Assembly: GCA_947260005.1 (NCBI GenBank)
Contig: CAMYOL010000007.1
Span: forward strand, 1 to 64,000
Length of the DNA stretch: 64,000 nucleotides
Direction: 5' to 3'
Source of the DNA: an uncultured Ectothiorhodospiraceae bacterium
Lineage (GTDB): Bacteria; Pseudomonadota; Gammaproteobacteria; UBA6429; Thiohalophilaceae
Shown here piece by piece: positions 1 to 64,000 of this stretch. Numbering within the stretch: the stretch's first letter is position 1; each line of letters starts with the position of its first letter. Both the position numbers and the translations under genes were made by a program. The notes below the pieces were generated by a model. The model saw only the letters and a program-made list of their open reading frames with translations. It made no database searches and was not told where the DNA came from.

Positions 1-255
1 TTAGATATCAAAGGTGAACAGTTAATCGAATGGCGTGGCGCTCTTCGCTGGTTATGCAGCGATGAGAATCCGGAAAAAATACGCTCCATAATCGCTAAAA
101 ATAATGGTCACGCTACTATCTTTAAAAATGCAAAGGACGACGATCTCATTTTTGAGCCGATTTCAGGTAAGTTACTTCAGCTTAATATGAATATTAAACT
201 GGCGATGGATCCTAAAGGCTTATTTAACCAGGGTACAATGTACGAAGATTATTAG
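1..255 (+). CDS. glcE: Glycolate oxidase FAD-binding subunit GlcE (C-terminal end, partial)
   Basis: The reading frame is open from the first base and ends at a TAG two bases before the glcF start. The last 84 residues end with a stretch around MDPKGLFNQGTMYEDY, which matches the usual C-terminus of GlcE-like subunits, where the DPKGLFNPG motif closes the substrate domain. GlcE works with GlcD and GlcF to oxidise glycolate to glyoxylate at the membrane. The tight spacing to glcF (stop to start 2 nt) supports one operon; the 5' part of the gene and presumably glcD lie left of the window. Confidence 0.85.
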   Translation, partial: LDIKGEQLIEWRGALRWLCSDENPEKIRSIIAKNNGHATIFKNAKDDDLIFEPISGKLLQLNMNIKLAMDPKGLFNQGTMYEDY

Positions 256-257
256 CC

Positions 258-1469
258 ATGCAAACCAACATCCCTAAAGAAATCCTGAACACCTATGCAG
301 GGCAAAGTGCAGACAAAATCTTACGTAACTGTGTCCATTGCGGTTTTTGCATGGCTACCTGCCCAACCTACCAGATTCTCGGCAATGAACTGGATAGCCC
401 GCGCGGTCGAATCTACTTAATTAAACAAATGCTTGAAGGTAAAGCGCCAACACGAAAAACATTATCACATCTTGATCGATGTTTGTCCTGTCGGAGTTGC
501 GAAAGTACATGCCCATCAGGTGTTAAATATACGCAATTACTGGATATCGGTCGCAAAATTGCTGAAGACAATACTCAGCGAACAATTCCAGATAAAATAC
601 AAAGAGAAGTTTTGCACTGGATATTAAGTAAGCCTTCAAGGTTTAATTTTTTATTTAAATTAGCGGCCAGGTTCAACCCATTACTTCCCGAAAAAATACG
701 ACTCTCTCTGTCAAAACCGATAAATAATACCAGAGAAATAAAAAAACATAGCCGTAAAGTACTGTTGCTGCAAGGCTGCGTCCAACCAACCCTGCAACCG
801 AACATAAACCTGGCCACCGAAAAAGTATTAGATAAAATTGGTATTGAAGTGACCTCACTCAAAGAAACTGAGTGCTGTGGCGCCATATCTCACCATTTAA
901 ATAAACATGAACAGGCACAAGCCACCTTTCGGCAAAACATTGATGCCTGGTGGCCCTATATCAATGATGATTATGAAGCCATCGTTTCAAATGCCAGCGG
1001 CTGCGGCGTTACCCTTAAGGACTACGCTATCTATCTCGAACACGATCCAGAGTATGCAGATAAAGCAAAAAAAATAAGTAAACTTGTAAAAGATGTGAGT
1101 GAACTAATTAGCGATAAAGATCTGGGCAATCTTAAAATAACAAAACAACCTAAAGTGGCCTTTCACCCTCCCTGCACCTTGCAACATGGCTTACGTTTAG
1201 TACCAACAGTAGAAAAAATACTAATTCAGTTAGGTTTTCAATTAGTACCAGTTGCAGACAGTCATCTATGCTGTGGTTCTGCAGGTACTTATTCATTATT
1301 ACAACCAAAATTATCACGACAACTCAAACAACATAAATTAACAAACCTGACCGTTCATTCACCAGAATATATCCTGACTGCAAATATCGGTTGCCAACAT
1401 CATTTACAACAGGGCAATCCCATTCCTGTAAGACACTGGATCGAGTTGGTTGCCGATAACTTAAACTAG
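258..1469 (+). CDS. glcF: Glycolate oxidase iron-sulfur subunit GlcF
   Basis: This 403-aa protein carries electrons from the GlcD/GlcE flavin subunits to the quinone pool during glycolate oxidation. Two 4Fe-4S ferredoxin motifs lie near the N-terminus (CVHCGFCMATCP around residue 25 and CLSCRSCESTCP around residue 75). Two CCG cysteine-rich motifs follow (TECCGAISHH near 207, HLCCGSAG near 338), the standard GlcF layout and length. It sits directly behind glcE. In an autotroph it would recycle 2-phosphoglycolate carbon; the aminotransferase at 19.6-20.7 kb could take the glyoxylate onward to glycine. That link is inferred. Confidence 0.95.
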   Translation: MQTNIPKEILNTYAGQSADKILRNCVHCGFCMATCPTYQILGNELDSPRGRIYLIKQMLEGKAPTRKTLSHLDRCLSCRSCESTCPSGVKYTQLLDIGRKIAEDNTQRTIPDKIQREVLHWILSKPSRFNFLFKLAARFNPLLPEKIRLSLSKPINNTREIKKHSRKVLLLQGCVQPTLQPNINLATEKVLDKIGIEVTSLKETECCGAISHHLNKHEQAQATFRQNIDAWWPYINDDYEAIVSNASGCGVTLKDYAIYLEHDPEYADKAKKISKLVKDVSELISDKDLGNLKITKQPKVAFHPPCTLQHGLRLVPTVEKILIQLGFQLVPVADSHLCCGSAGTYSLLQPKLSRQLKQHKLTNLTVHSPEYILTANIGCQHHLQQGNPIPVRHWIELVADNLN

Positions 1470-1538
1470 TTTAAAGACAATATGTGCTATTCTTAGTAGT
1501 ATTCAAACTTAATAACAATTTATATTTTTAAAATAATA

Positions 1539-3029
1539 ATGAGCCAAGACCCTGAGATCATTGCTGCAGTCGATTTAGGATCAAACAGCTTCCATATGAT
1601 TGTTAGTCGTATTCATAATGGTCAAATTATTGTTATCGACCGGCTACGTGAAATGGTACGCCTTGCTGACGGAATCGATGACAACAAGCATCTTTCATCA
1701 AAAGTACAAGAGCGTGCATTAGAATGCCTGACCCGATTTGGGCAACGTTTGCGCAATGTTCATGCTAGTAGCGTTCGTATCGTCGGCACAAACACTTTAC
1801 GCAGTGCCAGGAATGCAGCTGACTTTATTACTAAAGCAGAAGAATGCCTTGGTCACTCCATCGAAATAATTTCTGGTGTTGAAGAAGCACGTATAATTTA
1901 CCTTGGAGTCGCCCATAGCCTGGCTACAGAAAAAGAACGCCGTCTGGTAATGGATATTGGTGGTGGCAGTACTGAGCTCATTGTTGGAGAGCAATTTGAA
2001 CCTTTATATTTAGAAAGTTTATACATGGGTTGCGTTTCCATGAGTAAACGGTTTTTCAAATCTGGAAAAATTACTAAAAAGAAAATTAAAAATTCGATGA
2101 TCGTCGTTGAACAGGAATTAGAACCCTATATAAATCGGCTTAATCATTTTAAATGGCAATATGCTGTGGGAGCCTCTGGCACGATTCGAGCAATTAGTAA
2201 AATCGTCCATGGCCAGGGATGGGCTGAAGATGGTATTACCCTGGAGAGTCTGGAAAAATTACTGAACCACCTGCTGGATGCAGAACATATCGATAATGTA
2301 AAATTAGACGACCTCGATCCTGAACGAGCCCCGGTCTTCACCGGTGGTTTAATCATTTTATACGTTACCTTTAAATGTTTAAAGATTAACAATATGCGTG
2401 TAGCAGATGGTGCTTTACGCGAAGGATTAATACACGATTTGTTAGGGCGAATCCATCACGAAGATGTACGTTCTAAAAGCATTAATGCATTGGCCGAACG
2501 TTATCATGTTGATCAGGCACAAACCCAACGAGTACGAAGCACGGCAATCTACTGCCTTGAACAATTGGCGATAAGCTGGGATCTGGACACCGACGAATAT
2601 AAACAATGGTTGGAATGGGCATCAATTCTATATGAGATCGGATTCGATATTGCCCATAACGGTTACCAAAAACATGGTGCGTACATTATTGAACAATCAG
2701 ATATTGCTGGCTTTTCCCGGCAGGAACAGCAACTGCTGTCACTCATCGTTCTTTCACATCGTCGAAAATTCCCAGCGGATCGTTTTCAGGAGCTACCTTC
2801 CTACTGGACTGATTTAGCACAAAAGCTGTGTATTATTTTCAGGTTGGCAACATTATTAAATCGCAGTCGAACCGATTTGACTGAAAAATTCAGGCTTTCC
2901 GTTCAAGCTAATACCATAACCATTGAATTTGCGTATGGCTGGTTAGATCAGCACAGCCTGACCCATGCTGATTTACTACAAGAAAATGAATATTTAGAAA
3001 AGATCGGTTATCAATTACAAGCCAGCTAA
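1539..3029 (+). CDS. ppx: Exopolyphosphatase / guanosine pentaphosphatase
   Basis: The 496-aa product hydrolyses terminal phosphates from polyphosphate and may convert pppGpp to ppGpp. It has the ASKHA phosphatase signatures AVDLGSNSFHM at residues 10-20 and MDIGGGSTELIVG near 140. A long C-terminal HD-like helical domain follows, as in the full-length Ppx/GppA family. It ends 3 bases from the convergent ppk gene, a frequent ppx/ppk pairing in proteobacteria. I call it Ppx rather than GppA because of the neighbouring kinase. Confidence 0.92.
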   Translation: MSQDPEIIAAVDLGSNSFHMIVSRIHNGQIIVIDRLREMVRLADGIDDNKHLSSKVQERALECLTRFGQRLRNVHASSVRIVGTNTLRSARNAADFITKAEECLGHSIEIISGVEEARIIYLGVAHSLATEKERRLVMDIGGGSTELIVGEQFEPLYLESLYMGCVSMSKRFFKSGKITKKKIKNSMIVVEQELEPYINRLNHFKWQYAVGASGTIRAISKIVHGQGWAEDGITLESLEKLLNHLLDAEHIDNVKLDDLDPERAPVFTGGLIILYVTFKCLKINNMRVADGALREGLIHDLLGRIHHEDVRSKSINALAERYHVDQAQTQRVRSTAIYCLEQLAISWDLDTDEYKQWLEWASILYEIGFDIAHNGYQKHGAYIIEQSDIAGFSRQEQQLLSLIVLSHRRKFPADRFQELPSYWTDLAQKLCIIFRLATLLNRSRTDLTEKFRLSVQANTITIEFAYGWLDQHSLTHADLLQENEYLEKIGYQLQAS

Positions 3030-3032
3030 TAG

Positions 3033-5105
3033 CTAGTCATCAGACAATTCGTTTAACAACTCATGCTGCATCGAGAAAGGTTTATCCTTGCCAGGAGTCA
3101 GTCGATCATAACTGCCATCTTCTCGCAAAACCCAGGCATGGGTATTATCTTTTAAGTAACCATTAAGATCGTTAATAATTCGTTCTTTCATGGCCTTCGT
3201 TTCTACAGGGAAAGCCACCTCGACCCGACGATATAAATTTCGCGGCATTAAATCTGCGCTACCTGCAAAGACTTCTGGTTTACCCGCATTCTCAAAATAA
3301 TATACCCGGGTATGTTCTAAGAATCGACCTAATATCGAACGCACAGAAATATTAGTTGAGATGCCATTGACACCTGGACGCAGTCCGCAAACACCTCTAA
3401 TGATCAAGTCAACTTGCACGCCGGCCATCGAGGCCTCATATAAGGCCTGAATTATTTTTTGATCGATTAATGAATTAACTTTAAAAATTATCCTGGCCAA
3501 TTTACCTTTCATCACATTCTTGATTTCAAGGTTGATTTTATTAAGTAGAGCATCGTGCAAGGTAAAAGGTGATTGCAATATTTTATGTAACTTGGGTACC
3601 TTACCCATACTGGTGAGTTGTAAAAAAACGTTATGTACATCGTCGGCAATTTGGGCACTACTGGTAAACATGCCATAGTCGGTATATAAACGCGCGGTGC
3701 GTGGATGATAATTACCGGTACCGAGATGGACATAATGAGCCAGTTTCTTTTTCTCGCGACGAATCACTAACAACATCTTGGCATGCGTCTTATACCCAAC
3801 GATACCATAAACCACATGTACTCCAGCTTCCTGCAAGCGAGTCGCCAAAGCAACATTTGCCTCTTCATCGAATCGCGCCCGCAACTCGATCACCACCGTT
3901 ACTTCCTTCCCGCTTCGCGCAGCACTCACCAGGCCATCGACAATAGCCGATTTTGGTCCGGTCCGATAAAGTGTTTGTTTAATCGCTAACACATCCGGAT
4001 CACTTGCCGCACTGCGCACAAATTCAATCACGGGCACAAAGGATTCAAACGGGTGATGTAATAAAATATCACGTTTCTTAATGGCATCGAAAATATTCTT
4101 ACTGCTGGTCAGACCTGACGGTATGCTCGGCGTAAAACCAGGAAATTTTAATTCCGGTCGATCAACCAATTCTGCAATAGCTGCAACACGATTTAAGTTT
4201 ACCGGTCCCTCCACTTTGTAAATTTCCTGCTCGGTTAATTCAAAGCGAGCCTGTAAATAACTGACAAGTTCATCCGGGCAATTATGAGCAACTTCTAAAC
4301 GAACGGCATCGCCATAGTGTCTTGAAAATAATTCGCCTTCAACTGCTCGTAATAAATCATCAATCTCCTCTTCATCAACAAACATATCGCTATTACGTGT
4401 CACACGAAATTGGAAACAACCTTTTACTTTCATACCGAAAAATAATCGATCAGCAAAAGCATGTATAACTGACGAAAGAAACACAAAATCGTATGTACCG
4501 GTATTTTTCAATTCTTTTGGTAACTGAATTAAACGAGGCAAGGCACGCGGAGCCTGTACTATGGCAAGGCCACTGTTTCGGCCAAAGGCATCTTTACCGG
4601 TCAGGGAAACAATAAAATTTAAACTCTTATTAAGTATTCGTGGAAACGGATGTGACGGATCCAGGCCCAGTGGACTCAACACTGGACTCAATTCACGATC
4701 AAAATAGTCACTCAACCAGGCCTCTTGTTCAGATGACCATTGGTCTCGTTTAATTGTTTTAATACCTTCGGCTTCGATCAGGGGAAGAATCACATCATTT
4801 AGCACCCGATATTGGTCTTTAACCAGTTGGTGAGCCCTTTCACTAATCAAAGCTAGTGCTTCACCTGGCGCGATATTATCCGGGCCCACTTGAACCGAGC
4901 CCAATTCGACCATCTGGATCAAACCGGATACCCGAACCTCAAAAAATTCGTCCAGGTTGGTGGAAGAAATACAGAGATATTGTAGACGCTCGAGCAGTGG
5001 AATTGTTTCATCTTCAGCCAGATCGAGCACCCGCTGACTAAATTCAATCAAGCTTAGCTCTCGATTGATGTATAATTCAGGCTGTTTCAGGTTCACCATA
5101 TCCAT
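3033..5105 (-). CDS. ppk: Polyphosphate kinase 1
   Basis: At 690 aa this has the usual length of PPK1, which polymerises ATP gamma-phosphate into polyphosphate by way of a phosphohistidine. The N domain begins ELYINRELSLIEFSQRVL. The catalytic histidine motif HLGTGNYHPRTARLYTD and the C-terminal motif GSADLMPRNLYRRVEV are intact. The gene converges on ppx (3-nt gap) and is divergent from the unknown gene at 5145, with only about 39 bp between starts, so the two share an upstream region. Confidence 0.95.
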   Translation of the reverse strand: MDMVNLKQPELYINRELSLIEFSQRVLDLAEDETIPLLERLQYLCISSTNLDEFFEVRVSGLIQMVELGSVQVGPDNIAPGEALALISERAHQLVKDQYRVLNDVILPLIEAEGIKTIKRDQWSSEQEAWLSDYFDRELSPVLSPLGLDPSHPFPRILNKSLNFIVSLTGKDAFGRNSGLAIVQAPRALPRLIQLPKELKNTGTYDFVFLSSVIHAFADRLFFGMKVKGCFQFRVTRNSDMFVDEEEIDDLLRAVEGELFSRHYGDAVRLEVAHNCPDELVSYLQARFELTEQEIYKVEGPVNLNRVAAIAELVDRPELKFPGFTPSIPSGLTSSKNIFDAIKKRDILLHHPFESFVPVIEFVRSAASDPDVLAIKQTLYRTGPKSAIVDGLVSAARSGKEVTVVIELRARFDEEANVALATRLQEAGVHVVYGIVGYKTHAKMLLVIRREKKKLAHYVHLGTGNYHPRTARLYTDYGMFTSSAQIADDVHNVFLQLTSMGKVPKLHKILQSPFTLHDALLNKINLEIKNVMKGKLARIIFKVNSLIDQKIIQALYEASMAGVQVDLIIRGVCGLRPGVNGISTNISVRSILGRFLEHTRVYYFENAGKPEVFAGSADLMPRNLYRRVEVAFPVETKAMKERIINDLNGYLKDNTHAWVLREDGSYDRLTPGKDKPFSMQHELLNELSDD

Positions 5106-5144
5106 AAAAGACTCTCAAAACTAACAATAAAGTATTTAATTATT

Positions 5145-5819
5145 ATGACATCCTCCATAAAGTTTAGTGTACAACCAGGTGCTTATGAAAGGCATTTGCA
5201 AAGAAAACATAATAATCCTCTGTTTCGTGATTCGGATCAATATTTACTGGACAAAGAGGTCGAACAGGCACGGGAAAAAGACCAACAAGACCTGCGCGCC
5301 TTTTTTGATGCCTTCCAGGAAACGGTACAGGAGGCTGTCGAATTGTCGGAATCGGTCGAAAGCGATGTGCTGTTGGATTTAAAGGAAAAGCTGGAGCGCC
5401 TTTATGTACAATCCACCAGCCTGGCTGGTGATCTTGGCCAACACCAGGAAGCATTACTAAAACTTTTAGCAGTGAGCATGGCTGGAATTCAAAAAGGTGC
5501 CGAACAGGATCCGGCCGCATTAAAAAAAATCCAGGATGAACTCACCGCGCGAGATGTCTTTTTTGATTTGCTAAAAACACCTTTGGTGGCAGTGCTATTA
5601 CGGGGCGATGACATTATTCATGAATCAGAACTGATCCCCAGCATTTTGTCAGAATCAGCCGATTCCTTACCTCAGATACTTGAATTATTTGATCCCGAAC
5701 AGCAGCAACATTTAATTGATCTGGCTAAAGAATTTATTGAACCTCTGGATAATGATATTAAACAATCCAGTCAATGCGAAGCAAGGCTTGAGCTAATGCT
5801 GAAATTACAGGAAACCTGA
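5145..5819 (+). CDS. Conserved protein of unknown function beside ppk
   Basis: A 224-aa, highly acidic, apparently soluble and mostly helical protein without signal peptide or membrane segment. I do not recognise a catalytic motif. Residues 35-75 (EQAREKDQQDLRAFFDAF and following) look like a coiled coil. Its start is separated by about 39 bp from the divergent ppk start, so co-regulation with polyphosphate synthesis is possible but unproven. Its stop abuts the stop of the convergent bolA-like gene. Confidence 0.7.
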   Translation: MTSSIKFSVQPGAYERHLQRKHNNPLFRDSDQYLLDKEVEQAREKDQQDLRAFFDAFQETVQEAVELSESVESDVLLDLKEKLERLYVQSTSLAGDLGQHQEALLKLLAVSMAGIQKGAEQDPAALKKIQDELTARDVFFDLLKTPLVAVLLRGDDIIHESELIPSILSESADSLPQILELFDPEQQQHLIDLAKEFIEPLDNDIKQSSQCEARLELMLKLQET

Positions 5820-6134
5820 TTACTTAGCCGAGCCACCCAGACAGGGAGGTGACATTGGCGCATTACCACTTTGCTCCTGCCACTCTGCTTCGGTATAGGT
5901 ATGCAGTGCCAATGCGTGTATCTTACCTTGTAGCTCCTCGGCCAAAACTTCATTGATCATTCGATGACGTTGCAGTAACTTTTTATCCGCGAAATCTTCT
6001 GAAACAATCACAACTTTAAAATGAGATTCTGAACCAGCTGGCACATTATGGTTACCACTTTCATTAATAACCTGCAGATGTTTGGCCGCAATGCCGTTTG
6101 CTAATTTTAGCTCGATGTCTGCCTGGATAGTCAT
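5820..6134 (-). CDS. BolA family protein
   Basis: Short BolA-like domain, 104 aa. The core shows HFKVVIVSEDFADKKLLQRH followed by the helix RMINEVLAEEL and the strand IHALALHTYTEAEW, the classic BolA fold order. BolA proteins pair with monothiol glutaredoxins in Fe-S handling or act in stress morphology control. The ATG at 6134 is chosen because GAGG lies 6 nt upstream; an in-frame TTG 12 nt earlier lacks this spacing. The C-terminus has a cysteine (SPPCLGG) not typical of the core domain. Confidence 0.85.
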   Translation of the reverse strand: MTIQADIELKLANGIAAKHLQVINESGNHNVPAGSESHFKVVIVSEDFADKKLLQRHRMINEVLAEELQGKIHALALHTYTEAEWQEQSGNAPMSPPCLGGSAK

Positions 6135-6240
6135 AATACGCCTCAATTTATAAAATTATAGAAATAGTACCGATAAAACCGGTTTGGAATTATACCAGAA
6201 TTAGATAGGATCACATTTTATTAAAATCAACCCATTAAAA

Positions 6241-6459
6241 ATGAACAGTAACAACCCTGACAACGACATGGATTTACCGAATTGGGTCAGGTGGCTCGCC
6301 CAGGATGCGGACGGACAATGGTGGGGCTATGAAGTTGAACCCCATCAACATCACAAAGGCTGGTACGAAAATGAATTAGGACGAAATATAAAAACAAACA
6401 AAATAACGGATAGTGTTAACTGGATGAATAGCTTACAGCGATTGAGAAAAGATAACTAA
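6241..6459 (+). CDS. Small conserved protein, unknown function
   Basis: A 72-aa tryptophan-rich protein with the block WVRWLAQDADGQWWGYEVEP followed by HQHHKGWYENE. The aromatic density and an ATG start argue for a real gene. No membrane segment or signal peptide is seen. It stands alone between a divergent bolA-like gene and the convergent cheX-like gene. I cannot assign a role. Confidence 0.65.
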   Translation: MNSNNPDNDMDLPNWVRWLAQDADGQWWGYEVEPHQHHKGWYENELGRNIKTNKITDSVNWMNSLQRLRKDN

Positions 6460-6481
6460 TCAGGATTTAGGACTAAAATAA

Positions 6482-6946
6482 TTACTCTTCAAAACAAAGC
6501 TCGACAAAAAACTCCCCTACCTCGGCACTAAAGGGCAAAACTATGGTTTTGCCTGAAAATTCATGGTGAACCGGTTGATCTTTGCCAAGTAAAAGCTTGG
6601 GAGATGACATATCAAAATCGAATCCCTGTTCGGCATATAGATTTTTTGCTCCACCCACGACCATATTGGTCATCTCCCCCGCCATATCCTTCGCTGTTTC
6701 ATCGACCTCGGTAATGTCTTCACCCAGCATGCGTTTAACCAGATCGATAATTGCCGGCTTGCTAAAAGAAATGGCAAGCGAAGCCCGAACTTTAGGCGAA
6801 ACCATGCTCATTATCCCAGTAACATCGCCAAGCGCGACTTCATCGGTCTTTATCTTTGGTTTACCTAAATTTGGTTTTACATTCGCCATAGTGCTCAACA
6901 CATTCACCATGGTTTCTAATACGGGATTTATTAGTTTTGCATCCAT
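6482..6946 (-). CDS. CheX-like chemotaxis phosphatase
   Basis: 154 aa, one CheC/CheX-type domain that dephosphorylates CheY-P. It begins DAKLINPVLETMVNVLSTMA and contains the active helix DMAGEMTNMVVGGAK (residues 89-103), with the E-x2-N pair that CheX uses for catalysis. The C-terminal strand EFFVELCFEE matches the family end. It is a single-gene unit here. Targets could be CheY-like receivers of the chemoreceptor pathway (MCP at 51.6 kb) or another motility system. Confidence 0.82.
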   Translation of the reverse strand: MDAKLINPVLETMVNVLSTMANVKPNLGKPKIKTDEVALGDVTGIMSMVSPKVRASLAISFSKPAIIDLVKRMLGEDITEVDETAKDMAGEMTNMVVGGAKNLYAEQGFDFDMSSPKLLLGKDQPVHHEFSGKTIVLPFSAEVGEFFVELCFEE

Positions 6947-7081
6947 CTATATTGTTATATCAGGTTGTGATGATAAGCAGACATTCACTATGTCGGCGTT
7001 TGAAACCCAAAACTTAAGATGACATTTACAAAACAGGAACAGGGATTATTCCCTTAATCAAACTCTGGAATATGATGGTTA

Positions 7082-7795
7082 TCAGCTTAAATCGATGATT
7101 TGAGCAGCCAATTCACGCTCAAGTTGTTCTATTTGTTGAGGGTCCTCGGCAACGATGGCCATACTACCGTGCCCAGTTGGTACGATAACCCCCTGAAAAC
7201 GTTTATCTTTTAAGTGTGATCGAGACTCTATAAATTCCCCAGGCATAAATAACACCGTAATCGGACCGGAATCACTACCCACTATCACATGTGCCCCCTG
7301 GTTATTGCGAATCGGACAGGCTCCAGCATAATTAATCGTGCGTCCCGGCAGTGCTTTTAATTGATTACCATGATTCTTGAGCACCGAATTAACTTGTTGC
7401 ACGGATAAATTCTTATGATCTTGCAAATGATACAGCTCATCATTAATGTGCTGTAATACAACCTGTTCGAGAGTTTGCGAATCCACATCACCCAGGTTAA
7501 AGCTAAAAAAACTACTGATCACAACCGTGAAACTTAACAAAAATGCAGCCGCAGTAGCCATACCATATTTTTTACGTCGATTCTTTTCGGCGGCTAAACG
7601 CTGCCGCAATAAAATGCGCGAAGCCAGCCCCTCAGGAACCTCGACCTTGCTTGCTCGGTTCAGATCGGATTCAAATACCAGTAGATCGTTGGCAAAACGT
7701 GAACAATCAGCACAATCGTTTAGATGACTACGGATTGCATGATCCTGCGATCCAGGATCGGCCAGTAATTGATTTCGAATATCGATACAGTTCAT
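7082..7795 (-). CDS. DUF3379-type anti-sigma factor, membrane-bound
   Basis: 237 aa. The cytoplasmic N-terminus carries a zinc-type HxxxCxxC motif (RSHLNDCADCSRFA), as in zf-HC2 anti-sigma factors. A membrane helix lies near residues 78-100 (MATAAAFLLSFTVVISSFFS). The C-terminal part resembles DUF3379, with AGACPIRNNQGAHVIV and a VLFMPGE block. The start codon overlaps the ECF sigma stop codon (ATGA), so the two are translationally coupled. It would hold the sigma factor inactive until an extracytoplasmic signal arrives, plausibly metal stress given the divergent bufferin operon. Confidence 0.85.
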   Translation of the reverse strand: MNCIDIRNQLLADPGSQDHAIRSHLNDCADCSRFANDLLVFESDLNRASKVEVPEGLASRILLRQRLAAEKNRRKKYGMATAAAFLLSFTVVISSFFSFNLGDVDSQTLEQVVLQHINDELYHLQDHKNLSVQQVNSVLKNHGNQLKALPGRTINYAGACPIRNNQGAHVIVGSDSGPITVLFMPGEFIESRSHLKDKRFQGVIVPTGHGSMAIVAEDPQQIEQLERELAAQIIDLS

Positions 7796-8313
7796 TTTAC
7801 TAATCTCAATTTTGTCGGGTTATCGTCTAATAACAATTGACGTAATTGTTGGCGTGCGCGACATACCCGTGTCATCACTGCGCCTTTTTTAATTGCAATC
7901 ATTTCTCCAATTTCATCGCAGTTATAACCGCCAATCACTTGCAATAATAATGGCTCAAGATACTGAGGCTCGATCTTCTTTAAAGCCTGACGAAGGACCC
8001 ATGTCTCAACCTTGCCAAGTTGCCCATCATGAAAAAGATTCGGGTCTTCCTCAGTGACGTGATCGAGCGCGACCAGATCCATTCGTTGTTTACCTAAATG
8101 GCGTGACAACTCACGACGTAAAATAGTGAACAGCCAGGCCTTAGCGGATTCCAGCTTGTCCAGTTTGTCGAGCGATTTCCAGGCTCGCATATAGGTCTCC
8201 TGCACCAGGTCTTCCGCCAGTGGCTGCTCCTTACATAACCAGTAGGCATATCGGTAAAGATCTGATGAATAGGCATTGACCAGTGCCTCAAATGTCGATT
8301 CTGCTCGGCTCAT
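7792..8313 (-). CDS. ECF RNA polymerase sigma factor
   Basis: 173 aa with only regions 2 and 4, as in ECF sigma factors. Region 2 shows DLYRYAYWLC and LAEDLVQETYMRAWKSL. Region 4 shows LLLQVIGGYNCDEIGEMI then AIKKGAVMTRVCRARQQLR. It is followed by its DUF3379 anti-sigma factor with a 4-nt overlap, and divergent from the bufA-like precursor gene (177 bp between starts). It is the obvious candidate activator of that operon; the target promoter is not proven. Confidence 0.93.
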   Translation of the reverse strand: MSRAESTFEALVNAYSSDLYRYAYWLCKEQPLAEDLVQETYMRAWKSLDKLDKLESAKAWLFTILRRELSRHLGKQRMDLVALDHVTEEDPNLFHDGQLGKVETWVLRQALKKIEPQYLEPLLLQVIGGYNCDEIGEMIAIKKGAVMTRVCRARQQLRQLLLDDNPTKLRLVK

Positions 8314-8342
8314 ATATAAATAGACCCTGAATTTCTACAAAT

Positions 8343-8376
8343 GCTTACCAAAAAAATAATTTATTTTTTTGTAAGC
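8343..8376. repeat. AT-rich inverted repeat in the sigma factor/bufferin divergent region
   Basis: Left arm GCTTACC + A7 + TAA (8343-8359) and right arm TTA + T7 + GTAAGC (8361-8376) are complementary except for one extra C. It sits 30 bp upstream of the ECF sigma start and 114 bp upstream of the precursor start. It could be a regulator-binding palindrome or a hairpin in the sigma leader. Its position upstream of both genes argues against a terminator. Confidence 0.6.
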
Positions 8377-8403
8377 TTTTCCTTGTTTGGCCGGTCATCT
8401 CTA

Positions 8404-8430
8404 GTAACTGTGCTGCATGCTTGATTCGCT
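8404..8430 (+). promoter_or_regulatory. Possible ECF-type promoter of the bufferin operon
   Basis: GTAACT (8404-8409), a 17-nt spacer and CGCT (8427-8430) resemble the bipartite GTAAC/CG-rich elements used by several ECF sigma factors. It lies about 60 bp upstream of the precursor start. It is a weak match chosen by eye, and other arrangements in this region are possible. Confidence 0.25.
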
Positions 8431-8489
8431 CAAATATGCAATTCAGTCAAATTGTAAATTTACCCCCTGTTCTAATGGAGGACAACATT

Positions 8490-8762
8490 ATGCAAAAGAA
8501 ATCGACTAAGAATATGGCCCTGATCAGCGCAATCGCCCTTGGTGTCGGACTTGCCGCTCAGGCACAAGCGGCCAAACCAAAGTGGGAAGGTTATGAAAAG
8601 TGCGCCGGGATTGTGAAAAAAGGAATGAATTCCTGTGGTACCAGTAAACACAATTGTGCTGGCCAGGCTACGAGCAATAATGATCCAGAAGAATGGATCT
8701 ATTTGCCAAAAGGAACCTGCGATAAAATCACGGGTTCTACTCTGAAGAAAAAGGCTAGCTAA
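8490..8762 (+). CDS. Bufferin-type RiPP precursor (DUF2282, BufA1-like)
   Basis: 90 aa from the ATG at 8490, preceded by GGAGG with 8-nt spacing; the frame is open further upstream but those starts lack a ribosome site. Residues 1-28 form a Sec signal peptide ([12 protein letters not shown]... ending AQAQA). The mature part has four cysteines in the order KCAG, NSCG, HNCAGQ, GTCDKI, matching the DUF2282 spacing with a conserved LPKGTC block. In the known family, cysteines are modified by an MNIO enzyme and the exported peptide sequesters copper. The modifying enzyme gene follows at once. The metal here is inferred. Confidence 0.88.
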
Positions 8763-8764
8763 AA

Positions 8765-9625
8765 TTGACCTTAGCTGAGCCTTCTAAAATGATCACACGC
8801 GATCCGATCTCAGGAGTTGGGATCGGGTTGCGTGCTGAACACTATGAATACGTAAAACGTGAAAGGCCATCAATTCCCTGGTTTGAAGTCTTAATCGATA
8901 ACTACCTTGGACATGGTGGGCAAATACAACGACACCTGCAAGACTTCAGTGAACTATACCCGCTCACATTTCATGGCGTCGGTATGTCATTAGGATCGTG
9001 TGATCCATTGAATAAAACCTATCTTGACCTGTTAAAACAGGCTATACAAACCTATCAACCGGTTTTGGTCTCCGACCATTTATGCTGGACTGGATTCCAG
9101 CATGAATACGTTCATGATCTTTTACCCATGCCTTACACGGAAGAAGCAGCACATCATGTTGCCGACAGAATTAAACAGGCCCAGGATTATTTAGGCACTC
9201 AAATCCTGCTAGAAAATGTCTCGAGTTATATGCAATATCAAATATCGGACATGTCGGAAGCCGAATTTGTCGCCTATGTGTGCGTGCTCGCTGACTGTCA
9301 TTTACTCTTGGATATTAATAATATCTATGTCAGCGCCTTTAACCATCGATTTGATGCAAATGAATATCTAAGTTTGATGCCGACTGATCGGATTCAGGAA
9401 TTTCACCTGGCAGGCTATGAGGATCAGGATGATCATTTACTGGATACACATGGTCAGGCTATTCATCCCCCGGTTTGGGAGTTATTTAAGGATGCGATAA
9501 AGCGATTTGGTGCTCGGCCTACTTTAATAGAGTGGGACAATAACGTTCCCGAGTTTTCTGTGTTACAACAAGAAGCCGGTAAGGCCGAACTCATTCTCGA
9601 CCAGGAACAACATTATGCTGCCTGA
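8765..9625 (+). CDS. MNIO (DUF692) multinuclear iron peptide-modifying enzyme, BufB-like
   Basis: 286 aa TIM-barrel enzyme of the DUF692 family, which binds two or three iron ions and oxidatively modifies cysteines of precursor peptides. Likely metal ligands are visible in order: FHGVGMSLG, SDHLCW, ENVSSYM, DINNIYVSA, HLAGYED, DTHGQ and LIEWDNN. The gene starts 2 nt after the precursor stop from TTG (8765); an ATG at 8789 lacks a ribosome site, so the start is uncertain. It overlaps the DUF2063 gene by 11 nt. Substrate assignment to the adjacent precursor rests on synteny. Confidence 0.92.
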   Translation: MTLAEPSKMITRDPISGVGIGLRAEHYEYVKRERPSIPWFEVLIDNYLGHGGQIQRHLQDFSELYPLTFHGVGMSLGSCDPLNKTYLDLLKQAIQTYQPVLVSDHLCWTGFQHEYVHDLLPMPYTEEAAHHVADRIKQAQDYLGTQILLENVSSYMQYQISDMSEAEFVAYVCVLADCHLLLDINNIYVSAFNHRFDANEYLSLMPTDRIQEFHLAGYEDQDDHLLDTHGQAIHPPVWELFKDAIKRFGARPTLIEWDNNVPEFSVLQQEAGKAELILDQEQHYAA

Positions 9626-10352
9626 ACTACAAAAACAATTTATGAATGGTCTGTTACGAAAAGACGCCCTCATACTCAAGCAACTCGACTCCCAGATACG
9701 CGATAGTCAGCAACAACTCAATATTTACCGTAACAGTTACCGGGGGGGGCTTCTCAAAGCGATGAAGGATATTTATCCCGTCACCGAACAATTGCTGGGT
9801 GAAACATTCTTTGAAGCCATGTGTCTGCGTTATATAGAACAAACCCCCTGCCAGTCATTCGATATTAATCAATATGGGGCTAATTTTTCTAAATTTACCG
9901 ATGCATTTAGCCCGGTCAAAGCACTCATCTACCTGCCCGATGTCATTCGCCTGGAATGGGCATGGCATCACGCCTATCAGGCAACCGAACCACCAGAACA
10001 TGACTTTTCGCCATTACTCAATTTTGATGAGACACAACTAGCTTCGCTCTATTTTTCACTGCAACCCTCAATGACATTGCTCGCTTCTCCTTATCCCGTT
10101 GATCTTATCTGGTCTGCTAATCAGATCACCGAGGGGGAGTCTGTTAATTTAGACGCTGGACCTCACCATCTGGTTATTTGGCGAACTGGCTTAAATTCGC
10201 ATATCGACACCGTAGACCTCGAGTTTTTTAACTTTTTGATCTTTATTCAGAATCACCACACACTCGGTGTCATACAGGAGAATGATCCTCAGTTTGAAGA
10301 GCATCTGGCAATCGGCCTGCAACGAGGATATTTTTCTCACTACCACTTCTAG
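9615..10352 (+). CDS. DUF2063 partner protein of MNIO enzyme, BufC-like
   Basis: 245 aa. The N-terminal part has the DUF2063 pattern YRNSYRGGLLKAMKDIYPVTEQLLGETFFEAM, containing the family-typical LLGExFF helix, followed by a second domain rich in strands. In known MNIO systems this partner binds the precursor leader and presents it to the enzyme. The ATG lies inside the end of the bufB-like gene (11-nt overlap), indicating translational coupling. The operon appears to end here; no DoxX gene follows, unlike some bufferin operons. Confidence 0.88.
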   Translation: MLPELQKQFMNGLLRKDALILKQLDSQIRDSQQQLNIYRNSYRGGLLKAMKDIYPVTEQLLGETFFEAMCLRYIEQTPCQSFDINQYGANFSKFTDAFSPVKALIYLPDVIRLEWAWHHAYQATEPPEHDFSPLLNFDETQLASLYFSLQPSMTLLASPYPVDLIWSANQITEGESVNLDAGPHHLVIWRTGLNSHIDTVDLEFFNFLIFIQNHHTLGVIQENDPQFEEHLAIGLQRGYFSHYHF

Positions 10353-10370
10353 CCTAAAGAAAGATTCAAA

Positions 10371-10384
10371 TTGATCTAGATCAA
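10371..10384 (+). promoter_or_regulatory. Perfect FNR/ANR box
   Basis: TTGATCTAGATCAA is an exact match to the FNR-family consensus TTGAT-N4-ATCAA. Its centre at 10377.5 would put a class II start site near 10419, and TAGAGT at 10407-10412 sits in the right place for a -10 element. It faces the small membrane protein gene at 10444. It implies induction at low oxygen by an FNR/ANR regulator not in the window. Confidence 0.8.
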
Positions 10385-10443
10385 TATCTGCCGCACACAG
10401 TTTGGTTAGAGTAATCTGATTGAAATAGCTGAGGAGGCTGATA

Positions 10444-10548
10444 ATGCACGCAGAAGATAAACAAATAGGTCAACGTGTTGGTTATACCGTACTAGTCATT
10501 ATCGCTGTCATGCTTGGACTTATTATTGCCGCCAATATAATTGGCTAA
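10444..10548 (+). CDS. 34-aa single-span membrane microprotein, FNR-controlled
   Basis: The short frame begins with ATG preceded by GAGGAGG (6-8 nt upstream). It encodes a charged N-terminus (MHAEDKQIGQRVGY) and one hydrophobic helix (TVLVIIAVMLGLIIAANIIG, residues 15-34) ending at TAA. Good ribosome site, membrane helix and a perfect FNR box 60 bp upstream together argue it is real. Function is unknown; small subunits or assembly factors of respiratory complexes are one possibility. It lies 91 bp behind the bufC-like gene but has its own promoter signals. Confidence 0.72.
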   Translation: MHAEDKQIGQRVGYTVLVIIAVMLGLIIAANIIG

Positions 10549-10590
10549 ATTTATTAAACACTTAGCAATATTTTAAAACCGGAAATTTAT

Positions 10591-10615
10591 AAAAAAACCG
10601 TCTAAATCGACGGTT
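10591..10615 (-). terminator. Rho-independent terminator of the PilZ gene
   Basis: Read on the minus strand, AACCGTC, a 6-nt loop and GACGGTT form a 7-bp stem followed by a T run (the A7 at 10591-10597). It lies 33 nt past the PilZ gene stop and between that gene and the convergent microprotein gene. Confidence 0.75.
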
Positions 10616-10647
10616 AAAATATATTTAGAGAGAAAAGAGTCGTCAGG

Positions 10648-10968
10648 TTACGCTTCCTTGTAGAAGCGCATACCGACATAAAACTGTTTGTCTTTATAGC
10701 GCCGGTGAACGACCTCACCCAGTGCGTCAAGTATATGAGTACGGCCATTGTTTCCGATGTTTAGTGAAACGTGTAATATGTCGCCTATATCACGAGGATT
10801 GGTTGACAGAAAACCAATGCCTTCCATTGAGAAATCAACACACATTAGCGACACTTTTTCACCCGCTGAAGTGGTGATACGGATAGGACGCTGAAATGGT
10901 ATGCGACGGCGTGTCCGTCGTTCACTCATCATCGAATTACCGCCTGCCTGTGATTGTTGACTATACAT
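10648..10968 (-). CDS. PilZ-domain cyclic-di-GMP-binding protein
   Basis: Single PilZ domain of about 106 aa. The c-di-GMP-binding signatures are present: an arginine-rich RRTRRRIPF stretch near residue 18 and DFSMEGIG near residue 47, with the C-terminal strand YVGMRFYKEA. The start is the ATG at 10968 with AGGA 9 nt upstream; ATGs nearer RRTRRR would also leave a complete domain. It is monocistronic. It could serve motility or type IV pilus control together with the FimX-like receptor at 40.0 kb. Confidence 0.88.
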   Translation of the reverse strand: MYSQQSQAGGNSMMSERRTRRRIPFQRPIRITTSAGEKVSLMCVDFSMEGIGFLSTNPRDIGDILHVSLNIGNNGRTHILDALGEVVHRRYKDKQFYVGMRFYKEA

Positions 10969-11308
10969 TTGCAATATCCTTGCATACGCCCATGGGCTTA
11001 TCGTAACACTGCTTTAAATTAAGTATATCTATTTATCAATAATTAACTGTTATTCTAACTCATTGATCTCAAAAAGTAATTAGTCCCAACCCGCCAAATA
11101 TCTATAAAAACCGACCGCCTATCTCGCTATTACCGGAACACTTCACTATTTATAACAAATTTTTACAATTAGCCGACTCTCTTGCCACGAAAATCAATTA
11201 ATTAGCATCTCGACAATATCGAATATTTTACATAAATGACCTAATTTATCCATTTACCTGCTGTTCCTTAATTTAGAGATTATACTTAAGAACGAAGGGC
11301 CACGTAAT
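10969..11308. other. Non-coding stretch upstream of PilZ gene
   Basis: About 340 bp of AT-rich sequence between the divergent PilZ gene and the frameshifted gene starting at 11309. I see no coding frame with good features, no RNA gene and no clear repeat. It presumably holds the promoters of both flanking genes. Confidence 0.5.
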
Positions 11309-11466
11309 ATGGGTCAAACAGGATCAAACCAATTAATCTAAATTCTCTACAATTACATCTCGAATATATCTACGACATACAGACTGGTTACAATATCGAT
11401 CAATTTGTATTTCATGATCCAGCTAGATTTGAGGCCTTCAAATCTGCCAGTAATAACCATAATACT
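11309..11466 (+). pseudogene. Frameshifted 5' portion of the gene at 11467
   Basis: An ATG at 11309 with GAAGG upstream encodes only ten residues (MGQTGSNQLI) before TAA at 11339-11341. The frame of the downstream gene is open from 11308 on, and reads sensibly (NSLQLHLEYIYDIQTGY then QFVFHDPARFEAF) right up to the ATG at 11467, but offers no ATG, GTG or TTG. A one-base deletion near 11335-11341 would explain both facts. It is either a real inactivating or programmed frameshift or a sequence error. Confidence 0.6.
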
Positions 11467-11994
11467 ATGGAATCATTGTTTGTCAGGGAAACGACTGAGG
11501 GTCTGGATTTGAGCCTCTATCTTAATAAATCAACAATTAAAGAATTAATTATCGACAATCCCCTGAAAAATTTACATCGAGGCAACCTCAATTCCTTTTG
11601 TTTAGCGGTCGAGGGTATCAGTCATTTCGTTTATCTGGTCTGGAGCGCGACTCATCAACGGCCGGTAACTCTACTAGAACTGGAACTTCAGGCTGAAGTT
11701 GATAAGTACATCCTGAGTGCATCGATATTGGCTGCACAGGCCAATGGAACATTACCAAAGAATCTATGCGAGTTGCTATTTGAAGAAATCTCATTTAATC
11801 AAGGTTTATCCCCAAAACAACAAAACCGATATGAACTCGCTAACCACTATGCGAAACTTTATTGCCGTAGCCTTCATAACAGATTACTTAATTTTGGAGA
11901 AAACCAATTGATTACAAAAGAAATAAGACGATTTTATCGGTTGTGGCATGAATATAAAGTAAAACGAATCAATTCGATACCACTAGTACATTAG
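11467..11994 (+). CDS. Conserved hypothetical protein, 5' end disrupted
   Basis: 175 aa from the first usable ATG. Coding sequence clearly continues about 50 codons upstream without a start (see 11309-11466), so the native protein is near 228 aa. The conserved core reads LHRGNLNSFCLAVEGISHFVYL followed by PVTLLELELQAEVDKYILS, and ends with an EIRRFYRLWHEYK helix. I recall similar uncharacterised gammaproteobacterial proteins but know no function. No membrane segment. Its 3' end overlaps the convergent DUF3301 gene by 4 nt. Confidence 0.6.
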   Translation: MESLFVRETTEGLDLSLYLNKSTIKELIIDNPLKNLHRGNLNSFCLAVEGISHFVYLVWSATHQRPVTLLELELQAEVDKYILSASILAAQANGTLPKNLCELLFEEISFNQGLSPKQQNRYELANHYAKLYCRSLHNRLLNFGENQLITKEIRRFYRLWHEYKVKRINSIPLVH

Positions 11995-12293
11995 ATTCGA
12001 TAGGTATCCATATACGTTTGTAAGATATCTTCACCCAGCATATCGATATGACCTTTATAACGCTGATCACCATCACTAGTGAACTCAAATACAAACCTGC
12101 GATATAAACCAATTCGCCCATTACGGTGTCGACTTAATCGCATTCGACGTAACGCGACAGTATCGTCTAATAACAACACATCATGTAACTGACAAAGACG
12201 TTTGCTTTCTTTATGTGCCACTTCTTTTGCACCGAGACCATCCCACCAGATCCAAACCATCACGGCAACAATAAATATTGCGAACCAGCCCAT
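11991..12293 (-). CDS. DUF3301 family membrane-anchored protein
   Basis: 100 aa from an ATG with GAGGA 6 nt upstream, starting 2 nt after the PP2C gene stop. The N-terminus is a membrane anchor (MGWFAIFIVAVMVWIWWDGL). The soluble part has the DUF3301 pattern: C-x-LHDVLLLDDTVALRRMRLSR and an FVFEFTSDGDQRYKGHIDMLG block. The function of the family is unknown. It is probably cotranscribed with the phosphatase upstream. Confidence 0.82.
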   Translation of the reverse strand: MGWFAIFIVAVMVWIWWDGLGAKEVAHKESKRLCQLHDVLLLDDTVALRRMRLSRHRNGRIGLYRRFVFEFTSDGDQRYKGHIDMLGEDILQTYMDTYRI

Positions 12294-12295
12294 AA

Positions 12296-13048
12296 TTAAT
12301 CCTCGGTTCGTCTGGCCCACAGCAACGTTTTATCGTCGCTGGTAACGGCATGTGTTTCTTGTCGTTTCAGTGTAGCGGTCAAGGCTTCGCTACCTTTTTC
12401 AGAATCGGTCTCCTGTAGAAATTTATCAACAGGAATAATAAAGCTGGGATCGATACTGGTAACTTGCTGATCGGTAACAAAACTCATCGCACCATCACTC
12501 ATTAATGTAATAATGTCGGTTTCAAGTGAGATTTCAGTAAATCTCAGGTGCTTATACCAATGGGGTTCGGTATAAAAAAAGGTTTTCGTGGCGGACTTCC
12601 CATTTTCAGGTTTGGAAATCATAGCGTCTTGCCATTGCTCATTGGTGACGGCCATAGCCAGACCATCACCAATATGGAAAAACAAACCAATTTCATCCGT
12701 AATAATAACACCAACGACGGTTGCATGATAACGCAGCATATCTTCATCAGAGATAACACCCGGCAAGGTATTACGTGCAGTTTTAATCGCAGTGCGAATC
12801 CAGAACTCCAACTCTTCTCGATCAGGGTGATGATCAGTGATGCTAAATTGAATTAATACTTCCTCACAAATGGTTTTCGCACCATGTTCAGCTCCAAAAT
12901 CACTATCAGCCGCTGATCCTGCGCCATCGCAAACCACAGCAATTAAAACACCATCATGTTTGAGCCAATAAAATGCATCTTGACACGGAGTTCCATTTGC
13001 CAGGTGTGAGCGACCACTCACTGAAGACGCGACGACTTTCCAATCCAT
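12296..13048 (-). CDS. PP2C-type serine/threonine protein phosphatase
   Basis: 250 aa PP2C-like domain. Metal-binding motifs are VVCDGAGSAADSDFGAEH (near residues 38-55), LMSDGAMSF (near 178) and a C-terminal DDKTLLWAR. The N-terminal WKVVASSVSGRSHLANGTPCQDAF matches the PP2C_2 subgroup that often travels with kinases and von Willebrand A proteins. No kinase is adjacent here, so its partner is unknown. ATG at 13048 is preferred over the TTG one codon earlier. Confidence 0.85.
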   Translation of the reverse strand: MDWKVVASSVSGRSHLANGTPCQDAFYWLKHDGVLIAVVCDGAGSAADSDFGAEHGAKTICEEVLIQFSITDHHPDREELEFWIRTAIKTARNTLPGVISDEDMLRYHATVVGVIITDEIGLFFHIGDGLAMAVTNEQWQDAMISKPENGKSATKTFFYTEPHWYKHLRFTEISLETDIITLMSDGAMSFVTDQQVTSIDPSFIIPVDKFLQETDSEKGSEALTATLKRQETHAVTSDDKTLLWARRTED

Positions 13049-13122
13049 CAATCTAAAATCTCGCTAGGTAAACGAATTTGTTTGCTGAGTAGTCACTTTT
13101 TTTATAATTATTGACCATATAA

Positions 13123-13605
13123 CTAAATCAATAAATATTTTTTAATTATGGATTGTGCAAACTTCGGATACGCAAACATATAATCTAATATTTCCTGATC
13201 ACTATACAGTTTGTAATCATTAAGTTCTTCGTTCAATGTAATTAGTCCCTGTGCGGTAACCGAAAAGACTATTAACAACTGGTTCTTGTCGGTAAAAATA
13301 AAATGGCCGATAAATTTTTCAAGCTCAGCCTCTAATCCTAATTCCTCTTTTACTTCGCGTAATACTGCCTGCTCCGGACGCTCATTCCGTTCCAGATATC
13401 CCGTAATAAATGAATATCGACCTTCAGGCCAAATAGCATTCTGTGCGAGTAATATCTTATCATTATATTTAACAATGGCAGCAACGACTGGAACAGGATT
13501 ATCCCAATTTACAAAACCGCATTCTGGTTGTTCACATAAGTAACGCTCGACATTATCAATACGTTTCCGCTGTAAACGTCCACCGCAATTAGGACAAAAA
13601 TTCAT
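13123..13605 (-). CDS. Nudix hydrolase with N-terminal zinc ribbon
   Basis: 160 aa. The N-terminus has zinc-ribbon cysteines (FCPNCGGRL and LCEQPECGF). The Nudix box GYLERNERPEQAVLREVKEELG fits G-x5-E-x7-REU-x-EE-x-G-U exactly. The combination resembles the C-terminal half of NudC-type NADH pyrophosphatases and related small zinc-ribbon Nudix enzymes, so a dinucleotide substrate is possible. It ends with LLI. It is 5 nt downstream of the mscS-like gene on the same strand and so likely cotranscribed. Confidence 0.88.
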   Translation of the reverse strand: MNFCPNCGGRLQRKRIDNVERYLCEQPECGFVNWDNPVPVVAAIVKYNDKILLAQNAIWPEGRYSFITGYLERNERPEQAVLREVKEELGLEAELEKFIGHFIFTDKNQLLIVFSVTAQGLITLNEELNDYKLYSDQEILDYMFAYPKFAQSIIKKYLLI

Positions 13606-13610
13606 TCGAA

Positions 13611-14156
13611 TTAATCTTTCTGATTGTCGTTTTCAACATTTATCAGATCACTATCCTCTGTCTGTACAATGATTGGATCAGTGAATAATTTAGAGTTTGG
13701 AATCAGTATTCTTTCCTGACCGGAATTCAAAACGGTATAGCGTAAGTCGATACCGCTCACAACCCCTTCAAAACTTCCGACCTTAATAATATTGCCAATT
13801 TGAAATGGGCGATAAAGTAATATCAATATGCCCGATAGTAGATTTGAGATCGTGTCTTTGAGGGCAAAACCTAGGGCAAAACCGGTTAATCCTAAACCTG
13901 CCACCAACGCAGAAATATTAACACCTAACGTTCCTAATGCTGTTAACAATCCTAAAATAAAAAAAACTATGCGATTCACGCGGTGTGTTAAAGAAACCAG
14001 GTTGGCATCAAGATCAAACCGAGCAGCACTGGTATTAATGATTTTAGTAATGGCACGACTGAGAATAAAAAAAGCAAGCAGAATCCCAACGGCAATACCA
14101 ATGTTCGGCATCCATTTTAAGAACATTGCAGTCAGATCTTGCAGGGTTATCTCCAT
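13611..14156 (-). CDS. Small MscS-family mechanosensitive channel
   Basis: 181 aa. There are three hydrophobic helices (residues 16-36, 57-80, 85-110). The pore-lining TM3 shows LVAGLGLTGFALGFALKDTISNLLSGILIL, with the Ala/Gly packing typical of MscS, and is followed by the beta domain (RPFQIGNIIKVGSFEGVV, RILIPNSKLFTDPI). The C-terminal alpha/beta part is short compared with E. coli MscS (286 aa), as in the minimal MscS homologues. It protects against hypo-osmotic shock. Confidence 0.88.
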   Translation of the reverse strand: MEITLQDLTAMFLKWMPNIGIAVGILLAFFILSRAITKIINTSAARFDLDANLVSLTHRVNRIVFFILGLLTALGTLGVNISALVAGLGLTGFALGFALKDTISNLLSGILILLYRPFQIGNIIKVGSFEGVVSGIDLRYTVLNSGQERILIPNSKLFTDPIIVQTEDSDLINVENDNQKD

Positions 14157-14203
14157 AAAGGTAATAGTATATTGATTCCCGTTTGTTGGTAAAGTATAAA
14201 CAC

Positions 14204-14246
14204 AAAAAAGGCGGCCCCAATTACTATAATTACAGGCCGCCTTTTT
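14204..14246 (-). terminator. Bidirectional stem-loop terminator after htpG
   Basis: A6-GGCGGCC (14205-14216) pairs with GGCCGCC-T5 (14235-14246). On the minus strand the stem is followed by a T run, 17 nt past the htpG stop. It separates htpG from the mscS gene downstream on the same strand. Confidence 0.88.
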
Positions 14247-14262
14247 ATGCGTTGGTTAAGTA

Positions 14263-16146
14263 TTACAAAGCCAATAGACCGTTCATTCGTTTAACAAATC
14301 CAACCGGATCATCAAGTTGACCGCCCTCACTTAACATCGCTTGATCAAACAACAAATATGACCAGTCGCTAAAGCTTTCGTCATCACTCATATCTTTTAA
14401 TTGCTGCACAATTTTATGATCAGGATTAATCTCAAGAATCGGATGAACATCCGGCAGACTGTGTCCGGCCTGTTTCAGGATCTTTTGCATACTCACCGCC
14501 ATATCCTGTTCTTCCACTACAAGACATGAAGGCGAATCCGTTAACCGATTAGAGATACGAACTTCTTTAACTTTTTCACCTAATATACCTTTCATCTTCT
14601 CTAACAAATCTTTGTAGTCTTTAGTCGCTTCTTCAGCTTTTTCTTTATCTTTCTTGTCTTCCAGCTCACCAAGATCAACTTCGCCTTTGGCAATGGAGGC
14701 AAATTTCTTTTCACTGTACTCATCAAGATAAGACATCATCCATTCATCAACCCGATCATGCATCAGAAGAACTTCAATGTCTTTTTTCTTAAACAGCTCT
14801 AGATGGGGAGAATTCCTGATCGCGTTATAGGATTCACCTGTAATATAGTAAATCTTATCCTGATCCGGTTTCATTCGGGCAATGTAATCATCCAATGATA
14901 CGTTCTGAATATCGCTGTCATTATGGGTAGAACTAAACCGCATTAACTTGGCAATTTTTTCTTTATTGGCAAAATCTTCAGCAGGTCCTTCTTTAATAAC
15001 CCGGCCAAATTCAGACCAGAATGTTGCATACTGTTCTTGGTCATCCTTGGCCATTTTCTCTAAAACACCTAAGATTCGTTTAACGCCACCATTTCGAATC
15101 GAATCAATATGTTTATTTCGTTGTAAGATCTCACGCGAAACATTTAATGGTAAATCTGCAGAATCGACTACACCGCGAACAAAACGCAGATAATTTGGCA
15201 TCAATTGTTCAGCATCATCCATGATAAACACGCGCTTCACATACAGTTTGATTCCATGGCGTTGGTCTCGTTCAAACAAGTCAAATGGTGCACGTTTAGG
15301 TAAATAAAATAAAGTTGTATAAGACTGTGTGCCCTCAACATGATTATGTATCCAGCTGATCGGGTCCTCGAAATCATGTGAGACATGCTTATAGAATTCT
15401 TTATATTCATCGTCACTGATTTCTGACTTTGAGCGAGCCCATAAAGCCGAGGCCTTATTGATCGTTTCAAATTCATCAGTATCCTCACCTTTGTCATCCT
15501 GCTTGACCATTTCAATTGGCAAAGAGATGTGATCAGAATATTTTGTTAACACGCTGCGTAATCTAAATGGCTCTAAAAATTCTTTTTCTTCATCACGCAA
15601 ATGCAAGGTAATCGTCGTTCCACGCTTGTCACGTTCAATATTTTCAATATTGTACTCACCTTCACCACTCGACTCCCAGCGTACGCCTTCATCCTTAGCT
15701 AAACCTGCCCGGCGTGTTTCAAGGGTAACTTTATCAGCAACAATAAAAGAAGAATAAAATCCGACTCCAAACTGGCCAATCATATTTGAGTCTTTGGCCT
15801 CGTCACCGGTTAATTTTTCTAGAAATTTTTTCGTACCGGAATTGGCAATCGTACCAATATTTTCGGTGACTTCATCACGGCTCATACCGACGCCATTATC
15901 CGTTAAACTAATCGTGTTTTTATCTTTATCATATTCAACATGTATTTTTAGTTCGGAATCATCTTCATATAACTTACTATCGGATAACGCTTCGAAACGT
16001 AATTTGTCACAGGCATCGGAGGCATTGGAAATTAGCTCGCGAAGAAATATCTCTTTGTTCGAATACAGGGAATGGATCATGAGGTGCAATAATTGCTTTA
16101 CCTCAGTCTGGAAACTCAGGGTCTCTTTTTTGGTATCCACACTCAT
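14263..16146 (-). CDS. htpG: Heat-shock protein 90 chaperone HtpG
   Basis: 627 aa, the usual length of bacterial Hsp90. The GHKL ATPase N domain shows [26 protein letters not shown] and [15 protein letters not shown]. The middle domain contains [15 protein letters not shown] and the C-terminal dimerisation domain follows. The ATG has AAGGAG 9 nt upstream. A strong sigma-32 promoter match lies 47-74 bp upstream and a stem-loop terminator downstream, so it is a single heat-shock gene. Confidence 0.97.
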
Positions 16147-16192
16147 GGGTGGGGTCTCCTTAATACTTATTTATAGGAATGAATTTGAGCTT

Positions 16193-16220
16193 AAATAGGG
16201 CCAAAAAAGCGGGTTTCAAG
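16193..16220 (-). promoter_or_regulatory. Sigma-32 heat-shock promoter of htpG
   Basis: On the minus strand CTTGAAA (16214-16220) matches the sigma-32 -35 consensus exactly. After a 13-nt spacer, CCCTATTT (16193-16200) matches 7 of 8 positions of CCCCATNT, the N being free. The spacing is within the normal 13-15 nt. Confidence 0.8.
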
Positions 16221-16249
16221 GCCTCTGCGGCCGATGAAGATGAGATAAC

Positions 16250-17050
16250 TCAGGGAAGATGCAAATAGGGCAGTATGCGGGTAGCAATCTCCTCGACCGA
16301 ACGCTGTGTGACTTCACAGGTCGGAATTCGATTTTCCCGGTATAAAATGCCTATCTGGTTGACCTCATACTGGCATTGTTTAATGGAAGCGTACTCACTG
16401 TCGGGACGACGGACTTCGCGAATCTGGTGCAATCGCTCTGCCGAAATGCTCAGGCCAAAAAGACGATCATGCCGTTGAGCTAACACTTTTGGTAAGCGCA
16501 TTAACTCAAAATCCTCTTCAACCAGCGGATAATTTGCGGCATAAACACCGTACTGCATGGCCAGGTACAGACAAGTCGGCGTCTTGCCGGAGCGAGAGGG
16601 CCCAATGAGTATGATATCAGCCCGATCCAGTTGCTTGGTGGTTATTCCATCATCATTAAGCAAGGCAAAATTCACCGCATCCATTCGATGTTCATAGTGT
16701 TTATCCGGCCCCTGGCCATGAGTATGGCCGAGTGCAGAGCTTGCCTGGGTTCGCAGAATTTCCTCCAATGGGGTTAAAAATTCACCCATCAGGTCAAACA
16801 CATGAGCATCGGTTTTACTCAATTTTGCGCGCAACTGACCATCAACGAGGGTACTAAAAATAAGTGGCCTGAGTTCACTTTCGTTATCACTAATGCTTTG
16901 GCACAGATTCTCGACTTTATTGAGTGAATCAACGTAACGTAGCGTTGTGTATTCAAATCTTAAATCCTGAAATTGTGACAACAGGCTATGGCCCAACGCC
17001 TCAACGGTGATGCCAGTACTGTCCGATACAAAATAAACTTGTCTCTTCAT
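16250..17050 (-). CDS. ppsR: PEP synthase regulatory kinase/pyrophosphorylase PpsR
   Basis: 266 aa from the ATG at 17050, with GGAGGAG 12 nt upstream; earlier in-frame starts would add residues not seen in the family. It starts KRQVYFVSDSTGITVEALGHSLLSQF, the DUF299 signature, and has the P-loop-like GPSRSGKTPTCLYLA near residue 150. The family inactivates PEP synthase by ADP-dependent phosphorylation of a threonine and reverses it with phosphate. It is divergent from ppsA, the enzyme it controls. Confidence 0.95.
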   Translation of the reverse strand: MKRQVYFVSDSTGITVEALGHSLLSQFQDLRFEYTTLRYVDSLNKVENLCQSISDNESELRPLIFSTLVDGQLRAKLSKTDAHVFDLMGEFLTPLEEILRTQASSALGHTHGQGPDKHYEHRMDAVNFALLNDDGITTKQLDRADIILIGPSRSGKTPTCLYLAMQYGVYAANYPLVEEDFELMRLPKVLAQRHDRLFGLSISAERLHQIREVRRPDSEYASIKQCQYEVNQIGILYRENRIPTCEVTQRSVEEIATRILPYLHLP

Positions 17051-17147
17051 ATTTTTGTCATACTCCTCCATAATCATAGTAGGCTCTATATAAGTTGCCA
17101 AGATAAAACGGAATTGACATGTTTAGCATTAAAAATATCAAATCACC

Positions 17148-19517
17148 ATGATACGTTGGTTAGAAACATTAGGCATGGACGATGTTGCCATTGTTGGCGG
17201 TAAAAATGCATCGCTCGGTGAAATGATTCAGGGTCTATCTGCACAAGGTGTATTGGTCCCCGGCGGGTTCGCGACCACAGCCGAAGCCTATCAGGCATTT
17301 ATCAAGAATAATGGGCTTGATGAAAAAATACACGGTCTATTAGATAATCTGGATGTCAGCAATGTTACTGATTTAGCTGAATGTGGTCTAGAAATTCGAC
17401 AATCTATAGTTGCACAGGATTTTAGCGATGAGTTTATAACTTGCATTAGTGACGCCTATCAAATCCTAACCGACCGTTATGGACAAGATTCCACCTATGC
17501 CGTGCGTTCATCAGCAACCGCAGAAGATCTCCCCGATGCTTCATTCGCTGGCCAACAAGAAACCTACTTAAACATAAAAGGTCTGGATAATTTATTACAT
17601 GCTTTAAAAGAAGTCTTTAGCTCATTATTTAACGATCGAGCCATCGCTTATCGTGTCCATCAGGGTTTCGATCATCGCCAGGTCTCTCTTTCAGCCGGTG
17701 TACAAAAAATGGTGCGTAGCGATCTGGCCAGTAGCGGCGTGATGTTTTCCATTGATACTGAATCCGGATTTGAAAACGTTGTGTTTATCACCTCGGCTTA
17801 TGGTCTGGGTGAAACGGTAGTGCAAGGCGCCGTTAATCCCGATGAATTTTATGTCTACAAACCTGGTTTAGAGGATCAACGACCAGCGATTATTCGTCGT
17901 AGCTTAGGTGATAAAGGCCTACGCATGATCTATGGGGAGTCACACAACCATCAGGCCGCCACCCTGACTCAAACCGTAGAAGAATCACTGCAACAAAAAT
18001 TTTCCATAAGCGACAAAGAAGTGCATGAGTTAGCGAATCTCGCTGTCACCATTGAACAATACTATGGTCGCGCAATGGATATCGAATGGGCTAAAGACGG
18101 CAACGATCAAAAACTATATATAGTTCAAGCGCGGCCTGAAACCGTCAGCAGTCAAACCAATAGAAATGTATTAGTTCGATATGAATTAACTCAAAAGAGC
18201 GACGTAATAATTACCGGCCGCAGTATCGGGCAACGTATCGGAGCTGGCGAAGCGAAAATTATAAACGATGTAACCGAGATTAATCGTGTTTCTGAAGGCG
18301 ATGTACTGGTAACCGACATGACGGATCCCGATTGGGAGCCGATCATGAAGAAGGCCGCCGCGATTGTTACTAATCGTGGGGGACGAACCTGTCACGCCGC
18401 GATTATTGCCCGTGAGCTGGGAATACCGGCCATAGTCGGTGCTGGAAATGCCACAAAGGTTATCAAGGATAAACAAAAGGTAACCGTATGTTGCGCAAAA
18501 GGTGATACCGGACTCGTCTATGATGGATTACTTGATTTTAATATTAATAAAATTGATCTAAAGAGCATGCCAGAACTGCCAATTAACATTAAGATGAATG
18601 TGGCCAGTCCAGATCGTGCCTTTAGTTTTCAATCGATACCCAATGATGGCGTTGGTTTGGCAAGACTTGAATTCATTATCAATCGAAACATTGGGATTCA
18701 CCCGCTCGCCCTGCTCAACTATAACGAATTAGATCCAGTGGTAAAGGAAACCATTCGCCCATTAATCGCAGGCTATGAAGACCCAACTGAATTTTACGTC
18801 GAAAAGCTCACCGAAGGTATTGCCATCATCGCCGCTGCATTCGCCCCAAAACCCATAATCGTACGATTATCAGATTTTAAATCCAATGAGTATGCAAACT
18901 TAATTGGCGGTCAATTATTTGAAGTTGAAGAAGAAAACCCGATGCTGGGGTTTCGTGGTGCTTCACGTTATATCAGTCAACAATTTAAGAAGTGCTTTGA
19001 ACTGGAGTGTGAAGCCCTGAAAAGAGTCCGCAACAAAATGGGACTGAATAATATTGAAATCATGGTACCTTTTGTTCGAACCATTGATGAAGCTAAACAG
19101 GTTATCAAACTACTAGAACATAACGGATTAACACGTGGTGAAAATGGGCTACGGATCATCATGATGTGTGAAGTGCCCTCCAACGCATTATTGGCTGATG
19201 AATTTTTAGAACACTTCGATGGTTTTTCCATCGGTTCAAATGACTTAACTCAACTGACTCTGGCCATGGATCGTGACAGCGCGTTGGTAGCGGATGCCTT
19301 TGATGAACGTAATCCTGCAGTGAAAAAACTATTGAAGATGGCCATCCAGGCCTGTAAGAAACAAAATAAATACATTGGTATTTGCGGCCAGGGGCCTTCA
19401 GATTACCCAGACCTGGCCTTATGGCTGGTTGAACAAGGTATCAATTCGATATCTCTGAATCCTGATTCGGTTGTCTCTACCTGGTTATACCTTGCCAAAC
19501 AACTGGGTACTGAATAA
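17148..19517 (+). CDS. ppsA: Phosphoenolpyruvate synthase
   Basis: 789 aa, full length. It makes PEP from pyruvate and ATP with release of AMP and phosphate. The N-terminal ATP-grasp domain starts WLETLGMDDVAIVGGKNASLGE. The swivelling phosphohistidine domain has GGRTCHAAIIARELGIPAIVG (catalytic His in TCHAA). The C-terminal PEP barrel ends in GSNDLTQLTL and GICGQGPSDYP. It is paired with divergent ppsR. For an autotroph this supports gluconeogenic carbon flow. Confidence 0.97.
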   Translation: MIRWLETLGMDDVAIVGGKNASLGEMIQGLSAQGVLVPGGFATTAEAYQAFIKNNGLDEKIHGLLDNLDVSNVTDLAECGLEIRQSIVAQDFSDEFITCISDAYQILTDRYGQDSTYAVRSSATAEDLPDASFAGQQETYLNIKGLDNLLHALKEVFSSLFNDRAIAYRVHQGFDHRQVSLSAGVQKMVRSDLASSGVMFSIDTESGFENVVFITSAYGLGETVVQGAVNPDEFYVYKPGLEDQRPAIIRRSLGDKGLRMIYGESHNHQAATLTQTVEESLQQKFSISDKEVHELANLAVTIEQYYGRAMDIEWAKDGNDQKLYIVQARPETVSSQTNRNVLVRYELTQKSDVIITGRSIGQRIGAGEAKIINDVTEINRVSEGDVLVTDMTDPDWEPIMKKAAAIVTNRGGRTCHAAIIARELGIPAIVGAGNATKVIKDKQKVTVCCAKGDTGLVYDGLLDFNINKIDLKSMPELPINIKMNVASPDRAFSFQSIPNDGVGLARLEFIINRNIGIHPLALLNYNELDPVVKETIRPLIAGYEDPTEFYVEKLTEGIAIIAAAFAPKPIIVRLSDFKSNEYANLIGGQLFEVEEENPMLGFRGASRYISQQFKKCFELECEALKRVRNKMGLNNIEIMVPFVRTIDEAKQVIKLLEHNGLTRGENGLRIIMMCEVPSNALLADEFLEHFDGFSIGSNDLTQLTLAMDRDSALVADAFDERNPAVKKLLKMAIQACKKQNKYIGICGQGPSDYPDLALWLVEQGINSISLNPDSVVSTWLYLAKQLGTE

Positions 19518-19536
19518 TCCATTAACTGGATTATTC
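19512..19536 (+). terminator. Stem-loop between ppsA and the convergent aminotransferase gene
   Basis: GAATAATCCA and TGGATTATTC form a 10-bp stem with a 5-nt loop, overlapping the last codons of ppsA. There is no long T run, so termination strength is doubtful; it may serve both convergent genes. Confidence 0.45.
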
Positions 19537-19560
19537 TGTACCATAAATTATTACTGACGA

Positions 19561-20736
19561 TTAAGACGCAGCCTTTGCAGCGTCCACCGCAACACCAGCA
19601 TTAATTTTTGCGCCCATATCAGTTAAGACTGTATCAAGCGCGCTCAGGCATAATTCAATATTTTTCATTGAACTGCTGCTGCCCATTAAACCAATACGCC
19701 AGACTTTACCTGCCAGAGCCCCCAAGCCCGCACCAATTTCCAGGTCAAAATCTTTTAACAGACGAGTACGTACGGTCGCATCGTCAGCCCCTTCAGGGAT
19801 GCTCACCGCATTTAATTGTGGTAAACGATCTTTTTCTGCAACGACAAAATTAATCCCCATGGCTTCTAAGCCCGCGCGTAAGGCGAGGTGATTTTTCTGG
19901 TGGCGCGCCCAGGCATTCTCGATGCCCTCTTCCTGCAACATGACTAAAGATTCATGCAAACCATAAAGATTGTTGACAGGTGCGGTATGATGATAAGCCC
20001 GTTTGGCTCCGCCACCCCAATAGCCCATCACTAAATTTAAATCTAAAAACCAGCTATTCACTTTGGTCTTACGGTTTTTAATCACTTCTGCGGCCCGTTC
20101 GCTAAAACTAACCGGAGATAATCCTGGTGGTGCAGACAAACATTTTTGTGTGCCTGAATAAATCGCATCGATGTTCCATTCATCAACTTTCAACGGGCTT
20201 CCAGCTAATGATGTCACAGCATCAACAATGGTTAAGCAATCATGTTTGTGGGCCAACTCAACTAATGTTTTCGCATCTGATTGCGCACCAGTCGAAGTTT
20301 CTGCATGGACGAAGGCAAGCAATTTTGCATCCGGGTTGGCTTTTAGTGCCGCTTCAACCTTATTCGGATCAACCACACGACCCCATTCATCTTCCACCAT
20401 TACCGCAGTCGCGCCACAGCGCTCGACATTCTCTTTCATACGCCCACCAAATACGCCGTTTTGACAAACAATTGCCTTGTCACCAGGTTCCAGCAGATTC
20501 ATAAAACAGGTTTCCATGCCGGCCGAACCAGGCGCTGATACCGGCATGGTTAATTCATTTTTTGTTTGAAAGGCATACTGCAACAGACCTTTCATCTCAT
20601 CCATCATGCCAACAAAGGCCGGATCAAGATGGCCGATCGTTGGACGAGCCAGGGCGTGTAATACACGTTCGCTGACATCAGACGGGCCGGGCCCCATAAG
20701 AGTGCGATGTGGCGGGATAAATGATTTAACTGTCAT
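19561..20736 (-). CDS. Class V aminotransferase, alanine/serine-glyoxylate type
   Basis: 391 aa PLP enzyme. The start PPHRTLMGPGPSDVSERVL and PTIGHLDPAF are typical of alanine-glyoxylate/serine-pyruvate aminotransferases. The PLP lysine is in SGTQKCLSAPPGLSP, and the aspartate that pairs with the pyridine nitrogen in VDAVTSLAG. It would convert glyoxylate to glycine, fitting the glycolate oxidase at the left end. The C-terminal alanine-rich tail (VAVDAAKAAS) is unusual. Exact amino donor cannot be told from sequence. Confidence 0.88.
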   Translation of the reverse strand: MTVKSFIPPHRTLMGPGPSDVSERVLHALARPTIGHLDPAFVGMMDEMKGLLQYAFQTKNELTMPVSAPGSAGMETCFMNLLEPGDKAIVCQNGVFGGRMKENVERCGATAVMVEDEWGRVVDPNKVEAALKANPDAKLLAFVHAETSTGAQSDAKTLVELAHKHDCLTIVDAVTSLAGSPLKVDEWNIDAIYSGTQKCLSAPPGLSPVSFSERAAEVIKNRKTKVNSWFLDLNLVMGYWGGGAKRAYHHTAPVNNLYGLHESLVMLQEEGIENAWARHQKNHLALRAGLEAMGINFVVAEKDRLPQLNAVSIPEGADDATVRTRLLKDFDLEIGAGLGALAGKVWRIGLMGSSSSMKNIELCLSALDTVLTDMGAKINAGVAVDAAKAAS

Positions 20737-20828
20737 GTTGAAATACCTTTAGTGAATTATGCTAGCCGAGTAACCAAGCGCGAGAGTATACTTTGGCTCT
20801 AGCCACTTGTTAAGTCAGAGTTAAATTT

Positions 20829-21644
20829 ATGACCACTATCCCGTTAATCCTTGAGCCACAACAGGTAAATAACCTGAGTTCGGAAGAAAATATTCTCATT
20901 GTCGATCTATGTCAGGCTGAAACTTATATAAAAAACCATGTACCTAACGCGGTTTATTTAGAGTACAACTGGATTGTAACAAGTCTTAAACCGAGCATGG
21001 GTTTATTGCCTGAGATAGAACAGTTAGCGCAAATTCTCACCGCCTATGGAATCGATGAACATACCCACGTGATTGCCTATGACGATGAAGGTGGGGGTCG
21101 CGCATGTCGTTTTTTATGGACCTTACAATGTGTAGGACAGCAAAACTTATCGCTTATCAATGGTGGCTTGCATGCCTGGAGTGCAGAAGGTTTGGAAATG
21201 GAACAACGAATTCACTTTCCAACACCATTAGAGCATAAAAGAGTAATCAACTATGACAGTAGCCGGATCGCCAGCAAGAACTCTATATTAGAACATTTAA
21301 ATGACACGAATACCGTTATTCTCGATACTCGTAGCACGCCGGAATTTAACGGGATTAAGGTTTTTGCTGCCCGTGGCGGCCACATTCCTGGCGCAGTTCA
21401 TTACGAATGGACGAATGCGATGGATCAAAATAATAATCTTAAATTAAAAGACAATGAACAGATTAAAAAAGATCTTGCCCAGCTCGGTGTGACGCCCGAT
21501 AAAACCATTATTTGTCACTGTCAGAGCCACCACCGTTCAGCTCATACCTGCATTGTATTGAACTCACTCGGTTTTAATAACGTAAAAGGCTATCCTGGAT
21601 CCTGGTCAGATTGGGGAAATGATCCCAATACACCTATCGATTAA
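20829..21644 (+). CDS. Two-domain rhodanese (thiosulfate/3-mercaptopyruvate sulfurtransferase-like)
   Basis: 271 aa with tandem rhodanese domains. The first, inactive domain has DDEGGGRACRFLWTL, and the second has the active loop CHCQSHHRSAHT with the persulfide cysteine in C-Q-S-H-H-R. This loop differs from CRKGVT (TST) and CGTGVT (MST), so the sulfur donor is open. There is no signal peptide, so it is cytoplasmic. It overlaps the convergent FN3 lipoprotein gene by 4 nt. In a sulfur oxidiser it could move sulfane sulfur. Confidence 0.9.
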   Translation: MTTIPLILEPQQVNNLSSEENILIVDLCQAETYIKNHVPNAVYLEYNWIVTSLKPSMGLLPEIEQLAQILTAYGIDEHTHVIAYDDEGGGRACRFLWTLQCVGQQNLSLINGGLHAWSAEGLEMEQRIHFPTPLEHKRVINYDSSRIASKNSILEHLNDTNTVILDTRSTPEFNGIKVFAARGGHIPGAVHYEWTNAMDQNNNLKLKDNEQIKKDLAQLGVTPDKTIICHCQSHHRSAHTCIVLNSLGFNNVKGYPGSWSDWGNDPNTPID

Positions 21645-22129
21645 TTGTTCGTAGCTGAAGCAGGGGAAACCTTTACACTCTCAACTCCATCCTGATTGTA
21701 AGCAGAGATAGCAAAAAAATAATCACTCGCTGTTATATTCGCAAAAGTATGAGTTGTCCCAGTAGTATCCTGTATATCAACCACATCGACTACGACTCCA
21801 TCAGTCTTTCCATAATCATCGATCTTTCCATAATAAATATAATAACCAGCTAAATCCGTTAAAATGGAATCATCAGTATTCATTGTAGGTTCATTCCAGC
21901 TTATAGTCACCTCACCACTGACTGGATCGGATACACGAAGAGTAGATGCAGGTGGCTTAGGCGAAACAATACTTACATTCCCACTATCACTACCAGAAAA
22001 CCCTGACCGAAGGCCGGCACTTTGTTGTTCATTTGTGTTTATGTCGTCAGTTGTCGTAGTTCCACCACCACAGCCGATTAACAATAATACGAACGAGGTA
22101 AAAAATATGTATTTTAAATAAGACTTCAT
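21641..22129 (-). CDS. Lipoprotein with fibronectin type III domain
   Basis: 162 aa. The N-terminal signal ends in a lipobox (VLLLIGC, Cys20), followed by GGGTTTTDD and a low-complexity serine-rich linker. Residues about 60-160 form one FN3-like domain, with SGEVTISWNEP and YYIYYGK plus ANITASDYFFAISAYNQDGVES at its end. The domain likely binds protein or carbohydrate at the cell surface. It lies in a low-GC accessory patch. Confidence 0.82.
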   Translation of the reverse strand: MKSYLKYIFFTSFVLLLIGCGGGTTTTDDINTNEQQSAGLRSGFSGSDSGNVSIVSPKPPASTLRVSDPVSGEVTISWNEPTMNTDDSILTDLAGYYIYYGKIDDYGKTDGVVVDVVDIQDTTGTTHTFANITASDYFFAISAYNQDGVESVKVSPASATNN

Positions 22130-22445
22130 CAGTTATAACTTTTTCCACTCTGGCGTAATAATATTTACGACAAGTCTAGGAAAAACTAAAACAAATTTTT
22201 AAAAGCAGTTCACAATTAAAATATTCGTCATGTGAAGTCACTCACAAGTCTAACAACAAAACATCAACGCACTTAATATTTATTTTAAATTGGAACAAAA
22301 CAGGACATACGATTTTTATATCAAACTAGATTCGTGAGATAAAAACCTTTTAAAATTAATGACGCATTTGTGATCGACCTAACATAATTAATGAGAACCA
22401 TTACACTTTAACTTATTATACACCAGTAGTTTTCTTGTGAGGATT
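22130..22445. other. Non-coding AT-rich stretch
   Basis: About 315 bp of very AT-rich sequence upstream of the FN3 lipoprotein gene. No credible gene, RNA or repeat is visible. It presumably contains the lipoprotein promoter. Confidence 0.5.
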
Positions 22446-22794
22446 TCACACCTCAGATAATACTGCTTTTTGTAACCCAGAAATTGTATTCATCATTTCT
22501 TCATTCTCTGTCATAAAATCTTGAATCGACATTTTAAGTTTAAAGAACTCTGGTGCGTGATCCAGCATTGCGCAAATTGTTTGACTGATGGTGTCCGAAT
22601 GCTGCAATAAATCTATAAGCAGTTTATTTCGCCTGTTTGTTTGGATTTTTTTTATTCTAAGCTGCTGCGAACCCAACTGTAATGCCCTATAAATACGCAA
22701 AAGCACAGCTGCATCACGACCAAACCGATCCGCAGCTCGAACCGCATTATTTGCATCTAAATTTAAAAAATTAACAATATTGCTATTGATTCAT
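22446..22794 (-). pseudogene. Broken ORF, function unknown
   Basis: An 86-codon frame runs from a GTG at 22706 to TGA at 22446 with a helical product (ISQTICAMLDHAPEFFKLK, SIQDFMTENEEMMNTI). The same frame stays open 28 codons upstream (NFLNLDANNAVRAADRFGRD) without a start. The nearest ATG (22794) is in another frame and stops after MNQ. A one-base change would join them, so this may be a decayed gene or a sequence error. No homologue is recognised. Confidence 0.35.
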
Positions 22795-22972
22795 GCCGCA
22801 TGGCAATAAGAATTAATAAAGATATAAGGATGATGCTAAAGATGGTAACCACGGCAGGTAACTAACTTGAATTAGAGCCTCGCTGGACACTACTCATACT
22901 CTTCTCCCCATATTAATTATCAACTGACTCATAAAACAAGCCACAATCCGTACATAGTATTAATTATCGATT

Positions 22973-23884
22973 TTAAAAATAGACTTCAACTGTAAAAGTG
23001 TAAATATCGGAAGTCCAGACGACTTCATTCAGTCTGGTAACACCTATGTTGCCGTTAGAAAAATAGACCGTATCAAGTCCCGGATCCGTTTGCCAATCCT
23101 GATAGGTATAATTCAGGCCCAATCCGAAATTTTCATTAACATCAAACGCCAGTCCTAGCTGGAAAGTTTGTCCAAATCCATCTGCATCATGCCGAAATGA
23201 AACCGGATGCTGAAAATCAGTACGTAAATTCCAGTTCGCCAGTCCCACATACTCAACAATATGTGCACGGTAATCGAAATAGAAGCGAAGGTCTCCGCGA
23301 TTACCCAGCTTAAAACCTAGCCAGGGGCCTGACCAATCTGCGTCATAAGAAGAATTTAAACCGGGGAACGCGCCACTCGCAGGGATGGTTTGGTATCCGT
23401 CTGTGATTTTAAAGTTTTGTTTATGTTCTGCATAACCAAACATGGGCATCAAAATCAAATCTGTATTTACAAAAATATCAAAACCCAATGCAAGACTGAA
23501 GCTCGTAGTGGATCCCTCATTACTGGTATTATTGGAACGCGAAAACTCAAGCGTACGATTATCACCCGCGTAATCAGAATCCTGATTATCGCCACTATAT
23601 ATCGAGCCATAACTAATATGGCCGATAAACGCAAAGTGTCGCCGCGAATCGAGAAAATGTTCAACGCCGACATATGTTTGAATACTATCGATATTCGACC
23701 AGGTTAACTCAGAAAGAATATTCGGCGTAACCGTGCCACTAAGGGTGCTGGCGATACTCCACTGCATAAAATCCTGACTTTGCCCAATCCGAAAATCCAG
23801 TACCGTGTCTCGATGGTACTCCAGGGCGTAAGTATTCAAAGTGATAAGTAAAATGGGGATGGTTGTGAATGCCTGTAATTTCAC
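22973..23884 (-). CDS. Outer-membrane beta-barrel protein (omptin/Pom-like)
   Basis: 303 aa with a Sec signal peptide (MKLQAFTTIPILLITLNTYA). Alternating beta strands follow, and the protein ends in an aromatic residue (FTVEVYF), the outer-membrane insertion signal. TPNILSELTWSNID near residue 55 resembles the omptin-like/Pom porin family. I see no clear protease catalytic set, so a porin or structural role is as likely as an enzyme. It is monocistronic. Confidence 0.7.
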   Translation of the reverse strand: MKLQAFTTIPILLITLNTYALEYHRDTVLDFRIGQSQDFMQWSIASTLSGTVTPNILSELTWSNIDSIQTYVGVEHFLDSRRHFAFIGHISYGSIYSGDNQDSDYAGDNRTLEFSRSNNTSNEGSTTSFSLALGFDIFVNTDLILMPMFGYAEHKQNFKITDGYQTIPASGAFPGLNSSYDADWSGPWLGFKLGNRGDLRFYFDYRAHIVEYVGLANWNLRTDFQHPVSFRHDADGFGQTFQLGLAFDVNENFGLGLNYTYQDWQTDPGLDTVYFSNGNIGVTRLNEVVWTSDIYTFTVEVYF

Positions 23885-24146
23885 GAGTGACGTCCTGTGT
23901 TAATAATAATGATTCCGTTACCATGCTACTGGTCACAGTTGTTATCGTACATCCACGACAGACATTGAGCGATTAAGCTGAGATATCTCTCTGTCCAAAT
24001 AAGTCTGTATATATTCAGCTTATTTTGGCTCTTACTATTATAAATATAAAAATAATAGACATAACAATTGTATTGATATATTAGAGTTTGCTAAACTAGC
24101 GTACTTTTTGGCCTGCCCTAACGCATTTTCTGGAGTCCTTACCAAT

Positions 24147-26105
24147 ATGAATACTTCGCCGTTTACAGCAAAGAATTTGATTTTTTTAGCCATATTCATA
24201 CTGGCAGGTATATTCATCGCTTCCGTGACTCCCTCAATCGAAATCGCCTGGGTCTGTGCAATCTTATTGCTAACCATCTATTTATTCGCTTTTGAGATCG
24301 TCGCCGTCGATATTGCCGCCATCAGCATCATGGTTATCTTAGGTTTAACCAGCCTGCTGGCGCCCTGGATGGGCTTACAAGCCGGCCTGGTTGATAATGA
24401 TACGCTATTTAATGGATTCGCAAGTAATGCCGTGATGTCCATTATCGCCGTCATGATCATTGGCGCTGGGCTCGATAAAACCGGCATCATGGGCCAGGTC
24501 GCAGCGATGATCATGCGCTTTGGAGGTTCAACCGAAAAACGCATCATCCCATTAATCTCGGGTACGGTTGCTGTCATCTCAAGTTTTATGCAAAACGTGG
24601 GGGCGGCTGCTTTATTCCTACCGGTCGTCAGCCGTATCTCGTCACGTACTGGACTGCCAATGTCGCGTCTTTTAATGCCGATGGGTTTTTGTGCCATCTT
24701 AGGCGGAACGCTTACCATGGTTGGCTCAAGTCCATTAATCTTGCTTAACGATCTCATCCTGAACTCCAACGCTAATCTGCCTGATGGTATTGAAAAAATG
24801 GAAACTTTTTCATTATTTTCTGTTGCTCCGATTGGCTTGGCTTTAATCACCACCGGTGTTTTATATTTCATCATAGCCGGAAAATTCGTGTTACCTGAGA
24901 ACAAAAATACTCAGACTGAAGGTGGTAGCACAATGCAGTACTTTAAAGACACCTATGGTCTCGAAACCTTTGAACTTTATGAATTAGTCGCTCAGGCGGA
25001 CTGCGATATTGTTGGCAAGAGCGTCGACGAATTTGAATTAGATAACCCTGTGCGTGTGATTGCCGTTAATAAAGGGGATGGTCGTCGTGTGGGCGCTGAA
25101 GGCGTGGATCGCCATACGGCGGTTGAAGCGGGCACGACCTTCGGGGTACTGAGCTCAGGCAAACACATTGAAGCCATTGCTGAGAAAAACAAACTCACCA
25201 TGAAAGCCAGTTTAGATATCTTTTCCGACTCTTTGTCACAAGTCAAAGCCGGTATTGCTGAATTAATCGTTGCACCAGGTTCAAGTTTACTTGGCCAGTC
25301 GGCTCGTGATCTCTGGTTGCGAAAAAAATACGGCCTTTCATTGCTGGCCATCCATCGTGGTAGTGAAATCATCAATTGCCAATCCGGTGGTGATGTCCGT
25401 AATGAATTATTGGAAACCGGTGATGTATTGGTTGTACATACCACATGGGAAAATCTGGCACAGCTGGAAAAAGATCGTGATTTTGTTGTGGTAACGACTG
25501 AATACCCGCACGAAGAATTACGTCCTCAAAAGGTGACACATGCTCTGGTCTTTTTCCTGATAACATTGGGCCTGGTTTTATTTTCAGATTTAAAACTGTC
25601 TGTCGCCTTGTTATTTGGTGCCATCGGTATGGTGCTCAGTGGCGTACTTAAGATAGAAGAGGCCTACCAGGCCGTCAGCTGGAAAACGGTTTTCTTATTA
25701 GCCTCATTAATTCCACTCGGTTTTGCGGTTGAGAAAACCGGCACGGCAGCCTGGATAGCACAACAAACCTTATCCGTCGTTGGCGACATGCCGATCTGGG
25801 TTATTCAGCTGGCCGTCGCCGTGCTCGCGACCTTCTTTACCCTGGTAATGTCGAATGTCGGTGCGACTGTATTATTAGTGCCACTCGCCGTTAATATCGC
25901 GTTAGGAGTGGGTGCAAACCCGGCTGTTTTTGCCTTAACAGTTGGAATCGCGACATCTAACTCATTCCTGCTACCAACGCATCAGGTGAATGCCTTAATT
26001 ATGGGCCCTGGCGGATACCGGGTGCCTGATTACATGCGTGCAGGTGGCATCATGACCGTCTTGTTCTTAGCCGTATCGCTAACGATGTTAAACCTGTTTT
26101 TCTAG
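24147..26105 (+). CDS. SLC13-family anion transporter with TrkA-C domains
   Basis: 652 aa from the ATG at 24147 (GGAG upstream). About eleven hydrophobic helices are interrupted at residues 255-430 by two RCK/TrkA-C regulatory domains (DCDIVGKSVDEFELDNPVRV; ELIVAPGSSLLGQSARDLWL). SLC13 motifs are SNAVMSIIAVMIIGAGLDKTG and SNVGATVLLVPLAVNIALG. Such proteins carry sulfate or other divalent anions. The neighbouring YeeE/YedE genes suggest a sulfur oxyanion, which is inference. Confidence 0.88.
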   Translation: MNTSPFTAKNLIFLAIFILAGIFIASVTPSIEIAWVCAILLLTIYLFAFEIVAVDIAAISIMVILGLTSLLAPWMGLQAGLVDNDTLFNGFASNAVMSIIAVMIIGAGLDKTGIMGQVAAMIMRFGGSTEKRIIPLISGTVAVISSFMQNVGAAALFLPVVSRISSRTGLPMSRLLMPMGFCAILGGTLTMVGSSPLILLNDLILNSNANLPDGIEKMETFSLFSVAPIGLALITTGVLYFIIAGKFVLPENKNTQTEGGSTMQYFKDTYGLETFELYELVAQADCDIVGKSVDEFELDNPVRVIAVNKGDGRRVGAEGVDRHTAVEAGTTFGVLSSGKHIEAIAEKNKLTMKASLDIFSDSLSQVKAGIAELIVAPGSSLLGQSARDLWLRKKYGLSLLAIHRGSEIINCQSGGDVRNELLETGDVLVVHTTWENLAQLEKDRDFVVVTTEYPHEELRPQKVTHALVFFLITLGLVLFSDLKLSVALLFGAIGMVLSGVLKIEEAYQAVSWKTVFLLASLIPLGFAVEKTGTAAWIAQQTLSVVGDMPIWVIQLAVAVLATFFTLVMSNVGATVLLVPLAVNIALGVGANPAVFALTVGIATSNSFLLPTHQVNALIMGPGGYRVPDYMRAGGIMTVLFLAVSLTMLNLFF

Positions 26106-26252
26106 AAGTTGAATAAATTTTAACAAAACAATAGGTTACTTCAATAGGGTCATTAAAAATTATCTGAGCAAAACAGTCAGAAACTCTGGATATCTGCACT
26201 ATAAATAGGTATATTAGCGTTCTCTTATATTTATATTTTTGGGAATGTTTAT

Positions 26253-26816
26253 ATGCCTACTCTATACGAAATGCTGGTCTCTCCGTGGCCCTGGTATGTC
26301 AGTGGACCGATTATTGGATTGATGGTCCCGCTTTTAATCCTAATTGGAAATCGCTCCTTTGGTATCTCCCAAAATCTCGAACATATCTGTGCGATGGCCA
26401 AACCATCGGTAATTAGTATCAAACTTTTCAATTATGACTGGCGTACTTCACGTTGGAGCATCGTTTTTGCAGTCGGCGTGATGCTAGGCGGCCTGCTTGC
26501 CGGGGTTATCTTTGCCAATCCGGAACCTATCCAACTCAGCCAGGCAACCTTAGACATGCTCGCGCAGCGAAACATCGCCGCCCCTAGCCAATTTAATCCA
26601 CCTGAAATTTTCACATTAAATTTTCAAAACAGCATATTGTTATTAACAAGTGGTTTATTAATTGGCTTCGGTACTCGCTACGCAGCAGGTTGTACCTCAG
26701 GTCACGCCATCACGGGTATTTCCACCTTGCAGATTCAATCCGTCTACGCCGTAATCGGCATCTTTGCCGGTGGTCTGATAGCCGCGAATTATATTACCCC
26801 AATCGTTGGAGTATAA
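26253..26816 (+). CDS. YeeE/YedE-type sulfur transport protein, N-half
   Basis: 187 aa with four hydrophobic helices. The DUF395/YeeE signature FGTRYAAGCTSGHAITGIS near residue 150 holds the conserved cysteine used in thiosulfate uptake by the YeeE family. It forms a split pair with the next gene, the two being 3 nt apart (PmpA/PmpB-like). In sulfur oxidisers these pairs are linked to movement of thiosulfate or sulfane sulfur. Confidence 0.88.
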   Translation: MPTLYEMLVSPWPWYVSGPIIGLMVPLLILIGNRSFGISQNLEHICAMAKPSVISIKLFNYDWRTSRWSIVFAVGVMLGGLLAGVIFANPEPIQLSQATLDMLAQRNIAAPSQFNPPEIFTLNFQNSILLLTSGLLIGFGTRYAAGCTSGHAITGISTLQIQSVYAVIGIFAGGLIAANYITPIVGV

Positions 26817-26819
26817 AGA

Positions 26820-27236
26820 ATGAAAAAATATCTACCGTATCTGGTGCTTGGCAATCTATTTGGTTATGTATTAATAAAATCTGAGGTTGCATCCTGGTAT
26901 CGAATCCAGGAAATGTTTCATTTTCAGAACTTTCATATGTTCGGCATCATCATCTCAGCGATCATCACCGCTTTCATTGGTGTAACGATCTTAAAGCGGT
27001 TTACCGGTAAGGCTTCTCTCGAAGGCACTAGTATTTGTATTCCGGAAAAGAAACCGGGCCGCACGAATTATCCGCTGGGAGGTTTTATATTTGGTATCGG
27101 TTGGGGAATCATTGGCTTATGTCCAGGACCTATCTTCGCATTAATGGGTACGGGTTCAATTTCTGCTGTGTTATTACTCATAGGTTCACTATTAGGTACG
27201 CTAGTCTACGGCATGTCTAAAGAACGTTTACCATAA
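26820..27236 (+). CDS. YeeE/YedE-type sulfur transport protein, C-half
   Basis: 138 aa with four hydrophobic helices. The second YeeE signature is GIGWGIIGLCPGPIFALMGTG near residue 100, with its conserved cysteine. It starts 3 nt after the preceding YeeE gene stop, so both subunits are made together. The start is an ATG (MKKYLPYLVLGNLFGY). Confidence 0.88.
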   Translation: MKKYLPYLVLGNLFGYVLIKSEVASWYRIQEMFHFQNFHMFGIIISAIITAFIGVTILKRFTGKASLEGTSICIPEKKPGRTNYPLGGFIFGIGWGIIGLCPGPIFALMGTGSISAVLLLIGSLLGTLVYGMSKERLP

Positions 27237-27257
27237 CTAAGCGCCGCTAAAGCTTTC

Positions 27258-28166
27258 CTATGGAATATAAAAGTTCTGCTGGCGTGTATAGTTCACCATG
27301 TAATCGATAAACAGCCGCGTTTTTTTTGGTACATGTTGACGGCTTGGGTACATTACATAGATGGGCGAAAACGTTTCAAGCTTGATTTCAGGCAACACTT
27401 GTACCAATCGACCATCTTCCAGTTCATTACTACTCACATACCAGGGCAATAACGATATGGCCGAGCCATCTAATGCAGACTTTAATAACGCATAGCCATC
27501 ATTGGCCTTGATCTTTACATTCATATCAAAATTAATAATTTCAGATCCCTTATGATAAGCCCAGCTTGAAATCGCCCCGTTTACACCTGCATAAACTACA
27601 AAGCGATGACTAGCCAGATCATCTATGGATTGAGGAAAACCATATTGTTGCAGATATTCTGGTGATGCCACCATGATCAGCGGATTATCTGTTAACTTAC
27701 GCGCCACCAGTGACGAATCAACAGGTTCAGTGACTCGCACCGCAACATCAAAGCGTTCACCTACAATATCGACATATCTGTCTTCAAGACGTAAATCGAT
27801 ATTCAAACCAGAATATTCATCGACCAAAGACTTTATCACCGGCATCACATGTAAACGACCAAAGTGAGTCGTACTGGAAATACGCAACTCGCCTGACACA
27901 CCTTCACGAATTGAATCTACTAATGCATCCGTTTCTAAAAGTTGATGACGTATTGAACGAGCATGTTCAAAAATAGCATGCCCGGCATCGGTTAGACTCA
28001 AACTCCGCGTGGTACGATGTAATAGGCGTACACCTAGTTCCTCTTCCAGATTAGCGATCTGTTTACTTACCAGGGAACGATTGACGTTACGGTGCTTAGC
28101 TGCCGTACTAAAACTGCCACTGTCGATGACATCCGCAAACAGAACTAACCGACTAGCCTTATCCAT
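27258..28166 (-). CDS. LysR-family transcriptional regulator
   Basis: 302 aa from the ATG at 28166, with AGGA 8 nt upstream; the frame extends 15 codons further but without a better start. The helix-turn-helix (SFSTAAKHRNVNRSLVSKQIANLEEELGVRLL) is close to those of AaeR/DhcR-like LysR proteins. The C-terminal effector domain follows. It is divergent from an Old Yellow Enzyme gene, which it very likely controls; a GTTGCCA-palindrome lies between them. Confidence 0.92.
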   Translation of the reverse strand: MDKASRLVLFADVIDSGSFSTAAKHRNVNRSLVSKQIANLEEELGVRLLHRTTRSLSLTDAGHAIFEHARSIRHQLLETDALVDSIREGVSGELRISSTTHFGRLHVMPVIKSLVDEYSGLNIDLRLEDRYVDIVGERFDVAVRVTEPVDSSLVARKLTDNPLIMVASPEYLQQYGFPQSIDDLASHRFVVYAGVNGAISSWAYHKGSEIINFDMNVKIKANDGYALLKSALDGSAISLLPWYVSSNELEDGRLVQVLPEIKLETFSPIYVMYPSRQHVPKKTRLFIDYMVNYTRQQNFYIP

Positions 28167-28181
28167 TCCCTTGATCCTATT

Positions 28182-28198
28182 GTTGCCATTTTGGCAAC
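28182..28198. promoter_or_regulatory. Palindromic operator candidate between lysR and OYE genes
   Basis: GTTGCCATTTTGGCAAC is a perfect 7-3-7 inverted repeat and contains the T-N11-A core of LysR sites. It lies 16-32 bp upstream of the regulator start and about 100 bp upstream of the reductase start. Confidence 0.65.
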
Positions 28199-28297
28199 AT
28201 ATATAGCTCATTTTCTACCTATATGGAAGACAATCTGTTTCCTATACTCGGCCCAGCAAAACATTTTTTTAATCATAATCATCAAATGGAGCTTGTT

Positions 28298-29404
28298 ATG
28301 CCAGACACAGAATCATCTAATTCCCCATTACTCGAGCCGCTGGAGATTGGCGATTTAAAACTAAAAAATCGCATGGTGATGGCCCCGCTGACCCGTAACC
28401 GCGCCGGTGAAGGGAATGTGCCACAGGATCTGAATAAACTTTATTACAGCCAGCGCTCAGGTGCCGGGCTCATCATCACTGAAGCCAGTCAAATATCACC
28501 CTACGCCCAGGGCTACCCGGCGACACCTGGTATCCATAGCGCAGCGCAAGTCGCTGGATGGAAAGCCATCACTCAGGCCGTGCATGACAAAGGTGGTTTA
28601 ATGTTCATTCAACTCTGGCATGTGGGTCGTATATCACATCCATCCATGTTGCCCGACAATGCTTTACCCGTGGCACCTTCGGCCATACAACCAAAAGGCG
28701 AAGCGGTAACTTATGATGGGATGCAGCCCTTTGTTACTCCACGCGCATTAGATATCGACGAAATTCCCGGAGTGATTGCAGATTATGTTAAGGCAGCCGA
28801 AAACGCAAAAGCCGCCGGCTTTGATGGCATCGAGATCCACGCCGCCAATGGCTACTTGCTTGATCAATTCTTACGTGACGGAAGCAACAAGCGCACCGAT
28901 GCCTATGGTGGTAGCATCGAAAATCGCATGCGTTTGTTAGACGAAGTCATTACCGCAGTAAAAGCGGTCTGGCCATCAAGTCGAATCGGTGTCCGACTCT
29001 CCCCTGAAAACCAATTTAACGATATGGCTGACTCAACACCACAAGCAACCTTTACCGCCGTAGTGGGTATGTTGAATAAACATGACCTGGGCTACTTGCA
29101 TGTACTAGAAGGCGACATGTTAGGCGCAGAACATAAGGTTGATTACACCGAGCTTCGAAAATTGTTCACCGGATTCTACATGGCCAACAACGGCTACACC
29201 CAGGCAACAGGAGAACAATCGTTAAACGCGGGCAATGCTGACCTGATCGCCTACGGTCAACTCTTCCTCGCCAACCCTGATTTGGTGGAGCGTTTTAAAC
29301 GAGGCAGCGAGCTCAACGAACCGGATCAGGCGACTTATTATGGTGGTGATGAAAAAGGCTATACCGATTACCCTTCACTCGAATTGGAAAAACTCTCTGC
29401 CTAG
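28298..29404 (+). CDS. Old Yellow Enzyme family ene-reductase (NemA-like)
   Basis: 368 aa from ATG 28298 with GGAG 8 nt upstream. FMN TIM-barrel signatures are LKLKNRMVMAPLTRNRA, FIQLWHVGRISHPSM, and DGIEIHAANGYLLDQFLRDGSN with RTDAYGGSIENRMR. The His/Asn substrate pair is replaced or preserved as H-A-A-N in this loop, as in the NemA/OYE class. It reduces activated alkenes, nitro compounds or maleimides with NAD(P)H. The divergent LysR regulator suggests induction by an electrophile. Confidence 0.93.
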   Translation: MPDTESSNSPLLEPLEIGDLKLKNRMVMAPLTRNRAGEGNVPQDLNKLYYSQRSGAGLIITEASQISPYAQGYPATPGIHSAAQVAGWKAITQAVHDKGGLMFIQLWHVGRISHPSMLPDNALPVAPSAIQPKGEAVTYDGMQPFVTPRALDIDEIPGVIADYVKAAENAKAAGFDGIEIHAANGYLLDQFLRDGSNKRTDAYGGSIENRMRLLDEVITAVKAVWPSSRIGVRLSPENQFNDMADSTPQATFTAVVGMLNKHDLGYLHVLEGDMLGAEHKVDYTELRKLFTGFYMANNGYTQATGEQSLNAGNADLIAYGQLFLANPDLVERFKRGSELNEPDQATYYGGDEKGYTDYPSLELEKLSA

Positions 29405-29420
29405 ATATACTCAAACAAGC

Positions 29421-29473
29421 ACCAGAGGGTTACTATTTTAATAAAAAATGAATAATGACTCTCTGGTTTTTTT
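29421..29473 (+). terminator. Terminator after the ene-reductase gene
   Basis: ACCAGAG (29421-29427) pairs with CTCTGGT (29461-29467), with an additional TTA/TAA pairing inside, followed by T6. It begins 17 nt after the stop codon. The loop is long (about 30 nt). Confidence 0.6.
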
Positions 29474-29521
29474 AAAACTGTTATAAAACTCTCGGCTAAA
29501 TCTACCCCCTATGTACAAAGA

Positions 29522-30064
29522 CTATCTTACGAAGGTGGCTTTGACCCGCTTTGAAACCAGCATATAAGGTATCCAGATCGCTGCTCCGATAATAGCCTGT
29601 ACGATCTCTTTTATTGTCTCCGGATCGGCTATCGATATGCTCGGAAAAAAAGCCATCAATAGTAGTGCATCCCCAATGATAAATATCAGCGTAAAGGCCA
29701 TAATACCGATGTACCACTTCGGGAAGTCTCTTTTTTTTAAGAAGAATAAAAAAGCGATGTATATCCAGCTAAAGAACAATATTCCATTCAGGATCATTTC
29801 GCCTATTAGTATTGATGCAAAAGCAGGGTTATATGACTGACTCCCCGGCGTGGTTATAATTTCCCAGTAGCCATTGGAAAACATTTCCGTATAAGGAGGA
29901 TAGATTTGTAAGATCATTCGCAAAGGAGACACAACAACACCAAAGCCAACTAAAATTAACCAACCCCCTAATCCTGCAAGCTCAGGATTTTCTACATGTT
30001 TAGCTACTTTAGACGATGGATCGACGGACGTATCCGGTGCTTTATAGGGATCTGTATCTGACAT
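29522..30064 (-). CDS. DUF2569 family membrane protein
   Basis: 180 aa. After a polar N-terminus (DPYKAPDTSVDPSS), the DUF2569 signature LAGLGGWLILVGFGVVVSPLRM begins the first of four membrane helices. The others are near residues 85-105, 118-138 and 150-172, with DFPKWYIGIMAFT between. The function of the family is unknown. It stands alone. Confidence 0.85.
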   Translation of the reverse strand: MSDTDPYKAPDTSVDPSSKVAKHVENPELAGLGGWLILVGFGVVVSPLRMILQIYPPYTEMFSNGYWEIITTPGSQSYNPAFASILIGEMILNGILFFSWIYIAFLFFLKKRDFPKWYIGIMAFTLIFIIGDALLLMAFFPSISIADPETIKEIVQAIIGAAIWIPYMLVSKRVKATFVR

Positions 30065-30130
30065 GAAACACCATCCATTTTTTTAATCTATTGGGAGGAT
30101 TGTTTTCAATCGATAACGTAAGAAAAAATA

Positions 30131-31237
30131 TTATTCAAATTCCATCATCTGAAAGACTTGTGCCGCATTGCGTTTCGCAAGAAATTCTGAGGTGGGTAAA
30201 TGCATATAAGCAGACTGATCGATTTTGTAGGCATCCTGTAAGCTGGCGCCACTTTCGAGTAAGACACCCACTTTACCACGCAGATACGATAAATAATCTT
30301 TGGTGTAGAGGGTCACTTCTTTCATATTGGTAGGTTCTCCATGACCAGGGATAACATACTTTGCATCCAGGGCCGCGAATTTATCCCAGGTTTGTATCCA
30401 TCCAGCAGTGTCAGTATGTTCAAACAACGGTAGCATGCGTTGATGAAAGGCCATGTCACCTGAGATGGTAAGGTTCTTTTGTGGTAACCAGACGACGATA
30501 TCACCCGGACTGTGTGTCGGCCCAAGGTGGAGCAATTCAAATCGAACACCGCCCATTTCAATAACACGTTTATCTTTGAAGGTCTCACCCGGTAATGCTA
30601 CAACAGTTTTATCGGCCTTTTCCTTGATAGTTCGTTTTAATCGTTCCAGATTGGCAAATTTATTTTCTTTTATTTCTGTTGCCGCATCTTCATGCGCAAT
30701 GACCGTTGCACCTTGTTCTAGCCAGTAATTACTGCCCAGCGAGGCATGGATTTGTCCATTTTCTAACACCACATATTTAACGGGTTGTTCGGTCAGTTTT
30801 TTAATTTCATCATGTAACGCCTTGGCCAGTAAATAATTGGCCCCGGCATTAACAACCAGTACACCGTCGGAAGTTATTACAAACGACAGGTTATTATTGT
30901 GTCCTGAGTTAGCATAAGTTATCGGTGCCAGGGCACCGATCGCAGACCAGACATTATCCATAACCTGCTGAGGCATATCGTAGAGCATTGAACCTGGTGT
31001 TTTATCGATATTATATTTGTCATCCCCCGCTGAAACAGGACCAAACTGTGATGCTTTAGCCTGTTCTGGTTTAGGCAAACTTGTTATTGTATTTTCAACC
31101 GTATCGATTATCGCTTTGGTTTCGGTTTCAGCAAGCGTTTCTTTTAAATTTACTTTTTCAGGCTCGCCTGTTTGATCACAAGCGATTAAAATAGTGAGCG
31201 GTAGAAAAATAATCAGGGTTTTATAGAAAAGTTTCAT
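30131..31237 (-). CDS. SoxH-like metallo-beta-lactamase-fold lipoprotein with altered metal motif
   Basis: 368 aa. The signal ends in a lipobox (LTILIAC, Cys20), so it is a periplasmic or outer-membrane lipoprotein. The MBL fold is seen from YANSGHNNNLSFVITSDGVLVVNAG onward. The usual HxHxDH metal motif is replaced by ENGQIHASLGSN, while later ligands remain: HLGPTHSPGD, ISGDMAFH and VIPGHGEP. The layout resembles the SoxH and quinoprotein-relay hydrolases of sulfur oxidisers and methylotrophs, whose function is unclear. Whether it binds two metals is doubtful. Confidence 0.8.
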   Translation of the reverse strand: MKLFYKTLIIFLPLTILIACDQTGEPEKVNLKETLAETETKAIIDTVENTITSLPKPEQAKASQFGPVSAGDDKYNIDKTPGSMLYDMPQQVMDNVWSAIGALAPITYANSGHNNNLSFVITSDGVLVVNAGANYLLAKALHDEIKKLTEQPVKYVVLENGQIHASLGSNYWLEQGATVIAHEDAATEIKENKFANLERLKRTIKEKADKTVVALPGETFKDKRVIEMGGVRFELLHLGPTHSPGDIVVWLPQKNLTISGDMAFHQRMLPLFEHTDTAGWIQTWDKFAALDAKYVIPGHGEPTNMKEVTLYTKDYLSYLRGKVGVLLESGASLQDAYKIDQSAYMHLPTSEFLAKRNAAQVFQMMEFE

Positions 31238-31314
31238 TGTACAGCTCCTTTGTCATTATTATTATTTACTACAGAGCAATCCAGATCACAACCTAATGCT
31301 GCTAAAAATGATGG

Positions 31315-32193
31315 TTACATCGATAAAAAAGCCTGTCCCATTTTTATTGGTGCGTTGGGGCTAAATGCTTCGTCAATTTTAAGATCTAAGTTTGCAAATA
31401 AACACACCACAGTCGACCCCATATTAAAGCGTCCCATCTCCTCGCCTTTGTTTAATACAATGTCTTGCTCCTGATCATAGACCCAGCGGTGTATTGGTTG
31501 CTTATGCGGTGGTGTCACCACACCTTGCCAGACGGTTTCAATGCAGGCGACATTCAACGCACCCACTAACACCATTGCCATGGCACCAAACTGGGTATCG
31601 AAAATAGCGATCACGCGTTCGTTACGGGCAAATACATTCGGAATCACTCTGGCGGTTGAGGGATTCACACTAAACAATCGCCCCGGTACATAAATCATAT
31701 GCTTTAAAGTTCCGGTGACCGGCATATGAATGCGATGATAATCGCGAGGCGATAAATACAGGGTTGCAAACTTACCTTGCTGAAAATGTTCAGCCACATC
31801 CTCATAGCCACCCAATAACGTCCTGGCAGAATATTCATGACCTTTGGCCTGGAAAATCGTGTCGTCTTTAATGTCACCCGCCTGACTCACCGCACCGTCG
31901 ACCGGACAACATAAAACCGTATCACCTTCGGCAATAGGACGAACCGATGGTTTTAATGGACGCGTAAAAAATTGGTTAAAATTCTCATAGACATTAATGT
32001 CTTCATCCAGCGCTTCGCTGATATTAACGTTATAACGTTTTATCACCCAATTAATAATTAAATTTTTAAACCACTTTGTTTTTATGCGCGTCGCAATCAG
32101 CGTGAGACGGGAAATTAAGTGGTGCGGGATAATATATTGCGGCAAGGCAAAGCGATAATCCGCAAAACTGGCGGTTTTATTTTCGTTGGTCAT
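31315..32193 (-). CDS. psd: Phosphatidylserine decarboxylase proenzyme
   Basis: 292 aa. It decarboxylates phosphatidylserine to phosphatidylethanolamine at the inner membrane. The autocatalytic site that forms the pyruvoyl group is FNMGSTVV (cleavage before Ser of GST) near residue 257. Other conserved blocks are CPVDGAVSQAG, LSPRDYHRIHMP and VGALNVACIETVW. It lies 3 nt behind the PCuAC gene on the same strand, an unusual pairing. Confidence 0.95.
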   Translation of the reverse strand: MTNENKTASFADYRFALPQYIIPHHLISRLTLIATRIKTKWFKNLIINWVIKRYNVNISEALDEDINVYENFNQFFTRPLKPSVRPIAEGDTVLCCPVDGAVSQAGDIKDDTIFQAKGHEYSARTLLGGYEDVAEHFQQGKFATLYLSPRDYHRIHMPVTGTLKHMIYVPGRLFSVNPSTARVIPNVFARNERVIAIFDTQFGAMAMVLVGALNVACIETVWQGVVTPPHKQPIHRWVYDQEQDIVLNKGEEMGRFNMGSTVVCLFANLDLKIDEAFSPNAPIKMGQAFLSM

Positions 32194-32196
32194 ATA

Positions 32197-32658
32197 TCAG
32201 TGATGGTGGTGGTGTTGATGCGTAGAGTGATCGTCCAATGTAGCTTCTTTAATTTGAGCTTTTAATGTGATTTGCTTTTTATCGGCCGTTATCATCAAGG
32301 TCACCGAATCGCCTCGGGCTAATTTACGCTTTGGATTAATCAACATCAAATGCAGACCACCCGGTTTAAATATTGTTTCTCCGTTTGCTGGCAACGCTAA
32401 ACTTTTTTGTTCGACCATACGCGCCATTCCGTCTTTGGTTTCGGTACGATGCATTTCGACATTTTTAAAATCGGGGGAACTCACTGCGGTTATATTTATA
32501 TCTTTATCCGTCGTATTTTTAAGCGTCATGTAGCCTGCCATAACACGAGCAACCGGAGGCGCCTCGGGCACCCACGCATTCGAAATAACGACATCAGCCC
32601 CTGCGTGGACAATAAAACTGAGCGAGATAAAACCAATTGCTACTAGCGTTTTTAACAT
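32197..32658 (-). CDS. Periplasmic copper chaperone PCuAC with poly-His tail
   Basis: 153 aa with a signal peptide (MLKTLVAIGFISLSFIVHAGA). The copper-binding motif of the PCuAC family is seen as MAGYMTLKN, VEMHRTE, MARM and HLMLINPKR. The protein ends in STHQHHHHH, an added metal-binding tail. PCuAC delivers Cu(I) to the CuA or CuB site of cytochrome oxidase, working with SCO, whose gene is 8 nt upstream. Confidence 0.92.
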   Translation of the reverse strand: MLKTLVAIGFISLSFIVHAGADVVISNAWVPEAPPVARVMAGYMTLKNTTDKDINITAVSSPDFKNVEMHRTETKDGMARMVEQKSLALPANGETIFKPGGLHLMLINPKRKLARGDSVTLMITADKKQITLKAQIKEATLDDHSTHQHHHHH

Positions 32659-32666
32659 GATATTAA

Positions 32667-33320
32667 TTAACCTGGGTGATAGTCTCGAATCGCGGTAAAC
32701 GTTTTTACAATTTCATTTACCTGATGCGGGCTGGTAAACACGCCCCTGAAATAACCTTGTGGATCAATCAAAACAATTTGTGCGCTGTGATTAACCGTAT
32801 AATCGTTTTCATTTTCCCCATCTTCATAACCATACAATGCCCCGACCTGCACGGTGAGGATATCAATAAAATTATGCTTGCCAGTAATGGCAATGAAGTC
32901 AGGATGATAATATTGTACGTAGTTCTTTAATATCGCCGGAGTATCACGATCGGGATCGACCGAAACGAATACCAATTGAGGCTCAGGTGATTGTTTGGCG
33001 GACTCCGGCAGCTTGGCCCAAACCGATTTCATTACTAACAGGGTCGTCGGACACACGTCGGGGCAATGGGTAAAACCAAAAAATAAAAAACTCCATTTAC
33101 CCTTGAATTGATCTTCACTAAAAGGCTGATTGTTGTGATCCTTCAGCTGAATACCAACCACGGGACGACCTTCCGGGATATACGTATTCGCAATAGCAAC
33201 CGGTAAAGCTTGTCGGGGTTTAATGACCGTAACCCAAACGACAGCGGCAATTAATGAGATAACGGTAACGATGATGGCGATAGCCAAAAATGGACTATTC
33301 TTTTCTGTGTCACTAGTCAT
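32667..33320 (-). CDS. SCO1/SenC family copper chaperone
   Basis: 217 aa. A membrane anchor near residues 12-32 is followed by a thioredoxin-like domain. The copper ligands are FGFTHCPDVCPTTLL (CxxxC) and the distal histidine in NDYTVNHSAQIVLIDP. It assists cytochrome oxidase copper-site assembly and is probably in one transcript with PCuAC and psd. Confidence 0.94.
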   Translation of the reverse strand: MTSDTEKNSPFLAIAIIVTVISLIAAVVWVTVIKPRQALPVAIANTYIPEGRPVVGIQLKDHNNQPFSEDQFKGKWSFLFFGFTHCPDVCPTTLLVMKSVWAKLPESAKQSPEPQLVFVSVDPDRDTPAILKNYVQYYHPDFIAITGKHNFIDILTVQVGALYGYEDGENENDYTVNHSAQIVLIDPQGYFRGVFTSPHQVNEIVKTFTAIRDYHPG

Positions 33321-33505
33321 AAGCGGGCGATTATACCTATTTTATTTCGATGTTGCTCATTAGTCCCTTCCTGGCAACATAGTTCAATCTGATTGGCTAA
33401 CCAACCGGATATAGACGCATAGCCAGTACGATCTTTCCTTAATTCAGATCGAATATCGTTATTAATCCCTTCTAACGTCACTGCAAGCAGCTGATTTTCT
33501 TGCAA
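33317..33505 (-). CDS. Possible small protein upstream of the SCO gene
   Basis: A 62-aa frame from a TTG start (AAGG 4 nt upstream) whose end overlaps the SCO start by 4 nt. It contains two cysteines (IELCCQEG) and no membrane segment. The coupling geometry is suggestive, but the weak start and lack of recognised similarity leave it doubtful. Confidence 0.3.
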   Translation of the reverse strand: MQENQLLAVTLEGINNDIRSELRKDRTGYASISGWLANQIELCCQEGTNEQHRNKIGIIARL

Positions 33506-33554
33506 ATGCCTTATTAATCAGCTATGTTTTTAAAAAACTTAAAGAGGAATATCA

Positions 33555-34034
33555 ATGTCTAATGTTAGCTTACTGATTCCAAAGGAAAAAAGACCGGTTT
33601 GGTCATCAAATTGGGAATCCCAGGATCTTGAATCACTCTCCCCGCTCGCTGATATGCTGACAGAGATTCCCCTACTCGGTTTCGTTCAGGCTGGGGAGCC
33701 TGTCGACCTCTGCGAACAGCAGGAAACTGTGCGTGTCCCTGCCAACATGGTGCGTAAAAACACCTATGCCCTGCGTGTTCGTGGTCATTCCATGATCGAT
33801 GACAATATCCAGGAAGGCGATGTCATCGTGATCGAAAAACGTGAACATGCGGAAAATGGTCAAACGGTCGTCGCCATGATCAATGGTGAGCAAGTGACCC
33901 TGAAGAAATTCTATGTCGAACGTGACGGCATTCGTTTACAACCGGCTAACCCGGACATGCAACCCATCATCCTCAAGAACCAGGATGTGCAGATTCTCGG
34001 CATCGTCACAGGCGTTATCCGTGAGCCATCATGA
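33555..34034 (+). CDS. LexA-like S24 peptidase lacking the DNA-binding domain
   Basis: 159 aa, versus about 200 for LexA. The C-terminal protease fold is complete: cleavage-type Ala46-Gly47 in LLGFVQAGEPVDL, catalytic Ser79 in VRGHSMIDD, and catalytic Lys117 in VTLKKFYVE. The winged helix that binds SOS boxes is absent; residues 1-35 are a short unrelated leader. No CTGT-N8-ACAG site lies upstream. It may be a UmuD-like or partner-modulating protein rather than a repressor. ATG has GAGGA upstream. Confidence 0.85.
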   Translation: MSNVSLLIPKEKRPVWSSNWESQDLESLSPLADMLTEIPLLGFVQAGEPVDLCEQQETVRVPANMVRKNTYALRVRGHSMIDDNIQEGDVIVIEKREHAENGQTVVAMINGEQVTLKKFYVERDGIRLQPANPDMQPIILKNQDVQILGIVTGVIREPS

Positions 34035-34056
34035 TCCATCTAATCGACTGAACCTT

Positions 34057-34542
34057 ATGACCATACCAGAGCCCAAATTTCTCGTTGACAGTAACTTACT
34101 GCGACTTGGGCGTTGGTTAAGAACTGCAGGCTACGACACCGATTTTGTTGATGAAACCATGCGTACCGACATTGCTCACAATGATGGTCCGGTCGCAGCT
34201 GATTATTACCTGTTACGTCAGGCCATTGATGGTGGCCGCTTCCTGCTAACCTCGACCCCGGAAATTTCCGAGATGCGTCGCGCCAGTGGTACCGTATTAT
34301 TAATCGAGAGTGACAGCCTCGAAGACAGTGTTGAAGAACTTGGGGCTTATCTGCATATCAACTGGCACTTTAAGCCTTTTAGTCGCTGTACCGTTTGCAA
34401 TACCGAGCTCAACCTCAGCACCGGCCAGGCTTCCGAAGACAATTCCTTTTGCCCAATTTGCAAACAGGTTTTTTGGGATGCAGCACACACCGATCGGATG
34501 CGTTCCCAGCTCGATAGCTGGTATCAAAAATACAGTTATTAA
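34057..34542 (+). CDS. Mut7-C (DUF82) RNase-like protein with zinc ribbon
   Basis: 161 aa from ATG 34057, which avoids a long overlap with the preceding gene. The PIN-like Mut7-C domain starts PKFLVDSNLLRLGRWLRTAGYDTDFVD, with the conserved acidic residue in VDSNL. It ends in a zinc ribbon: CTVCNTEL and CPICKQVFW. Mut7-C domains are predicted ribonucleases. It is 22 nt downstream of the LexA-like gene and may be cotranscribed. Confidence 0.85.
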   Translation: MTIPEPKFLVDSNLLRLGRWLRTAGYDTDFVDETMRTDIAHNDGPVAADYYLLRQAIDGGRFLLTSTPEISEMRRASGTVLLIESDSLEDSVEELGAYLHINWHFKPFSRCTVCNTELNLSTGQASEDNSFCPICKQVFWDAAHTDRMRSQLDSWYQKYSY

Positions 34543-34651
34543 CGCCGAATCCTAAATCCTCCAGATTATTCCCCTTATACTAAAGATCTACCTTGCTCAG
34601 GTCGTTATTTAGCCCATAGAGTACTTTGACTATCAATAAGGAAGTGAATAC

Positions 34652-35230
34652 GTGCCTGATCCTATTTCCTCTCCACGACTTAACATAAGCCCATCTAATG
34701 CCGACAAACCCGATCTTGACTGGAGTCAGGTTCGTGAGACCGTGATGATGTTGAATTTAGCCATTGCCCAGATCTCCGGGACCCTGGGTGACGGCGAAGA
34801 ATCGGTCGCGAGTCTGGCTGATTCGTTCACCTCGATGGCTGGCAATGTCCAAACGGCCCACCTGGCTGCCGAACAACTCCCCGATTCGACTGAAAAGAAT
34901 ACCATCATTAATAACTGTGAATCGGTGACTAACGAGATGCAACAGGCCATCATTGCCTTTCAATTTTACGATAAGCTCAGTCAACGTTTGATGCACGTTT
35001 CGAAAAGTTTAGATGTCTTGGGTAATTTAGTTTCAGATCCATTAAAGTTATACAACCCGTATGAATGGAAAGGTCTGCAGGAAAAGATCAAATCAAAATA
35101 CACGGTCGAATCTGAACGCCTCATGTTTGAGTTTATTCTAAATGGGCACAGTGTCGAGGAGGCACTTGAGCTTGCCAAACAAAGTAAAACCGAGGCTAAC
35201 TCAGACGATGATGATGTGGAGTTATTTTAA
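34652..35230 (+). CDS. CheZ-like protein, putative
   Basis: 192 aa, all-helical, from a GTG with AAGGAAG 7 nt upstream. A long central helix pair (residues 28-125) contains AFQFYDKLSQRLMHV. The D107-x3-Q111 spacing equals the catalytic Asp/Gln pair of E. coli CheZ (FQDLTGQ). The acidic C-terminus DDDDVELF resembles the CheY-binding tail of CheZ. Overall similarity cannot be judged by eye, so CheY-P phosphatase activity is a hypothesis. It is followed by the convergent epmA. Confidence 0.55.
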   Translation: MPDPISSPRLNISPSNADKPDLDWSQVRETVMMLNLAIAQISGTLGDGEESVASLADSFTSMAGNVQTAHLAAEQLPDSTEKNTIINNCESVTNEMQQAIIAFQFYDKLSQRLMHVSKSLDVLGNLVSDPLKLYNPYEWKGLQEKIKSKYTVESERLMFEFILNGHSVEEALELAKQSKTEANSDDDDVELF

Positions 35231-36211
35231 TTAACAGTTCTCTGCCGTAAAACTCATTACTTCACTGATATGTTGCTTTGCTAGTACCCACATACAGACA
35301 CGATCAAAACCTATCGCCACCCCGCTGCAATCTGGTAAACCATGTGCTAATGCCGCTAAAAAACGTTCATCGAGATCCAGCATCGGTTTATTTTGTTGTT
35401 GCCGAATTATATTTTCAGTTTTCATCCGTTGTGTTTGTTCGCTGACATCACAGAGTTCATGAAATCCATTTGCTAGTTCGAGACCACCGGCAAAGACTTC
35501 AAAACGCTCGGCCAGCTTAGAATTAGTTTTACTTAGACGAGCCAATGATGCCTGCTCGGCAGGATAATGCGTTACAAAAGTAAGCCGATTCGGATTAAAA
35601 CCTGGCTCGATAATGCTACTCATAATCAGATCCAGATAGGCTTGTCTGTCTTCCAGCACAGGGGCATCATTTCCGGTATGTTGTTTAAAACAGGATTGCA
35701 ACTCTTCGACTGAAGTCTGCAGAGGATCGACTTGTACGATTTCCTCAAATACTTGCACATAGGTCTTTGTCACCCGTTCCTGATGCAAACAAGCCCCGCC
35801 CAGAGTTGATAACAATTGTGCCACCTCATCCATCAGTGCATGTAGATCAAAATCCAGTCGATACCATTCCAGCATAGTGAATTCAGGTTGATGGCGCGTC
35901 CCACGTTCATGCGCACGAAACACTTTGTTTATCTGAAAAATATCACCAGACCCTGCCGCCAACAATCGTTTCATGGCTAACTCAGCTGAAGTATTCATTA
36001 GATAGTGATGAGTAGAATCCGGCTCTACAGCCTTAAAATGTTCTAGATGGGGCTCGGTGCTACCAGCCTGACTCAGTATGGGCGTTTCAACTTCCAGTAC
36101 CATGCGTTCTGCAAAAAATTCACGAATAATCCCCTGCAGCCGGGCACGATTTTTAAGTGTCTCGAGATCGGCGCTGGGGCACCAATCCGGGCTGGATGAA
36201 GACGTTAGCAC
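35231..36211 (-). CDS. epmA: EF-P beta-lysylation ligase EpmA
   Basis: 326 aa, similar to the catalytic core of lysyl-tRNA synthetase without the anticodon domain, the hallmark of EpmA (PoxA/GenX). Class II motifs are EVETPILSQAGSTEPHLE, FRAHERGTRHQPEFTMLEWY and GVAIGFDRVCMWVLA. It attaches beta-lysine to a lysine of EF-P. It lies directly downstream of efp on the same strand. Confidence 0.95.
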   Translation of the reverse strand: MLTSSSSPDWCPSADLETLKNRARLQGIIREFFAERMVLEVETPILSQAGSTEPHLEHFKAVEPDSTHHYLMNTSAELAMKRLLAAGSGDIFQINKVFRAHERGTRHQPEFTMLEWYRLDFDLHALMDEVAQLLSTLGGACLHQERVTKTYVQVFEEIVQVDPLQTSVEELQSCFKQHTGNDAPVLEDRQAYLDLIMSSIIEPGFNPNRLTFVTHYPAEQASLARLSKTNSKLAERFEVFAGGLELANGFHELCDVSEQTQRMKTENIIRQQQNKPMLDLDERFLAALAHGLPDCSGVAIGFDRVCMWVLAKQHISEVMSFTAENC

Positions 36212-36270
36212 CTTAGCAATTGGCCAAATTATTGATGTGAGTCGATTAAACGCAACGATATCAAAACCGA

Positions 36271-36840
36271 TTAATCTTTAGCGCGACCCAGGTACTCACC
36301 GGTACGAGTATCGATCTTAATGACATCGCCTTCTTCAAGAAACAACGGAACCTTAACCACTGCACCCGTTTCACATTTTGCTGGTTTCGTGCCGCCACTG
36401 GCCGTGTCACCACGCAGGCCCGGATCGGTTTCCGTAATAGTCAGGGTAACGTGGTTTGGCGGCGTGACAGCAATCGGCACCTCATTCCATAAGGTCACCA
36501 CACACATATCCTGTTCTTTTAGCCATTGTGCAGTGTCACCTACCGCGGCCTCATCGGCACCCACTTGCTCAAACGTATTCGGATCCATGAAATGCCAGGC
36601 ATCACCATCGTTATAGAGATATTGCATATCGGTATCCATCACATCGGCCGCTTCAACCGATTCACCAGACTTATAGGTTTTCTCAAGTACACGACCAGTC
36701 TTAAGATTACGAAGTTTGACCCGGTTAAAGGCCTGGCCCTTACCCGGCTTCACGAACTCATTTTCAATAATGCTGCAAGGATCACCATCGATCATCAGTT
36801 TGAGTCCGCCACGAAATTCATTTGTGCTATAGCTTGCCAT
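36271..36840 (-). CDS. efp: Elongation factor P
   Basis: 189 aa from ATG 36840 (GGAAGG upstream). EF-P relieves ribosome stalling at polyproline. The modified lysine lies in the KPGKGQAF loop near residue 34. The OB domains and C-terminal [13 protein letters not shown] are standard. It is divergent from epmB with about 63 bp between starts, so the factor and both modifying enzymes sit together. Confidence 0.97.
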
Positions 36841-36903
36841 GTAATACCTTCCCAATTAATGCACTAGTGCCTGGATAAAATTGAAGAAAAATCTAAGCTG
36901 CCT

Positions 36904-37941
36904 ATGATAACGAAAATTACCCCCTCCGTGCAGGGTTCTGAGCACTGGCAGCGCGAATTAGCGCAAGCCATTCACAAACCCGAAGAACTTATTCGAGTAT
37001 TGCAGCTTCCTGAAGCCTTATTGCCAGGCGCAACTTGGTCAGCTCGTCGTTTCCCATTACGCGTCACCCGAAGTTTTTTGGCCAGAATGGAGCCGGGTAA
37101 CCCAAATGACCCCTTACTACGCCAGGTATTACCGCTCGCCTCAGAGCATGATGCCGGTGAACCAGATAAAACAAATGGTCTGCCGTCTGAGTGGGGCCAG
37201 CTTGATCCAGTGGGGGATACCGATGCTATGGCCAGCCCGGGTCTTTTGCATAAGTATCAGGGGCGTGTTCTGCTGGTCAGCACCGCCGCCTGTGCTATCC
37301 ATTGCCGTTATTGCTTTCGCCAGCACTTCCCCTACCAACAGGCGAATCCACTCGGAACCCAGCTCCCCGCTACGCTGGCCTATCTTGACCAGCACCCCGA
37401 CATCCATGAAGTCATCCTCAGCGGTGGTGATCCGCTGAGCATTCACGATAAAAAACTGGCCCAAATCATCAACCAACTGTCGTCTATCGCTCACCTAAAA
37501 ACTCTGCGCATCCATACCCGTCTGCCCGTGGTCTTGCCGCAACGACTGCTCAGTGGTCAGCTCGATTGGCTGGTGAGCACGCGCCTCAACGTGGTGATGG
37601 TATTGCATATTAACCACCCAAATGAGATTAATGATGAATTTCGCCAGGCCATTGGTTGTCTTCAAGGTCGCAACATCACCCTGCTTAATCAATCGGTTTT
37701 GCTTAAAGACATCAATGACGACGCCGATAGCCTCATTGAGCTCAGTCATAAACTGCTGGCGTGTGGTATTTTGCCCTATTATTTACATCAGCTGGATCAA
37801 GTTACCGGAGCCGCACATTTTGAGGTCTCCGAAGACACGGGACTTGAGCTTATTCAGCAAATGCGACAACGTCTACCGGGTTATCTGGTGCCGAAATATG
37901 TCCAGGAAATCCCTGGCCAGGCCGCGAAAACCCCTTTATAA
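36904..37941 (+). CDS. epmB: EF-P lysine 2,3-aminomutase EpmB
   Basis: 345 aa radical-SAM enzyme that makes (R)-beta-lysine for EF-P. The 4Fe-4S cluster motif is CAIHCRYCFRQHFPY, followed by VILSGGDPLSIHD and LRIHTRLPVVLP. The PLP-binding region GILPYYLHQLD is near the C-terminus. It is divergent from efp. Confidence 0.96.
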   Translation: MITKITPSVQGSEHWQRELAQAIHKPEELIRVLQLPEALLPGATWSARRFPLRVTRSFLARMEPGNPNDPLLRQVLPLASEHDAGEPDKTNGLPSEWGQLDPVGDTDAMASPGLLHKYQGRVLLVSTAACAIHCRYCFRQHFPYQQANPLGTQLPATLAYLDQHPDIHEVILSGGDPLSIHDKKLAQIINQLSSIAHLKTLRIHTRLPVVLPQRLLSGQLDWLVSTRLNVVMVLHINHPNEINDEFRQAIGCLQGRNITLLNQSVLLKDINDDADSLIELSHKLLACGILPYYLHQLDQVTGAAHFEVSEDTGLELIQQMRQRLPGYLVPKYVQEIPGQAAKTPL

Positions 37942-38031
37942 ATTTAGCTATATGCCGTTTCTCGGTTAGAATGTAAATATCGATACTATTAGGAAGGATT
38001 AATTTGAATACTGCAAAGAGGCTAAGCAAAC

Positions 38032-39870
38032 GTGTCTAAACAGCTTGGTCTGGATATTCCCGAACTCGAAAAACCGAGCAAGGATAATTTTGACTTACGG
38101 CCAAAGCAGGTTGATGCCTGGTTGGATAGCTTACCGCGCGCCAATATTGGCGAGACGGCTCGTCGCGTATTTGAGATGTTGGTGGAGATCAACCGTTACC
38201 GTTACCCCTATCAAAACCGAATCTATTTCCTGGATACCGCACGAGAAACCGTTTTATATGTGACCGACGCAATGAAACGACATTTTGTCGGCGTCAATGC
38301 ACCTCTACCCAGCAAGAACTTGAAAATTGTCTCTGCCACTCGCGAGATTCATCATGCTATGGCAATAGGCTATATGATCGCAATTGAGGGATATCTAAAC
38401 CACAATCTATTTTTTTCAGACACCAAATTGCTGGCCAACATGATCCAACGATGTATGTCATCACTCGGGCGAGTGTTGTTAACCAGTTACCAAACCTATA
38501 CACCCTACCCGAATAACGTCTGGTCACAAATTCACAAACTCTATCTTGCCGCAGAACAACAAAAGCTATTAAGTATCACAACAATTGATAATCAAAACGT
38601 ACATAATGTTAAAACAAACATCAATTGTGAATACATGCGTATATTACTAACCGCACTGACTTCACCGTATAAGTTACGTCATGGCGAAGCAGGTAAAGTC
38701 CATACTGTTTTAGAGCGATGGATCTATAAGAGCAAACTCAAAACAACTGAAAACGTTACCCAGTCGAGTTCATTATTTGGCGTGAACCTGGCCTCGGATG
38801 ATCCGCCCCGGGCTTATTCCATCACTAACAAAGAACAACAAGCGGAATTCTTGCGAGTTCTTGATAGTAACTCGCTAACAAAAGCGATTCGTAAAGACCT
38901 CAAACATGGCTTTAAAACAGGTGAAACCACGATCACCAGTATCGACATTAATCGCCCTGACCTCTCACAGGATTTAATGAAACGATTATTAATCGCCTGG
39001 TGCATGATCCCTAAGCGAAATTATCCGCGCAACGATGTTGAAGAATCTGTGCACATCACCCTGGGTTTAACCGCAACTCATCAGGTTATTATCTCAGGTA
39101 GCAAAAAAGATAATAGTTATGCAAATGCTCCCAGTACAACGGGAGAGCACGACATCTTCGATCAAACGGCAAAGTATGAAGCTAATAATATCAGCCATTC
39201 AGAAACCGATGCACAACCGGACGTATGGGAAATGATCTATTTTCCCGACGAAGATAATGGGCTGGAAAGCCTGCAGGAAAAGTTTAAGGATGAACAGGAA
39301 TCGGAAACTCCACCACCCGTAATTAAACAACAAGCCGAAACCTGGCTGGTGCTTAATGAAAGCGCCCGTGGTTATTGCATCAAAACCATTAGTGAAACCA
39401 AAAGCCGTGCCCAGGTCGGTGAACTGATTGGTATTCGCCGACAAATATCTAAATCCACCTGGAAATGGGGTGTCGGAGTGATTCGCTGGATGCAATGTGA
39501 CACCACCAGCGGTTTAATGCTGGGCATCGAAATGCTGACACCTGATGCGGCCGCAATCGGCTTGCGCATGGTGAGTAATGCTAAACATGATTACCAACGC
39601 ACTTTAATGTTGCCAGAACTGCAGGCCGTCAACCAACCGACCAGCTTGATCACAACGGCCGTACCCTATCGAACTGGTCATAAATTAGTCATTAACATAT
39701 TCGGTAAGGAAATCCTGGTTAAACTCAGCAAACTGGTACAAAACACAGGACTATTTGCCCAATTTCAATTCGAAATTATGGATGAACAGGGCGCCATTGT
39801 TCATGGCGAAGTTGATGCAGATGGCGAGGATGATAGTACTGATTTTTCCGGTGTCTGGAACTCAATTTAG
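38032..39870 (+). CDS. Large protein with C-terminal PilZ-like domain
   Basis: 612 aa from a GTG with AGAGG 10 nt upstream. The first 430 residues are helical and unrecognised (start QLGLDIPELEKPSKDN). From about residue 440 a PilZ-like barrel is visible: NESARGYCIKTISETKSRAQVGELIGIR, then WKWGVGVIRWMQ and LMLGIEMLTPDAAAIGLRM. The RxxxR c-di-GMP motif is not obvious, so ligand binding is uncertain. It is followed by the FimX-like gene, suggesting a pilus or motility pathway. Confidence 0.65.
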   Translation: MSKQLGLDIPELEKPSKDNFDLRPKQVDAWLDSLPRANIGETARRVFEMLVEINRYRYPYQNRIYFLDTARETVLYVTDAMKRHFVGVNAPLPSKNLKIVSATREIHHAMAIGYMIAIEGYLNHNLFFSDTKLLANMIQRCMSSLGRVLLTSYQTYTPYPNNVWSQIHKLYLAAEQQKLLSITTIDNQNVHNVKTNINCEYMRILLTALTSPYKLRHGEAGKVHTVLERWIYKSKLKTTENVTQSSSLFGVNLASDDPPRAYSITNKEQQAEFLRVLDSNSLTKAIRKDLKHGFKTGETTITSIDINRPDLSQDLMKRLLIAWCMIPKRNYPRNDVEESVHITLGLTATHQVIISGSKKDNSYANAPSTTGEHDIFDQTAKYEANNISHSETDAQPDVWEMIYFPDEDNGLESLQEKFKDEQESETPPPVIKQQAETWLVLNESARGYCIKTISETKSRAQVGELIGIRRQISKSTWKWGVGVIRWMQCDTTSGLMLGIEMLTPDAAAIGLRMVSNAKHDYQRTLMLPELQAVNQPTSLITTAVPYRTGHKLVINIFGKEILVKLSKLVQNTGLFAQFQFEIMDEQGAIVHGEVDADGEDDSTDFSGVWNSI

Positions 39871-40049
39871 TCGGCCAACATCACTTAATCTGATGCTATC
39901 TCCCTCAAGTCCGGCTAAAAAAATGCCGATAGTTTATACAGCAATTTAATTGGGGCATTGCTTGCATGCCAGCTTTAAAATAAGCTACGTTCAACCTCGT
40001 TTCATTATGAAGCAAATAATAACAAAGGCATGACCAACAGGATGGTTTT

Positions 40050-42131
40050 GTGAGTAACGATAATATTTTAAGACTACTGACTGTATTTGATGCCTCAGAA
40101 GAAGCGGAGGTAATAATTAACGCACTTCGTAATGCGGGTCATATAGTGCGCGACATTCGCGTAGAAGACGAAGAAGATATGACGACCGCATTAGATGATA
40201 ACCCCATCGATATCATTCTTTGCAAACTTAAGATGCCTCACTTTACGGCCAAACAGGCCGTCGAAGTTTTATCACGCTTTGGTCGGGATATTCCATTAGT
40301 TGTGATCACCCTGCCCGGTAAGGAACCTGCGGCCATAGACACACTAAAAGCCGGCGCCCGTGATGTCTGTGCTGAAGATCAAACGGACAGACTAAAACAC
40401 ATCGTCAAACGAGAAGTTGCGGATTTGCACGAACGTCGCAACCATCGTCGTTGTGAGTTAATGTTACGAGAAACGGAAAAACGTGCCAAGGCGTTGATAG
40501 ACAGTTCTCGTGATGCCATTGCCTATGTTCACGACGGTATGCACATCTATGCTAATAAAGCCTATCTAAAAATGTTTGCCTATCATGATATTGATGACGT
40601 CATGGGCATGCCGATTATGGATATGGTCAGCAGTGACGATCATGTTCACTTAAAAGAATTTTTACGAGGTTATGCGAAAGGTGAGTCAATGGACAGCCAG
40701 CTCACCGTACATGGCCAACGAACTGATAATGAAAAATTCAAAATCAAAATGGAATTTTCTCCAGCAAGTTACGAGAGCGAATCCTGTACGCAAATTATTA
40801 TAAGAGATGATTCCAATAGCAAAGAATTAGAACAGAAACTCAGCGCCATGAGTCAGCTTGACCTGCTAACAGGTTTGTATAATCGAAACTTTTTTATAGA
40901 ACATCTTGATCAATTTATAACCCGTGCAGTCGCAGACCAGGCGAAAGGCGCCGTTATCTATATTTCGCTGGATAAGTATCAGGATGTACGTAATGAGTAT
41001 GGTATTAGCGCAAGCGATCACATGTTGACCGATATCGCCACATTATTAAAAGATAAACTTTCCAATTTTGGTTTGTTGGCGCGTTTTGAAGGCCCTGTAT
41101 TTATATTACTTGCCCAGAATACCGATGCTAAGCAGGCCGAAAAAATCTCGCGCGCAACCTGTAAAATTATTGCAGAACATTTTGCCGACATCGGGGGTAA
41201 GACCGTACAGTCGACCGCCAGCATCGGCATCACCATGCTCAATGAAACCACATCGAATAGTCACGACTGTATTTCTCGCGCCGAAAAAGGCTGTTTAATA
41301 GCCCATAAAGAAGGTGGCAATAATCATCACATCTACAATCCAGCGATTGAAGAGATGGCTGAGCATGAGCAGGCAGATGTCTGGTCAACTCGAATAAAAA
41401 CCGCATTAAAAGAAAACAAATTTAATTTATTATTCCAACCGATAGTCAGTTTACATGGGGAGCCCGGTGCTCACTATGAAGTATTATTAAGAATGAACGA
41501 TGAATCCGGTAACAAGATCCCGCCTGGCGAATTTATTCCTGCTGCTGAATCTGCTGGTCTGATGAACTTTGTAGATCGCTGGGTTATGGTTAATTCTTTC
41601 TTGGTATTATCAAAGCTTCATAAAGAAGGCAAAAAAACACGCCTGTTTATTAAACTGTCCAGCGCTTCATTAACCGACCCTGAATTTTTAACCTGGTTGC
41701 GGGATCGAATCAAAACACTCAAGTTGGATGCCGATAGCCTGGTCTTCGAAATTAGTGAAGAAACAGCTCTAAATTTTCTAAAACAGGCCAAGGCTGTTGT
41801 CAGCGGCTTAAATGAATTACATTGTCGCACGACGTTGGAAAATTTTGGTATGGAACAAAACACTTACCAGTCACTAAAACACCTGAAAGTCAGCTATATA
41901 AAAGTCCATATGAAATTGATCCACGGTCTGGCGCAAAGTGTCGAGAATCAGGAAAAAGTTAAAAGTATTGCCGAACACGCTAATTCGAAAAACATTCAGA
42001 CCATTGCAGCCTTTGTTGAAGACGCCAATTCACTAGCGGTGTTATGGCAATGCGCCGTTGACTTTATTCAAGGCTACTTCCTGCAACACCCGAACACCGA
42101 AATGAATTTCGACTTCGAAGAAGGCGTTTAA
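40050..42131 (+). CDS. FimX-like degenerate REC-PAS-GGDEF-EAL cyclic-di-GMP receptor
   Basis: 693 aa from a GTG with AGGA upstream. The layout is REC (1-125), PAS (140-255), GGDEF (265-430) and EAL (445-690). Catalytic residues are changed: GGDEF reads RFEGPVF, EAL reads EVLLRM, DDFG reads ENFG and the metal-binding Asn motif reads IKLSS. The same EVL pattern is seen in Pseudomonas FimX, which binds c-di-GMP without cleaving it and controls type IV pili. The REC domain also lacks the canonical DD/D set. A receptor role is inferred. Confidence 0.8.
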   Translation: MSNDNILRLLTVFDASEEAEVIINALRNAGHIVRDIRVEDEEDMTTALDDNPIDIILCKLKMPHFTAKQAVEVLSRFGRDIPLVVITLPGKEPAAIDTLKAGARDVCAEDQTDRLKHIVKREVADLHERRNHRRCELMLRETEKRAKALIDSSRDAIAYVHDGMHIYANKAYLKMFAYHDIDDVMGMPIMDMVSSDDHVHLKEFLRGYAKGESMDSQLTVHGQRTDNEKFKIKMEFSPASYESESCTQIIIRDDSNSKELEQKLSAMSQLDLLTGLYNRNFFIEHLDQFITRAVADQAKGAVIYISLDKYQDVRNEYGISASDHMLTDIATLLKDKLSNFGLLARFEGPVFILLAQNTDAKQAEKISRATCKIIAEHFADIGGKTVQSTASIGITMLNETTSNSHDCISRAEKGCLIAHKEGGNNHHIYNPAIEEMAEHEQADVWSTRIKTALKENKFNLLFQPIVSLHGEPGAHYEVLLRMNDESGNKIPPGEFIPAAESAGLMNFVDRWVMVNSFLVLSKLHKEGKKTRLFIKLSSASLTDPEFLTWLRDRIKTLKLDADSLVFEISEETALNFLKQAKAVVSGLNELHCRTTLENFGMEQNTYQSLKHLKVSYIKVHMKLIHGLAQSVENQEKVKSIAEHANSKNIQTIAAFVEDANSLAVLWQCAVDFIQGYFLQHPNTEMNFDFEEGV

Positions 42132-43366
42132 TCCAGTACGTGAGAAACCAGTCCGTCGGCCAGCTTTGGTTCAAACCAGGTCGACTTGGGAGGCATCACT
42201 TCTTCAGCATCGGCTACCGCCATTAAATCAGACAGCTGCGTGGCATGTAGTGAAAAGGCCACCTGCATTTCACCACTATTAACCCGCTTTTCAAGCTCAG
42301 CTAAACCACGAATACCACCGACAAAATCGATGCGTTTATCTCGGCGTGGATCATCGATATTTAAAATTGGAGTAATAAGATTGTTTTGTAATAGACTGAC
42401 ATCTAACCGACCCACCGGATCGTCTTTTGGAATCAGTTCATCTTTTATCTGCAGACGATACCACTGTTTATTAATATACATCCCAAAAACATTTGGCTTT
42501 TCAGGTTTAACAGCCTGGTCTGATTCCTCTACATCAAAGCTCTCGGTACAACGACCAAGAAATTCTTCAGTCGATAAACCATTAAGGTCCTTAATGACAC
42601 GATTGTAGTCCAGGATCATCATCTGGTTATCCGGGAAAATGACCGTGAGGAAATAATCATGATTCTGATCACCGGTACTCTCACCATCCTTATTCCGTAA
42701 TGCAGCAACACGTGAAGCTGCGGCTGAGCGGTGATGTCCATCGGCAATGTATAAATTATTCATCGCATCAAATGTGGCAGTGAGTTCAGCAACTTTGTTC
42801 TCATCATCGATAACCCAAATCGTATGTTGCACACCATCATCTGCGGTCAGATCATACAAAGGTGTTTGACTCATCACCTGATTAACAATTTCATCAACCG
42901 TATTATCCTGGCGATAGGTCAGGAAAACCGGACCCGTTTGCGCATTTAAGGCATCTATTTGATTGACTCGATCATCTTCTTTTTCAGGACGAGTATATTC
43001 GTGTTTGCGAATTCGATTCGAATCATAATCTTTCACCGAAGCAACCGCGACTAATCCCACTTGCTGATGACCGTTCATATCAAGGCGATACGCATAATAA
43101 ACCGGCTTGTCTTCACGTATTAAGATGGCTTCCGTCACTAATTTTGACAGATTCTCAGCACCCTTTTGGTAAACACTGGCATCAAAAGGATTCGTATCTT
43201 CCGGTAGATCAATCTCAGGCTTGGAAATATGTAAAAAGCTATGTGGTCGACCCGCTACCCGCAAGCGGGCCTCTTCTGTATTTAATACATCGTAAGGGGG
43301 GGCAACAACCTCGGTTGCAAACTCTGCTTTTGGCCTTAAACCACGCAATGGACGAATTAATGACAT
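42128..43366 (-). CDS. DUF1015 family protein
   Basis: 412 aa. It starts LIRPLRGLRPKAEFATEVVAPPYDVLNTEEA and contains YIADGHHRSAAASRVA with the ParB-like GHHR motif, both typical of DUF1015 (SerC-associated in many bacteria). The family is related to the ParB/sulfiredoxin fold and may use a nucleotide, but its reaction is unknown. It overlaps the convergent FimX-like gene by 4 nt. CAGGAG precedes the ATG. Confidence 0.88.
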   Translation of the reverse strand: MSLIRPLRGLRPKAEFATEVVAPPYDVLNTEEARLRVAGRPHSFLHISKPEIDLPEDTNPFDASVYQKGAENLSKLVTEAILIREDKPVYYAYRLDMNGHQQVGLVAVASVKDYDSNRIRKHEYTRPEKEDDRVNQIDALNAQTGPVFLTYRQDNTVDEIVNQVMSQTPLYDLTADDGVQHTIWVIDDENKVAELTATFDAMNNLYIADGHHRSAAASRVAALRNKDGESTGDQNHDYFLTVIFPDNQMMILDYNRVIKDLNGLSTEEFLGRCTESFDVEESDQAVKPEKPNVFGMYINKQWYRLQIKDELIPKDDPVGRLDVSLLQNNLITPILNIDDPRRDKRIDFVGGIRGLAELEKRVNSGEMQVAFSLHATQLSDLMAVADAEEVMPPKSTWFEPKLADGLVSHVLD

Positions 43367-43426
43367 GCTGACTCCTGAAAGATATTTAGCGGCGCATTCT
43401 AAGTGAAAATGCCGCTACGAGCCAAT

Positions 43427-44266
43427 CTATTGCAACGCCTTGATTCGTTGGGCCAAACTTGGATGAGATAATCTGCTGACCGGGCGCTTCAACCACTGAC
43501 TCAGTACATTCGCATTGCCTGGTAACCAGCTTGACCGTGATAACAAATTAGGATGCTGGAAAAAACTGCCGTGCAGGCAACGCAAAACCTGTAAGTATTG
43601 CTGCTTGCCAACGATCCCAGCAGCGCAATGATCGGCTTCATATTCCCATTGACGCGTGACCAGCATGATAAAAAGACTCGTTATAGGAAAACTTAAAAAT
43701 AAAATCAGGCTATTAAGTTTAATGAGTCGGCGACGAAAATGCCTGAAACGCGTAAATATCCCAAGACAAACGTTTAACAGCAGAGCAATGGGCATAGTCA
43801 CGCCGACCGTCATTCCCTGTACAAACGTTAATATGCTCGCGTGGCCTTTGGCAATATGGCAAATCTCATGCGCCAACACCGCTTCAATTTCATCCTGAGT
43901 CAATGACGACAATATATGCCCATGCAGTAACACGTAACCGCGTCCGAAAATACTATCGAGGGCGAAGGCATTTATGCCAACCGTATTTAAGATGCAAATT
44001 TCTGGCTCCGCAATATTGGCCTGATAGGCTAGTTGCTGGTTCATTACCGATAACCATTGAACACGAATTGACTGATTCGGCGAATACAGCTGACTGACAA
44101 CCCCCAGGCCAAAACTAAAAGCGATGCCACTGAGGGTCATCAACAACAAAATGACCAGACTGATAGTTGAGAATGGGATTGAAAACAGAAAAAGCACCAA
44201 CAACACGTGCGCGTAGATGCTGAAAATACACGCAAATAAAATCAGGAGTTTGTTGATCTGGAGCAC
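43427..44266 (-). CDS. M48 family membrane zinc metallopeptidase
   Basis: 279 aa from a GTG with AAGGGA 7 nt upstream. Helices at 5-30 and 30-55 precede the catalytic domain. The zinc motif is VLAHEICHIAKGHA (HExxH), with the third ligand in QWEYEADHCAAGIVG. A hydrophobic segment lies between them, as in HtpX. It likely degrades or processes membrane proteins. It is shorter and diverged compared with HtpX, so I leave the symbol blank. Confidence 0.85.
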   Translation of the reverse strand: MLQINKLLILFACIFSIYAHVLLVLFLFSIPFSTISLVILLLMTLSGIAFSFGLGVVSQLYSPNQSIRVQWLSVMNQQLAYQANIAEPEICILNTVGINAFALDSIFGRGYVLLHGHILSSLTQDEIEAVLAHEICHIAKGHASILTFVQGMTVGVTMPIALLLNVCLGIFTRFRHFRRRLIKLNSLILFLSFPITSLFIMLVTRQWEYEADHCAAGIVGKQQYLQVLRCLHGSFFQHPNLLSRSSWLPGNANVLSQWLKRPVSRLSHPSLAQRIKALQ

Positions 44267-44492
44267 AATTTAATCCCTTTTATTAAATTTGCTGTTTAAC
44301 TGTTCAAACCAATGTGACCGAGGTCATATTTTATTCTAATTTACTATTAACATAGCCAAAATGACTCGATAACTACATTTAAGAAGTAGTTAATTTCGGC
44401 CTGCGCCGCATGATATTATACCGAGCTGAGACCAATCAGGATCAAAAATTGCTTTATCTTCACTAGTACTATCAATCAAATATAGGCCAAGA

Positions 44493-46073
44493 ATGCCCTC
44501 AGAAGACCATCAGGATCAGCCAATACAGCCCCCTCAGGACGACAGACGTGCTAATTCACAGGCTCCGGCTGAGGCTGAGCCAAGCTTATTGGAACGTTTG
44601 ACAACCTTTATAGTGCGGTTAGGGCCAAAACAGGTCCCAATTGCCTATAAACTCGCCATAATTTTGACGGTTCTAATCGCATCAGGCATGAGTCTGTTAG
44701 GCTTGATGATTGTCACTAATCAATCAGAATTGCTGCGAACACAGATAAATGAATTTGGCCAGACCATGGTCGATCACCTGTCTGAATCCTCTAAAGAACT
44801 TGTGCTGTCGGATGATATTTTAAGTCTGATGGTACTGGTCAGTAATCTGGGTAAAAATGAAAATGTGCTCGGTGCGGTCATTTATTCGCATGATGGCAAA
44901 GTATTGGGACATTCCGGGCGGTTACCGGTTCATGACATCAATAAAATGTACGAGTTGTCCACCCGCTTTGAAAACAAACATTATGTGTTGGAATGGACCG
45001 ATTATGACGATGCCAATAATACGCTTGAAGTTATTTCATTCATAACACCTATTCAGTATCAGGACCTTATCGCTGGGCATGCCTTAATTACCTATAGCAA
45101 GTCTTCACTAACCCAATCCTTACATGAAACCATCCGCGCTATTACTGGCGCCACTGTCTTCATGATTTTACTTGGCATCATCACCGCCTTTTTTGCTGGT
45201 AAAAAATTATCGCGACCTATCTACGATCTGATGGATGCCAGCCGTGCGATTCATGAAGGTGATTATGCATTCAGACTGCCTGAACAACGTAATGACGAGA
45301 TTGGATACCTGATTAACGCATTTAACACGATGGCCAATGGTTTACTTGAAAAAAATCAGGTTGAAAATGCATTTTCCAGGTTTGTCTCAACCAAAGTCGC
45401 CAAGCAGATCATGGAAAATCTCGATGGTGTATCACTCGGTGGCAAACGCGTCCAGGCGACCGCCCTGTTCGCCGACATCGTTGGATTTACCTCGATGTCT
45501 GAACGCATGCCGGCTGAAGAAGTGGCAACCTTGCTTAATGAATATTTCCGCTATATCAATATGGCCAGTAAGCTCTACCACGGTACCGTCGATAAATATA
45601 TGGGTGATTGTGCCATGATCGTATTTGGTGCCCCTGAAGTGGATAAAGATCATAAATTTAACGCCGTGCTTTGCGCTGTTATGATTCAACGCATGGTCGA
45701 TCGATTAAATATGAGTCGGATACAACAAGGTAAAGAAGCGATACATTTCCGTATTGGGCTGAACAGCGGTGAAATGCTCGCAGGTAATATGGGTTCAGAT
45801 GATCGCATGCAATATACCGTGGTTGGCGAATCAGTGAATCTGGCTGCTCGTCTCCATTCATGCGCCGAACGTGGGCAGGTTATCGTTACAGATTATTTTG
45901 TCAAAGACCCGGACGTTCAGTGGCTGGTATTAGCACATCGGCATAAATCCATTCGACTTCGCGGTATCGCTGATCCAGTCACCACTTATGTGCTAACCGA
46001 TGTCAAAGCAGAATACAGTCAAATCATAAATGAGCAACTTGATGACATGTTATCTACTCAGAATGTTGCATAA
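44493..46073 (+). CDS. Membrane-bound class III adenylate/guanylate cyclase with HAMP
   Basis: 526 aa. Two membrane helices (55-77, about 208-230) flank a periplasmic sensor. A HAMP domain follows (GKKLSRPIYDLMDASRAIHEGDY). The cyclase domain shows FADIVGFTSMSERM and KYMGDCAMIVFGAP (metal aspartates), plus YTVVGESVNLAARLHSCA with transition-state Asn and Arg. This fits the catalytic class that signals with cAMP. Its stop overlaps the start of the lipoprotein gene (TAATG), so they are coupled. Confidence 0.9.
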   Translation: MPSEDHQDQPIQPPQDDRRANSQAPAEAEPSLLERLTTFIVRLGPKQVPIAYKLAIILTVLIASGMSLLGLMIVTNQSELLRTQINEFGQTMVDHLSESSKELVLSDDILSLMVLVSNLGKNENVLGAVIYSHDGKVLGHSGRLPVHDINKMYELSTRFENKHYVLEWTDYDDANNTLEVISFITPIQYQDLIAGHALITYSKSSLTQSLHETIRAITGATVFMILLGIITAFFAGKKLSRPIYDLMDASRAIHEGDYAFRLPEQRNDEIGYLINAFNTMANGLLEKNQVENAFSRFVSTKVAKQIMENLDGVSLGGKRVQATALFADIVGFTSMSERMPAEEVATLLNEYFRYINMASKLYHGTVDKYMGDCAMIVFGAPEVDKDHKFNAVLCAVMIQRMVDRLNMSRIQQGKEAIHFRIGLNSGEMLAGNMGSDDRMQYTVVGESVNLAARLHSCAERGQVIVTDYFVKDPDVQWLVLAHRHKSIRLRGIADPVTTYVLTDVKAEYSQIINEQLDDMLSTQNVA

Positions 46074-47155
46074 TGAAATCTCTTCTTTTCTTTTTGGTAT
46101 TATTGAGTGTTCTTGTTTTGCCAGGCTGCGCGCTGATGCACTCCCTCGACAAAGATATCGACAAGCAAATCGACCAATGGGTCAAAGATCATGAATATAC
46201 AAAAGCCTTAGATACCATTTCATATGTTAGAAAAAGTAATCCTCAATACGCCAAATTACAAAAGCGCAAAATAAAGATCCAGCAGACGGCAAAGAATTTT
46301 GAGAAAATCAAGATTCGTGAAATCAATGCCCATATTGAAGCCGGCGACTGGCAAACCGCCGAAAAATCATTAAATTATAGTCTCAGTAAACTACCCGATA
46401 GTAAGCAGTTACAGGAAGCTCACCGAGAATTTATTAAAAAACGTGCTTTGCATTTAAAAAGTTTATATTACCAATTGTATATCAATAAGGCTGAATGGTT
46501 AGTTAAAAACAAAGATGTACAACAAGAACTCTCGCAAACCATGCCGGATGAAAAAGCGGCGAAAAAAGCCTTACAACAACACCAACAGGAAACTGAACAA
46601 GTCTATCAACAACTGGTCGTCTGTGGGATTGAAGGAATGAATATTGGTGATCTGGAGTTAGCAGAACAATGTTTCCTGTTAGCTGAAGAACTCAAACCCA
46701 GTGAAGCGCTTAGATCATCGATTAGCGATATCCAGCGTGAATTGTCCAAGGTTGAGAAAAGAGAAACCCTGGTTTTATCAGAAAAAGCCCGCAGCCTGTT
46801 AACAAAAGCTAAATCAACGATGCAATCAGGTGACTTAAAACAGGCAAAAAAGTTATACCGCAAAATCCCCGTGCAGGATAAAAAACATGCCCTGGTACGC
46901 GCATTCGAACAAGAGTTAAATACTCGTATTGAGGACAACATCGCTACCCGGGTAGAAATGGGCCGTAAACTTTATAGCCAGGGAGAAATAAAACAGGCAT
47001 TAGCGATCTGGAATGATATACGAGAACTGGATCCAAATAACGAATACTTATTAAGTCATATTGAGCGGGCTCAAAAAGTTATCGATAAACTGGAAGAGTT
47101 AAAAAATCAGAAGAAAACGGTATCGCCACCGGGTGAGAAGAACGGTACGAAATAA
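46073..47155 (+). CDS. Lipoprotein with helical tetratricopeptide-like repeats
   Basis: 360 aa. The lipobox is VLVLPGC (Cys19). The rest is helical with TPR-like repeats, for example GDLELAEQCFLLAEELKPSE, GDLKQAKKLYRKIP and GEIKQALAIWNDIRELDPNN. Its start overlaps the cyclase stop by one base. It could be a periplasmic partner of the cyclase sensor domain. The C-terminus is polar and rich in lysine. Confidence 0.78.
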   Translation: MKSLLFFLVLLSVLVLPGCALMHSLDKDIDKQIDQWVKDHEYTKALDTISYVRKSNPQYAKLQKRKIKIQQTAKNFEKIKIREINAHIEAGDWQTAEKSLNYSLSKLPDSKQLQEAHREFIKKRALHLKSLYYQLYINKAEWLVKNKDVQQELSQTMPDEKAAKKALQQHQQETEQVYQQLVVCGIEGMNIGDLELAEQCFLLAEELKPSEALRSSISDIQRELSKVEKRETLVLSEKARSLLTKAKSTMQSGDLKQAKKLYRKIPVQDKKHALVRAFEQELNTRIEDNIATRVEMGRKLYSQGEIKQALAIWNDIRELDPNNEYLLSHIERAQKVIDKLEELKNQKKTVSPPGEKNGTK

Positions 47156-47158
47156 TAG

Positions 47159-47263
47159 AAATAATAGGGGTCAGAGACGTATTTTTTGGCTTTTTCTCGC
47201 TATTTTTAAAATCCAGGAAAAAATACGTCTCTGACCCCTATTATTTCTGACCCCTATTATTTC
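47159..47263. repeat. REP-like perfect inverted repeat with tandem tail
   Basis: Two 29-bp arms (47159-47187 and 47219-47247) are exactly complementary around a 31-nt centre. Their core is GGGGTCAGAGACG / CGTCTCTGACCCC. The right end repeats CTGACCCCTATTATTT once more directly at 47248-47263. Elements of this GGTCAGA-type palindrome are common in gammaproteobacterial genomes and are linked to REP/RAYT transposases. It lies between the convergent lipoprotein and parC genes and may also terminate both. Confidence 0.85.
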
Positions 47264-47265
47264 AA

Positions 47266-49533
47266 CTAGCCTTCGTCCTCTACTTCGCGAACGGGTACTA
47301 ATCGTTCTACCGATCTCAATCCTTGCGGTAGCTTGTGGCCGCGTTGAGCACGTTCGCCCTCGTAAGCGGCCATATCATCCTGGCTAAAGATCTTTTGACG
47401 TTTACCTGAAAATATCTGAAGACTTTCCTGATCATTGATCACCGCAACCGCCGTTGCAACTTCGGCACGACTCTTTAGTTTGGCCGCCGAGATATTAATA
47501 ATTTTAATCCCTTTGCCTTTTGGCATGACCGGTATTTCATCAATATGATGAATCAACATGTTACCAGCACTGGTCACCATAACTATCCAGTACTCTTCCA
47601 TACTCGGCACGTTTACCGGAGGTAACACCGATGCTCCGGGGGATACTTTCATCAGCACCTTACCCTTTTTATTGCGGGTAATCATGTCTTCAATGGTCGT
47701 AACAAACCCATAACCCGCATCGCTCGTCAGCAAAACCAGGCTATCAGCCGCACCCGTTACCACACCACAGAATTTAGAACCCGGTGGAGGATTTAACCGG
47801 CTCGCCAGGGGGTCACCCAGGCCGCGCGCGGATGGCAGTGTATGACACTGAACAGCATAGGTTCGACCGGTAGAATCAATGAATATAGCCAGTTGATTAG
47901 AAGTGGTCATCGCTGAATCTAAATATTGATCACCAGCTTTATAATTCATGCTGACGGGATCCACTTCATGGCCCTTCGCCGCACGTACAAAACCCTTTTC
48001 AGATAACACAATAGTCACTGGTTCGGAGCTGATCAATTCCGTTTCATCCATCGCTTGTGCGGCTTCACGAGACACGATCGGGGAGCGTCTGGCATCACCA
48101 AATTCGTCGATATCTGCTTTTAATTCATTACGAACCAGGGTTTTTAGTTTTGCTTTCGACCCCAATAATCCTTCGATTTCTTTGCGTTCCTTACGTAATT
48201 CTTTTTGCTCCGATTTGATTTTCATTTCTTCGAGTCGGGCAAGTTGGCGCAGGCGGGTATCAAGAATGTAATCGGCCTGAATTTCAGTTAATTTAAAGGC
48301 TTTAATTAAGGCTTTTTTAGGTTCATCTTCTTTGCGTATAATCTTGATGACCTTATCTAAATTTAAAAAGGCTATCAGTAAACCATCTAATAGATGTAAG
48401 CGTTCTTTGACCTTGGTCAGGCGAAATTCTAAACGGCGGGTCACCGTGTTTAAGCGATATTCAATCCACTCGAGCAGCATTTCCTGCAGGTTTTTTACCC
48501 CAGGACGACCATCAAGGCCAATGACGTTCATATTAACGCGATAGGTACGTTCCAGATCGGTCGTCGCAAACAGATGCGTCATCAGCTCATCGACATCGAT
48601 TTGTTTCGACTTAGGAACGATAATCAGTCGAGTGGGATTCTCATGATCAGATTCATCGCGTAGATCCACAACCATCGGTAATTTTTTCGCCGTCATTTGC
48701 GCGGCAAGTTGTTCTAATACTTTTGCAGGTGAGGTTTGATGCGGTAAGGCGGTTATGATGATATCGCCTTTTTCTTTTTCATATTTAGCACGCATCCGGA
48801 TCGAACCCGTGCCTTTGTTATACATCGCCTTGATTTCTTTACGGGGAGTAATAATTTCAGCATCGGTTGGATAATCGGGCCCCTTCACAAACTTCATCAA
48901 ATCGGCAAGCGTTGCCTTTGGCGATTTCAATAAATGAATGCAGGCATTACCGACTTCGCGCAGATTATGTGGCGGGATATCGGTGGCCATGCCCACCGCA
49001 ATACCGGTCGTGCCATTTAATAAAATATTGGGAACGCGTGCCGGTAATTGTTTGGGTTCTTCAAGACTGCCATCAAAGTTAGGTAACCAATCTACCGTAC
49101 CCTGGCCAAGTTCGCTCAGTAATAGATTGGCATAGGCTGATAAACGCGATTCAGTGTAACGCATTGCAGCAAAAGATTTCGGGTCGTCTGGCGAACCCCA
49201 GTTACCCTGACCTTCGAGTAAAGTGTAACGATAGGAAAAGGGTTGTGCCATTAATACCATGGCTTCATAACAGGCGCTATCGCCGTGGGGATGAAATTTA
49301 CCTAATACATCACCAACGGTACGCGCTGATTTTTTAAATTTCGTTCCCGCACGTAGACCTAATTCCGACATCGCATAGACAATACGACGTTGTACGGGTT
49401 TAAGACCATCACCGATATTAGGCAAGGCCCTATCCAGAATTACATACATCGAATAATCAAGATACGCCTGCTCGGCAAAGGTTTTTAACGGCAGCAGATC
49501 AACGTTGTCGTCAGTTACGTCTTCGTCACTCAT
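47266..49533 (-). CDS. parC: DNA topoisomerase IV subunit A
   Basis: 755 aa. The catalytic tyrosine is in [14 protein letters not shown], and the quinolone-region motif is [15 protein letters not shown]. The winged helix and tower are followed by a C-terminal pinwheel domain. Length and lack of the GyrA-box identify ParC over GyrA. It is in an operon with parE upstream (32-nt gap). Confidence 0.96.
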
Positions 49534-49565
49534 AGTCTGTCTTTATATGTTTTGATTAAATAAGG

Positions 49566-51455
49566 TTAAACATTGGCGAGGTCGCCACTCTTCTCGAGCC
49601 AGGCCTTGCGATCCGCCGCACGTTTTTTGGCAAGTAACATATCCATCATGCTGTGGGTACCATCACCCGGTTTAACGGATAGTTGGGCAAGGCGTCGCGT
49701 GTCAGGATCCATGGTCGTCTCACGTAATTGTAATGGATTCATTTCCCCTAACCCTTTAAAACGAGTAACCGCAATCTTGCCACGTTTTTTCTCAGCCGCG
49801 ATGCGATCCAGAATACCTTGTTTTTCTGCCTCATCGTGGGCATAAAACATATCTTTACCCACATCCACTCTGAATAAAGGCGGCATCGCAACATAGATGT
49901 GACCGGCAGCCACTAAATCCCCGTAATGTCGCAGGAATAATGCCGTTAATAGTGTCGCAATATGCGCCCCATCGGAATCCGCATCGGCGAGAATAATAAT
50001 TTTACCGTAACGTAAACGAGAGATATCAGTGACACCCGGATCGACACCAATAGCGACCGAGATATCATGGACCTCTTTGGAGCCCAGTACTTCGGCTGAA
50101 TCAACCTCCCAGGTATTCAAGATCTTACCACGTAGCGGCATAATCGCCTGATATTCACGATCTCGTCCCTGTTTGGCAGAACCACCAGCTGAATCACCTT
50201 CAACTAAAAACAATTCAGTTCGATCCAGATCCTGTGACGAACAGTCGGATAATTTTCCGGGTAAGGCCGGGCCCTGGGTGATTTTTTTGCGAACAACCTT
50301 TTTACCAGCACGAATGCGACTTTGCGCACTGCTTATCGCCAGTTCGGCAATCTGTTCGCCTAACTCAACATGTTGATTTAACCACAACGCAAAATTATCT
50401 TTGACCACACCCGAAACAAACATTGCACACTCACGTGAGGTCAGTTTTTCCTTGGTTTGCCCTGAGAATTGGGGATCGAGTAACTTAACCGATAAAACAT
50501 AACTGACTTTGTCCCAAACATCTTCGGGTGAAATTTTAACACCACGTGGGGTTAAATTACGAAATTCACAAAACTCTCTAACCGCCTCAGTTAAGCCGGT
50601 ACGTAATCCATTGACATGGGTTCCACCTTGCGTGGTAGGAACTAAATTAACATAGCTTTCGGCAATACTTTTTTCACATTCGGGCACCCATGAAAGTGAC
50701 CAGTTTACGGTTTCATCGTTACCTTCAAACTCGCCGACAAAGGCCTCCTGTGGAATAAACTCACATCCCTCAAGTGATGCGGTAAGATAATCCGTTAATC
50801 CGTCTTCATAAAACCATTGTGCTTCTTCGCCACTGGCCTCATCCCAGAAATTTACCGTTAAGCCCGGACATAATACTGCCTTGGCGCGCAATATATGTTT
50901 TAAACGGGATATCGAAAATTTTACGGAGTCAAAATATTTTTTATCCGGCCAGAAACGAATAGTCGTGCCGGTATCGCGTTGGGTGACTTTGCCAATAACT
51001 TCCAGTTTGGAGGCCTTTTTGCCGTTGGCAAAGGCCATATTGTATTCTTTACCACCACGTTTGATCCAGATCTCCAGATGTTTCGACAAAGCATTAACAA
51101 CTGAAACACCGACACCGTGCAGACCACCTGAAAATTTATAATTTTTATTAGAGAATTTACCACCTGCATGCAGGCGGGTAAGAATGACTTCAACACCCGG
51201 GATCTTCTCACGCGGATGTTTATCCGTTGGCATACCACGTCCATCATCGATTACTTCTAGCGATCCATCTTTATATAGATGAACGTCTATTTGGCTCGCA
51301 TGACCGGCCACCGCCTCGTCGACGCTGTTATCGATCACTTCCTGCGCTAAATGATTAGGACGTTCTGTCTGGGTATACATCCCAGGGCGTTTACGGACCG
51401 GCTCAAGACCGGTTAAGACTTCAATATCTTCTGAGGTATAGGAGCGTGATGCCAT
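49566..51455 (-). CDS. parE: DNA topoisomerase IV subunit B
   Basis: 629 aa. The GHKL ATPase shows EVIDNSVDEAVAGHA and GGLHGVGVSVVNAL. The TOPRIM domain contains LFLVEGDSAGGSAKQGRDREYQAI and ILADADSDGAHIATLL. It is shorter than GyrB, as ParE is. With ParC it decatenates daughter chromosomes. Confidence 0.96.
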   Translation of the reverse strand: MASRSYTSEDIEVLTGLEPVRKRPGMYTQTERPNHLAQEVIDNSVDEAVAGHASQIDVHLYKDGSLEVIDDGRGMPTDKHPREKIPGVEVILTRLHAGGKFSNKNYKFSGGLHGVGVSVVNALSKHLEIWIKRGGKEYNMAFANGKKASKLEVIGKVTQRDTGTTIRFWPDKKYFDSVKFSISRLKHILRAKAVLCPGLTVNFWDEASGEEAQWFYEDGLTDYLTASLEGCEFIPQEAFVGEFEGNDETVNWSLSWVPECEKSIAESYVNLVPTTQGGTHVNGLRTGLTEAVREFCEFRNLTPRGVKISPEDVWDKVSYVLSVKLLDPQFSGQTKEKLTSRECAMFVSGVVKDNFALWLNQHVELGEQIAELAISSAQSRIRAGKKVVRKKITQGPALPGKLSDCSSQDLDRTELFLVEGDSAGGSAKQGRDREYQAIMPLRGKILNTWEVDSAEVLGSKEVHDISVAIGVDPGVTDISRLRYGKIIILADADSDGAHIATLLTALFLRHYGDLVAAGHIYVAMPPLFRVDVGKDMFYAHDEAEKQGILDRIAAEKKRGKIAVTRFKGLGEMNPLQLRETTMDPDTRRLAQLSVKPGDGTHSMMDMLLAKKRAADRKAWLEKSGDLANV

Positions 51456-51592
51456 ACAGTGATTAACTACTCGCGGTTATTGTTGATTTTTAATATCGCA
51501 ATGATCGCTACTGATAGACTGTGATGCAAGTATTAATTGCATCACATGTCAAAAATATTCAAATATGTGTGAAAGAGATAACAGTTGAAAAG

Positions 51593-53641
51593 CTATAAAA
51601 TCTTGAACTGGGCCACCATCGACTGTAAATCTACCGCCAGTTTTGCCAGTTCATCGCTGGCGTTGGCCAGGTCTTCCGTCGCCTGCGCACTTTGTTCGGC
51701 GACCTGAGAGATATTGGTCACATTGACATTGATCTCCTCAGCCACTGTACCCTGTTGATTTGCAGCATTCGCAATATGAGCATTCATCGAAGAAATATCG
51801 CCAACTGCATTGGTAATAGCCGCTAACGCCTTATCAGCATCGGCAGCTTGAGCAACACTGGCCTCGGCCTGACTGGTGCCACTTTGCATGACGGACACTG
51901 CATCACTCGCACCTTTTTGCAGTCGCTCAATCATACCTTGTATCTCCTGAGTCGAGTGCGCAGTTCTGCTCGCCAGACTTCTCACTTCATCGGCAACAAC
52001 CGCAAATCCCCGCCCTTGTTCACCTGCACGAGCAGCCTCAATAGCCGCATTCAAGGCAAGTAAATTTGTCTGCTCTGCGATACCCTGAATAACATCCAAT
52101 ACGGTACCTATATCGTCACTGTCTTTCTCCAGTCCGTCGATGACATCTGAGGCCTTATTGACCTCACCAGCCAATGCTTCAATTGAACCGATTGTTTTTG
52201 AGATTGTTTGCTTACCATTAATGGCTTCCTGATTGGCATTTTCGGCCTGGCCAGCAGCATTATTAGCATTTGAAGCCACTTCCTGCACCGTGGCAACCAT
52301 CTCATTCATGGCGGTTGCGACTAAATCCGTTTCACCTCTTTGCGTTTGAATACCATCTTTGGTTGTAATCACGACTGCCGACATTTCTTCAGCTGCTGCG
52401 GCCAGTTGCGATGTTGAGCCTGCAACCTGACTAATAATATCCTGTACCTTCTCGATGAACATATTAAACCCGCTAGACAGTTGGGCAACTTCATCACGCC
52501 CACTTACATCGAGTCGTTGAGTCAGATCGCCTTCACCTTCGGCTATATCACGCATCGCCTCAACCGCGATATTGATCGGTTTAGTTATTATCACCGCCAT
52601 AAACCAGCTACCGGCTATGCCTAACAAAATCGAGACTACTAATAACACTAAAACAATTTTTTGAGTATTGCTGACATTCTCTAACAATTCATCACTGATC
52701 ATTTCAGTTGACAGTGTTTGCGATTCGACAAGTTGATCTAACTCACCCTTAATTCGGGTTACTAACGGCCCAATCTCAGTTCGTACCAAATAAGCATCCG
52801 TTCGCCATTTTTCACTTCCATGCACAGCTACTAACTCATCCTGAAGCTTAAAGTATTTTTCCAGCAAACTTTGGATCGCATCGATTGCCTCTTGCTGCTC
52901 GAAAGTTAGGATTTCATCCTTTTCTTTGAGTTTAGCGATAGTGCTTATAAACCCATCACGAAATAGATTAATGTTAGATATATTATCAACTGAACGGAAC
53001 GCCAAAAAAGCGCGGTTATTAATTAACACATTCATCCAGGTTTGCCTTAACTCAGAAAGCATATACATGATCTGTTTACGTTCAATGCCTGCTTCAGATT
53101 CTGAGTCTTCGGAAGTAAGCATCTGGGTTAAGTATTGTTGTATTTCCGAGGCGATTGGTGCCATCTTGGAGGCAGAAAAATCGATACCCGGTTGATTTTT
53201 AACTGGATCAGAAACCAGCTCCACCATTTTGTTTTGATACGCTTTATACTGGTTAACTTTCGACTCTATACTAGAAACTAATTCAGTTGTTTCCGCGTCA
53301 TTCATCACCGCCGGCATCGCTTTTATTTCAGCAATATTAGTCGTTAGAGTTTCCAACGCTTCAACATAATTATTCATATGTGTATCTTCGCCGCTGGTTA
53401 GATAAAACCCTAAATAGGAATTAGCACTGTCGAGAGCATTAGCCAGTTTCAATGAAGCGATGGCAACGGGCTGACGCACACTAACCACATCTGTGACATC
53501 CGATTTTGTTTTAGTCAGGCTATATAAGGCGCTGATGGCAACAACCGCTAACATGGCAAGTAATAAACCCGCAGATAACAGGATCTTGGTACGGATACTA
53601 AGATATGAGAGGAGAGACAATATTTTTGAAGCGATATTCAT
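51593..53641 (-). CDS. Methyl-accepting chemotaxis protein
   Basis: 682 aa. TM1 is at about 17-40 and TM2 near 325-350, enclosing a helical periplasmic sensor of about 280 residues. A HAMP follows ([25 protein letters not shown]). The signalling hairpin is intact: [20 protein letters not shown] and [19 protein letters not shown]. No C-terminal pentapeptide is present. Ligand unknown. It may feed the pathway served by CheX and the CheZ-like protein. Confidence 0.95.
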
Positions 53642-53788
53642 GGCTACCTGCCTTTGTACCTGACACGGTCTAACAGCATGATTTTATGTCAGGGATATTT
53701 AACGAAATTTCACATACACAGAAAATATCGGCCATAATTTCACGAACTTAAATTTTGGGGAACGCCTATTCAAGTTCTGGTCTCCCAG

Positions 53789-53824
53789 AAAAAAAGCCCA
53801 TTTTTATGAAAATGGGCTTTTTTT
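53789..53824. terminator. Bidirectional terminator between purC and the MCP gene
   Basis: A7-GCCCATTTT, loop TATG, AAAATGGGC-T7: a perfect 9-bp stem extended by A/T pairs, with T runs on both strands. It lies 37 nt past the purC stop on the minus strand, isolating the dapA-purC operon from the MCP gene. Confidence 0.92.
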
Positions 53825-53860
53825 AGCACTGGTTCTAGGTGATTAAAGGAGATTACTGGA

Positions 53861-54574
53861 CTAAGTTAATTCAACTCCAAGTCGATGAGCGACTTCTTCA
53901 TAGGCTTCAATGACCCCACCAAGACCTTGTCTAAAACGGTCTTTATCGAGCTTTTTGCGCGTATCCACATCCCAAAGTCGGCAACCATCCGGAGTAAACT
54001 CGTCTCCCAAATAAAGCTGGCCATTGAAACGCCCAAATTCAAGCTTGTAATCGACTAACAACATCCCCGCATCAAGGAATAATTTCTTTAAAATCGTATT
54101 AACTTTAAAGGTCAGTGATTTCATTTTTTCGATTTCATCCTGAGTTGCCCAGTTAAATGAAATGATATGGTAATCATTGATCATAGGGTCATGTAGCTCA
54201 TCGTTCTTCAGGAAAAATTCAAAGGTCGGAGGATTTAATTCCAGACCATCTTCAACACCAAGACGTTTCACCAGACTACCGGTGGCAATGTTACGTACCA
54301 CACATTCAATCGGCAGCATATCCAGACATTTCACCAGCGATTCCTGGTCACTCAATATTTCTTCGTGATGGGTAGGTACACCGGCTTCAGATAATTTTTT
54401 CATGATAAAGGCATTAAAACGATTATTAACCATGCCTTTACGATCCAGTTGTTCAATTTTTTCGCCGTCAAAAGCTGAAGTATCGTTTCTAAATAACAAG
54501 ATTAATTTATCCTTGTCATCTGTTTTATAAACGGTCTTCGCCTTACCTTTAAAAAGTTGTTCACCTTTTTTCAT
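53861..54574 (-). CDS. purC: SAICAR synthase
   Basis: 237 aa. It joins aspartate to CAIR in purine synthesis. It begins [21 protein letters not shown] with the ATP-binding motif, then [14 protein letters not shown] and [15 protein letters not shown], and ends in [11 protein letters not shown]. It is the last gene of the dapA-bamC-hydrolase-purC cluster, an order common in gammaproteobacteria. Confidence 0.96.
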
Positions 54575-54591
54575 GATCGTCCTCTTGCCTA

Positions 54592-55353
54592 TTATTTAAT
54601 GTTCATCCAGTTCAGACCTTCTGACTGGTGAGCTACGTGAACGTCATCCGAATCCCAGTCAACGGCTTCAGCCAATGCCTGTCGGGCCAGAATGGGATCA
54701 TTATTTTTATCACTAATATGTAAAACAACAATCTTTTCTAATTTTGTTGTATCCATCTTAACTAATAATTCAGCCGCCTGTTGATTATTTAAATGTCCAT
54801 AATCACTGGCCACTCGTTCTTTTAAATAGGGTGGGTACTCACCATCAAATAACATTTCTACGTCATGGTTACATTCTAACAAAATTGCATCTATGCCTGA
54901 TAAAGTTTGAATGATATGCGGTGTAATCATACCGGTATCGGTCAATAAACCTATTTTTTGTTTTCCATTCGAGAATACAAACTGACAGGGCTCTGCTGCA
55001 TCATGGGGTACCGAATAGGGTAATACTTCGATACTGCCTATCTGTACACTCTCGCCAATCGTTAATTCAAAGCCGTTGGGGATAGTCCCCATTTCGGCGG
55101 AGCGTTCTGTGCCATGCGTCATCCAGACGGGCGTTTTGTGTCTTCTGGCAAAAGCACCCACACCTCGAATATGATCACCATGTTCGTGTGTTACAAAAAT
55201 TCCATCAATTTGTTCGGCTTGCAAACCTATCCTAGCAAGACGCTGTTCTGTTTCCTTTAAAGAAAACCCACAGTCGATTAATATGGTTGTCGACTCAAAT
55301 CGAATAAGGGTTGCATTACCGCGACTACCACTTCCTAGTGAAGCAAATTGCAA
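54592..55353 (-). CDS. Metallo-beta-lactamase-fold hydrolase (YycJ/WalJ-like)
   Basis: 253 aa. It starts [16 protein letters not shown], the YycJ-family hallmark. The metal motif is [19 protein letters not shown], with further ligands in [13 protein letters not shown] and HISDKN. Related proteins are predicted 5'-3' nucleases or DNA-replication-linked hydrolases. It lies between bamC and purC in the same orientation with short gaps. Confidence 0.9.
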
Positions 55354-55371
55354 AGAGTGTCTCCTTGTCGT

Positions 55372-56460
55372 TTATAGGATACTTCTCTGTAAGTCTTCAA
55401 ATACTTTCTTTTCTACCCGAGGAAAATCGTCAGTCACCTCACCATTCGATTTTATCTTAACCCTGGTTGACTCGCCATTGTCTTCCAGAATAATTAAATA
55501 TTTTAGATGTTTCGGTGCTTCGGTGCTGCTGGTAAATACCGAACCGAATAACCCGCCCTCTTTAGGAATGACAAAGGTTGCGGGTAAGGTTACATAATAT
55601 ACCCCTGCTGAACGGTTTTTGTCTTCGACCAGATAACCCAGTCTATCCAGTGCAATACCAATGTGTCGCCAACCACGAGCAAATGGCTCATAGATTATAA
55701 AGTTAGCTTTATCATCAACCAACGTCACTTCAGCCACTCGCTTTTCTTTGGCTGAGGCAATATTTTCTTCTGCTAACACCACGCTTAAGCCTCGATACGC
55801 CATGAAACGCATTATCATCTCGACTTCAAGCTCAGGATCGCTCGGGCGTGGTACCCAATTAGTTTGAACCGTTGAGAGATTATCGTCTTCCCCTTCAATG
55901 ATCTCCCGCAATCCCTGGTGATTAATGAATAAGCGTGAAATCTTTTTCTCTGCATCCCACTCAAGTCGTATCCGATATTTATCCATTATATCCGTAGGAG
56001 AAATACTATTAAGCAGATTAGACCAAAACCCGGTAGGGGCAGTAATTTGATTTTCCAACCAATCGGTTTCTAAATAACCAATCTGCGGGGTTTCACGTTT
56101 AAGCTGGAAACCAAGACGTAAAAAGAAACTGCGTACATCTCCCCATACCTGATCACCGGGGGCATCGATTTCTAACCAAAATAAACTACCACCACGAACA
56201 AAATTCATGCCCTTGTATTCGCGTTCAAAGCGAGAAGCGGGTTTACCTTTTAAACTTGCCTCATATCCGGAAGCCGTCTTAATATTTGGTAGTAGTTCAG
56301 GTAGTCTATCGCTACCAGAGTCAGGGCTATCCAAACCCGGTGGCACATCCAGGTCATCCAAATCCTGCGTTGCCTCATACACTCCCTTGTAATCACGCGT
56401 GGTTGAGGTACATGCGGCCAATGAGCACACAAGTAAAATTAAAACTAAACGAAACTTCAT
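55372..56460 (-). CDS. bamC: Outer membrane assembly lipoprotein BamC
   Basis: 362 aa. The lipobox is CSLAAC (Cys17) and the N-terminal linker includes LDDLDVPPGLDSP, the conserved BamD-binding segment. Two helix-grip domains follow (LEIDAPGDQVWGDVRSFFLRLGF; FARGWRHIGIALDRLGYLVED). It is part of the beta-barrel assembly complex. The position next to dapA is conserved. Confidence 0.93.
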   Translation of the reverse strand: MKFRLVLILLVCSLAACTSTTRDYKGVYEATQDLDDLDVPPGLDSPDSGSDRLPELLPNIKTASGYEASLKGKPASRFEREYKGMNFVRGGSLFWLEIDAPGDQVWGDVRSFFLRLGFQLKRETPQIGYLETDWLENQITAPTGFWSNLLNSISPTDIMDKYRIRLEWDAEKKISRLFINHQGLREIIEGEDDNLSTVQTNWVPRPSDPELEVEMIMRFMAYRGLSVVLAEENIASAKEKRVAEVTLVDDKANFIIYEPFARGWRHIGIALDRLGYLVEDKNRSAGVYYVTLPATFVIPKEGGLFGSVFTSSTEAPKHLKYLIILEDNGESTRVKIKSNGEVTDDFPRVEKKVFEDLQRSIL

Positions 56461-56478
56461 AAATACTCTCTAAAAAAC

Positions 56479-57357
56479 TTAAGCCGCAACGTTCGCTTGT
56501 TTAAGCGCCGCGCGAATCGTGTCATGGTAGGTGGGTGATAGAATGGTTAACGGTAAGCGTATTCCATTACCAATATGACCCATATCATATAATGCCCATT
56601 TAACCGGAATCGGATTAGCCTCTACAAATAAATCAGTGTGTAATGCCATTAAACGTCCATTGATTGAATTTGCTGTTTCTTTATCGCCTGCCAGTGCCGC
56701 CGCACACATATCATGCATGGCTTTAGGGGCCACATTTGTTGTCACTGAGATGACGCCATGAGCGCCTGCTAAAATCAGCTCCAACGCAGTGGCATCATCA
56801 CCACTGTATATATCAAAACCATCAGGCACACCGGCCAGGATGTCTCGGCAACGTTGAATATCCCCTGTCGCCTCCTTGATACCAACGATGTTGTCTATCT
56901 TGGCCAGGCGAATCACGGTTTCAGGCGTCATATCCACGGCCGTCCGACCGGGCACATTATATAGTATCTGAGGAATATCCACAGCTTCAGCAATGGCTTT
57001 ATGGTGTAAATATAGGCCTTCCTGGGTGGGTTTATTGTAATAAGGGGTCACTAGCAAACAGGCATCTGCACCGGCCTCTTTAGCACAACGGGTCAGTTGG
57101 ATGGCCTCCTGAGTGGAATTTGAGCCCGTTCCGGCAATAACCGGAATACGACCATTTACCGCCTTCACCGTCCGGCGAATAACATAACAATGCTCTTCTT
57201 CGTCCAGGGTAGCCGATTCACCCGTGGTACCAACGGCCACAATCGCATCCGTTCCATTTTCAACATGAAACTCAATGAGTGATTCAAGCGCCTTCTCATC
57301 GATGGCCCCATCGTCGGTCATAGGCGTGACCAACGCGACCATACTGCCACGAAACAT
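56479..57357 (-). CDS. dapA: 4-hydroxy-tetrahydrodipicolinate synthase
   Basis: 292 aa. It condenses pyruvate with aspartate semialdehyde in lysine and peptidoglycan synthesis. The Schiff-base lysine is in IVGIKEATGD near 161, the tyrosine in YNVPGRTAVDM, and the substrate loop VGTTGESATLDEEEH is near 43. It is the first gene of the cluster. The short upstream region shows no lysine riboswitch. Confidence 0.96.
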   Translation of the reverse strand: MFRGSMVALVTPMTDDGAIDEKALESLIEFHVENGTDAIVAVGTTGESATLDEEEHCYVIRRTVKAVNGRIPVIAGTGSNSTQEAIQLTRCAKEAGADACLLVTPYYNKPTQEGLYLHHKAIAEAVDIPQILYNVPGRTAVDMTPETVIRLAKIDNIVGIKEATGDIQRCRDILAGVPDGFDIYSGDDATALELILAGAHGVISVTTNVAPKAMHDMCAAALAGDKETANSINGRLMALHTDLFVEANPIPVKWALYDMGHIGNGIRLPLTILSPTYHDTIRAALKQANVAA

Positions 57358-57535
57358 ACCTTCCCCTAATTACTATATGGTTACTGTCAGAATAAAAACC
57401 GCCATGGTATCGACCCACCGGGTCGAAAACAAGCGCTTTACCGAACAAGCGATTCTATAGGTCTATAGACAAGATAAGTTATGAAAATATCCATTTTTTC
57501 AGTATCTTGGGGCTATTAAACGCAGAGGAATGCCC

Positions 57536-58645
57536 ATGCCTGACAATGATAAAGCCGCAGCCCATTCTGAAACCCGGGCTATCCGTGAAATCCGTATCAA
57601 TCCCATTGTGCCCAGCGAATCGGTATTGGTTGCCACAGCACGAAGTTTGCGTCCGCGCAAACCGGAGGAACCCGCCCCAAGAGACACACGAAAGCATGTT
57701 GAGACCTGCCCTTTTTGTCGTGGTAATGAAGACCAGACCCCACCTGAAATCGATGTCTATCCAAAAGAAGGGGATCAGGAATGGCAGGTGCGCATTGTCG
57801 AGAATCTCTACCCGGTGTTAGGCGATGATAGCAGTCAACCCGGTTTTGTTTACGGTCTGCAACAGGCGATAGATGGGTACGGACGTCATGAGGTCATTAT
57901 CGATAACCCTCAACATGGCATCTCTATTCATGAAATGGAGGTTGAGCATATCTCTGAGCTGTTTCATGTCTATCAACAACGAATGCAGCAACTTTACAAG
58001 CTCGATAACAGACTGAAGTATGTTCTGGTATTTAAAAACTTTGGCCCGGCCGCCGGCGCAAGCATGGCGCATACCCACAGTCAGATTATCGCCACCCCGG
58101 TGGTGCCACAAAATGTGTTCGATGAAGTTCAAAATTCTCGCCAGTATTTTGAACGTAATCATCAATGTATTTTCTGTTCTCTCATCGATGAGGCGCTGAC
58201 CTTCGAAGCTAAAATCTATGATCGAAGTTCGGGAGAGATCGTACGTCAAATTAACGTCGGCCAGTATGTTGTCGAACGGGGTGAAAAATTTATCGCCATT
58301 AAACCGTTCGCAAGTCGATATGAATGGGAGATTCATATCCTGCCTCTACAACATTCAAGTGATTTCATGACAACCAGTAAAGAAGACCTCGATGATTTTG
58401 CGAATGTATTGCAACGCACCATGGCTCGACTGGATGCAGTCATCGGCGGTGCCCAGTACAATTTCTTTTTACATAGTATTCCGCAAGGTGAGGAATTCCA
58501 GAATTGTGGCCCAAGTTATCATTGGCATCTCGAAATATGTCCCCGTACCAGCATCCCAAATGGATTTGAACTTGGTTCAGGACTCTTTGTGAATACGATT
58601 AGTCCGGAGCAAGCTGCTGAGCAACTTCGGGCTGTACAACTGTAA
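57536..58645 (+). CDS. GalT-like nucleotidyltransferase (HIT superfamily)
   Basis: 369 aa from the second ATG (57536), with AGAGGA 6 nt upstream; the ATG at 57530 abuts that site. The GalT fold shows zinc cysteines CPFCRGNED, the nucleotidyl-accepting AHTHSQIIATP (H-x-H-x-Q) and C-terminal HWHLEICPRTSIPNGFELGSG. A second CxxC is in CIFCSLIDE. It may be galactose-1-phosphate uridylyltransferase, but no gal genes are near. The GalT-like adenylylsulfate:phosphate adenylyltransferase of Thiobacillus is an alternative in a sulfur oxidiser. Confidence 0.82.
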   Translation: MPDNDKAAAHSETRAIREIRINPIVPSESVLVATARSLRPRKPEEPAPRDTRKHVETCPFCRGNEDQTPPEIDVYPKEGDQEWQVRIVENLYPVLGDDSSQPGFVYGLQQAIDGYGRHEVIIDNPQHGISIHEMEVEHISELFHVYQQRMQQLYKLDNRLKYVLVFKNFGPAAGASMAHTHSQIIATPVVPQNVFDEVQNSRQYFERNHQCIFCSLIDEALTFEAKIYDRSSGEIVRQINVGQYVVERGEKFIAIKPFASRYEWEIHILPLQHSSDFMTTSKEDLDDFANVLQRTMARLDAVIGGAQYNFFLHSIPQGEEFQNCGPSYHWHLEICPRTSIPNGFELGSGLFVNTISPEQAAEQLRAVQL

Positions 58646-58667
58646 AAAAATCGACGATAGTTAGCTT

Positions 58668-59198
58668 ATGAGTAACTACCTTGTTATCTCGGCTCTAGGA
58701 CAAGACCGATCCGGTTTGGTCGCCGAACTCTCAGACAATATCGTCAATTCGGGCTGTAATATCGAAGACAGTCGTATGAGCATTCTTGGCGGAGAATTCG
58801 CCTTGATCATGCTGGTATCAGGTGCCTGGAATAATATCGCCAAGCTTGAAGACCAGCTGACACATATTCAGGAAAAACTGGGACTCATCATTAATTGTCG
58901 GCGTACCGAAGGTCGTGAGCTTAAACAGGAAGAGATCCCTTATAACATTGAAGTCGTCTCGCTGGATCATCCCGGCATTGTACAAAAGATAACCGGATTT
59001 TTTTCACAACGACAAATTAACATCCATGATATGTACACGACTTCTCATCGTGCTGCCCATACCGGTTCTCCAATGTTTGCGCTGAGCATGACCGTTGAAA
59101 TTCCCGCGGCAACACATATATCGACATTGCGTGAACAATTCATGGAATTTTGTGATGAATTAAATCTGGATGCCATTCTAGAACCCATAAAAGTTTAA
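58668..59198 (+). CDS. GcvR-like ACT-domain regulator
   Basis: 176 aa with two ACT domains: YLVISALGQDRSGLVAELSDN and IEVVSLDHPGIVQKITGFFSQRQINIHDM. This is the arrangement of GcvR, which represses the glycine cleavage system by binding GcvA and sensing glycine. It is 22 nt behind the GalT-like gene and 59 nt before bcp. Target genes are not in the window. Confidence 0.88.
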   Translation: MSNYLVISALGQDRSGLVAELSDNIVNSGCNIEDSRMSILGGEFALIMLVSGAWNNIAKLEDQLTHIQEKLGLIINCRRTEGRELKQEEIPYNIEVVSLDHPGIVQKITGFFSQRQINIHDMYTTSHRAAHTGSPMFALSMTVEIPAATHISTLREQFMEFCDELNLDAILEPIKV

Positions 59199-59257
59199 AT
59201 GGGTGTTTTTGTATTAAAAGAATTTGAATCGGAAACTGATTGAGTTAAAAAGCTAAA

Positions 59258-59737
59258 ATGAGCAAAGTCGAACTAAATAAAAAAGTTAAAAATTTTAAAC
59301 TAGCCGCCACCGGTGAACAGAACATCACACTCACTTCACTTAAAGATCACAATGTCGTGTTGTACTTCTACCCTAAAGACAGTACCCCTGGTTGCACTCA
59401 GGAAGGTCTCGATTTTCAGGCCAGTTTAGCCAAGTTTAAACGCCAAAATACGATCATCCTTGGTGTCTCTCGCGACCCGGTTCGCTCTCATGAAAAATTC
59501 AAGACCAAACAGAAATTTAAATTTGATCTATTATCTGATGAAGACGAATCACTTTGTAAACAATTTGACGTCATCAAAATGAAAAACATGTATGGTAAAA
59601 AAGTTCGAGGTATTGAACGAAGCACCTTTTTAATCGATAGCACCGGAAAGCTTCGTGAAGAATGGCGAAAGGTAAAAGTTGCCGGTCACGTTGACGAAGT
59701 TCTTGCCGCAGTCAAAGCATTAAATAAGGCCAAATAA
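59258..59737 (+). CDS. bcp: Thioredoxin-dependent peroxiredoxin Bcp
   Basis: 159 aa AhpC/TSA-fold protein. The peroxidatic cysteine is in FYPKDSTPGCTQEGLDF; the usual resolving cysteine five residues later is absent (Q-E-G-L-D-F), as in the 1-Cys PrxQ/Bcp variants. A later cysteine is in ESLCKQFDV. It removes peroxides in the cytoplasm. The gene organisation GcvR-Bcp-PhoH is typical of gammaproteobacteria. Confidence 0.92.
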   Translation: MSKVELNKKVKNFKLAATGEQNITLTSLKDHNVVLYFYPKDSTPGCTQEGLDFQASLAKFKRQNTIILGVSRDPVRSHEKFKTKQKFKFDLLSDEDESLCKQFDVIKMKNMYGKKVRGIERSTFLIDSTGKLREEWRKVKVAGHVDEVLAAVKALNKAK

Positions 59738-59783
59738 ATCGGTAACCTGATTATTTTATAACTTAGAGGAACACGACTACTTT

Positions 59784-61196
59784 ATGAACGCTAAACAGGT
59801 CGAAGGAAAACGTCTATTTGTACTCGATACGAACATCCTGATGCACGATCCAAGTTCACTGTTTCGATTTAAAGAACATGATATTTACTTACCAATGATT
59901 GTCCTCGAAGAGCTGGATAATAATAAAAAAGGTAATTCAGAAGTCGCACGTAATGCGCGCCAATCGAGTCGATTTTTAGATGACCTGCTTTCAAATGCAT
60001 CTTCTGAAGCAATAGAACAAGGCCTCTCTCTCAATATTCAGAATATCGATCTAAACCATGCTGAGGCCGGAACCGGACGTTTGTTTTTCCAAACCAAACA
60101 TTTTAAACATGAATTACCCGATTCATTGCCCGGCGACAAAGCTGATAACAATATTTTAGGTACGGCACTGGCATTAAACACGGAATACCCCGACACCACG
60201 ATCACACTGGTATCTAAAGATATAAACTTACGCATTAAAGCCAGCATTGTTGGCCTGCATGCTGAAGACTACACCAATGACCAGGTTCTGGATGATGTCA
60301 ACTTACTGCATACTGGCAGCAAAGCCATTGATGATGATTTTTGGGATAACCACGGTAAAGAGATGGACTCATGGATGGAATCAGGGCGTTCGTTTTACCG
60401 GATTAACGGTCCAGAAGTTAAATCCTGGTACACCAATGAATTTGTTTACCACGAAAACGATGGTTTTGAAGCCATTGTACGCAAGATAGAAGACGACGAT
60501 GCCACGATTGAAACCGTACGCGATTTTCGTAATGAATCGAATTCAATATGGGGCATCAATGCCCGCAATCGTGAACAAAATCTGGCGTTAAATTTATTGA
60601 TGGATCCTGAGATTGATTTTGTATCATTGTTGGGCATGGCCGGTACCGGTAAAACATTATTATCCTTAGCAGCAGGATTAGAACAAACGCTGGATCAAAA
60701 ACGTTATAGAGAAATTATTATGACGCGAGTCACCATTCCCGTAGGTGAAGACATTGGTTTCCTACCGGGAACGGAAGAAGAAAAAATGACCCCCTGGATG
60801 GGGGCCTTAATGGATAACCTGGAAGTGTTAACTGAGCCATCCGAAGGTGGTGACTGGGGACGAGCGGCAACCAATGACCTCGTTAGTCAACGTATTAAAA
60901 TTCGCTCGGTTAATTTTATGCGCGGCCGCACATTCTTAAACCGGTATGTCATTATTGATGAAGCTCAAAACCTGACTTCAAAACAATTAAAAACATTGGT
61001 CACTCGTGCTGGCCCCGGGACTAAAATCGTTTGCCTGGGTAACATTGCCCAGATCGACACACCCTACTTATCTGAAACAACATCTGGCTTAACCTATGTC
61101 GTCGATCGATTTAAAAACTGGTCACACAGCGGACACGTCACCCTGATACGCGGAGAACGATCTCGTTTGGCCGATTATGCTTCAGATATCTTATAA
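59784..61196 (+). CDS. PhoH family ATPase with N-terminal PIN domain
   Basis: 470 aa. The PIN nuclease domain (1-150) has the acidic site VLDTNILMHDPSSLFRF and DNNILGTALAL. The PhoH ATPase has the Walker A LLGMAGTGKTLLSLAAG and Walker B IIDEAQNLTSKQLKTL. PIN-PhoH proteins act as RNA helicase-nucleases. AGAGGA precedes the ATG. It is 46 nt behind bcp. Confidence 0.93.
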   Translation: MNAKQVEGKRLFVLDTNILMHDPSSLFRFKEHDIYLPMIVLEELDNNKKGNSEVARNARQSSRFLDDLLSNASSEAIEQGLSLNIQNIDLNHAEAGTGRLFFQTKHFKHELPDSLPGDKADNNILGTALALNTEYPDTTITLVSKDINLRIKASIVGLHAEDYTNDQVLDDVNLLHTGSKAIDDDFWDNHGKEMDSWMESGRSFYRINGPEVKSWYTNEFVYHENDGFEAIVRKIEDDDATIETVRDFRNESNSIWGINARNREQNLALNLLMDPEIDFVSLLGMAGTGKTLLSLAAGLEQTLDQKRYREIIMTRVTIPVGEDIGFLPGTEEEKMTPWMGALMDNLEVLTEPSEGGDWGRAATNDLVSQRIKIRSVNFMRGRTFLNRYVIIDEAQNLTSKQLKTLVTRAGPGTKIVCLGNIAQIDTPYLSETTSGLTYVVDRFKNWSHSGHVTLIRGERSRLADYASDIL

Positions 61197-61267
61197 CTGA
61201 ATTTATTATCGAATGATAAAAAAAGTAAAAAACGATCCTGTTATCAGTATGGCTTGCCCATACGTTT

Positions 61268-61373
61268 AAGATCCTTCCCTCCGGTCAGGATGACAGGCTA
61301 AAAGTTTGTATGACAATCTTCAGTTTACCCATACTGTCATCCTGACCGGAGCGAAGCGTAGTGGAAGGATCTT
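61268..61373. repeat. Imperfect palindromic repeat
   Basis: Outer arms AAGATCCTTCC (61268-61278) and GGAAGGATCTT (61363-61373), and inner arms TCCGGTCAGGATGACA (61280-61295) and TGTCATCCTGACCGGA (61335-61350), are exactly complementary. GCGAAGCGTAGT intervenes on one side. This GATCCTTC/TCAGGATGACA type of palindrome is widely scattered in bacterial chromosomes. It fills the gap between the convergent phoH and permease genes and reaches the permease stop codon. Confidence 0.82.
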
Positions 61374-62459
61374 TTATGTGGCTGTCTGTTCGTCGGAGAT
61401 GGTTTTATCGATAGTACGAGGCCAGGCATTCAATAAAGCATTAACCAATGTTGCCAGCGGGATCGCAAAAAATACGCCCCAGAAACCCCACAGACCACCA
61501 AATAACAGGATACTAATTATTATTGCGATGGGATGAACGTTGACAACATTACCAAATAACCATGGCACCAATAAATTTCCATCAAGCGCCTGGATAATCA
61601 AATAGGCAATCATTAACCAATAAAACTCGGGACTTAAGCCCCATTGGAAAAAAGCCACCACTGCGATCGGAATGGTAACAACGGTCGCACCAATGTAAGG
61701 AATGATCACTGACAAGCCTACAAGTACACTTAATAAGAAGGCATATTTCAAACCAAAAATCGAAAAAACCACATAGGTTACACCACCGACGATTAAAATC
61801 TCCCAAACCTTGCCGCGAACATAATTTCCTAATTGCTTATCCATTTCAGCCCAAACCTGGGTAGCCAGGGTCCGGTCTTTTGGTAAAAATCCGCCAAACC
61901 AATTTAGGATAAGCCTTTTGTCTTTTAAGAAAAAAAACACCATTAATGGAAGAAGAATTAAATAGACGATTATGGTTACCGCACCGGTTGTTATCGACGC
62001 AATTGAGGCACTGGACAAGACATTTTTACTACCGGTACTAATAAGCTGTTCCAGGTCTTTACTAATGACCTCGACCTGCTTGCTACTGATAAAATCATAC
62101 TTCTCCGGCAAGGTGAACAGATAAGCCTGTGCTTTAGACCAGTAAAGCGTCACCTCTGGAATAAATTGTGCCAGCTGATTTGAAAGCAATGGCAACATGC
62201 CAAACACCAGGAAAATCAAAAAGGCCACGAACACAAACCAGACTAATATCACTGCAATCTGTCTTTGTGATCCCAGTTGTTTCATCTTTTGCACAACGGC
62301 TTCAAGCAAATAAGCGATCACCATTGCCGCCAAAACTGGGGCCAACATATTGCCGAGAGTTAATACGATGGTAAAACCAACAATCAGCAACACCAAAAGC
62401 AGAACAGCTTGAGGATCGGAAAAATAGCGATTATACCAGGCCTTAAAAATTTCGATCAT
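61374..62459 (-). CDS. PerM/AI-2E transporter family permease
   Basis: 361 aa with about eight hydrophobic helices. The family motifs are YIGATVVTIPIAVVAF, a DGNLLVPWLFGNVVNVHP block, and GLWGFWGVFFAIPLATLVNALLNAWP. PerM proteins of this type are in some cases sodium/proton antiporters or autoinducer-2 exporters; the substrate here is unknown. It overlaps the preceding gene by 4 nt (ATGA). Confidence 0.9.
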   Translation of the reverse strand: MIEIFKAWYNRYFSDPQAVLLLVLLIVGFTIVLTLGNMLAPVLAAMVIAYLLEAVVQKMKQLGSQRQIAVILVWFVFVAFLIFLVFGMLPLLSNQLAQFIPEVTLYWSKAQAYLFTLPEKYDFISSKQVEVISKDLEQLISTGSKNVLSSASIASITTGAVTIIVYLILLPLMVFFFLKDKRLILNWFGGFLPKDRTLATQVWAEMDKQLGNYVRGKVWEILIVGGVTYVVFSIFGLKYAFLLSVLVGLSVIIPYIGATVVTIPIAVVAFFQWGLSPEFYWLMIAYLIIQALDGNLLVPWLFGNVVNVHPIAIIISILLFGGLWGFWGVFFAIPLATLVNALLNAWPRTIDKTISDEQTAT

Positions 62460-62878
62460 TTGCTGTTGCCTGCGTCTTCAACAAATTTGTCATAGGCTTC
62501 AGCAAACATTTCTTCAATCTCATTAATAACGACAACCGCCGGTTTACCAAACATCACATGTTGAGCCACCAGCTCAGATGCTTTATTTAAAAGGGTCTTC
62601 TTTTCAAGCATCGGATAAGTCGCAGATAATCGCTTTAATGCATCGACAACCCGTTCATCTTCGGGTCGTTCAATTTTTTCAGGTTCGGGAATGACATCAT
62701 TTTTAACTGGGGATTGATCAGAAGGGGACTCAGTTTCATCCATCCCAGGTTTATCAACCGCTGACTCAGAGGACACCGTTCCCGTTGCCAGAAATTCAGC
62801 AAAGCGCAAAAGACTGTGTTTGTCTTCTAATGATAAATCCTGATAGAAATCGAGTAGAGTTTGTTGTTCGTCCGTCAA
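62456..62878 (-). CDS. Conserved hypothetical protein, regulator- and permease-adjacent
   Basis: 140 aa from a TTG with AAGG upstream. N-terminal EQQTLLDFYQDLSLEDKHSLLRFAEFL and C-terminal KRLSATYPMLEKKTLLNKAS with AQHVMFGKPAVVVINEIEEMF are patterns I have seen in uncharacterised gammaproteobacterial proteins. They are separated by a proline/acid-rich linker. No enzyme motif is present. It is coupled to the downstream permease by a 4-nt overlap. Confidence 0.72.
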   Translation of the reverse strand: MTDEQQTLLDFYQDLSLEDKHSLLRFAEFLATGTVSSESAVDKPGMDETESPSDQSPVKNDVIPEPEKIERPEDERVVDALKRLSATYPMLEKKTLLNKASELVAQHVMFGKPAVVVINEIEEMFAEAYDKFVEDAGNSK

Positions 62879-62949
62879 TATACTGCCTTATATTCTAAGG
62901 GTTATCAGATAAGTTTAGAGTATTTTGACGAATTTTAAAAAGATCTCGC

Positions 62950-63855
62950 TTAGACATCCTGATGGGATTCGCAATAATTGCGAGCAAAACTCAATAATTC
63001 ATCCATGGCACGGGCTTTGAACTTTTGTTTTTGATGCACAAACGAGAATGGGCGATGTATAGGAGGATCGGTGTTAATTGCGACAAGCGTTCCCAGTTTT
63101 AATTCTTTTAACAAAGTCGCCTTCGATAAAATCGACACACCCATTCCGGATTCGACGGCACCTTTGATCGCTTCCAGGCTCCCAAGCTCCATGGCAATGT
63201 TCATATCGCTGGGGTTGATGCCCGCAGCCTGCATACTTTCAATCATGACTTCGCGAGTACCTGAACCCTCTTCACGACAAATAAACGGATATTCAATAAT
63301 TTTAGAAATAGGAATGCTTTCTTCTTTCGCTAATTCATGCTCAGGCGGCACAATCATCACCAGGTGGTCAGTACGACATTCTTCGACCATCAGATTTTTA
63401 TTATTCACCGGGGCCTCAACCACACCCAGGTCGATCTCATTGTTTTCAACCTGAGAGACGATACCGTCCGTATTGGCGACTTTCAAACGAATCGTCACTT
63501 CCGGATGCTTCGACTTAAAATCGCCTAATAAAACTGGCAGCATATATTCTGCAATCGTGGTGCTGGCACCCAGAATGAGTACACCACTGATATCACCCGT
63601 CAGCTCACGGACAGCGTTATCCATTTCACCATAGAGCTGGAAAATTTGCTCGGCGTAGTTATAAACACGGCTACCCGCATCCGTCAGACTAATGCGATTA
63701 TGGGTGCGGTCAAACAGACGGGTATTAAATTGCTCTTCGAGTTGACGAACCTGGAAGGTGACCGCAGGCTGAGTCATATGAAGCTCTTCAGCCGCCTTAG
63801 TAAAGCTCAACAATCGAGCTACTGTATGGAAAACCTGCAATCGTCGATCAGACAT
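62950..63855 (-). CDS. LysR-family regulator, CbbR/CysL-like
   Basis: 301 aa. The helix-turn-helix is SFTKAAEELHMTQPAVTFQVRQLEEQFNTRLFDR, characteristic of the CbbR/CysL branch. The effector domain has GVLILGASTTIAEYMLP and CREEGSGTREVMIESM. CbbR controls Calvin-cycle genes and CysL sulfur metabolism. No cbb or cys gene is adjacent, so the regulon is undefined. It is 71 nt upstream of the conserved hypothetical gene. Confidence 0.88.
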   Translation of the reverse strand: MSDRRLQVFHTVARLLSFTKAAEELHMTQPAVTFQVRQLEEQFNTRLFDRTHNRISLTDAGSRVYNYAEQIFQLYGEMDNAVRELTGDISGVLILGASTTIAEYMLPVLLGDFKSKHPEVTIRLKVANTDGIVSQVENNEIDLGVVEAPVNNKNLMVEECRTDHLVMIVPPEHELAKEESIPISKIIEYPFICREEGSGTREVMIESMQAAGINPSDMNIAMELGSLEAIKGAVESGMGVSILSKATLLKELKLGTLVAINTDPPIHRPFSFVHQKQKFKARAMDELLSFARNYCESHQDV

Positions 63856-63901
63856 GGTGTTACCTTTTGTAATACATTCTTAAATGCTAAATAATTTGAT
63901 T

Positions 63902-64000
63902 CTATGCGGCCATTCGCAAAACTAAGGACTGGATAGTATCAATAATCAGCACAAAGGCAAATACAACTGAGGATATACACCCAAATATCGATGATTTATT
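63902..64000 (-). CDS. C-terminal end of a membrane protein (partial)
   Basis: The minus-strand frame is open from the right edge to TAG at 63902-63904, giving 32 residues that end in one hydrophobic helix (CISSVVFAFVLIIDTIQSL then VLRMAA). This looks like the end of a permease-type protein. The family cannot be named from this piece. It is upstream of the CbbR-like gene on the same strand. Confidence 0.5.
   Translation of the reverse strand, partial: NKSSIFGCISSVVFAFVLIIDTIQSLVLRMAA

Follow-up and report, generated by a model that had tools for sequence, protein, structure and literature searches.

The closest described counterpart of the system considered here is that of Caulobacter vibrioides, where, according to the accessible text of its report, the sigma factor sigma-F and NrsF control genes coding for DUF2282, DUF692, DUF2063 and DoxX proteins, with periplasmic cysteines of NrsF affecting this control (PMC3511200). 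The available part of the Buf1 bufferin paper names sigma factors and NrsF as regulators for Buf1, not Buf2, clusters (PMC12452194), and that of the captophorin paper mentions regulators in general terms only (PMC13097082). Our literature search found no description of a pairing of an ECF sigma factor with a DUF3379 protein or of its apparent DNA signal; DUF3379 itself was not found, and ECF28, the group to which we take such sigma factors to belong, was found as a whole word only in an unrelated context.

The window, i.e., the whole stretch of 64,000 nucleotides analysed here, carries at 7082-10352 a Buf1-type bufferin operon divergent from genes for an ECF sigma factor and a DUF3379 protein (Table 1). 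The profile search with Pfam and NCBIfam models bore out the families that an earlier note had assigned (DUF2282, MNIO/DUF692, DUF2063, ECF sigma and DUF3379), and the tight operon that it described is seen in the list of open reading frames, with a gap of 2 nt between bufA and bufB and an overlap of 11 nt between bufB and bufC; the sigma and DUF3379 genes likewise overlap by 4 nt. The PCuAC and SCO copper chaperone genes of which it spoke are also present in the window.

Table 1. Features of the bufferin locus and copper chaperone genes in the window
Feature	Coordinates	Strand	Profile matches
DUF3379 protein, probable anti-sigma factor, 237 aa	7082..7795	-	PF11859 1.2e-46
ECF sigma factor, 173 aa	7792..8313	-	Sigma70_r2 4.3e-18, Sigma70_r4_2 4.7e-7
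Predicted ECF promoter facing sigma gene, GGTAAG-N17-GGTCT, 10/11 consensus letters	8322..8349	-	
Predicted ECF promoter facing bufA, TGTAAG-N17-GGTCA, 10/11 consensus letters	8370..8397	+	
bufA, Buf1/DUF2282 precursor, 90 aa, four cysteines	8490..8762	+	PF10048 3.7e-22
bufB, MNIO (DUF692) bufferin maturase, 286 aa, TTG start	8765..9625	+	NF050167, PF05114
bufC, DUF2063 partner protein, 245 aa	9615..10352	+	PF09836 5.9e-22
PCuAC gene	32197-32658		
SCO1/SenC gene	32667-33320		

BufA matches DUF2282 with 78.5 bits (Pfam cut-off 22.4). Its listed start is TTG 8421; the alternative ATG 8490 is preceded by GGAGG, and the precursor is therefore most likely 90 aa long. In this numbering its cysteines lie at 38, 49, 56 and 77, all invariant in the six of six aligned proteins, following an N-terminus that by eye resembles a signal peptide (a basic start, a hydrophobic stretch and an Ala-Gln-Ala run). 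The four cysteines contrast with the six or twelve required for a Buf2 bufferin, and the score against the Buf2 model NF050166 (BufA2; 24.9 bits) does not reach its NCBIfam cut-off of 60. An AlphaFold2 structure of BufA built from six sequences (pLDDT 50) was set aside. BufB passes the NCBIfam "bufferin maturase" equivalog NF050167 (356.1 bits, cut-off 310) and matches the Pfam family MbnB_TglH_ChrH (345 bits), with its His/Asp/Asn/Glu motifs lining up with those of 3BWW. BufC matches DUF2063 (78.2 bits, Pfam cut-off 27.2) and falls below the cut-off of the NCBIfam HvfC model (34.5 of 142 bits). The DoxX-like fourth gene reported as missing was indeed not found 3' of bufC, either by Pfam among the frames to about 11000 or by eye to 13600, the next frames being one of 34 aa without a Pfam match and then an oppositely oriented PilZ gene. 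Such a gene is a frequent, not an obligate, member of Buf1 operons. Its relocation elsewhere was considered and dropped: the DoxX protein encoded behind a site in another genome (L127 in G003) has no match in the window's own genome or in 11 others. The sigma protein contains Sigma70_r2 (65.3 bits) and Sigma70_r4_2 (29.8 bits) domains in Pfam, and its best NCBIfam match, PRK12517 (186.7 bits), lies under the cut-off of 197.

A promoter-like site with the consensus TGTAAG-N17-GGTCT faces the sigma gene and, on the opposite strand, bufA. Promoter comparison across related loci shows that it recurs: with at least 10 of 11 letters, it faces the sigma gene in 25 of 53 loci, window included and one locus at a contig edge (L053) left out, against 0.01 expected in shuffles. 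The window and the 20 loci fetched first supplied the consensus letters. All cis loci had already been scored when the spacer (17) and the threshold (10) were chosen, so that the 13 of 33 further loci with a site facing the sigma gene are held out with respect to the letters only. Of the 14 loci with a divergent captophorin operon, 10 (the window among them) have the site facing that operon, and both loci with a thioredoxin-like gene have it facing that gene, as compared to one of the 37 loci with neither type of divergent gene (p 8e-7 for 10/14 versus 1/37). The four divergent captophorin loci without a good site retain 8 (L042), 8 (L086), 9 (L107) and 7 (L121) of the 11 letters. DUF2282, MNIO or DUF2063 genes occur in the examined stretch of 19 of the 59 DUF3379 loci (the window and 58 fetched), against a background of at most four MNIO matches per genome in the 58 genomes searched. 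Prediction of a genome-wide regulon from the site alone was abandoned, as matches were at control level (4 versus 3 in the window's own genome).

The association extends in trans to MNIO operons elsewhere in these genomes. In genomes with DUF3379, 12 of 59 MNIO genes have the site upstream, versus none of 65 in genomes that gave no DUF3379 match (p 7e-5); control counts are 2/59 and 0/65 on the opposite strand and 1/59 and 2/65 for the reversed consensus. Related genomes are non-independent samples, and the two groups of genomes also differ in kinship. Removing three operons near, or possibly split from, a sigma locus (L220, L221 and L263) leaves 10/56 versus 0/65 (p 3e-4). Letters, spacer and threshold were fixed before this test and the limit of 1000 bases afterwards; the first scan, preceding that limit, gave 14 of 60 regions (opposite strand 3/60, reversed consensus 1/60). 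At L259 a site stands just beyond the limit. The positive set comprises 59 of 83 MNIO matches, after exclusion of two from G001 (where DUF3379 was not found), 14 adjoining a sigma locus and eight that were partial, weak or at a contig edge; the negative set comprises 65 of 68 (three partial ones excluded) from 69 of 71 genomes without a DUF3379 match. Two regions of the first scan fall outside the positive set, namely a DUF2282 stretch without MNIO (L262) and the G001 operon L231, which is counted in the negative set as L289. Nine of the 12 trans sites precede a cysteine-peptide precursor, with Buf1, Buf2-like and EGKCG types among them, and three (L220, L251, L253) have no recognisable precursor behind them. 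The remaining 47 of 59 operons have no site; among them is the second MNIO operon of the window's own genome (L001), with no site of at least 10 letters upstream. The two-way site in the window, its recurrence and the contrast between genomes that bear DUF3379 and those that gave no match now support control of the operon by the sigma/DUF3379 pair, which the earlier note had guessed from position.

The DUF3379 protein matches PF11859 over residues 1-232 (159.4 bits, Pfam cut-off 33.2); a match to the NrsF family (DUF1109) was absent in Pfam up to E 0.1, the only other match being a weak one to DUF460 below cut-off. Its position, its architecture and the overlap with the sigma gene suggest that it is probably the anti-sigma factor. 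ZAS domains are defined by an N-terminal Cys plus HxxxCxxC, and the zinc motif claimed for this protein is present as a ZAS-like C3-H24-C28-C31 set, full in 45 of 52 aligned members, two of which, L058 and L059, have N-termini that are possibly misaligned. By eye there is one hydrophobic stretch (about 77-98), and the ensuing C-terminal domain (about 109-235), predicted to be periplasmic, bears H116, C160 and H169, which are kept in 46 of the 52 members and in all 18 of the aligned captophorin-linked ones. Six members, each retaining this H-C-H triad, lack the ZAS residues, indicating that redox sensing by the ZAS domain is not essential to the family; L042 and L086, two of the loci without a good site, also lack these residues. 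In fold searches with the AlphaFold2 model (mean pLDDT 85.6, pTM 0.56), which with the whole protein cover mainly residues 117-235 and barely the N-terminal domain, the RseB/MucB C-terminal domain takes the top six Foldseek rows (probability 0.97-1.00, E 3e-3 to 3e-2, none below 1e-3) and seven of the top eight VIA rows (Z 5.6 to 8.0), alongside another protein at Z 8.4. Comparison with the RseB/MucB profiles by hhalign was not significant (probability 1.6 and E 0.03 over 28 columns in a single comparison, with probabilities of 0.05-0.37 for six other families); we therefore dropped homology by sequence and claim only a resemblance in fold. Apart from one unrelated chain, a profile search of solved sequences returned RsiW alone, at E 0.16. 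The genome also encodes a separate RseB-type protein (PF17188).

Taken together, we propose, with a probability of roughly two in three, that the Buf1 bufferin (captophorin) operon is under the control of its own ECF sigma factor, which DUF3379 releases upon periplasmic copper or thiol stress. At rest, the membrane-anchored DUF3379 protein would keep the sigma factor tethered to the inner membrane via its ZAS-like domain. Excess periplasmic copper, or an accompanying thiol-reactive condition, would act on the RseB-like domain, most likely at H116/C160/H169, and free the sigma factor, which with RNA polymerase would then read the predicted promoters in both directions, yielding more of the sigma/anti-sigma pair and of BufABC. 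BufB with BufC would convert the central cysteine pair of BufA into thiooxazoles by oxidation, and BufA, exported by Sec, might then buffer periplasmic copper. For each cysteine that an MNIO modifies, rather than for each pair, a mass loss of about 4 Da is expected; in BufA another 2 Da would go with the outer disulphide. As a counter-case, a related Microbulbifer cluster for a copper-binding RiPP is described in the accessible text as not induced by copper and as giving little protection (PMC12538549).

An alternative that we regard as unlikely, yet deserving of weight, retains the control of bufABC by the sigma factor and posits a signal other than copper, with DUF3379 sensing oxidised or misfolded envelope material in an RseB-like manner, or redox state via the ZAS domain, and the bufferins serving in a general response to envelope thiol stress. 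Consistent with this are the fold resemblance and the further genes behind the same site, namely the two thioredoxin-like ones (L048 and L052, both sites 11/11, the L052 protein being a Thioredoxin match), a TlpA-like one recognised by eye (L210) and DoxX genes (L127, L151); against it stand the six members with the triad and no ZAS residues, and the precursors behind most trans sites. It is improbable that BufA acts unmodified or for another metal, with the MNIO step dispensable: in G024 and G029 the sigma/DUF3379 pair does face DUF2282 and DoxX genes, with MNIO and DUF2063 not found in these drafts (92 and 99% complete), and G013 of the same genus (84% complete) has no DUF3379, MNIO or DUF2063 match, but in the window intact bufB and bufC genes directly follow bufA, as at several other linked loci. 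The reading of the pair as a mere neighbour, with bufABC read from another promoter and the sites there by chance, draws support from L043 and L045, where the pair has the same CheX and PilZ neighbours but no buf genes, and from G001 of the same genus, where DUF3379 was not found and bufABC is followed by another ECF pair, but is rendered highly improbable by the divergent and trans site counts.

Returning to the proposed copper- or thiol-responsive control of the bufferin operon, a broader and more tentative proposal, whose chances we place just short of even, is that DUF3379/ECF pairs are a regulator family dedicated, in cis and trans via TGTAAG-N17-GGTCT, to captophorin genes throughout Gammaproteobacteria, with all three classes of precursor included. 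DUF3379 would then be a one-protein sensor combining a ZAS-type domain with an RseB-like periplasmic domain bearing an H-C-H metal site, i.e., an independent solution to the task of NrsF. By eye, all three precursor groups (DUF2282, Lys-Cys and Cys-Lys), as delineated in the accessible text of the captophorin paper (PMC13097082), stand behind the site in some genome. The kind of peptide, a copper-binding bufferin, is already known, and the novelty probably lies in the proposed sigma/DUF3379 wiring and its DNA signal. If correct, this would provide a function for a domain of unknown function and mean that bufferins have come to be governed by ECF sigma factors through two or more dissimilar anti-sigma proteins. 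A sigma/anti-sigma pair with a concrete promoter sequence is directly testable in E. coli, and the analysis brings out lineages in which regulator and precursor persist and no MNIO was found.

Among known systems, as far as their accessible descriptions go, captophorins (fontiphorin, oxazolin, gonophorin) share the enzyme pair with this locus (PMC13097082), and Buf1 bufferins share the bufABC order, the four cysteines and a maturase above the curated cut-off (NF050167), differing in that the window operon is without DoxX and has DUF3379 as its putative regulator (PMC12452194). The likeness to RseA/RseB and MucA/MucB of the sigma-E pathway lies in the predicted C-terminal fold; those are two-protein arrangements, whereas DUF3379 is a single protein without the large RseB domain. 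With Caulobacter sigma-F/NrsF (operons CC3254-3257 and CC2907-2905) the locus would share control of DUF2282-DUF692-DUF2063 genes by an ECF sigma factor and a membrane-bound negative regulator, and it shares conserved, probably periplasmic cysteines in that regulator (PMC3511200). NrsF, in contrast, putatively spans the membrane with six segments and has a pair of conserved cysteines, as opposed to the one hydrophobic stretch, ZAS-like set and H-C-H triad of DUF3379; CC3257 is a DoxX gene of a kind that the window operon lacks; and the Caulobacter promoter, GTAACC-N16-CGAA, differs from the TGTAAG-N17-GGTCT predicted for the window system (PMC3511200).

The earlier note listed five genes here, coding for a DUF3379 protein, an ECF sigma factor, the precursor BufA, the MNIO enzyme BufB and the DUF2063 protein BufC, and this list stands after sequence reading and Pfam and NCBIfam profile searches. 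The fourth, DoxX gene is absent, as that note had claimed: none follows bufC, and the next frame encodes 34 residues without a Pfam match. This frame has one hydrophobic stretch, and a similar frame is directly divergent from the sigma gene in a relative's locus (L043). The window also encodes an adjacent pair of sulphur-transport-type membrane proteins (Sulf_transp, DUF6691). The frame of bufC is intact as assembled, but it holds an eight-G run of a kind that can slip. The bufA start is most likely the ATG at 8490 and not the upstream TTG, giving a precursor of 90 residues with four cysteines, which its Pfam match and cysteine number indicate to be of the Buf1 (DUF2282) class, not Buf2. BufB scores over the curated cut-off of the NCBIfam bufferin maturase model and aligns with the solved MNIO 3BWW at the conserved His, Asp, Asn, and Glu motifs. 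At the level of sequence, the operon is a new bufferin member with an apparently undescribed regulator; its signal, release mechanism, and peptide chemistry we infer.

DUF3379 occurs, at 1e-10 or better, in 48/369 genomes of the class and in 0/14 control genomes. Among 52 aligned members, 45 have the full ZAS set (C3-H24-C28-C31) and 46 keep all of H116, C160, and H169 (H-C-H), a trio positioned after the hydrophobic stretch; since six members without the ZAS set keep H-C-H and five keep the ZAS set with H-C-H incomplete (one has neither), the two are separable. The aligned members linked to captophorins, the copper-binding peptide class that includes bufferins, have H-C-H in 18/18 cases and the ZAS set in 16/18. 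An AlphaFold2 model (mean pLDDT 85.6, pTM 0.56) shows helices up to approximately residue 100 and an α/β domain thereafter, with C160 and H169 on adjacent strands; a metal site at H116/C160/H169 is putative. RseB or MucB, matched chiefly by their C-terminal domains, make up seven of the top eight rows in VIA (Z 5.6-8.0, rmsd 3.0-3.8, 85-104 residues), where Z below 8 may reflect merely a common arrangement and where the first row, a different protein (1vr8, Z 8.4), counts as tied with them. They likewise occupy the best six Foldseek rows (E 3e-3 to 3e-2, none below 1e-3); profile comparison did not establish homology of DUF3379 with RseB/MucB.

The start codons of the sigma gene and bufA are 176 bases apart, and between them lie two promoter-like sites, one per strand, with equal letters and spacing. 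The consensus TGTAAG-N17-GGTCT was written from the window and then the first relatives; a site's score is the number of these 11 letters that it matches. With spacing and threshold settled only after all loci had been scored, a sigma-facing site (at least 10/11) is present in 25/53 loci, window included (dinucleotide shuffles give 0.01), and in 13/33 loci left out when the consensus letters were written; in most loci displayed it begins 50-56 bases 5' of the sigma start codon. The opposite strand carries a site in 10/14 loci with a divergent captophorin operon, in both loci with a divergent thioredoxin-like gene, and in 1/37 of the remaining loci; outside the consensus-letter set, the figure is 3/6 with a divergent captophorin operon versus 0/27. 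Across the organism's own genome the site alone is at control level (4 matches versus 3 control matches), and hence we claim no wider regulon there.

Captophorin operons are often distant from the sigma gene in DUF3379 genomes. Within up to 1000 bases 5' of MNIO genes, an operon-facing site of at least 10/11 precedes 12/59 in genomes with DUF3379 versus 0/65 where it was not found (Fisher p 7e-5), or, per genome, 10/41 versus 0/48. The controls gave 2/59 versus 0/65 (opposite strand) and 1/59 versus 2/65 (consensus read backwards), and removal of three operons near, or possibly split from, a sigma locus leaves 10/56 versus 0/65 (p 3e-4). Behind nine of the 12 sites a precursor frame recognisable by eye begins 16-188 bases on, though true starts may be later; none was recognised by eye at L220 and L251, and at L253 the site is immediately 5' of the MNIO gene itself. 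The other 47/59 operons have no such site in the same interval, and other controls must therefore exist. Among these 47 operons is the second MNIO operon of the own genome (3.7 Mb, 81 contigs), located elsewhere (L001, contig C34), whose upstream region has no site of at least 10/11.

At L043 and L045, loci from two relatives, the neighbours of the sigma pair are CheX and PilZ, just as they are here, and buf genes are absent (at L045, ppk is also near): the regulator was resident, and the buf cassette arrived or was lost next to it. No DUF3379 match came from G001, a genome of the same genus; downstream of bufABC it has a different ECF gene in the same direction and a 203-residue protein without a Pfam match, possibly an anti-sigma protein. 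At L044 (G024) and L046 (G029), the genes that the sigma/DUF3379 pair faces are DUF2282 and DoxX, and the sites are good; searches of these drafts (92 and 99% complete) found neither MNIO nor DUF2063, and their four-cysteine DUF2282 proteins may work unmodified. A genome search of G022 found none of MNIO, DUF2282, and DUF2063; there, same-type sites precede a secreted DGKCG-repeat peptide (10/11) and a DoxX gene. Several loci have thioredoxin-like proteins next to DUF3379 or behind the site, suggesting that the response includes a thiol-disulphide step.

Features of the window and of compared loci
Feature	Location	Strand	Basis
Predicted promoter facing sigma, GGTAAG-N17-GGTCT	8349-8322	-	letter match
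Predicted promoter facing bufA, TGTAAG-N17-GGTCA	8370-8397	+	letter match
Eight-G run in bufC	9742-9749	+	
34-aa frame 3' of bufC	10444-10548	+	
Sulf_transp/DUF6691 pair	26253-27236	+	
bufABC, ECF gene, 203-aa protein (G001)	L179 5501-8602		
Two sites, DGKCG peptide and DoxX (G022)	L180 5430-6510		
DoxX behind site	L127 (G003), L151 (G022)		
Thioredoxin-like proteins	L048 4091-4564; L052 3977-4414; L042 5128-5544		
TlpA-like (thioredoxin-like) gene behind site	L210		by eye
Buf1 precursor behind trans site	L233, L256, L263		by eye
Buf2-like CKG peptide behind trans site	L209, L212, L215		by eye
EGKCG peptide behind trans site	L222, L244, L249		by eye
EGKCG precursor, DoxX-like fourth gene	L001		by eye
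MNIO, DUF2063 protein	L001		

We found no mention of DUF3379 in the open-licence literature, and no DUF3379/sigma pair in that on bufferins/MNIO, on DUF2282/DUF692/sigma factor, or on ECF factors with copper. The Cupriavidus RpoQ/gig system is reportedly a further case for comparison. In the accessible part of the landscape paper, sigma factors and NrsF are named for Buf1 clusters, not for Buf2 (PMC12452194). For the wiring, the clear precedent is Caulobacter sigma-F/NrsF (PMC3511200).
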